A DNA stretch of 32,254 nucleotides from Euzebyales bacterium (GTDB taxonomy: Bacteria > Actinomycetota > Nitriliruptoria > Euzebyales > JAHELV01), in the NCBI GenBank assembly GCA_036374135.1, contig DASUUK010000106.1, forward strand, positions 1 to 32,254, written 5' to 3'. A program made the translations under genes and the position numbers. Positions 1 to 32,254 of this stretch are shown one piece after another. Positions within the stretch are counted from its first letter, which is position 1, and each line of letters opens with the position of its first letter. The notes below the pieces were generated by a model. The model saw nothing but the letters and a program-made list of their open reading frames with translations, was not told where the DNA came from and did not search any database.

Positions 1-691
1 CGAGGAACGACGACAGCGCGCGGCTGGCCTGCGCGGCTGTCCCGACCATGTCGCGGGCGTAGACGACCTGCTCCTCGAACTGTTGACGCGCGTCGGCGAC
101 CGGCCCCACGAGGCCATCGCGCGGTGCGGCGTCGACCGTCGACACGGCGTCGGCGAGCTGCTGCTGGGCCGACGCTGCGACCGCGCCGAGATCGGCGATC
201 TGCCGGACCGGGAACCGGCCGCCGGAGGGCACGTACGCCGCCAGCCCGCGAGGCTGGCTGTTGATCTCGGCGAGCACGTCCGATGCGGACGCCGCCACCA
301 GATCCCCGGACACCGCCAACGCCTGGGTCGTCCGCAGGTTGGGGCCGATGAACGGGATGATCTTGAGCACGCCCACCGCAGGGTTGTCCAGACCGGCACG
401 TCCTGCTGCGAACCGCTGCTGCGCGGCCACGAAGGACTCCTGCGCGGCGACGAGGTCGAAGCGCTCGAGCGCCTGCCGACCGTCGGCAGCATGTCGGCGG
501 CCCTCGACGAGCTCGGTCCTCGCACCGGCCAGCGCCCACGCCGCAATGCCGAGCACCACGATGAACTCGACGATCACGACGAGGGCGAAGATGAGCACGG
601 CGCGACCCACGCGCGGCTCACGGTGTCGTTGGGGGTGGTCGCGCCGATCGTCGGGGATGGTGGCGGTCAGCGCAGTGTCGTCACGTCGCAT
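1..691 (-). CDS. DUF4012 domain protein, N-terminal part (cut by window edge)
   Basis: Reading the minus strand from the ATG at 691 gives 230 codons with no stop before the window edge, so the 3' end is missing. The product has a polar N-terminus, one strong membrane helix at about residues 30-54, and then an Ala/Arg/Gln-rich helical region. Stretches such as ALERFDLVAAQESFVAAQQR and LKIIPFIGPNLRTTQALAVS match the N-terminal pattern of actinobacterial DUF4012 proteins: a single anchor, a helical array, then a conserved proline-rich segment. The family's molecular function is unknown, but members often lie in polysaccharide loci, which fits the two nucleotide-sugar enzymes nearby. It lies downstream of the SCP2-like gene on the same strand, across a 134-base gap. 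The family call rests on pattern recognition. Confidence 0.8.
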   Translation of the reverse strand, partial: MRRDDTALTATIPDDRRDHPQRHREPRVGRAVLIFALVVIVEFIVVLGIAAWALAGARTELVEGRRHAADGRQALERFDLVAAQESFVAAQQRFAAGRAGLDNPAVGVLKIIPFIGPNLRTTQALAVSGDLVAASASDVLAEINSQPRGLAAYVPSGGRFPVRQIADLGAVAASAQQQLADAVSTVDAAPRDGLVGPVADARQQFEEQVVYARDMVGTAAQASRALSSFL

Positions 692-825
692 GTGTGGATC
701 TTTCGTCGACCCGGCTGCGGCCGACACGACAGGTGCTCATGATGCCTCGCCGCGCCGATCCGCGTCGCGCGGGCTGCGCCACGACGAGGGCCGTGCTGCC
801 CACCGGCGCCCTCCAGTGCGCCGCT

Positions 826-1239
826 TCACCGCACGGCATCCAGCCACACCGTGTCGACCCCGCGCAACGCGTCGACCAGGACGTCGACGTCGCCGCTCGA
901 ACCGACCAGTGCGGCCATGTCCCCGCCGACGCGCAGGCGTCGGAACAGGATCGCCGGGCCGATGTCCAGCCGCCCCTCGAGCAGTTGCCGCCAGTGATGG
1001 TAGTCGGTCTGCACCGTCACGCGTGGAGTGTGGATCACGTCGACCCGCTCCGCGCGAGCCTGGCCCTGCTCGACGCCCAGGACCATGGCATAGGTCTGGC
1101 GCTCCCGCAGCGGGCCGGCCGGGTCAATGACGAAGCGGTACCCGCCGCCGAGGTTGGCGGCCGCTTCTGTGGCGCGGGGGTGCATGGTCACCTGCCGGCA
1201 GAACGCGTGCATCCACTCGGCGCTGGGGAACAGGGGCAC
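826..1239 (-). CDS. SCP2 sterol-binding-like domain protein
   Basis: This is a 137-residue protein made almost entirely of one small domain. It starts LFPSAEWMHAFCR, has a central GGGYRFVIDPAGPL strand pair, and continues with QTDYHHWRQLLEGRLDIG. It ends with VGGDMAAL and a DVLVDALRGVDTVWLD tail. The S-x-E-W start, the D-Y-x-x-W-R-Q-L-L-x-G-R-L core and the final L-x-x-V-D-T-V are the usual pattern of actinobacterial SCP2 sterol-transfer-like proteins, which bind lipid-like ligands in a hydrophobic tunnel; the ligand here is unknown. I chose the GTG at 1239 because GCGAGG lies five bases upstream and the domain begins immediately; the open frame continues further upstream but reaches into the divergent epimerase gene. 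It may be co-transcribed with the DUF4012 gene. Confidence 0.75.
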   Translation of the reverse strand: MPLFPSAEWMHAFCRQVTMHPRATEAAANLGGGYRFVIDPAGPLRERQTYAMVLGVEQGQARAERVDVIHTPRVTVQTDYHHWRQLLEGRLDIGPAILFRRLRVGGDMAALVGSSGDVDVLVDALRGVDTVWLDAVR

Positions 1240-1336
1240 GCAGACCTCGCAGTGTCGACCTCGACGGATCACGCAAGCGTAGCGGCCCGGTACCCTTGCA
1301 CCGCAATCTTGCGGGACCCGACGGCGGGAGCTCCAG

Positions 1337-3673
1337 ATGGACGTGCATGGTCTTCGCGGCAGTCGTGTGGTCGTGCTCGGCGCGGCCGGCTTCCTGGGCT
1401 CACACCTGTGCGAGCGGTTGCTGACCCTCGGCGCACACGTCACTGCCATCGACAACTTCATCACCGGACGCAAGAGCAACCTCGACCACCTGATCGGTGG
1501 CGGGGCACTGCGGCTGGTGTACTACGACGTCACGGACTTCCTTCACGTGCCGGGCGACGTCGATGCGATCCTGCACTTCGCGTCGCCCGCGTCGCCGATC
1601 GACTACCTGCGGTGGCCGATCCAGACGCTGAAGGTCGGATCCCTGGGCACGCACAAGGCACTCGGGCTGGCGCGTGCGAAGGACGCACGTCTGCTGCTCG
1701 CCTCGACCTCCGAGGTGTACGGCGACCCGCGGGTCTCCCCCCAGCCCGAGGACTACTGGGGCAACGTCAACCCCATCGGCCCGCGCGGCGTGTACGACGA
1801 GGCGAAGCGGTTCGCCGAGGCGATGGCGCTGGCCTACCACCGCGAGCACGGCGTCAAGGTCCGCATCGCGAGGATCTTCAACTCGATCCTCGCCGACGAG
1901 CAGGTGCTCTACGACGACGGCACCGCTTTGCGACGTGAGCCGATCGGCGCCCTGGCCTCACGCGTTGGCGATCGTGTCGACCTCGTTGGGTATGCGGTGC
2001 CGGCGTTCGATGCTGACGGCACTGTGGCGGCCTCCGAAGCCATCGCGCTCGAGGGCCATCCGACCGGTGCGCGCTGCTACGAGGTCCGGACCCGCTACGG
2101 CCGCAGCATACGCGTGACCGGCGATCACAGCTTGTTCGCAGAGGGTTCTGACGGCCGCCCCGTCGCGCGCACGGTCGATGAGCTGCGGGTCGGTGACCAC
2201 ATCGCGATCGCCTCCCGGGTCGAGGTCCCCGCACGGGACCGCACCGGGGTCGACATGACCCAGATGTGGCGATCCGCTGGGCGCGATCCGTGGGATCTGA
2301 TGGTTCGCGCGCCAGGAATCGGTGACGCGGTGTTCGCGCGCCGCCACGAGCTCGCGCCCGCACTGGTCAGTCGCGGACGACCGCGGCAGCAGTGCTGGAA
2401 CACCGTCAACCGGTGGCGCAAGCAGGACGAGGCGCCGCTCGGTGCCCTGGAGCACCTGAGCATGCCGATTCCGGCGGACGCGTACGTCCGACTCGCCGGG
2501 GGCGGGACGCGTGCGCTGATGCCGTCGCGTGTCGCCGTCACCGATGAGTTCCTCTGGCTGCTCGGTCTGTACACGGCCGCAGGTGCCTTGTACCGCAAGC
2601 GCGGCAAGAATGCCTGCGTGACGATCCCCGGCAATGACGCCGACCTGCGCGGGCGCGCACGCAAGGTGTTTGAACGGGATCTGAACCTTCACGTCGTCGA
2701 CGCCGTCGGCTCGGACGACCGACCTGCCGCCATCTTCGTCCACGCCGAGCTGCTGCTGTGTCTGCTCGAGCACCTGGACTTCCCTACCGACGACAAGGCG
2801 ATGCCGGGCTGGATCCTCGGGCTACCGCTCGAGCGACTCGCCTGGTTCTTGGAGGGCTACCGCGAAGGCGACGGCGTCCACTCCGGATCCAAGATCCAGC
2901 AACAACGCCATGAGTTCTCGACGACATCCACCCGGCTGAAGGATGACCTGATCGTCGCGCTCGCAAGGTACGGCATCGTGCCGTCGGTGGGCCGGTTCGA
3001 GACCACGGCTCGCCAGCGCACCGGAGACCGCCGGTACCCGTTCTGGCGCCTGACCGTGTGCAACGTCGATCCGTGGAGTCCGTTGGGGTGGGCGGACGGT
3101 ACCACGCAACGGCTGAACGCGCGCCGACACGGCGATCTGGTCTGGGCGCGCGTGACCGCCATCCAGGAGATCCCGGCAACCGACATCGTCTACGACTTCT
3201 GCGTTCCCGGACGCGAGAACTTCTGGGCCGGTTCCGGTGTCATGGCGCACAACACCTACGGCCCCAGGATGCGCGTCGAGGACGGTCGCGCCGTGCCGGC
3301 GTTCTTCGCCGCCGCGCTGCGCAACGAACCGCTGCCGGTGCACGGCGACGGTTCGCAGACGCGGTCGCTGTGCTACGTCGACGACGAGGTCGAGGGCCTG
3401 CTGCGGCTGCTGGTGTCCGACGAGGTCGGCCCCGTCAACATCGGCAACCCGGAGGAACACACGATCCTCGAGCTCGCCGAGATGATCCAGGACGTGGTGG
3501 GCAACCATCCGGGCATCGCGTTCCATCCGCGCCCGATCGACGATCCGACCGTGCGCCGCCCCGACATCGCGCTGGCGCGCAAGGTGCTCGACTGGGAACC
3601 GGCGATCTCGCTGCGCGACGGCCTGGAACGCACCCTGCCGTGGTTCGCTGAGAACGACGACCGGGCCTCGTGA
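1337..3673 (+). CDS. UDP-glucuronate decarboxylase-like NAD-dependent SDR, interrupted by an intein
   Basis: The 778-residue precursor consists of host enzyme (residues 1-182 and 640-778, 321 residues after splicing) and a 457-residue intein. The host is an extended SDR with the NAD-binding glycine motif GAAGFLGSH (15-23), an STSEVYG serine segment and the catalytic pair Tyr153/Lys157 in YDEAK. The segments [32 protein letters not shown] and [14 protein letters not shown] are the signature of UDP-xylose synthase-type decarboxylases, which turn UDP-glucuronate into UDP-xylose in the cytosol. The spliced length fits that family. ATG 1337 has GGGAG six bases upstream. The intein separates Asn182 from Thr640 in the strongly conserved F-N-T-Y-G-P motif, so splicing must occur for activity. 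The gene diverges from the SCP2-like gene and precedes a second uronate SDR. Another UDP-sugar dehydratase/decarboxylase specificity is possible. Confidence 0.9.
1883..3253 (+). other. Intein with LAGLIDADG homing-endonuclease domain
   Basis: This in-frame element spans precursor residues 183-639. It begins with Ser1 ([13 protein letters not shown], block A). It has the block B motif TGDH (intein residues 79-82), two LAGLIDADG-like helices (LLGLYTAAG at 226-234 and LEGYREGDG at 323-331), and block [16 protein letters not shown] (436-450). It ends in His456-Asn457, followed by host Thr+1. All residues needed for self-splicing are visible: a Ser nucleophile, block B Thr and His, penultimate His, terminal Asn and a Thr acceptor. 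In the first LAGLIDADG helix the usual acidic residue (A-E-G or A-D-G) is Ala233, while the second helix keeps Asp330, so DNA cleavage may be impaired although splicing looks intact. Removing it restores the host motif F-N-T-Y-G-P exactly, which fixes both boundaries. Confidence 0.93.
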
Positions 3674-3733
3674 CCGCGCGCCGGACCAGCACCCGCGCCA
3701 CGGCCGGCGTACCAGTGCGCGGCGGCGCCAGCC

Positions 3734-4711
3734 GTGACCACCTGGTTGGTCACGGGCGCCGCCGGGTTCATCGGGTACCACCTCACGTCCCGGCTGCTGA
3801 CCGACGGGCAGTCGGTCGTGGGCATCGACGACCTCAGCCACACCTACGACCCGCTCCTGACGCACGATCGTCTCGCGCAGTTGATCGACGACCCAGCGTT
3901 CGTGTTCGCCAAGGCCGACATCGCTGACGAGGCGACGCTGACGCACATGTTCGAGCGCCACCGGCCCACCCACGTCGTCCATCTCGCGGCCCGTACGGGG
4001 GTCAGGGCGTCGCTGCGCGACCCCGTCGGCTACGCCGCCACGAACGTGGTCGGCTTCACCAACGTCATCGAGCACTGCCGCCGGCACGACGTACGTCATC
4101 TGGTGTACGCATCGTCGAGCTCGGTGTACGGCAGCTCGGCGCGCACCCCGTTCGACGAAGGCGACCCGGCAGCCCGTCCTGCCAGTGTGTATGCGGCGAC
4201 CAAACGCGCCGAGGAGTTGCTGGCCCACGCGTACGGCGACGCGTACGGTCTGCGGACGACGGGGCTGCGCCTGTTCACCGTCTACGGGGCCTGGGGGCGT
4301 CCGGACATGGCGTACTACCGGTTCGCCGAAGCCATGCTCGACGGCCGCCCGCTGACCGTCCACGGCGCGGGCGACGCGCGCCGCGACTTCACGTACGTCG
4401 ACGACGTCGTCGAGTCGATCGTACGGGTGGCGCGTGCAGCAGCGGCCACACAGGATGTGGATCGGGCCCCGGCGCGGGTGTTCAACGTCGGCCGTGGCCG
4501 ACCGACGACGGTGTCACATCTGATCGACCTGCTGGAACGCATCACCGGACGGACCGCGATCCGACGGCACGGCGACGAGCAGGCCGGCGAGGTACGGGCG
4601 ACGCACGCCGACGTCCAAGCACTGGCCCACCACGTCGGCTTCACCCCACAGGTGACGATGGAGCAGGGCCTCACGTCGTTCGTCGACTGGCTGCGCCGCT
4701 ACCGACGCTGA
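3734..4711 (+). CDS. UDP-glucuronate 4-epimerase-like NAD-dependent SDR
   Basis: This is a 325-residue extended SDR with NAD-binding GAAGFIG (8-14), an HLAARTGVRASLRDP segment, the ASSSSVYG serine region and catalytic Tyr153/Lys157 in YAATK. The stretch LRLFTVYGAWGRPDMAYYRF closely follows the R-F-F-T-V-Y-G-P-W-G-R-P-D-M pattern of UDP-glucuronate 4-epimerases (LpsL/CapI/GAE type), which interconvert UDP-glucuronate and UDP-galacturonate. RRDFTYVDDVVE is the usual downstream motif. The start is GTG 3734, placed just before the Rossmann strand; the Shine-Dalgarno is weak. The gene lies 60 bases after the intein-bearing SDR on the same strand, and both act on the same substrate, so the pair would divide UDP-glucuronate between UDP-xylose and UDP-galacturonate. 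It converges on the phosphatase gene with only four bases between stops. Confidence 0.88.
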   Translation: MTTWLVTGAAGFIGYHLTSRLLTDGQSVVGIDDLSHTYDPLLTHDRLAQLIDDPAFVFAKADIADEATLTHMFERHRPTHVVHLAARTGVRASLRDPVGYAATNVVGFTNVIEHCRRHDVRHLVYASSSSVYGSSARTPFDEGDPAARPASVYAATKRAEELLAHAYGDAYGLRTTGLRLFTVYGAWGRPDMAYYRFAEAMLDGRPLTVHGAGDARRDFTYVDDVVESIVRVARAAAATQDVDRAPARVFNVGRGRPTTVSHLIDLLERITGRTAIRRHGDEQAGEVRATHADVQALAHHVGFTPQVTMEQGLTSFVDWLRRYRR

Positions 4712-4715
4712 CCGG

Positions 4716-5948
4716 TCAGTCGCGGCCGAGCACCAGCACGGCGCAGTCATCGGTCGTGTCACCGCCGGTGAACGCCTGGACGCCCGCCCAGACGGCGTCC
4801 GCGACCTCCTGCGGCGTGCGGCCGACGGCGTCCCGCAGCAGGGCGGTCAGGCCGGTCACACCGAGCAGCGACCCGTCCTCGGCCGAGCGGGCCTCAGTGA
4901 CGCCGTCCGTGTAGAGCACGACCCTGTCACCGGGTTCCAACTGCATCTGGTGGACGGCGAAGGTGCCCGTGCCGTCGATGCCGAGAGGCAGGTCGGCCGG
5001 CGCGTCGACGACCTCGGCCGACGTGCCGCGCAACAGGACCGGCGGCGGATGCCCGGCGAGCACGAACTCGGTCCTGGCGGTGTCGGGCTCGATCCGCAGG
5101 TAGATCAGGGTGACGAAGCTCTCGGCGTCGGACTGCCCGCCGACGATGGTGTTGAGCATCTGCGCCATGACGTGCGGCGCGGCGCCGGGCAGCGCCAGGG
5201 CGCGCAGCGAGTGCACCGCCATCGCAGCACGGCTGGCGGCCTGCATCCCCTTGCCGGACACGTCCCCGATCGCGACACCGAGGTCCCCGCGGTCCGTGCA
5301 GAACCAGTCGTACAGATCACCGCCGATGGCCACGTTCGCCGTGGCCGACCGGTACAGGTGGCCGACCGCGTACCCGTCGGGCAGCAGCACGTCGCCTGGT
5401 CGCAGGTCGTCGACCAGGGAGTCGACGATGCGTTGGTTGTCCTGTAGCAGCGCCACGTGGCGCACCGCCGACGCGTAGGCGCGTCCGAGGGCTGCGAGCA
5501 GCCGGGTGAACGCAGCGTCGATGGGCCGACGCGCCAGCACGCCCAGCAGCTCGGTGGCAGGTTCGGGCAGCGCCATGACGTACAGCGTCTGCTTCAGGCC
5601 GGGCACAGGTGCGTGGCTGACGGCGAGGCCGTCGGCGGGCCGCGGGACCGAGCGCGCGATCCGGTCCGCCGTGGACTCCGCGGGCCACGCGGCCAGCAGC
5701 TCGGTCAGCTCACCCGACAGACCAACGTTGTCGAGCAGCGCGAGCCCTTCGTCCCGCTCCAGTGGCGCCCACAGCATGGCCGCCTCCATGCCGAGGTCGT
5801 CGACGAGCCCTGACAGCAGCCGCTTGCGCATCGCACGCGGTGCACTCGCGTCGACGGTGTCGGCCACGAGCTCGACAGCGGCGACGAGCAGGTCATCGGG
5901 ATTCGTCACCGATGCCTGTTGATCCGCGTGCGCGCCGTCGCCGGTCAT
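4716..5948 (-). CDS. GAF-like/SpoIIE-family (PPM) serine phosphatase
   Basis: The protein has 410 residues. Residues about 35-165 look like a GAF-type sensory domain, joined by a short helical linker to a SpoIIE/RsbU-type PP2C phosphatase domain at about 190-408. The metal-binding motifs are present: IGGDLYDW (Asp211), IGDVSGKGMQAA (Asp229), LAGHPPPVLL, YTDGVTEAR and TTDDCAVLVL. Such enzymes dephosphorylate anti-sigma-factor antagonists (STAS proteins) in partner-switching stress pathways, usually in response to the sensory domain's ligand. No STAS or anti-sigma partner lies in this window, so its target is unknown. ATG 5948 opens the frame, and the ends of the gene are unambiguous because the adjoining gene converges on it. 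Confidence 0.93.
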   Translation of the reverse strand: MTGDGAHADQQASVTNPDDLLVAAVELVADTVDASAPRAMRKRLLSGLVDDLGMEAAMLWAPLERDEGLALLDNVGLSGELTELLAAWPAESTADRIARSVPRPADGLAVSHAPVPGLKQTLYVMALPEPATELLGVLARRPIDAAFTRLLAALGRAYASAVRHVALLQDNQRIVDSLVDDLRPGDVLLPDGYAVGHLYRSATANVAIGGDLYDWFCTDRGDLGVAIGDVSGKGMQAASRAAMAVHSLRALALPGAAPHVMAQMLNTIVGGQSDAESFVTLIYLRIEPDTARTEFVLAGHPPPVLLRGTSAEVVDAPADLPLGIDGTGTFAVHQMQLEPGDRVVLYTDGVTEARSAEDGSLLGVTGLTALLRDAVGRTPQEVADAVWAGVQAFTGGDTTDDCAVLVLGRD

Positions 5949-6137
5949 CGCCGCGTCGTTGTCGATCGACCCGATGATGCGGCTCCTCGTGCAGGGCTAC
6001 AGAACGCCGGCGGAGCGGGCACCGCCGTGCGCGCCATGGTAACTCAGACGGATGGCCGCCCGGAGCACCGGATCGGGCGAACCCAGGGGTCAGCTCCGTG
6101 GGCGCGCGCAGCGGTGGGAGCGGCCCCGCGCACGCAG

Positions 6138-6170
6138 CGGAACGGGCGGCCGATGCGGCCGCCCGTTCCG
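6138..6170 (-). terminator. Hairpin downstream of groEL
   Basis: A perfect inverted repeat has 15-bp arms (6138-6152 and 6156-6170, CGGAACGGGCGGCCG and its complement) around a 3-base loop. It begins 28 bases after the groEL stop. No T-run follows on the minus strand, as is common for actinobacterial terminators. It could instead stabilise the 3' end of the mRNA. Confidence 0.7.
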
Positions 6171-6198
6171 TGTTCGTGTGGTGCTGTGCGGGGCTGGA

Positions 6199-8373
<2,175 letters not shown>

Positions 8374-8473
8374 CTAAACCTGCGCGCACCACGCTCAACT
8401 TCGTATCAGGCGCCGCACCGCGACTACACGGCGTACACCAGTGCCTCCTCCGAGAGTACATGGGGCACACGTC

Positions 8474-8501
8474 TTCACTATCCGTAAGGACGTGTTATCC
8501 T
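8474..8501 (+). promoter_or_regulatory. Possible bldD promoter
   Basis: TTCACT (8474-8479) and TATCCT (8496-8501) with a 16-base spacer resemble a weak sigma-70-type -35/-10 pair, about 90 bases upstream of the bldD start. A small inverted repeat, AAGGA-N7-TCCTT (8486-8502), overlaps the -10. This is a pattern match only. Confidence 0.25.
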
Positions 8502-8593
8502 TCGGCACTACAGGACCGGGCGGCCTGAAGTGCCCGCCGCGCGGCCATATCACGGTTGTCGTCGGGGGGCTGACGCGCCCGAGGAGGACACGG

Positions 8594-9082
8594 TTGGTAA
8601 CCAACGAATACCAGAAGCGCCTCGGAGCGCGCCTGCGGGCGATCCGTCAGCAGCAGGGGCTGACCCTGCAGCAGGTCGAGGAGATGTCGGAGGGCCGCTG
8701 GAAGGCCGTGGTCGTCGGCTCCTACGAGCGCGGTGACCGGGCGGTGTCAGTCGCGAAGCTCGCGGAGCTGAGCGACTTCTACAACGTGCCGGTGTCCGAG
8801 CTGCTGCCGAAGGAGGAGCTGGCCGGTGCCGGCAACGGCTCGGCGAGCGCCAAGGTCATGCTGGACCTGCGCCAGCTCGCCAGCGATGCACTCGATCCCG
8901 ACCTCAAGCCAGTCTCCCGGTTCGCCCACACCATCCAGATGCAACGCGGCGACTACAACGGCAACGTGCTGACAATCCGTGGCGAGGACCTGCGCGCGCT
9001 CTCGGTCATCTATGGCACCGAGCCCGACGAGCTCGTCGAGCGCCTCGAGGATGAGGGCCTGATCCACCAGCCCAGGCAGTAG
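8594..9082 (+). CDS. bldD: BldD-family transcriptional regulator, c-di-GMP responsive
   Basis: This 162-residue regulator has an N-terminal XRE-type helix-turn-helix: YQKRLGARLRAIRQQQGLTL followed by GRWKAVVVGSYERGDRAVSV. That stretch is nearly the same as in Streptomyces BldD, the master repressor of development that dimerises on DNA through tetrameric c-di-GMP. The C-terminal domain keeps the ligand signature RXD-X8-RXXD as RGD (118-120), eight residues, then RGED (129-132). The start is TTG 8594: GAGGAGG lies six bases upstream and the family N-terminus begins there; the open frame extends upstream to 8441 without family similarity. GTTGGT-A-ACCAAC, an odd palindrome, overlaps the start codon and could be an operator. 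It is divergent from groES. Its targets in this organism are unknown. Confidence 0.93.
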   Translation: MVTNEYQKRLGARLRAIRQQQGLTLQQVEEMSEGRWKAVVVGSYERGDRAVSVAKLAELSDFYNVPVSELLPKEELAGAGNGSASAKVMLDLRQLASDALDPDLKPVSRFAHTIQMQRGDYNGNVLTIRGEDLRALSVIYGTEPDELVERLEDEGLIHQPRQ

Positions 9083-9102
9083 CGACCGCCGCGGCCCGCG
9101 GA

Positions 9103-9115
9103 GACCGGTACGGTC
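9103..9115. terminator. Small hairpin between convergent genes
   Basis: GACCG-GTA-CGGTC forms a five-bp stem in the 53-base gap between the convergent bldD and acetyltransferase stops. It is short and has no T-run, so a bidirectional terminator role is only suggested by location. Confidence 0.25.
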
Positions 9116-9135
9116 CGTCGTCGTGCGGGTCACGC

Positions 9136-10005
9136 CTACCGGAGCGCCAGCAGCCACCGTCGGCGCTGGACGAACCCGGCCGCCTCGTACGCGCGGATCG
9201 CGGCGACGTTGTCGGCCCGCACGTGCAGCGTCACGCACGGCATGCCCGACTCGAGCAACTGCGCGGTCAGTGCGGCGATCCCCCGCCGCGCGAGGCCCTG
9301 GCCGCGCCATCGCCGGTCGACGTAGACACCGGCGAGCTGCGCACCACGACGGCGGCTCTCGATCGACACGTCGAACTTGGCGACCACGCCGCCGTCGGAC
9401 TCCAGCACCCAGCTCGATCCGCGGCGCACGCTGCCGGCGACGCGCTGACGCACAGACGACCGCCCGCCGCGCGACAGCGGCGGACCCATCTGGTCCTCCA
9501 CGTGCAGACCGGCCGCGAACTCCGTCAGCACGTCGACATCATCGGCGGCCGCGCGCCGCAGCACCGTGTCACCGGTCGGCAGCGCCGACGGGCGGTCGGC
9601 GACCATGAGGCGCTGCTCACGCGCGTAGGGACGCCGACGGAACATGCCCGACGCGGCTCCGTCCACGATCGCGTCGCCGATCGTCAGATCGCCGACGAGC
9701 ACCCGCCACCCGGATCCCCGGACCGCGGAGGCCAGCGGTGTCGCCGCCTCGGGCAGGCCGCCCGGAACCACCAGGCCGCCGGCGCCGATGTGGCACACGC
9801 CCCGCGGATCGTCCGGGGAGGGCCACACGGTCATGGAGTGGTGCTCGCCACGATCGAGCGCCTCGAGCAGGAACTGGTGCGCGTACGTACCCTCGGCGGT
9901 GTCCGACGTGCGGCCGAAGTCGGTCTCGAGGCACACGGTCAGACGCGCGACACCGTCGCGGGGCAACCGCACCGCCTGCCCGCCCGGTGAGGCAGCCAGC
10001 GTCAT
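9136..10005 (-). CDS. DUF4081 domain GNAT-family N-acetyltransferase
   Basis: This 289-residue protein has two halves. Residues 1-140 match the DUF4081 region seen in front of actinobacterial GNATs, for example the VCHIGAGGLVVP strand. Residues about 145-289 form a GNAT fold. The acetyl-CoA-binding motif A is LAGVYVDRRWRGQGLARRGI (R-x-x-G-x-A type), and motif B is HVRADNVAAIRAYEAAGF. The substrate is unknown. ATG 10005 starts the domain. It follows the tsaD gene on the same strand, separated by a 190-base spacer filled partly with a 36-bp tandem repeat, so it may be an independent unit. Confidence 0.85.
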   Translation of the reverse strand: MTLAASPGGQAVRLPRDGVARLTVCLETDFGRTSDTAEGTYAHQFLLEALDRGEHHSMTVWPSPDDPRGVCHIGAGGLVVPGGLPEAATPLASAVRGSGWRVLVGDLTIGDAIVDGAASGMFRRRPYAREQRLMVADRPSALPTGDTVLRRAAADDVDVLTEFAAGLHVEDQMGPPLSRGGRSSVRQRVAGSVRRGSSWVLESDGGVVAKFDVSIESRRRGAQLAGVYVDRRWRGQGLARRGIAALTAQLLESGMPCVTLHVRADNVAAIRAYEAAGFVQRRRWLLALR

Positions 10006-10009
10006 GATG

Positions 10010-10117
10010 TGTGCCTACCGCTGACGCTCCTTGAGGCACGGGACGTGCGCCTACCGCTGACGCTCCTTGAGGCGCGGGACGTGCGCCTACCGCTGGGCGT
10101 GCCGAAGGCGCACGACA
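10010..10117. repeat. 36-bp tandem repeat, about three copies
   Basis: Copies lie at 10010-10045 and 10046-10081 and differ at only two positions. A third, diverged copy starts at 10082 and shares TGCGCCTACCGCTG and the GGCGC...GAC end. The array fills much of the spacer between the tsaD stop and the acetyltransferase start. The unit length is a multiple of three, but no gene needs it. Confidence 0.85.
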
Positions 10118-10195
10118 CTGCGCGATGGCGAGGGTTGATGGCCCAGTCCGTGGTGGGTCGGTCGAAGATCCGGGCACACGCCGCGGACCGGGCCA

Positions 10196-11224
10196 TCATC
10201 TCGAGCCCCAGCCCTGCAGCGACAGGCTCGGATCGGCGGCGAGATCGAGTGGTGACCGCTCCCCCTTGCAGAGTCGGTTCCATCCGGCGGCGGCGATCAT
10301 CGCTCCATTATCGGTGCACAGCGACGGCGACGGGGCGAGGAACCGAAGATCTGCCGCCGCGCACGCCTCAGCCATCCGCTCGCGCAGTCGCGAGTTCGCC
10401 GCGACGCCGCCGGCAAGCAGGACCTGGCCCACGTCATGGTCCGTTGCGGCCGCGACGGTCTTGCGCACCGCGACGTCGACCAGCGCCTCCTGGAAGGACG
10501 CGGCGATGTCCGCCAGCGGCAGCTCCTCACCGGCCGCCTGGCGCCGCCGGAGCTCGCGGATGACCGCGGTCTTCAGCCCCGACATCGAGAAGTCGTACGT
10601 CCCGTCGTGCAGCAGCGCGCGGGGGAACCCGATGGCGTCCGGATCGCCGTCCTGCGCCAGCCGGTCGATCTCGGGACCGCCGGGATACGGCAGGCCGATG
10701 AACCGCGCGATCTTGTCGAACGCCTCGCCGGCCGCGTCATCCAGCGTGGCGCCCAGCGTCGTCAGACCGCCGTCGGCGTCCCCGAGGACCAGGCTCGTGT
10801 GGCCGCCACTCATGATGAGCGCGACCAGCGGAGGCTCGAGCAGCCCGAACTCGAGCTGCGCCGCACACACGTGACCCTCCAGGTGGTTGACGCCGATCAG
10901 CGGTGTGTCGTAGGCCAGCGCCAGTGCCTTGGCCGCCGCGACCCCGACCAGTAGCGAGCCGATCAGACCGGGCCCCGCTGTGACCGCGATGCCCTCGATG
11001 TCGCGGTAGGTGGCACCGCCCTCGACCAGCGCCCGGTCCAGGGTCGGCAGCAGCAGGTCGACGTGCGCACGCGCCGCGATCTCGGGCACGACGCCGCCGA
11101 ACGGTCGGTGCCGTTCGATCTGCGACCCGATGACGTTGGCACGCACGGTCACGCCGTCGGCGACGAGCGCGGCCGCGGTCTCGTCACATGATGTCTCGAT
11201 GCCCAGGACCAACACGTCAGTCAC
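10196..11224 (-). CDS. tsaD: tRNA N6-threonylcarbamoyladenosine transferase subunit TsaD
   Basis: This is the 342-residue catalytic subunit that transfers threonylcarbamoyl from its adenylate to A37 of ANN-decoding tRNAs. It has the ASKHA fold and starts VLVLGIETSCDETAAALV. The metal-binding HxxxH is NHLEGHVCAAQ (His114, His118). Other motifs are VVPEIAARAHVDLL, GPGLIGSLLVG, IMSGGHTSLVLG, DDAAGEAFDKIAR and LLAGGVAANSRLR. I chose GTG 11224; GTG 11233 and GTG 11215 are alternatives, because GAGG lies close by and does not decide. It follows tsaE, tsaB and rimI on the same strand, 57 bases after rimI, giving three of the t6A genes together. Confidence 0.96.
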   Translation of the reverse strand: MTDVLVLGIETSCDETAAALVADGVTVRANVIGSQIERHRPFGGVVPEIAARAHVDLLLPTLDRALVEGGATYRDIEGIAVTAGPGLIGSLLVGVAAAKALALAYDTPLIGVNHLEGHVCAAQLEFGLLEPPLVALIMSGGHTSLVLGDADGGLTTLGATLDDAAGEAFDKIARFIGLPYPGGPEIDRLAQDGDPDAIGFPRALLHDGTYDFSMSGLKTAVIRELRRRQAAGEELPLADIAASFQEALVDVAVRKTVAAATDHDVGQVLLAGGVAANSRLRERMAEACAAADLRFLAPSPSLCTDNGAMIAAAGWNRLCKGERSPLDLAADPSLSLQGWGSR

Positions 11225-11281
11225 GCACCTCACACGCTCGGTCCGTTTCCCGCGGCCGGGGACCGCCGCAGGCGGAAACCA

Positions 11282-11860
11282 TCATGCACCTCCGACGTGG
11301 TGATCTCGCGGCCGGGCACCCCGGTCGGCCCGGGCGCGCAGCAACCGGCCGAAGTCAGCACCGCCGACGTCGTGCGCCCACATGATCAGCGCGTCGTCGC
11401 GACCGTCGTAGTACCGGGGCCGGATGCCTACCGGGCGGAAGCCGAACGACGCGTACAACGCGCGCGCGGCGGCGTTGTCCGTGCGCACCTCCAGCGTCGC
11501 GGACGCGGCTCCACGGGCGCGGGCCTCGCGCAGCAGCTCGACCAGCAACCTGCTGCCGATACCGCGGCGACGCGCCCACCCGTCCACCGTCAGCGTGGTG
11601 ATGTGGGCCTCGTCGACCTGCAACTGCATGCCGCCGTAGCCGACCACGACCGGCCTGCGCAGCGCGGGCTGCACCGCTGCCAGGTAGCAGCGCGACGCGT
11701 GCTCGGCCAGCTCACGCTCGAAGATCGCACGCGACCACGCCGTCGTCGCGGTGCGCTCCTCGATCTCGAGCACCTGCTCGAGGTGTGCTGCCACCAGCGG
11801 CACGATCACCACCGCCCCGCTCACACGGCCGGCCACCGACCTGACCGAGGCGGCCGTCAC
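11282..11860 (-). CDS. rimI: Ribosomal-protein-alanine N-acetyltransferase RimI-like
   Basis: The product is a 192-residue GNAT. It has VVIVPLVAAHLEQVLEIEE at the start, an acceptor-side loop TTAWSRAIFERELAE, motif A TTLTVDGWARRRGIGSRLL (RRRGIG, about 97-102) and motif B LEVRTDNAAARALYASFGF followed by RPRYYDGRDDALIM. The ending Y-Y-x-x-x-x-D-A-L-x-M is typical of RimI, which acetylates the N-terminal alanine of ribosomal protein bS18. GTG 11860 overlaps the tsaB stop as GTGA, indicating translational coupling. The usual actinobacterial order tsaE-tsaB-rimI-tsaD is preserved. Other protein N-termini could be the real substrates. Confidence 0.92.
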   Translation of the reverse strand: MTAASVRSVAGRVSGAVVIVPLVAAHLEQVLEIEERTATTAWSRAIFERELAEHASRCYLAAVQPALRRPVVVGYGGMQLQVDEAHITTLTVDGWARRRGIGSRLLVELLREARARGAASATLEVRTDNAAARALYASFGFRPVGIRPRYYDGRDDALIMWAHDVGGADFGRLLRARADRGARPRDHHVGGA

Positions 11861-12585
11861 GTTGACGGCCCCGGACGACCACCGAACAGTGCCCCGCGGT
11901 TCTGCCACGAGATGCGCGCGTCGGCCTTGCGCACGTAGATCGGCCGCAGGTCGTCGGGCTGTTGCGTCTCCTCGCGGAGGAACCGGGGCAGCGCCAGCTC
12001 GACCAGCGCCGATGCGGACGGGTGCGCGCTGCCGTGGGAGGCGACCGCCGCGCCGACCGATTCGAGCAGCGACGCCTCGGCGACCGCACCGTCCCCGACG
12101 CACAGGACGTCCTCACGCACCGCCTCGATCTCACCCGCCAGCTTGCCCGCGGGCCCGACCCGCAGGTCGGTCACACGCTGGACACCGCCCGCCGACGGTC
12201 GGTAGAACGCCCAGAACAGCTCCGACCGGCGGGCGTCGATCACCGCGCAGATCAGCCGGTCGGGGTGCACCCAGCGGACGGGGAACGCCAGCAGGTCCAG
12301 CGCGTTGAGGCCGACGACCGGCAGGTGCCGCGCGTGGGCGATGGTCTGTGCGGTCGCGATGCCCACGCGCATCCCCGTGAACAGGCCGGGCCCCAACCCG
12401 ACTGCGATGCCCGCGACGCTCGACAGGCTCACATCGCCCTGCTGCAGACAGAACGCGATCGCCGGCGTCAGGAACTCTGCGTGCGCGCGGCCGCGCCCGA
12501 GCGTGGCGGACGCGAGCAGCCCGCGCTCGGTGCCCAGACAGACGCTGGACCGCATGGTCGACGTCTCGATGCCGAGGATCAGCAC
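11857..12585 (-). CDS. tsaB: tRNA threonylcarbamoyladenosine biosynthesis protein TsaB
   Basis: This 242-residue ASKHA-fold protein is the inactive paralogue of TsaD that scaffolds the TsaBDE complex. Motifs: VLILGIETSTMRSSVCLG, RGRAHAEFLTPAI, GIAVGLGPGLFTGMRVGIA, and VIDARRSELFWAFY. GTG 12585 places Met directly before the conserved first strand. The open frame continues upstream to 12720, but that part is Arg/Pro-rich and unlike the family. It lies 86 bases after the tsaE stop and overlaps rimI by four bases. Confidence 0.95.
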   Translation of the reverse strand: MLILGIETSTMRSSVCLGTERGLLASATLGRGRAHAEFLTPAIAFCLQQGDVSLSSVAGIAVGLGPGLFTGMRVGIATAQTIAHARHLPVVGLNALDLLAFPVRWVHPDRLICAVIDARRSELFWAFYRPSAGGVQRVTDLRVGPAGKLAGEIEAVREDVLCVGDGAVAEASLLESVGAAVASHGSAHPSASALVELALPRFLREETQQPDDLRPIYVRKADARISWQNRGALFGGRPGPST

Positions 12586-12671
12586 GCCGGCCCCCGCGGT
12601 GGGCGCACGCCGGCAGGTGGAGGTCGACCGGGAAGGTCGCGGCACGTGGACCGCCGCCGTCGTGCACCCAT

Positions 12672-13277
12672 CTACAGCTCCAAGCCGTCGAGCTGGACGG
12701 GTCCACCGTCGTCCCGCCACGGCCCGCAGTCGACCGCGACGCTGACGATCCGGCGCTTCCAGTCGGGACCGCGGGGGCGCAGCACGACCGTGCGCACCTC
12801 GTCGCCGTCGTCGTCGGCCATCGGCAGGTCGGCGGACGCCGTCGCGCGGAACTCTGCGTGGCCTGGTTCCGCAGGCGACGGGAGGACCGGCTCCGCCGGG
12901 CAGGAGAACTCGACCTCGAGGTGGTCCGCCGGCAACAGCGGCTGCATCGCGTCACCCCACTCGATGAAGGTCACGCAGCGATGGATGTCGTCGAGTCCGA
13001 GCTCCGCCGCCTCACGCAGCGTGTCGAGCCGGTAGACGTCGAGATGGACGATCGGCACGCGACCGTCGTACTCGCGGCGCAGCAGGAACGTAGGACTCGT
13101 CACACGCTCGGTCACGCCGAGCGCCGCGGCGGCCCCTTGGACGAAGCACGTCTTGCCCGCGCCCAGCTCACCGGTGAGCGACACGACGTCGCCGGCGCGC
13201 AGAGCGCCGGCGACGGTCGCCGCGAGCTTGCGTGTGTCGTCGGCGCCGCGCGTAGCCAGCACCAGCTCTCGCTTCAC
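12672..13277 (-). CDS. tsaE: tRNA threonylcarbamoyladenosine biosynthesis ATPase TsaE
   Basis: This small P-loop ATPase drives turnover of the TsaBD complex. The Walker A motif is GELGAGKT (36-43), followed by TSPTFLLRREY and the HLDVYRLDT and FIEWGD segments typical of the family. GTG 13277 has GGAGG upstream at short spacing. At 201 residues it is longer than the roughly 150-residue enterobacterial form because of an acidic, then basic C-terminal extension from about residue 125. It opens the tsaE-tsaB-rimI-tsaD run and lies 141 bases after the peptidase gene, so it may have its own promoter. Confidence 0.95.
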   Translation of the reverse strand: MKRELVLATRGADDTRKLAATVAGALRAGDVVSLTGELGAGKTCFVQGAAAALGVTERVTSPTFLLRREYDGRVPIVHLDVYRLDTLREAAELGLDDIHRCVTFIEWGDAMQPLLPADHLEVEFSCPAEPVLPSPAEPGHAEFRATASADLPMADDDGDEVRTVVLRPRGPDWKRRIVSVAVDCGPWRDDGGPVQLDGLEL

Positions 13278-13418
13278 GCCACCTCCGACGGCGGACGGGC
13301 CGGTTCGATGCCAGTGATTGTATTCCGACCACCAGCCTGCCAGAACGCCATCTCGTGCACCGTCGGCGGCCGGGGCGTGGTCGCCACGTGGGGCCCGACG
13401 CGACGCACCGCTGCCACG

Positions 13419-14354
13419 TCAGCCGGCCCGCGGGTCCGCTGGGAACCCGGGCATGCCCTCGGCGTGACGCACAGCTGAACGGATGGCGGCGGCCACGGCG
13501 CGTGCGGCCAGCTCGGCGACCAGGTCGACGCTGGCGTCGATGCGCTGCGCCGAGAGCAGGAACAGGGCATCGCCGTCCAGGCTCGTGTGGGCGGGGCTGA
13601 CGGCGCGCGCGATGCCGCTGTGAGCCAGATCCGCCGCACGGACGGCGTCCGGCTTGCTCAGGCGGGCGTCGGTGACCAGGCAACCGATGACGGTGTGCTC
13701 GAGTGGAGCATCGGCGGGGGACGGGCCGGTGATCGGTGCCAGTGGGTAGCGCGGCGTGGCCGCGTCGGCACGCGAGCCGGCGAGCACGCCACCATGTTCG
13801 TCGATCACGTCGCCCAGAGCGTTGACGGCCATCAGGGCGCCCACGGTGATGCCACCACCGCGTTCGACCGCCCAGCCCTGCCCACCTTTCGAGCCCCACT
13901 CCAGCCCGCCGGTCTTGCCGACCGTGCACCCGGTGCCGACGCCGACCGATCCCTGGGGCGGGTCGTCGGCGGTCGCGGCCTCGCACGCCGCCCGGCCCGC
14001 TGACGGGCCCGGGCGCGGGACGCCGGACGATCGCAGGTCGAACACGATCGCCGCCGCGACGATCGGGATCACCGCCACCGTCTTGTCGTAGCCGATGCCG
14101 TGCTCGACGCACCAGTCGACGACCCCGTCGGCGGTCGCCAGGCCGAACGCGCTGCCGCCCGACAGCACGATCGCGTGGCACTCGCGCACGTTGCCCGTCG
14201 GGCCGAGCGCCGCCGCCTCGCGCGTGCCGGGTGCGCCACCGCGCACCGCGATGGCACCCTGCGCGCCGGGTGGCGCGAGCACCACCGTGCAGCCGGTGTG
14301 GTTGGCGTGGTCGGTCCAGCAGCCGACCCTGGTGCCGTCGACCCCGAGCGCCAC
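13419..14354 (-). CDS. P1-family (S58, DmpA/NylC-like) peptidase
   Basis: This 311-residue Ntn-type hydrolase starts LGVDGTRVGCWTDHANHTGC and has RGGAPGTREAAAL, VLSGGSAFGLATADGVVDW, GCTVGKTGG and GGGITVGALMAVNALGDV. The segment SPAHTSLDGDALFLLS carries Thr257, by comparison with NylC the probable self-cleavage nucleophile; that assignment is by motif only. Members are aminopeptidases or amidases that mature by autocleavage; the substrate is unknown. GTG 14354 follows directly on the stop of the upstream hydrolase gene, so the two are evidently co-translated. There is no signal peptide, so it is probably cytosolic. Confidence 0.9.
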   Translation of the reverse strand: MALGVDGTRVGCWTDHANHTGCTVVLAPPGAQGAIAVRGGAPGTREAAALGPTGNVRECHAIVLSGGSAFGLATADGVVDWCVEHGIGYDKTVAVIPIVAAAIVFDLRSSGVPRPGPSAGRAACEAATADDPPQGSVGVGTGCTVGKTGGLEWGSKGGQGWAVERGGGITVGALMAVNALGDVIDEHGGVLAGSRADAATPRYPLAPITGPSPADAPLEHTVIGCLVTDARLSKPDAVRAADLAHSGIARAVSPAHTSLDGDALFLLSAQRIDASVDLVAELAARAVAAAIRSAVRHAEGMPGFPADPRAG

Positions 14355-15263
14355 TCAGGCGTCTCCCAGGTCCGCGGTCGCGAACCGGCGCAGCTGGTGG
14401 GCGACGGCACGAGCACCGCGGTCATCGAGCATGATCGTGTAGTGGTTGGTGTCCGGCACGCGGATCACCTCCAGCGGTCCCCGCGCGGTCTGCAGCTCGG
14501 CGGCCTGCTCGTCGGTGATCAGCGGTGTGGCGCCGTTGAGCATGCCCCGCTCGGCCACCAGCAGCACGGCCGGCATCTCCAGTGCGCTGACCACGTCATG
14601 CAGGTCGGCGTTGGTGAGCGAGTCGCGGCCGTCCTCGCGCACACGGTCCGCCGACACCTTCGACCGCAGGTCGCCCGGCTGTCCGCGCAGGTCATGATCT
14701 GCGTACGCGTCGATGCGGGCCGGATCCACCCGGCTGTCGCGGAACGCGGGGTGCTCGCGCCAGAAGCGCCGGTACTCGTCGCGGGAGTCGAAGCGCTGCT
14801 GCAACCGTTCCAGGGCAGGGCCGATGGCACGGGACAGCACGGCGTCGACGTCGACGTCGGGTGGGACAGGTCCGGCCAGCGGCGGGCCGCCGTCGACCAT
14901 GACGACGGCGCGGGCGCGGTCGGGCGACGCCGCGGCGAGCGCGGCGGCGACCATCGCACCCATGGAGTGGCCGGTGACCACCGCCTCGTCGACATCGATG
15001 TGATCGAGCACGGCGAGCAGATCGCTGGCGTGGCGCCGCATGCTCGACGAGCCGGACACGTCGGCGCTGTCACCACGCCCGCGCAGGTCGGGGACCACGA
15101 GCGTGAGGTCGTCGGCGACCAGTTCTCCGACGACGTCCCACGCGGTGTGCGACGAGGTGATGCCGTGCGCGGCGATCGCGACGGGGCCGTCACCACCCCA
15201 TCGCCAGACCGCCAGACCGCCTCCCTCGACCGGGACCTCGAACCGTTCTGCGCCGTCCGTCAC
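14355..15263 (-). CDS. Alpha/beta hydrolase
   Basis: This is a 302-residue alpha/beta-hydrolase fold protein. The oxyanion segment is AAHGITSSHTAWD, followed by VPDLRGRGDS. The nucleophile elbow is VTGHSMGAMVAA (Ser100), and the catalytic His is probably His274 in DTNHYTIML. An insert at about 115-205 is likely the lid. The substrate cannot be told from sequence. GTG 15263 has GAGAGGTGAG upstream and begins just before the first strand; the open frame extends to 15479 but that part lacks similarity. It is the first gene of a pair with the P1 peptidase, with its stop abutting that start. A 16-bp palindrome lies about 190 bases upstream. Confidence 0.88.
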   Translation of the reverse strand: MTDGAERFEVPVEGGGLAVWRWGGDGPVAIAAHGITSSHTAWDVVGELVADDLTLVVPDLRGRGDSADVSGSSSMRRHASDLLAVLDHIDVDEAVVTGHSMGAMVAAALAAASPDRARAVVMVDGGPPLAGPVPPDVDVDAVLSRAIGPALERLQQRFDSRDEYRRFWREHPAFRDSRVDPARIDAYADHDLRGQPGDLRSKVSADRVREDGRDSLTNADLHDVVSALEMPAVLLVAERGMLNGATPLITDEQAAELQTARGPLEVIRVPDTNHYTIMLDDRGARAVAHQLRRFATADLGDA

Positions 15264-15451
15264 CGACTCACCTCTCGTTACCGCGCGCCACGCGCCCGTG
15301 GCACGTGTCTGACCATACGCATGCATCTGTTCCCATGCGCGCCCGCAGTGAACGGCGGCCCATTGCATCGCCTGTCGCCGTACCCCGACGGCCGACCACG
15401 CTCGGTCGTTCGCGACGACTCGCATCCACTCGCTCATTGCTGACACCAGAT

Positions 15452-15467
15452 AGCGATGATCATCGCT
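15452..15467. promoter_or_regulatory. Perfect 16-bp palindrome, operator-like
   Basis: AGCGATGATCATCGCT is a perfect uninterrupted palindrome in the non-coding stretch upstream of the alpha/beta hydrolase. Its size and symmetry suit a dimeric regulator, but no cognate regulator is adjacent. Confidence 0.4.
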
Positions 15468-15579
15468 GGGCGGCAACAACGAACACGACCCAGCGACCCT
15501 ATTGGACGGGTGCAGATCCGCTGAAGTGGCGTCGGGGTCGGTCGGCGTCCCGGGTCATGGGTGGGGGCCGCGCGCTGAT

Positions 15580-15785
15580 GTAGGACCTTCGCGGCGGCTG
15601 CCTTGGCCAACAGCGCCTCCTTGAGCCCGTCCACCGCGTCGGGGCCGCAGCGGGTGGTGACCTTCATCAACGTCGTTTGATGCGGACCGGCGAGCCCAGC
15701 GGGATCCGCGCGAACCGCTGCCAGCTGATCGCGTCGGTCACGTCCCGGCACAGCGGCTCGTACCCCCGCCGGTAGCCGCCACCTC
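15580..15785 (-). pseudogene. Transposase relic (DUF772-type), frameshifted
   Basis: On the minus strand one frame reads YRRGYEPLCRDVTDAISWQR then FARIPLGSP and stops. The next frame continues TTLMKVTTRCGPDAVDGLKE then ALLAKAAAAKVL. Joined, they match the N-terminal region of DUF772-type transposases (a Y-E-x-L-x-x-E-V-x-D-x-I then R-F-x-R-I-x-L pattern, then T-x-x-K-x-T-x-R-x-G). A one-base loss near 15685 explains the shift. No start, catalytic domain or clear terminal repeats remain. The family assignment beyond the DUF772-like part is uncertain. Confidence 0.6.
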
Positions 15786-15814
15786 GTCATGGACCGCATG
15801 GACACCACCGGCGC

Positions 15815-15966
15815 ACGCAGGAGCTGCACGGCGCCGAAGCCGTCCTCAAACTCCGCGCCTACACGCCAACGGCGACCTCGTCGACTACTGGCGCTACCAC
15901 CTCACCCAGAAACGAAGAAATTGCCAACACCACTACACCAACCACCACATCCCCCAAGCTGCCTGA
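15815..15966 (+). pseudogene. Transposase C-terminal relic (ISKra4-like), frameshifted
   Basis: The plus strand reads ELHGAEAVLKLRAY and, after a one-base shift near 15862, ANGDLVDYWRYHLTQ to a TGA at 15964. This resembles the conserved C-terminus of ISKra4-family transposases (G-A-E-A-V-L-x-L-R-A ... G-D-x-x-x-Y-W-x-x-H). It almost touches the other transposase relic, in opposite orientation. Confidence 0.6.
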
Positions 15967-16030
15967 TGTCCCTCCAGAAGAGCCGCACCGATATTGGACA
16001 CGCACCTCTTCGGCTTGCACGTACGGCAAC

Positions 16031-16049
16031 CAGTGAAGAAACAGTGAAG
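16031..16049. promoter_or_regulatory. Direct repeat with 11-bp period upstream of the RND operon
   Basis: CAGTGAAG occurs at 16031-16038 and again at 16042-16049, offset by 11 bases, about one helical turn. This layout is typical of OmpR/PhoB-type response regulator sites. It lies about 270 bases upstream of the first RND gene in otherwise non-coding, less GC-rich DNA (15967-16130), where I see no gene. Confidence 0.35.
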
Positions 16050-16317
16050 CTCCGCGGGTCTCGCGATTTTCTGCTTGCATCTCAGTCTGTGTGATGATTG
16101 AGTTGATCTAGCTCTGACGGAGCGAAACGCATGCGGATGTGGGACCGCGGCGTGTGCGGAATCGCTGCATCAGTTGCATTGCTTGGCGCTGTCTGTGGGG
16201 GTGCCCCGATGCGTTGTCGTCCGCGCGCATGCGGCGATGACCATCGAGGCGTGCGCTCAGGACTGCGCGTCGTGCCTACCGCGTTGCACGCGGACGACCA
16301 ACGGAGGTTGCACATCC

Positions 16318-19300
16318 ATGATTCGCGCGATCGTCGGTTGGAGCATGAAGTTCCGCGGTCTCGTCATCGCGGTCGCAGCAGGTGTGATGATCCTGGGCGT
16401 CGCGCTGCTGTCGTCGACGGCGGTCGACACGTTGCCGGAGTTCACCCGGCCGACCGTCGAAGTCCAGGCGGAGGCCCTGGGGCTGTCCGCCGAGGAGGTC
16501 GAGCAGCTCATCACCGTGCCGCTCGAGCAGGACCTGCTGAACGGCGTGGCGTTCCTGGAGGAGATCGAGTCCGCCTCGCTGCCAGGCCTGTCGTCGGTCG
16601 TCATGACGTTCGAGGAGGGCACCGACATCCTCGATGCCCGGCAGGTCGTCGCCGAACGCCTGACGCAGGCGGTCGGCGTCGCCGGCCTGCCGGAGGTGTC
16701 GAAGCCACCGGCGATGCTGCAACCGCTGTCGTCGAGCAGCCGCGTGGCCATGGTGCGGCTCACCTCGGAGCAGCAATCGCCGATCGAGATGTCGGTGCTC
16801 GCCCGCTGGGTGATCGCGCCGCGCCTGCTCGGCGTCGAGGGCGTCGCGAACGTGGCGATCTGGGGCTTCCGCGACCGGCAGCTGCAGGTGCTCGTCGACC
16901 CGCAGGACCTGCGCGCCGCCGACGTCTCGCTCAACCAGGTGGTCCGTACGACCGGCAACGCCCTCGAGGTGTCCCCGCTGAGCTTCCTCGAGGCGTCGTC
17001 GCCGGGCACCGGCGGATGGATCGACACGGTCAACCAGCGCCTGCACATCTTCCACGAGCAGGCCATCACCACGCCCGAGGAGCTCGGCCAGGTCCCACTC
17101 GAGGGACCCGGGGGTGGGGCCTTCCGCGTTGATGGCCAGTCGGTCACCCTCGACGAGGTCGCTGACGTCGCCGAAGACCACCAACCACTGATCGGCGACG
17201 CCTACTGCAGTGCCCCGAACGACGACTGCCTGCTGCTCGTGGTCGAGAAGTTCCCGGCCGCGAACACCCCCGAGGTGGCGCGCGGGGTCGACGAGGCCCT
17301 CGAGGTGATGCAGCCGGGACTGGGCGGCATCACGGTCGACACGTCGACCTACCGGCCAGCCGAATACATCAGCAGCGCCTTCGCCGGACTCGGTCGCGCC
17401 GCGGTGATCGGTGCGGTCCTGTTCCTCGCGGTGCTGATCGGGTTTTTCGCGTACTGGCGCACTGCGGTCATCGCGGCCGTCACCGTGCCGCTGGCGCTGG
17501 TCGCGGCGGCGCTGGTGCTCAACCTGCGCGGCGCGACTGTGAACCTGATGGTGATCGCCGGGCTGACTCTGGGACTGGTGGTGATCATCGACGACGCGGT
17601 CGCCGACGTCAGCGGTGTGGCACAGAGCCTGCGACGCAGACGGCAGAACGGATCCGGTGCGCCGGCGTGGCGCACGATCCTCGACGCGACCCTTCAGCTG
17701 CGCACGCCGCTGCTGTACGCGACGGTGATCGCCCTTGCCGCGGTGGTGCCCATGCTGTTCACCGATGGCCTGGCAGGGGCCTTCATCCCGTCGATGCTGA
17801 CGTCGTACGTCCTGGCCGTCGTCACGTCGCTCGTGGTGGCGCTGACGGTCGCACCGGCACTCAGCCTGCTGCTGCTGCGCAACGCGCCACTCGAGCGCCA
17901 CGAATCCCCCCTCACGCGCTGGCTGGGCAGTGGCTACGACCGGGTGTCGGGACGCGCTGTCGGCAGCCTCGGCCCGGCCCTGGCGGCGCTCGCGGTGATC
18001 GTCGTCGCCGGCCTCGTCGCGATCCCATTGCTTGACCTGTCGCTGCGGCCGTCCCTGCGTGAGCGTGACGTGCTGGTCGAGGTCGAGACGGATCCCGGTA
18101 CGTCCCTGCAAACCATGGACGGGGTCATGGCCGAGGCCGTCAGCGCGGTCGGGTCCCTGCCCGGTGTCCGTGATGTGGGCGCCCATGTGGGACGCGCGAT
18201 CACGTCGGACCAGATCGTCAACGTCAACTCCGGCGAGATCTGGGTCACCGTCGACGGATCGGCCGACTACGAGGGCACGCTCGCGGCGATCGACGAGGCG
18301 ATGAGCGGCTTCGACGAGATCGCCCATGACGTGACGACGTACTCGGCGCAGCGCGTCACGGAGGTCCTCGGGCGGCGCGACGCGGACAGCCTGGTCGTGC
18401 GCGTCTACGGCGAGGATCCGGCCGTCCTCGCCGGCGCGGCGGAACAGGTCCGCACAGGCATGGCCGGCATCGACGGCGTGGTCGAGCCCACGATCGAGGC
18501 GCCGCCCGTCGAGCCGACGATCGAGGTCGAGGTGGACCTGGCTGCGGCGGAGGCGAATGACATCAAGCCCGGCGACGTGCGTCGCGCGGCGGCGATCCTG
18601 TTGTCCGGGATCACCGCCGGCAACCTCTTCGAGGAGCAGAAGGTCTTCGACGTCGTCGTGTGGGGGGCGCCGGACATCCGCGAGAACGAGGAGGACATCG
18701 CCAACCTGCTGATCGACAACCCCGCGGGCGGTCAGGTGCGGCTCGGCGACGTCGCTGACGTGCGGGTCGTCGACAACCCTGCCGTGATCCGGCACCACTC
18801 GGTCATGAGCTATGTCGATGTCGTGGCCGACGTCGACGGACGTGATCTCGCCGACGTCGCATCCGACGCAGATGCGGCGATCGAGGGGGTCGTCTTCCCA
18901 CTCGAGTACCACGCCGAGGTCCTGGGCGGGTACGCCGAGCAGAGCACGACGCGGACGACCGTGCTCACCGTGGCAGGCGCGGCCGCGATCGTGATCTTCC
19001 TGCTGCTGCAGGCGGCCTTCGGCAGCTGGCGCCTGGCCGTGCTCGCCTTCCTGCTGCTTCCGACGGCGCTGTCCGGCGGCCTGGTCGCCGCACTGCTGAC
19101 CGACGGTGCGATCACGCTGGGCACGGTCGGCGGTCTGATCGCCGTGCTCGCGATCACGGCACGCGCGCTGATCGTGCTCGTGCGGCACGCCCAGCACCTC
19201 CAGCGCGCCGAGGAGTACGCGTTCGGTCCAGATGTGGTCGTCCGCGCGACGCGTGACCGGCTGGGCACCATCGTCATGGCCGGGCTGGCCACCATCGCCG

Positions 19301-19515
19301 TGTTCCTGCCGTTCGCCGCGCTTGGTGGCGCGGTCGGGTTCGAGATCATCGGACCGATGGCCGTGGCCGTCATCGGCGGCCTGATCACGTCCACCGTCGT
19401 CGTCCTGCTGGTCGCCCCCGCGCTGTACCTGCGCTTCGGACATGTGCGCGAACCTGACACGACCGGCGAGGACCTCGCGTACCGGGTCACCGAGGATCTC
19501 GAGCAGGTGATGTGA
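16318..19515 (+). CDS. RND transporter, CzcA/CusA-like, with altered TM4 motif
   Basis: This 1065-residue inner-membrane pump subunit has the RND layout: one N-terminal helix (about 10-30), a large extracytoplasmic region with VEVQAEALGLSAEEVEQLIT, helices 2-6 at about 355-520, a second large loop and helices 8-12 at the C-terminus. The protonation motif of TM4 reads IIDDAVADVSG: Asp425-Asp426 are present, but the usual Glu-Asn is Ser432-Gly433. A cysteine pair (Cys297, Cys304) is absent from the downstream paralogue. ATG 16318 has GGAGG ten bases upstream; the frame is open back to 16174 but has no Shine-Dalgarno there. The stop overlaps the lipoprotein gene start. The metal or drug substrate is unknown. 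It is probably paired with the second RND. Confidence 0.92.
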   Translation: MIRAIVGWSMKFRGLVIAVAAGVMILGVALLSSTAVDTLPEFTRPTVEVQAEALGLSAEEVEQLITVPLEQDLLNGVAFLEEIESASLPGLSSVVMTFEEGTDILDARQVVAERLTQAVGVAGLPEVSKPPAMLQPLSSSSRVAMVRLTSEQQSPIEMSVLARWVIAPRLLGVEGVANVAIWGFRDRQLQVLVDPQDLRAADVSLNQVVRTTGNALEVSPLSFLEASSPGTGGWIDTVNQRLHIFHEQAITTPEELGQVPLEGPGGGAFRVDGQSVTLDEVADVAEDHQPLIGDAYCSAPNDDCLLLVVEKFPAANTPEVARGVDEALEVMQPGLGGITVDTSTYRPAEYISSAFAGLGRAAVIGAVLFLAVLIGFFAYWRTAVIAAVTVPLALVAAALVLNLRGATVNLMVIAGLTLGLVVIIDDAVADVSGVAQSLRRRRQNGSGAPAWRTILDATLQLRTPLLYATVIALAAVVPMLFTDGLAGAFIPSMLTSYVLAVVTSLVVALTVAPALSLLLLRNAPLERHESPLTRWLGSGYDRVSGRAVGSLGPALAALAVIVVAGLVAIPLLDLSLRPSLRERDVLVEVETDPGTSLQTMDGVMAEAVSAVGSLPGVRDVGAHVGRAITSDQIVNVNSGEIWVTVDGSADYEGTLAAIDEAMSGFDEIAHDVTTYSAQRVTEVLGRRDADSLVVRVYGEDPAVLAGAAEQVRTGMAGIDGVVEPTIEAPPVEPTIEVEVDLAAAEANDIKPGDVRRAAAILLSGITAGNLFEEQKVFDVVVWGAPDIRENEEDIANLLIDNPAGGQVRLGDVADVRVVDNPAVIRHHSVMSYVDVVADVDGRDLADVASDADAAIEGVVFPLEYHAEVLGGYAEQSTTRTTVLTVAGAAAIVIFLLLQAAFGSWRLAVLAFLLLPTALSGGLVAALLTDGAITLGTVGGLIAVLAITARALIVLVRHAQHLQRAEEYAFGPDVVVRATRDRLGTIVMAGLATIAVFLPFAALGGAVGFEIIGPMAVAVIGGLITSTVVVLLVAPALYLRFGHVREPDTTGEDLAYRVTEDLEQVM

Positions 19516-19955
19516 CCGTGACAGCGACGCCTCGCGGCCTGAGGACCTCCGCGGTCGCCCTGCTGCTCGCGGTCGCCGCCGTGGGATGCGGCGAGGTCCC
19601 GTCGGACGAACACGTCATCGACGAGCCCGTGACCGTCGCGGAGATCGAGGGCGCTGACGTCGCCCATCTCACCCTGACGTCCAGCGCTGAGCGGCGGCTC
19701 GACATCACGACAACCACCGTCGAGCAGGTCGACGGCACCACCGTCGTGCCGAACGCGGCGGTGATCGTCGACGAGCACGGCGGCTTCTGGGTCTACACGA
19801 ACCCGGAGCCGCAAGGCTTCGTGCGGGCCCCGATCGAGATCGATCACGAGGAAGGCGACCTGGCGTACCTGGCCGATGGACCGCCTGTGGGCACGTCGGT
19901 CGTGACGCTCGGCGCCGCCGAGCTGTTCGGCGCCGAGCGCGGCATCGGGCACTGA
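19512..19955 (+). CDS. Small lipoprotein resembling the C-terminal part of an RND adaptor
   Basis: This 147-residue protein starts at GTG 19512, overlapping the RND stop as GTGA. A signal peptide (about 10-25, SAVALLLAVAAVG) ends at a lipobox Cys26. The mature part contains TTTTVEQVDGTTVVPNAAVI, DEHGGFWVYTNPEPQGFVRA and VGTSVVTLGAAELFGAERGI, which resembles the membrane-proximal end of periplasmic adaptor (membrane fusion) proteins of CusB/CzcB type. The hairpin, lipoyl and most barrel domains of a full adaptor (about 400 residues) are missing. With no outer membrane expected, a short adaptor attached to the membrane and contacting the two RND subunits is plausible. Its place between them supports a tripartite unit. 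Confidence 0.8.
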   Translation: MTVTATPRGLRTSAVALLLAVAAVGCGEVPSDEHVIDEPVTVAEIEGADVAHLTLTSSAERRLDITTTTVEQVDGTTVVPNAAVIVDEHGGFWVYTNPEPQGFVRAPIEIDHEEGDLAYLADGPPVGTSVVTLGAAELFGAERGIGH

Positions 19956-19971
19956 GGACGGGAGGCGGCAG

Positions 19972-22900
19972 ATGCTTCGCTGGGTCGTCGGATCAAGCCT
20001 CAAGTTCCGCTACCTCGTGGTGGCGTTCGCCGCGGGCCTCATCTTCTTCGGCGTCGACACGCTGCGTCACAGCGCTGTCGACGTGTTCCCCGAGTTCGCG
20101 CCCCCAAAAGTCGAGATCCAGACGCCATCGCTGGGCCTGTCAGCCTCGGAGGTGGAGGAGCTCATCACGGTCCCCCTGGAGCACAGCCTCAACGGCGTGC
20201 CCAACCTCGACGTCATCCGCTCGCGATCCGTCGAGCAGCTGTCGTCGATCGAGATGATCTTCGAACCCGGCACCGATTTGTTGACGGCGCGGCAACTCGT
20301 CCAGGAGCGCATCGCGGCGATCACGCCCAGCCTGCCGAGCTGGTCCAGCCCGCCCTTCATGATCCAGCCGCTGTCCGCGACGAGCCGCGTGCTCAAGATC
20401 GGGCTCACCTCGACTGACCCCGAGATCGACATGATGGACCTGTCGATGACGGCGTACTGGAAGATCCGGGCGCGCCTGCTCCGCGTCCCGGGGGTGGCCA
20501 ACGTGCCCATCTGGGGCGAGCGGCTGGACATGTTACAGGTCCAGACGGACCCACAACGCATGGCCGAGCACGGCGTGAAGCTCGAGCAGGTCCTCGACAC
20601 CACGGCGAACGCACTCGACCACGGGTTGATGCAGTACACGGAGGGCCGGAACATCGGCACCGGCGGATGGGTCGAGACGGGGTCCAACCGGCTGGGGGTC
20701 CAGCTCATCCAACCGATCGTGACGGTCGAGGACCTGGCGAACCTGCCCATCGAGCCGGCCGATGCCGCCACGCAGGTCAACGGACAGACCGTCAACGGCG
20801 CACAGGTCAACGGGAGAAGCGTCGATCCCGTGCGCATCGCCGACGTGGCGGACCTCGTGCGTGACCATCAGCCGCTGATCGGCGACGCTGTGATCGACGA
20901 CGGCCAGGGCCTCATGCTCATCGTCGAGAAGCTGCCCTGGGCGAACACCGTCGACGTCACAGAAGGCGTCGAGCAGGCGTTGGCCGAACTGGAGCCCGGC
21001 CTGCCCGGCATCGGGATCGACAGCGCGATCTTCCGCCCGGCGACGTTCATAGAGCAGGCGATCGACAACCTGTCGACCGCCATGCTGGTCGGCGCGCTGC
21101 TGATGATCTTCATGCTCGGCGCGTTCCTCTACGAGTGGCGCACCGCGTTCATCAGCGTGGTGGCGATCCCGCTATCGCTGATCGCGGCCGGCCTGGTCCT
21201 GCACGCGCGCGACGCGACGATCAACACGATGATCCTGGCGGGTTTCGTCATCGCGCTCGGCGACATCGTCGACGATGCGATCATCGACATCGAAAACGTC
21301 GTGCGAAGACTCCGCGAGCATCGACAAGCGGGCTCGAGACGCCCCACGGCACGCATCGTCCTCGACGCGTCGATGGAGGTGCGCAGCGCGATCGTCCACG
21401 CGACGCTGATCGAGATCGCGGCGATCACCCCGATCTTCATGCTCCAGGGCCTGTCGGGGTCGTTCTTCCGGCCGCTCGCCACGTCGTACGCGCTGGCGCT
21501 GCTCGCCTCGATGGTGGTGGCGCTGACCGTCACGCCGGCGCTGAGCCTGATCTTCTTCCGCTCCGAGAAGTCGCTGCGGCACCGCGAGTCGCCGCTCGTG
21601 CCGCCGATCAAGCGCGCCTACGACGCCTTGCTGCGGCGGATCGTCCGCCGTCCGCGGCCCGCCTACGGCGCGGTCGCGGTCGTCACCCTGGCGGGGCTGG
21701 CGATCGTGCCCGTGCTCGGCCAGAACCTGCTGCCGTCGTTCAAGGAGCGCGACTTCCTGATGCACTGGCTCGGGACGCCGAGCACGTCCCACCCCGAGAT
21801 GGTGCGCACGACCGAGCGCGTCAACGCCGAGCTGCTGCAGATCCCCGGCGTGCTCAACGCCGGTTCGCACATCGGGCAGGCGCTGCTGATGGACGAGGTC
21901 GTCGGCATGTACTTCGGCGAGAACTGGGTCAGCGTCGACCCGGCCGTGGACTACGACATGACCTTCGAGCACATCCAGGCCACCGTCGACGGCTATCCGG
22001 GCATCTTCCGTGACGTCCAGACATACCTCAAGGAACGCATCCGCGAGGTCCTCACCGGATCGAGCGAGGCGATCACGGTGCGGATCTACGGCACGGAGCT
22101 GGAGCTGTTGCGCGAGAAGGCCGCCGAGGTCAACGAGCTACTCGGCGCGATACCGGGGGTCACGGAGAACCACGTCGAGTTCCAGGAGGAGATCCCACAG
22201 ATCCAGGTGGAGGTCGATCTGGAGGCTGCCGAGGCGCACGGCGTCAAGCCCGGTGACGTCCGACGCGCGGCTGCGTACATGATGGCTGGAGAGGAGGCCG
22301 GTGATCTGTTCCACCAGGGCAAGGCGTACGACGTCCAGCTGTGGACCACGCCCGAGACCCGTCAGACGCTGACCGACATCGAGCAGCTGCCGATCGACAC
22401 GCCGTCCGGCGAGAAGGTGCCACTGGCCGATCTGGCCAGCATCGACATCGTGCCGACACCCAACGTGATCCACCACGAGAACCTGGCGCGCAGCATCGAC
22501 GTCGGCGCCAACATCGACGGGACCCGCGACCTCGGCTCCGTGGTGACCGACCTCGAGGAGCAAATCGCCAGCGTCGAGTGGCCACTCGAGTTCCGCGCCG
22601 AGCTGCTCGGCGAGTACCAGGAGCGTCAAGCGGCGCAGGGCGTCCTCATGGCGTTCGCCGTCGCGGCCGCGATCATCGTGTTCCTGCTGCTGCAGCAGGC
22701 GTTCCACAGCAGCTTCAGGCTCGCCCTGCTGTACTTCCTCACGCTACCCGTGGCGCTGGTCGGCGGGGTGCTGGCCGCGTACTTCGGCGCCGGTGGCATC
22801 ATCTCGCTGGGATCGCTGGTCGGGTTCTTCACCGTGCTGGGCATCGTCGCGCGCAACGGCATCATGCTGATCAGCCACTACCAGCACCTGGAGAACGAGG

Positions 22901-23181
22901 AGGGCATGCCGTTCGGCGTCGACCTGATCCTCCGCGGCGCCAAGGAACGCATCGTGCCGATCCTGATGACCGTCTTCACGACCGGACTCGCACTGGTCCC
23001 CCTGATCCTGGCGGGCGAGATCCCAGGCACGGAGGTCGAATATCCCATGGCGATCGTCATCCTGGGCGGGCTCGTCACTGCGACGCTGCTCAACCTGTTC
23101 GTCGTGCCGCCGCTGTACCTGCGCTTCGCGAAGGGATGGTCAAGGCGGCGGCCGGATGCGTCGACTCCGCAGGAGGCCTGA
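19972..23181 (+). CDS. RND transporter, CzcA/CusA-like (canonical TM4)
   Basis: This 1069-residue RND pump is paralogous to the gene upstream; both begin with a VG-S-x-K-F-R-x-L-V segment and share PEF, LGLSA-EVE-LITVPLE and FEPGTD. TM4 carries GDIVDDAIIDIENVVRR with Asp434, Asp435 and Glu441, corresponding to CzcA Asp408 and Glu415, so proton coupling looks intact. It has two extracytoplasmic loops and 12 predicted helices, ending VVPPLYLRF. A repeated VNGQ/VNGA/VNGR stretch lies at about residues 267-283. ATG 19972 follows the lipoprotein stop by 16 bases with GGGAGG upstream. CzcA/CusA relatives export heavy metals, but no specificity can be asserted here. A hairpin follows the stop. Confidence 0.94.
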   Translation: MLRWVVGSSLKFRYLVVAFAAGLIFFGVDTLRHSAVDVFPEFAPPKVEIQTPSLGLSASEVEELITVPLEHSLNGVPNLDVIRSRSVEQLSSIEMIFEPGTDLLTARQLVQERIAAITPSLPSWSSPPFMIQPLSATSRVLKIGLTSTDPEIDMMDLSMTAYWKIRARLLRVPGVANVPIWGERLDMLQVQTDPQRMAEHGVKLEQVLDTTANALDHGLMQYTEGRNIGTGGWVETGSNRLGVQLIQPIVTVEDLANLPIEPADAATQVNGQTVNGAQVNGRSVDPVRIADVADLVRDHQPLIGDAVIDDGQGLMLIVEKLPWANTVDVTEGVEQALAELEPGLPGIGIDSAIFRPATFIEQAIDNLSTAMLVGALLMIFMLGAFLYEWRTAFISVVAIPLSLIAAGLVLHARDATINTMILAGFVIALGDIVDDAIIDIENVVRRLREHRQAGSRRPTARIVLDASMEVRSAIVHATLIEIAAITPIFMLQGLSGSFFRPLATSYALALLASMVVALTVTPALSLIFFRSEKSLRHRESPLVPPIKRAYDALLRRIVRRPRPAYGAVAVVTLAGLAIVPVLGQNLLPSFKERDFLMHWLGTPSTSHPEMVRTTERVNAELLQIPGVLNAGSHIGQALLMDEVVGMYFGENWVSVDPAVDYDMTFEHIQATVDGYPGIFRDVQTYLKERIREVLTGSSEAITVRIYGTELELLREKAAEVNELLGAIPGVTENHVEFQEEIPQIQVEVDLEAAEAHGVKPGDVRRAAAYMMAGEEAGDLFHQGKAYDVQLWTTPETRQTLTDIEQLPIDTPSGEKVPLADLASIDIVPTPNVIHHENLARSIDVGANIDGTRDLGSVVTDLEEQIASVEWPLEFRAELLGEYQERQAAQGVLMAFAVAAAIIVFLLLQQAFHSSFRLALLYFLTLPVALVGGVLAAYFGAGGIISLGSLVGFFTVLGIVARNGIMLISHYQHLENEEGMPFGVDLILRGAKERIVPILMTVFTTGLALVPLILAGEIPGTEVEYPMAIVILGGLVTATLLNLFVVPPLYLRFAKGWSRRRPDASTPQEA

Positions 23182-23189
23182 CGGCCGAA

Positions 23190-23208
23190 CGTGCGGAACG
23201 TCCGCACG
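23190..23208 (+). terminator. Hairpin after the RND operon
   Basis: CGTGCGGA-ACG-TCCGCACG is a perfect inverted repeat with 8-bp arms and a 3-base loop, starting nine bases after the second RND stop. No T-run follows. The position suggests a terminator before the converging hydrolase operon. Confidence 0.6.
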
Positions 23209-23353
23209 CGACGGACGGAAAGTGAGCGCAGATGACCGAGTCGCGGCGCGCGGCGGTGCGGCGGGAGCTCATCGGCTCCGTGTTCCAGTCGGACAACCTG
23301 CACCGTTCCTGACGCATGCGCCCTCAGAGGTGCTCCGGGAGCAGTAGTGGTCC

Positions 23354-24388
23354 TCAGCGGGACGGGTTCCCGCCCAGAACCCGCTGCGCGAAGGTCGTCA
23401 GCGCCGAGGTCACCTCGTCGGGACGCTCGAGCATCGCGACGTGGCCGACGTCGGCGAGCTCTATCAGCTCCACCTCCGGGATGGTGTCCGCAAGGCGGCG
23501 TGAGTGGTGGGCGGGCAGCATGCGGTCCCGTGTACCGCCGATCACGAGCGCGGGCACCGGCAGCTCACGGGCCACGTCCAGCAGATCGAGCGTGCCGGCC
23601 GTGCGCCACAGCTCACCCGCGACGTGGGGGCGGCTGCCCAGCACCAGGCGCCGGACCTGTTCGACGGCCTCCTCCCTGCCGTTCGGGCCGACGCCCAGCA
23701 TTCGCGTGATCACCGTCGCCAGGTCGTTGCCCCGCAGGTTGCCCTCGGCGTCGAGCCCGCCGTAGGCGATGCGGCCCACCAGCGTCGACCGCGCCCGTTC
23801 CCGCAGGAACGCCACGCCGGCGGCCACCGATCCGCCGCCCAGCCCGGACACGATCGCCGACACGGCCGTGTTGACCAGCACGACGCCCGCGACGCGCTCC
23901 ATCATCAGCTCGGGTCGGTCCGCGAGGCCGGCGAGGACCGCCATGCCGCCCATCGAATGGCCGACGACGACGGCCGGAGCACCGACGATCGCATCGAGGA
24001 CCGTGGTGACATCCGAACCGATGGCCGAGGCCGTGTAGTCGCCCATCGCGGCATCGCGACTGTCGCCGTGGCCGCGCATGTCGAACGTGACGACGCGGTA
24101 GGCCCCTGAGAGCGCGCGCCGCTGCGCCTCCCAGATCTCCTGCGTCAGCGACAGCCCGTGGACCAGGACGATGCGGGGCGCGTCGACCGGTCCGCTCGCC
24201 GTCACGGCCAGAACGGTTCCGTCCGGAGCGGTCACGGTGAAGCGCTCGGTCGCCAGATCGTCGCCGGCGGTCAGCGCGGCCGGCCCGACCGGCGGGTCGA
24301 CGACCGTGCGCTCGGCGAGGTAGCCGAGGACCGCGCCGCCGACCGCTCCGGCCGTCAGCGCGGCGATGCCGAGCAGCGACTGGCGCAT
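23354..24388 (-). CDS. Membrane-anchored alpha/beta hydrolase
   Basis: This 344-residue protein has an N-terminal hydrophobic segment (about 5-23), either an anchor or an uncleaved signal, and then an alpha/beta-hydrolase domain. Motifs are VLVHGLSLTQEIW, TFDMRGHGDS and nucleophile elbow VVGHSMGGMAVL (Ser145), with probable acid Asp288 in GGTRDRML and His316 in DVGHVAMLERP. ATG 24388 overlaps the alr stop as ATGA, so it is translationally coupled. An alpha/beta hydrolase directly after alr is the usual actinobacterial arrangement. The substrate is unknown. It converges on the RND operon. Confidence 0.9.
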   Translation of the reverse strand: MRQSLLGIAALTAGAVGGAVLGYLAERTVVDPPVGPAALTAGDDLATERFTVTAPDGTVLAVTASGPVDAPRIVLVHGLSLTQEIWEAQRRALSGAYRVVTFDMRGHGDSRDAAMGDYTASAIGSDVTTVLDAIVGAPAVVVGHSMGGMAVLAGLADRPELMMERVAGVVLVNTAVSAIVSGLGGGSVAAGVAFLRERARSTLVGRIAYGGLDAEGNLRGNDLATVITRMLGVGPNGREEAVEQVRRLVLGSRPHVAGELWRTAGTLDLLDVARELPVPALVIGGTRDRMLPAHHSRRLADTIPEVELIELADVGHVAMLERPDEVTSALTTFAQRVLGGNPSR

Positions 24389-25617
24389 CAGACGTCGCGC
24401 TCCGTGTATACCCGCGGAACCCGTGCGCCCACGGTGCTGACCACCTCGTACGTGATCGTGTCGAGCCACGCCGCCCAGTCGTCGGCCGTCACGGCCACCG
24501 CGCCCTGACGACCGATCAGCACGACCTCGTCGTCGATGCGGACGTCGTCGTCACCGGCGTCGAACAGGAACTGGTCCATCGTCACCCGGCCGACGATGGG
24601 TCGCCGGCGGCCGCCGACGACGACCTCGCCGCGACCACCCAGGAGCCGCGTCACGCCGTCGGCGTAGCCGGCCGGCACGGTGCCCAGCGTCGTCTCGCGC
24701 GGCGTGCGCCACGTGTGGCCGTAGCTGACAGCCTCGCCGGCGGCCACCCGCTTGACGAACGACGTGCGCGACAGCCAGCGCAGCGCGGGGCGCACCGGCA
24801 CCTGGTGGATCAGTCCTCCCCCGGGATCCAGGCCGTACAGTGCGATCCCGCAGCGCACCATGTCGTAGTGGTCCTCCGGTCGCGTCAGCGTGCCCGCCGA
24901 GTTGCACAGGTGCACCAGGTCCGGCGCGAGCCCACGGGCGCGCACGACGTCGACGCCGGTGCGGAACCGGCGTGACTGCTCCGGGACTGACGCATGGTCT
25001 GGTTCGTCGGCGCACGCGAAGTGGCTCCACAGCCCTGTGACCCGCACCCCGTCGAGCCCGGCGAGCAGGTCGGACAGCGCAGGCCAGTCGTCCTCGGGCG
25101 CTCCGACGCGGCGCATGCCCGTGTCGAGCTGCAGGTGGACCTCGAGGGGTCCCGCGCCGCGGCGCCGGGCGGCGGCGTCGAGCGCGCGGATGAAGCCGGG
25201 CGTGTAGACGGTCGGCGTGACGTGTGCGTCGAGCAGCGCGTCGATCGCCGCGACCGGCGGTTCGGTCAGCAGCAGCACCGGCGCGTCGATGCCGGCGTCG
25301 CGCAGCCCGCGTGCCTCCTCGACGAGCGCGACGGCGAACCACGCGGTGCCGCCCGCGAGGGCGGCACGGGCGACCGGCACCATTCCGTGGCCGTAGCCGT
25401 CGGCCTTGACGACCGCCATGAAGGTCGCGCCCGGCGCCCGCGCGCGCAGCGTCCGCGCGTTGTGCGTGATCGCCGCCAGGTCGATCTCGGCCCACGTCGG
25501 GCGCTGCCGCGGCGGCGTCGTGGACGGCGTGGCGCGCGCGTCGAGCAGGTGCGTCGGCCGCGCGGGGCCGATCGGTCGACCGGGCGGGCTGACCGCCGCC
25601 CGTCGCGTTCCGCTCAC
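24388..25617 (-). CDS. alr: Alanine racemase
   Basis: This 409-residue PLP enzyme interconverts L- and D-alanine for peptidoglycan. The N-terminal TIM barrel starts TWAEIDLAAITHNARTLRAR, and the PLP lysine is Lys71 in VVKADGYGHGMVPVA. Further motifs are HLQLDTGMRRVG, THFACAD-like SHFACADE, and CNSAGTL, with RCGIALYG. The second catalytic residue is Tyr299 in AVSYGHTWR. The C-terminal barrel has GRVTMDQF and DEVVLIGRQG. GTG 25617 overlaps the nnr stop as GTGA; an upstream extension of the frame runs inside nnr and is not used. The first 38 residues, rich in Pro/Arg, precede the conserved domain and may be non-essential. Confidence 0.96.
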   Translation of the reverse strand: MSGTRRAAVSPPGRPIGPARPTHLLDARATPSTTPPRQRPTWAEIDLAAITHNARTLRARAPGATFMAVVKADGYGHGMVPVARAALAGGTAWFAVALVEEARGLRDAGIDAPVLLLTEPPVAAIDALLDAHVTPTVYTPGFIRALDAAARRRGAGPLEVHLQLDTGMRRVGAPEDDWPALSDLLAGLDGVRVTGLWSHFACADEPDHASVPEQSRRFRTGVDVVRARGLAPDLVHLCNSAGTLTRPEDHYDMVRCGIALYGLDPGGGLIHQVPVRPALRWLSRTSFVKRVAAGEAVSYGHTWRTPRETTLGTVPAGYADGVTRLLGGRGEVVVGGRRRPIVGRVTMDQFLFDAGDDDVRIDDEVVLIGRQGAVAVTADDWAAWLDTITYEVVSTVGARVPRVYTERDV

Positions 25618-27128
25618 GTGCCCGGCCCCTGCGTCCGGCGCAGGGCGGCGGGCACCGCCCGTGCGACGTCGAGCGAGGTCACCGACCGCACGCTGGAACG
25701 CTCGGCGGCGACCTGTCCGGCCACACCGTGCAGCGCGACCGTCGCGGCCACGCGCGCGGGATCCGCGCCGGCCGCCAGCGCCGCGACGGTCATCCCGGCC
25801 AGGACGTCCCCGGTGCCCCCGGTCGCAAGGGCGGCGGTGGCGGCCCCGTCGATCCACACACGTCCGTCGGGGGCCGCGATGATCGATCCGGGTCCCTTCG
25901 CGACGATCGTCGTCCGCCACTGTCGCGCGAGTTGCGGGACGACGTCGATCCGCCGCTCCCACAGGTCGTCGTCTCCATCGCCGCAGATGCGCGTCAGCTC
26001 GGAGCGGTGCGGCGTGAGCACCAGATGGTCGGCGACGTGCGCCGACAACGTGCCCGCGTCGTCACGGAACGCGTTCAGCCCATCGGCGTCGAGCACGGTC
26101 GGCAGGTCCAGCTCGGCGACGCAGCGGTGCACGAGCGCCACCTGGGGCGGCTGGTGGCCGAGGCCGGGCCCGATCAGCAGGGCGTCGGCGCGGCCGCAGG
26201 CCTCGGCGACGGCGGCGAAGGCCGCGTCGGGATCGTCGTCGGGGAGATCGACCGTCATCGCCTCGGGGACGTTCGGCGCGACGAAGTGACGCGCCAGGGT
26301 GGGCGTGGCCACCGTCACCAGTCCGGCACCCGCGGCGAGTGCGCCCCTGGCGGCCAGCACCGCGGCGCCGGACATGTCCGCGGATCCCGCGACGACGACG
26401 ACGACACCGCGGGCGCGCTTGTCCCCGGCGGCGTCCGGATCGGTCAGCGCCTCCCACACGTCGGCGCCATCGACGAGCCGCGCGGCGGGCCGGTCGCCGG
26501 GTTCGAGGATGCCGATGTCGCCGAGGCGCAGCTCCCCCGTGTGCGCACGGGCGGGCCACAGCGCGAGCCCGCGCTTGTACGCGCCCAGGCACAGCGTGAC
26601 GTCCGCCTCGACGGCCTCGGCGACGACGGCGCCGGTGCTCGCGTCGGCGCCGGACGGGAGATCGCACGCCACGACCGGCGCGTCGTGTGCGTTGACCGCG
26701 GCGATCGCGGCGTCGTAGGGCGGGCGGGGCGCGCCGGTGGCGCCGGTGCCGAGCAGGCAGTCGACCACGACGTCCGCACCGGCGAGTCCGGCGCGCAGGT
26801 CGGTGGTGACGCGCCCGCCCATCGCCCGCCAGCGCCGCAACTGCACCGCGGCGTCGCCCGACAGCTCGTCCGGATCGGCCACCAGGCACACGACCGGCCA
26901 GGCACCCGCGGCGCGCAGACGGCGGGAGGCAGCGATGCCGTCGCCGCCGTTGTTGCCCTTGCCGCACACCACGGCGACCCGCGAGCCGTAGGCGGCCCCC
27001 GCGACAGCCAGCACGGTCCGCGCCAGGTGGCCGGCGGCGCGCTCCATCAGCGTCAACGAGGACGTGCCCGCCGCGATGGTCCGCTCGTCCATGGCGCGGA
27101 CCTGCTGTGGCGTGAACAGGGGGATCAT
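25614..27128 (-). CDS. nnr: Bifunctional NAD(P)H-hydrate epimerase / ADP-dependent dehydratase
   Basis: This 504-residue fusion repairs hydrated NAD(P)H. The N-terminal YjeF_N epimerase domain (about 1-215) carries VVCGKGNNGGDGIAA (NNGGDG at 59-64), DCLLGTGATG and ACDLPSGADASTG. The C-terminal ribokinase-like dehydratase domain (about 230-500) carries GSADMSGAAVLAARGAL, IGPGLG, PTVLDADGLNAF, VLTPHRSEL, VAKGPGSII and the catalytic/nucleotide motif ATGGTGDVLAGM. Both active sites look complete. ATG 27128 starts the conserved MIPLFTPQQVRAMDE. It is the first gene of a coupled nnr-alr-hydrolase operon. The 275 bases upstream, shared with the divergent binding-protein gene, hold no other gene. Confidence 0.95.
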   Translation of the reverse strand: MIPLFTPQQVRAMDERTIAAGTSSLTLMERAAGHLARTVLAVAGAAYGSRVAVVCGKGNNGGDGIAASRRLRAAGAWPVVCLVADPDELSGDAAVQLRRWRAMGGRVTTDLRAGLAGADVVVDCLLGTGATGAPRPPYDAAIAAVNAHDAPVVACDLPSGADASTGAVVAEAVEADVTLCLGAYKRGLALWPARAHTGELRLGDIGILEPGDRPAARLVDGADVWEALTDPDAAGDKRARGVVVVVAGSADMSGAAVLAARGALAAGAGLVTVATPTLARHFVAPNVPEAMTVDLPDDDPDAAFAAVAEACGRADALLIGPGLGHQPPQVALVHRCVAELDLPTVLDADGLNAFRDDAGTLSAHVADHLVLTPHRSELTRICGDGDDDLWERRIDVVPQLARQWRTTIVAKGPGSIIAAPDGRVWIDGAATAALATGGTGDVLAGMTVAALAAGADPARVAATVALHGVAGQVAAERSSVRSVTSLDVARAVPAALRRTQGPGT

Positions 27129-27269
27129 GCGGCGGTGCGGGTGTGTGCAGGCATCTCCCGTACTGTAACGACCAGTTGCTCGCGACCGCTCCTGGCCCCG
27201 CTCCGCTCACACCCCATGGGTCGCCGGAGCATCTGAGCCCATGACGGTCCGCGCTGTGCCATGAGGCTC

Positions 27270-27298
27270 TTGCGGCGACCTGACCGAACGGTTACACC
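27270..27298 (+). promoter_or_regulatory. Possible promoter of the peptide ABC operon
   Basis: TTGCGG (27270-27275) and TACACC (27293-27298) are separated by 17 bases, about 105 bases before the binding-protein start. The -10 is a poor match, so this is tentative. Confidence 0.22.
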
Positions 27299-27403
27299 TT
27301 GGACTCTACGACCGCACTCGTCGGTCGAGCCGTCGCGGAGCCCGAGACCTCGAGGTGGGACCCGGCCCGTGGACGTGACCCGCGTCTTCGTGAGGAGCGA
27401 ATC

Positions 27404-29026
27404 GTGCGTACATCCCGATTCCTGCGCCAGCGGCACCTGCTCGCCCTGCTGACCCTGCTCGCCCTGGTGGCCGCCGCGTGCGGTAGCGGCAGTACCGCGA
27501 CCGAGACCGGTGGCGGTGAGGGCAGCGAGGCCGCCGGCGGAACCGAGGCCGCAGCTGGTGGTGACGCGAGCACGCTCGTCGTCGGTGGCACCGAGGTGCC
27601 CAGCCACCTCGACCCGGCCGTGGTCTACGAGCTCTACGCGTCCAACATCCTGTTCAACACCACGAACCGCCTGGTCGAGGCGCAGCCGGGCACCGGCGAG
27701 ATCGGCCCCGGCGTCGCCGAGGAGTGGGAGATCTCCGACGACGGGCTGACCTACACCTTCACGCTCCGCGAGGGCGTGACCTTCCAGGACGGGTCCGACC
27801 TCACCAGCGAGGACGTCAAGTGGTCGCTGGAGCGCGCCGTCAACATCAACCACCCCGAGAGCGCGGCGTTCCTGCTCGGCGGCGTCGAGTCCATCGAGAC
27901 GCCCGACGACTACACCGTCGTGATTACGCTGTCAGAACCCAACGCGACGTTCCTGTCGCGGCTGAACTACACGGTCGCCACGATCCTGCCGAGCGACGGT
28001 GACGCCTACACGGCGCCGGACCAGGCGCTCGAGGAACCCTCGGCGGGTGAGGCGGAGGAGTACATCAACGACGAGACGATCGTCGGCTCCGGGCCGTACG
28101 AGCTGACCGACTACAGGCCTGGCGAGTCGATGACGCTCGAGGCCTTCGACGACTACTGGGGTGACCCGCCGGCGATCGACACCGTGCAGGTCCAGTTCTT
28201 CGAGGACACGGCGCAGATGCGCAACGCGATGGCGGCCGGCGAGATCGACTTCAACTGGAACGAGTTCGCTCCCGCCGAGCGCGCGTCGCTCACCGAAGAG
28301 GAGGGCATGACGATCAGCCAGACCGAGGGTGGGCGCATCCGCTACATCGTCATCGATGTGACGGCCGCGCCGTTCGACGACCCAGAGGTCCGGCGGGCCA
28401 TGTCCGCGTCGATCGACCGGCAGCGGATCATCGACGAGGTCTTCGAGGGCGCGGGCGTCCCGCTGTACTCGATGATCCCGAGCACGTTCGATGTGAACGC
28501 GGACTACATGGCCGACATCGAGGCCGAGGTCCCGGAGGGCACCGAGATCGAGCTGTGGTATCCGCTCAACAAGTACGGTGACACCGAGGCAGACGTCGCC
28601 GAGACCATCGCCCGTTCGCTGGAGGAGGCCGGCTTCACAGTGACGACGCAGAGCGCTGACTGGGCGGCCGAGTACTCGGACAACACGACGACCGGGACCT
28701 ACAGCGTCTACCTGCTCGGCTGGTACCCCGACTACATCGATCCGGACGCGTACATCGACCCGTTCTACGGCGGTGGCTACATCCCGTACTACCAGGACGA
28801 GGAGATGCAGCAGCTGATCCGCGACGAGCAGACCGCGGAGATCGGCTCGGAGGAGCGCGCGCAGATCTTCGACGAGATCCAGCAGAAGGCCGCCGAGGAC
28901 ATGCCGTACATCCCGCTGTACGAGGAGGGGCAGACCGTGTACCACGCCGACTCGGTGACCGGAGTCGAGGAGACGTTGACCCCCGCGCAGCAGACCTGGT
29001 ACTACGTGCTGTCGAAGGAGGGCTAG
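27404..29026 (+). CDS. Dipeptide/oligopeptide ABC transporter substrate-binding lipoprotein (SBP family 5)
   Basis: This 540-residue lipoprotein has a basic N-terminus, a hydrophobic stretch and a lipobox ending at Cys26 (ALVAAAC), then a Gly/Glu/Ala-rich linker (about 27-55). It continues with an SBP_bac_5 domain: HLDPAVVYELY, VAEEWEISDDGLTYTFTLRE, VTFQDGSDLTSEDVKWSLER, IVGSGPYELTDY, DDPEVRRAMSASIDR. It captures peptides or similar solutes outside the membrane. GTG 27404 has GAGGAG six bases upstream and directly precedes the signal peptide; an in-frame start 105 bases upstream would bury the signal. It is the first gene of an operon with two permeases and an ATPase. The ligand could be a peptide, nickel or a glycoside. 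Confidence 0.93.
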   Translation: MRTSRFLRQRHLLALLTLLALVAAACGSGSTATETGGGEGSEAAGGTEAAAGGDASTLVVGGTEVPSHLDPAVVYELYASNILFNTTNRLVEAQPGTGEIGPGVAEEWEISDDGLTYTFTLREGVTFQDGSDLTSEDVKWSLERAVNINHPESAAFLLGGVESIETPDDYTVVITLSEPNATFLSRLNYTVATILPSDGDAYTAPDQALEEPSAGEAEEYINDETIVGSGPYELTDYRPGESMTLEAFDDYWGDPPAIDTVQVQFFEDTAQMRNAMAAGEIDFNWNEFAPAERASLTEEEGMTISQTEGGRIRYIVIDVTAAPFDDPEVRRAMSASIDRQRIIDEVFEGAGVPLYSMIPSTFDVNADYMADIEAEVPEGTEIELWYPLNKYGDTEADVAETIARSLEEAGFTVTTQSADWAAEYSDNTTTGTYSVYLLGWYPDYIDPDAYIDPFYGGGYIPYYQDEEMQQLIRDEQTAEIGSEERAQIFDEIQQKAAEDMPYIPLYEEGQTVYHADSVTGVEETLTPAQQTWYYVLSKEG

Positions 29027-29051
29027 GCACCAGCACGGCCACGGAGGACAC

Positions 29052-30083
29052 ATGGCGAGCGGTGGGTCGGGCGGCAGCGGGCTGCGTCGCTACCTGCTGA
29101 CCCGACTCGCCCTTGCGCCGTTGTTCCTGCTCACGCTGCTGACGGCCGTGTTCGTGCTCGTCCGGGTCATGCCCGGCGACCCCGTGGTCGCGTCCCTGGG
29201 CGGTCGGGCGACGCCCGACCGGATCGAACGGGCGCAGGAGGCGCTCGGACTCGACGACCCGATCCTGGTGCAGTACGGCCGCTACCTGCTCGACGTGCTG
29301 CAGGGCGATCTGGGCGAGCCGCTCACCGACCCGCGCAGCGTCAGCCAGATCGTGGCGGACCTGTTCCCGGCCACGGTCGAGCTGACCGTGTTCGCCCTCA
29401 TCGTCGCGGTCACGCTCGGCGTACTGGTCGGTGCGGTCGCGGCGCAGCGGCGCGACACGGTCTTCGACATCGGAGGACGCCTGCTCGGCATCGTGGTCTA
29501 CGCGGCACCGGTGTTCTGGACCGGCATCCTGGCGCAACTGCTGTTCGCCAATCGCCTGGACCTGCTGCCGACGGGCAACCGACTGTCGGCGCGGATCGTC
29601 GCAGACGCCCCGACGGGGTTCTACCTGCTGGACGGCATCATCACGCTCAACTGGGAGCTGTTCTGGGACGCGCTTCAGCACCTGATCCTGCCGGGCGTCA
29701 CCCTCGGCCTGCTGATCGGCGGCGTGTTCATCCGCATGGTGCGCGTCAACATGCTGCAGACCCTGCGGTCCGACTATGTCGAATCGGCGCGAGCCCGTGG
29801 CATCGTCGAGCGTCGCGTACTCTTCCAGCACGCGTTCCGCAACGCGCTGATCCCGATCGTGACCATCATGGGGCTGCAGGCAGCCCTGCTGCTGGGCGGG
29901 GCGATCCTGACCGAGACGACCTTCTCGTGGCCGGGACTGGGCAGCGCGCTCGTCGACTTCGTCAACGCCCGCGACTACGCCGCGCTGCAGGGCATCGTGA
30001 CGTTCTTCGCCCTCGTCGTCTTCGTGGTCAGCCTCCTGATCGACATCATCAACGGCCTCGTCGACCCGCGCGTGCGGTACTGA
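29052..30083 (+). CDS. Peptide ABC transporter permease (DppB/OppB type)
   Basis: This 343-residue membrane protein has an N-terminal helix RYLLTRLALAPLFLLTLLTA followed by the family motif VRVMPGDPV, then five further helices. The cytoplasmic EAA loop DYVESARARGIVERRVLFQH couples to the ATPase, and the C-terminal TETTFSWPGLG is characteristic. ATG 29052 has GGAGGA upstream, 25 bases after the binding-protein stop. It is the first of the two permease subunits. The Ser/Gly-rich first ten residues are an uninformative leader. Confidence 0.94.
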   Translation: MASGGSGGSGLRRYLLTRLALAPLFLLTLLTAVFVLVRVMPGDPVVASLGGRATPDRIERAQEALGLDDPILVQYGRYLLDVLQGDLGEPLTDPRSVSQIVADLFPATVELTVFALIVAVTLGVLVGAVAAQRRDTVFDIGGRLLGIVVYAAPVFWTGILAQLLFANRLDLLPTGNRLSARIVADAPTGFYLLDGIITLNWELFWDALQHLILPGVTLGLLIGGVFIRMVRVNMLQTLRSDYVESARARGIVERRVLFQHAFRNALIPIVTIMGLQAALLLGGAILTETTFSWPGLGSALVDFVNARDYAALQGIVTFFALVVFVVSLLIDIINGLVDPRVRY

Positions 30084-30085
30084 GC

Positions 30086-31162
30086 ATGGCGAGGGTGAGG
30101 GCGAGCGAGCCGGAGGGCGGGGATCCTGGCGGCACGCAGACGTCCGAGCCGCCGCCAGCGGCGGACGTCGTCATCGAAGCTCCCACCGACCGCAGCACGG
30201 GCCTGCGGGCACGGCTGTCCCATGCGCTGCAGCCGTGGCGCGCGGCGAACAGGATGGCGCGCGGTTTCGTGCTCGCGGGCGTCGTCATCACGCTCGTGTT
30301 CGTCGTCATGGCCGTGTTCGCCGACTCGATCGCGCCGTACGAGCAGGACCAGTACCGCATCCAGACGGGCGTCGACGAGAGCGGCGAACCCGAGTACGGA
30401 GACGAGCAGATCCCACGCCGCGAAGCACCGTCGGCCACCCATCCGTTCGGCACGACGTCCGCCCGGTTCGATGTGCTGTCGCGGGTCATCTACGGCGCGC
30501 GCATCGCGATCGCGGTGATCGTGGTCTCGACCGTGATCGCGATGGGCATCGGTGTGCCGCTCGGCCTGCTGTCGGGCTACCGCGGTGGCCGCATCGACCG
30601 CGTTCTGGTGTTCCTCATGGACGCGCTGTACGCCTTCCCGCCCCTGGTGCTGGCGATCATCTTCGCCGCCGTGCTCGTGCAGTACATGAGGCCCGGCGTG
30701 CCAACCGCGGCGATCGCCGTCGGCGCCACCTACATCCCCCAGTACTACCGGGTGATCCGCAACCACACGCTGTCGGTGAAGGAAGAGACGTTCGTCGAGG
30801 CAGCCCGCTCGCTGGGTGCGTCGCCCACGACGGTCGTCACGCGCTACGTCTTCTTCAACGTCATTCAGAGCGTGCCGGTCATCTTCACGCTCAACGCGGC
30901 CGACGGGGTGCTGACCCTGGCCGCGCTCGGCTTCCTGGGCCTGGGCATCGACTACCCCGCGGCGGAGTGGGGCTTGGACGTGTCCCGCGCCATCAGCGAC
31001 GTCGTGAGCGGGTTCTGGTGGACGGCCCTGTTTCCCGGCCTGGCGATCACGACGCTCGTCGTGGGGCTGACCCTGGTTGGCGAGGGACTCAACGACATCG
31101 TCAACCCGCTGCTGCGCACGCAGGCCTTCCAGGGCTCGGTCGAGGCCAAGGACACGGCATGA
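30086..31162 (+). CDS. Peptide ABC transporter permease (DppC/OppC type)
   Basis: The protein has 358 residues. The first about 50 residues are a hydrophilic extension rich in Glu, Pro and Gly (VRASEPEGGDPGG). The OppC pattern follows: first helix about 60-80, ATHPFGTTSARFDVLSRVIYG, GVPLGLLSGYRGGRIDRVL and the EAA loop ETFVEAARSLGASPTTVVTR. ATG 30086 lies two bases after the previous stop; the open frame upstream lies within the preceding permease. The DNA coding for the extension (30095-30126) resembles the 42-bp repeats found in the ATPase gene, so part of this N-terminus is probably repeat-derived. Confidence 0.93.
   Translation: MARVRASEPEGGDPGGTQTSEPPPAADVVIEAPTDRSTGLRARLSHALQPWRAANRMARGFVLAGVVITLVFVVMAVFADSIAPYEQDQYRIQTGVDESGEPEYGDEQIPRREAPSATHPFGTTSARFDVLSRVIYGARIAIAVIVVSTVIAMGIGVPLGLLSGYRGGRIDRVLVFLMDALYAFPPLVLAIIFAAVLVQYMRPGVPTAAIAVGATYIPQYYRVIRNHTLSVKEETFVEAARSLGASPTTVVTRYVFFNVIQSVPVIFTLNAADGVLTLAALGFLGLGIDYPAAEWGLDVSRAISDVVSGFWWTALFPGLAITTLVVGLTLVGEGLNDIVNPLLRTQAFQGSVEAKDTA
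30095..30126 (+). repeat. Repeat-like segment related to the 42-bp units at 32121-32254
   Basis: The sequence AGGGCGAGCG...AGCCGG-GGGCGGGGA matches the 42-bp repeat of the ATPase gene, apart from a small gap and a few substitutions. It codes for RASEPEGGD here and RASGSEPAGGD there, in the same reading phase. Confidence 0.5.
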
Positions 31163-31202
31163 GTGCTCACGGCAACGGTCGACTGCGCTCCAAAGGCACA
31201 TC

Positions 31203-32254
31203 GTGACGGCGCCGGCCTTGAAGGTGCGCGACCTGCGCGTCGCCTACGGCACCGCCCGAGGCTCATTGGGCGCCGTCGACGGCGTCAGCTTCGATCTTGC
31301 GCCGGGTGAAAGCCTGGGCCTGGTCGGCGAGTCCGGTTGCGGCAAGTCGACGCTGGGTCGCGGCCTGATGCAGCTCCTGCCGCCCGGCGCCGCCGTGGGC
31401 GGCAGTGTCGAGCTGAATGGTCGCGAGGTGGTCGGCATGGACGCCCGCTCACTACGCAGCGTCCGAACCGAGGAACTCGCGCTGGTCTTCCAGGAGCCCA
31501 TGAGCCGGCTCAACCCGCTGATGCGCATCTCGTCGCACTTCGTCGAGGCGGTCCGGGCGCACCAGCCCGAAATCAGCAAGGACGAGGCCCGACAGATGGG
31601 CCGCGAGGCTCTGCGACAGATGGGGATCCCGCCGACCCGCATCAACGACTACCCGCACGAGTTCTCCGGCGGCATGCGCCAGCGCATCATGATCGCCCTG
31701 GCACTCGTGCTGTCACCGTCGGTCATCGTGGCGGACGAGCCCACGACGTCGCTCGACGTGATCGTCGAGGCGCAGATCCTGGACCTGCTCGAACGGCTGC
31801 GCTACGAGGAGCACGTTGGGCTCCTGCTCATCACCCACAACCTGGGCATCGTCGCCGAGACGTGCGACCGGGTGGCCGTCATGTACGCCGGACGCATCGT
31901 GGAGATCGGTCCCGTCGAGGACGTGTTCGCCGACCCTCAGCACCCGTACACCCGTGGGCTGCTCGAGTCGGTGATCAGCGTCGACACGACCGAGCTGCGC
32001 AGCATCGACGGCGCCCCGCCCGATCTGGTCGATCCGCCGTCCGGGTGCCGCTACGCCCCGCGCTGCCCGAAGCGGTTCGACGACTGCGACACCATCGACC
32101 CGGTGCTCGGGACAGTCGGCGGGGACCACAGGGAGAGGGCGAGCGGCAGCGAGCCGGCGGGCGGGGACCACAGGGAGAGGGCGAGCGTCAGCGAGCCGGC
32201 GGGCGGGGACCGAGGGGAGAGGGCGAGCGGCAGCGAGCCGGCGGGCGGGGACCA
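31203..32254 (+). CDS. Peptide ABC transporter ATPase (DppD/OppD type), cut by window end
   Basis: The first 350 residues are visible. Walker A is GESGCGKST, the Q-loop is VFQEPMSRLNPLMRI, the signature is FSGGMRQR, Walker B is VIVADEPTTSLD, and the H-loop is LLITHNLG. The C-terminal oligo_HPY region has HPYTRGLLES and SGCRYAPRCPKRFDDC, whose first three Cys are present. Where the family usually continues G-H-x-V-A-C-H, the protein enters a 14-residue repeat, so the fourth Cys lies beyond the window or is lost. GTG 31203 follows AAAGG by eight bases. A 15-codon frame (31159-31206) overlaps the start and is probably not a gene. A second ATPase (DppF type) would be expected downstream. Confidence 0.93.
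   Translation, partial: MTAPALKVRDLRVAYGTARGSLGAVDGVSFDLAPGESLGLVGESGCGKSTLGRGLMQLLPPGAAVGGSVELNGREVVGMDARSLRSVRTEELALVFQEPMSRLNPLMRISSHFVEAVRAHQPEISKDEARQMGREALRQMGIPPTRINDYPHEFSGGMRQRIMIALALVLSPSVIVADEPTTSLDVIVEAQILDLLERLRYEEHVGLLLITHNLGIVAETCDRVAVMYAGRIVEIGPVEDVFADPQHPYTRGLLESVISVDTTELRSIDGAPPDLVDPPSGCRYAPRCPKRFDDCDTIDPVLGTVGGDHRERASGSEPAGGDHRERASVSEPAGGDRGERASGSEPAGGD
32121..32254 (+). repeat. 42-bp in-frame tandem repeat inside the ATPase gene
   Basis: Three full units lie at 32121-32162, 32163-32204 and 32205-32246, with a fourth beginning at 32247 and cut by the window end. Units one and two differ at a single base. Each codes for 14 residues, GDHRERASGSEPAG with small changes, so the reading frame is kept. 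The array follows the third Cys of the C-terminal motif. Confidence 0.93.

Follow-up and report, generated by a model that had tools for sequence, protein, structure and literature searches.

A gene lying between two RND permease genes in the window (the whole stretch of DNA analysed here, 32,254 nucleotides from a Euzebyales bacterium) encodes a small predicted lipoprotein which, judging from its modelled fold, is a variant of the RND adaptors that consists of the membrane-proximal (MP) domain only. We did not file it as a canonical RND adaptor because it lacks three of the defining domain features. The protein is probably the lipid-anchored, single-domain docking or activating subunit of a two-component RND pump, and its relatives point to an origin by deletion from longer adaptors.

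The adaptor gene and its neighbours

The adaptor gene (19512-19955, forward strand, as are all features of the window given below) starts with GTG at 19512, stops at 19953-19955, and encodes 147 residues. Its codon-position G+C (0.74/0.48/0.90) is coding-like and agrees with that of both RND genes. Compared with the copy in another member of the same genus, dN was 0.21 and dS 0.69, and the resulting dN/dS of approximately 0.30 indicates that the gene is under purifying selection. The reading frame was confirmed as a genuine gene.

The upstream permease, RND1 (16318-19515), has a mechanical reading frame that opens at 16174, and its likely start is the ATG at 16318, where the match begins. The RND1 stop and the adaptor start overlap by four bases, GTGA (19512-19515), which suggests that translation of the two is coupled. 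The downstream permease, RND2 (19972-23181), follows the adaptor stop after 16 bases, which contain GGGAGG (19960-19965), the likely ribosome-binding site of RND2. We also scanned 10 neighbouring frames in the window. They encode housekeeping, hydrolase or oligopeptide-transport genes, apart from one without a match, and no metal-resistance context was found among them. As the flanking genes are unrelated, we regard RND1, the adaptor and RND2 as a three-gene cassette. Furthermore, ORFs were compared all against all in the window and 58 named loci, which were drawn from a collection with one genome per species, with shadow frames of the three cassette genes set aside. No further partner gene was widely conserved besides these three; two-component regulators and ABC genes were present at some of these loci only.

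The first 25 residues form a predicted signal peptide (19512-19586) whose hydrophobic stretch ends in AVG directly before Cys26. This end, AVGC, fits a PROSITE-type lipobox pattern, and the cysteine (codon at 19587-19589) is kept in at least 90% of an alignment of 16 rows. Cys26 would therefore be the lipidated residue. The mature chain from Cys26 to His147 counts 122 residues, not the 121 given by an earlier, sequence-only reading. Across 59 proteins of all forms, a looser lipobox pattern matches 55 and is missing from 4, while the strict pattern matches 35 of the 52 MP-only proteins and misses several that have an obvious cysteine.

Fold and domain content

Searches with the single sequence found no match in Pfam. 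In NCBIfam, there was a weak match to positions 246-313 of the 322-position profile TIGR01730 (E 0.011, 14.7 bits), below the curated cut-off of 94.9; among 33 family members, 17 match this model weakly, the best with E 2.7e-5. Sequence searches of the PDB returned only chance matches; the profile used in one of them was poor, as one of its rows carried a long extension. The structure of the 122-residue mature chain was predicted from an alignment (A4) in which the window protein is joined by sequences from 32 of the 58 named loci, with a pLDDT of 88.6 and a pTM of 0.79. The best structural match was CusB in the CusBA complex (3ne5_C; Z 13.6, 2.2 Å over 96 residues, span 79-393), and ZneB was matched as well (3lnn_A; Z 13.5, 1.7 Å over 95 residues, span 10-350). 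The top 22 ranks were all adaptors or adaptor complexes. Foldseek, however, gave a best E of only 4.5e-3 for the same model. Chance resemblance to adaptors was considered and ruled out, since the first non-adaptor fold came at Z 3.7.

The MP domain of an adaptor is composed of both ends of its chain. The aligned spans of CusB and ZneB reach from near the N-terminal to the C-terminal chain end, and the model therefore comprises the whole domain, not its C-terminal part alone. According to this model, the window protein is a complete two-piece MP domain of the CusB/ZneB type. The N-terminal piece (approximately residues 38-73, 19623-19730) was placed by the structural alignment with ZneB, in which model residue 13 onward pairs with ZneB residue 10 onward, and by profile alignment with longer relatives that have a beta-barrel and an MP domain (barrel+MP relatives). 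The C-terminal piece (residues 74-147, 19731-19952) was placed by profile alignments and by the TIGR01730 positions given above. The junction of residues 73 and 74 is the point where relatives hold the beta-barrel; alignment with the barrel+MP relatives opens a gap at residue 73, and the barrel is missing from the window protein. Neither a lipoyl domain nor an alpha-hairpin was found in the 122-residue model or in the Pfam and NCBIfam searches.

The sequence-only reading had taken the protein for a lipoprotein with the MP domain of an RND adaptor, and had proposed a superposition on the CusB MP domain. Fold, profiles and predicted lipobox agree with it, and the superposition gave the CusB match described above, with no sign of an unrelated fold. 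It was also right that the lipoyl and hairpin domains are gone, as both the model and the sequence searches indicate, but its list was incomplete, as the beta-barrel is gone too. Its description of the protein as only the C-terminal part of an adaptor holds for the C-terminal piece; the restriction does not, because residues ~38-73 match the N-terminal MP strands.

In alignment A2, which contains 16 of the 17 genuine matches (L012, at a contig edge, was omitted), the invariant columns are P80, A83, G90, Y95, L120, G123, P124, G127, V130, V131, G134 and G140. These columns bear on the idea that the protein is a CusF-like substrate-binding lipoprotein or metallochaperone that passes substrate to the pump and is no adaptor. 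A small extracytoplasmic protein beside a CusA/CzcA-like pump would suit that role, and MP domains themselves are thought to be involved in cargo presentation, according to the parts of PMC4446572 consulted here. However, the fold is that of an adaptor MP domain, and the invariant columns include no Met, His or Cys, so that no conserved metal site is seen; the near-invariant Cys26 is the predicted lipid anchor. We consider the metallochaperone role unlikely and continue with the protein as an MP-only adaptor.

The RND pair

Both permeases match ACR_tran of Pfam over their full length (RND1, E 7.8e-153; RND2, E 4e-196). The best NCBIfam model for both is TIGR00914 (CusA/CzcA, HME), with 349.6 bits for RND1 and 511.2 bits for RND2, each below the cut-off of 701.45. 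Residues at the proton-relay positions (AcrB numbering) are kept in RND2 at 53 of 53 loci, namely D407, D408, R971 and T978, with Arg at K940. RND1 keeps D408 at 52 of 52 loci and D407 at 18, with Gly at 28 and D407 lacking at 34 in all. The RND1 of the window has both Asp residues and an Ala at T978. On these residues, the pair looks asymmetric, with RND1 as the more diverged partner. Further, the positions of M573, M623 and M672, the Cu/Ag methionine site of CusA, are occupied by E/S/V in the RND1 of the window and by H/F/V in RND2. As these methionines are not kept, a Cu/Ag pump of the CusA type is unlikely.

Distribution and link to the RND pair

We sampled 396 genomes from the phylum and found relatives of the adaptor in 14 of them. 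A fifteenth, with locus L019 (E 9e-4), was discarded as a chance match on inspection. With a threshold of E 1e-60, RND proteins are found in 34 of the 396 genomes, 16 of which have one close to RND2 and 18 only distant ones (approximately 26-31% identity). The adaptor is present in 14 of the 16 genomes with a close RND2 relative, and in the other two (G251 and G002) the RND2 gene is broken by a contig end. None of the 18 genomes whose RND proteins are all distant yielded an adaptor. At 55 of the 58 named loci, the adaptor gene is flanked on either side by an RND gene no more than 2.5 kb away; the exceptions lie at a contig end (L029), have the upstream RND gene 3.1 kb away (L068), or have no RND gene (L051).

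Within the class of the window's bacterium, 3 of 66 genomes contain the adaptor. Given this rarity, the cassette may move between lineages. No adaptor relative was found in viral contigs.

Two loci differ in arrangement. Genome G088 (L103, C68:15500-24500) has two MP-only adaptor genes, one ahead of each RND gene, which is the only such case in the 60 sequences scanned and gives a hint that the RND subunits may each be served by a separate adaptor. In Arthrobacter sp. ISL-28, the 20-kb locus L051 contains an MP-only adaptor gene and no RND gene, and the same strain has a complete cassette at L060.

Probable origin by domain loss

Most of the 58 loci encode an adaptor of the size of the window protein. 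Seven loci from Rokubacteria and Chloroflexota (L044, L045, L052, L068, L069, L070 and L080) encode a longer protein in which additional sequence separates the two MP pieces. A profile alignment between the MP-only proteins and these barrel+MP relatives has one internal gap and extends over 142 columns (E 5e-52). The MP-only profile also matches that of full-length relatives (E 1e-19), and barrel+MP proteins align with full-length adaptors over 231 columns (E 5e-39), with a gap at the lipoyl and hairpin part. The full-length relatives compared are from Hymenobacter, Sphingobium and Methylomonas plasmids, and their loci have just one RND gene, together with a gene of the TolC family. From these alignments, the adaptor appears in graded forms, which are full length, barrel+MP, and MP only. 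The barrel of the middle form is a sequence-alignment assignment and not one of fold, as the predicted structure of a barrel+MP relative was poor (pLDDT 59). Two of the plasmid adaptors, from Sphingobium (L097, 5233-6210) and Methylomonas (L098, 5287-6231), apparently do not have most of the lipoyl part; their alignment with longer relatives covers the hairpin and the barrel, and their operons include a TolC-family gene.

A protein so short, and under the curated cut-off of every family, could be read as a truncated or decaying adaptor pseudogene whose remainder was lost. Against this, proteins of equal size occupy the same place in several phyla, with dozens of species among them, and the profile alignment with barrel+MP relatives shows that nothing of a barrel or hairpin is left where the two MP pieces of the window protein join. 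The purifying selection on the gene, and the overlap of its start with the stop of an intact RND1, argue in the same direction. A nearby full-length adaptor, which the sequence-only reading had named as a sign of truncation, was not found. On the conservation, the dN/dS and the intact neighbours, we rejected the pseudogene explanation, which we regard as highly improbable. The alternative that we retain is a working MP-only adaptor of reduced form.

To place the forms, a tree of RND2 was built from 61 sequences, 55 of them from the 58 loci, one from the window and 5 from systems with full-length adaptors; loci without a sufficiently long downstream RND frame were left out. A single clade (support 100) unites all 56 proteins whose adaptor is reduced, and those accompanied by a full-length adaptor fall outside it. 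On this tree, the barrel+MP form requires at least three changes. The MP-only locus L027 of Rokubacteria is sister to the barrel+MP locus L044 (support 100), and its adaptor (10001-10522) has an Ala/Gly-rich low-complexity linker and an apparent last barrel strand left over. The sister placement and the leftover strand together point to an independent reduction in Rokubacteria. We infer the root, and the direction of change elsewhere in the tree, on the grounds that domain loss is likelier than regain; the outgroup branch is long. The MP-only form thus appears to have arisen by deletion, with at least one independent case in Rokubacteria, and to be reduced, not ancestral. The sequence-only reading had offered ancestral and streamlined as alternatives; the longer relatives and the RND tree speak for the second.

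Channels, other adaptors and the envelope

No match to PF02321 (OEP/TolC) was found in the window's genome, which is 96% complete, or in its congener G003, and control searches were positive in E. coli and 6 other genomes. In total, 7 of 11 tested genomes have no OEP/TolC protein (those of the window, its congener, Arthrobacter, Lentzea, Rhizohabitans, Trueperaceae and one Chloroflexota). The other 4 carriers, Rhodoferax, Gemmatimonadota and two Rokubacteria, have TolC-family proteins. No TolC gene was found among the 10 large neighbouring ORFs scanned at loci of diderm carriers (L067, L025, L027 and L070). In Rhodoferax ferrireducens OTU1 (L067), an MP-only adaptor gene lies between two RND genes in a diderm, and this adaptor has no lipobox.

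The TolC-family proteins that diderm carriers keep elsewhere in their genomes would suit a further possibility, in which the adaptor is split and the window protein makes up half of it, or serves as a spacer beneath an envelope conduit of some kind, and a different protein contributes the barrel, lipoyl and hairpin parts. However, the Rhodoferax contig with the RND pair (C303) has no TolC-family match. TIGR01730 has one good match elsewhere in the window's genome, a MacA-like protein whose gene adjoins an ABC/MacB pair, and its weak matches are on other contigs, so that no second protein is seen from which the RND pair could obtain the missing domains. We rate a split adaptor or spacer as slightly less probable still than the metallochaperone role. 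Elsewhere in the same genome, a solitary RND permease gene (L105, G000:C94, 3823-7518; 1231 residues) adjoins an ABC ATPase gene; no adaptor match was found on that contig.

The sequence-only reading had held that loss of the channel-reaching domains makes sense in a monoderm. This fits the lack of TolC in the window's genome, but not the carriers in Rhodoferax, Gemmatimonadota and Rokubacteria, whose TolC-family proteins indicate that a monoderm envelope is not the whole reason for the reduction. The reduced MP-only adaptor seems to go with the lack of a dedicated channel at the locus, not strictly with a monoderm envelope, and, given the TolC-bearing diderm carriers, some members might still work with a channel.

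Proposed role

We infer docking on RND1 and RND2 from gene order and homology; what is proposed here about lipidation, activation, substrate class and stoichiometry is inferred as well. In the proposed mechanism, the barrel, lipoyl and hairpin domains between the two halves of the adaptor would have been deleted, and the lipid-anchored MP domain would be positioned at the outer side of the cytoplasmic membrane, adjoining the porter domains of RND1 and RND2. The adaptor would do the tasks of the MP domain only, which are to help capture or present substrate and to switch the transporter on. With no conduit to a channel, the pump would be two-component and would release substrate just outside the cytoplasmic membrane. 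The MP domain would be kept alone because only the cargo and activation tasks remain. The parts of the literature consulted here are consistent with such tasks. In PMC4446572, MP domains are described as present without exception in adaptors paired with transporters that have large periplasmic domains, and cargo selection and presentation is the favoured role; PMC4338810 proposes that the transporter is stimulated when the MP domain changes conformation. That the window protein activates rather than presents is a narrower proposal, in which we have less confidence than in the adaptor subunit as such.

Comparison with known systems

CusB and ZneB, the heavy-metal RND adaptors of CusCBA and ZneCAB, share with the window protein the MP fold, its two-piece make-up and a gene adjacent to RND. 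In contrast, the window adaptor has no barrel, lipoyl domain, hairpin or channel gene and is placed between two RND genes, and the window's permeases do not have the CusA methionine positions tested. MdtB/MdtC and MuxB/MuxC combine two different RND subunits in one pump with a full-length adaptor and a channel. They share with the window two unlike RND genes and one adaptor in one operon, whereas the adaptor gene of the window lies between the RND genes.

BesA of Borrelia (Z 9.5 with our model) is also a reduced RND adaptor with an MP domain. It has lost only the hairpin and works with the channel BesC, as stated in the consulted parts of PMC4446572 and PMC4338810, whereas the barrel and the lipoyl domain are absent from the window protein too. 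YknX of Bacillus and other Gram-positive adaptors resemble the window protein in serving cells without a classical outer membrane, and YknX, by the account in the consulted parts of PMC4446572, is so far the only Gram-positive adaptor with an MP domain; it differs in its ABC transporter partner and in the prominent hairpin described there. MmpS of mycobacteria (e.g., in MmpS5L5), as far as the consulted descriptions go, is likewise a small actinobacterial accessory subunit of an RND (MmpL) pump. The RND partner family differs, as the window's partners match ACR_tran. MmpS was not among the fold-search matches, and the two may still be related.

Full-text searches of open-access literature turned up no description of an MP-only RND adaptor, and the consulted parts of PMC4446572 and PMC4338810 make no mention of the form. 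The phylogeny of HME, NFE and HAE-1 pumps in PMC10872679, in the part consulted, omitted Gram-positive phyla, so that such RND pairs would for the most part be missing from it.

Significance

Beyond the window, we see about even chances that there is a class of two-component RND pumps in Actinomycetota, Chloroflexota and some diderm phyla, in which an asymmetric RND pair works with an MP-only adaptor acting purely as allosteric activator and substrate presenter, and the adaptor was reduced stepwise, more than once. Adaptors are described as modular in the consulted parts of PMC4446572, with BesA having no hairpin and EmrA no MP domain, and the hairpins of Gram-positive adaptors are reported as a puzzle there and in PMC4338810. 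The MP-only family supplies the expected case that had been missing and goes beyond it, in that the transporter-facing domain alone remains. It bears on the old question of whether adaptors do more than bridge pump and channel. If the proposal is true, the MP domain alone would be a sufficient working adaptor where no conduit is needed. The MP-only adaptor offers a small, ready-made reagent for the function of the MP domain by itself, without the usual outer-membrane channel.
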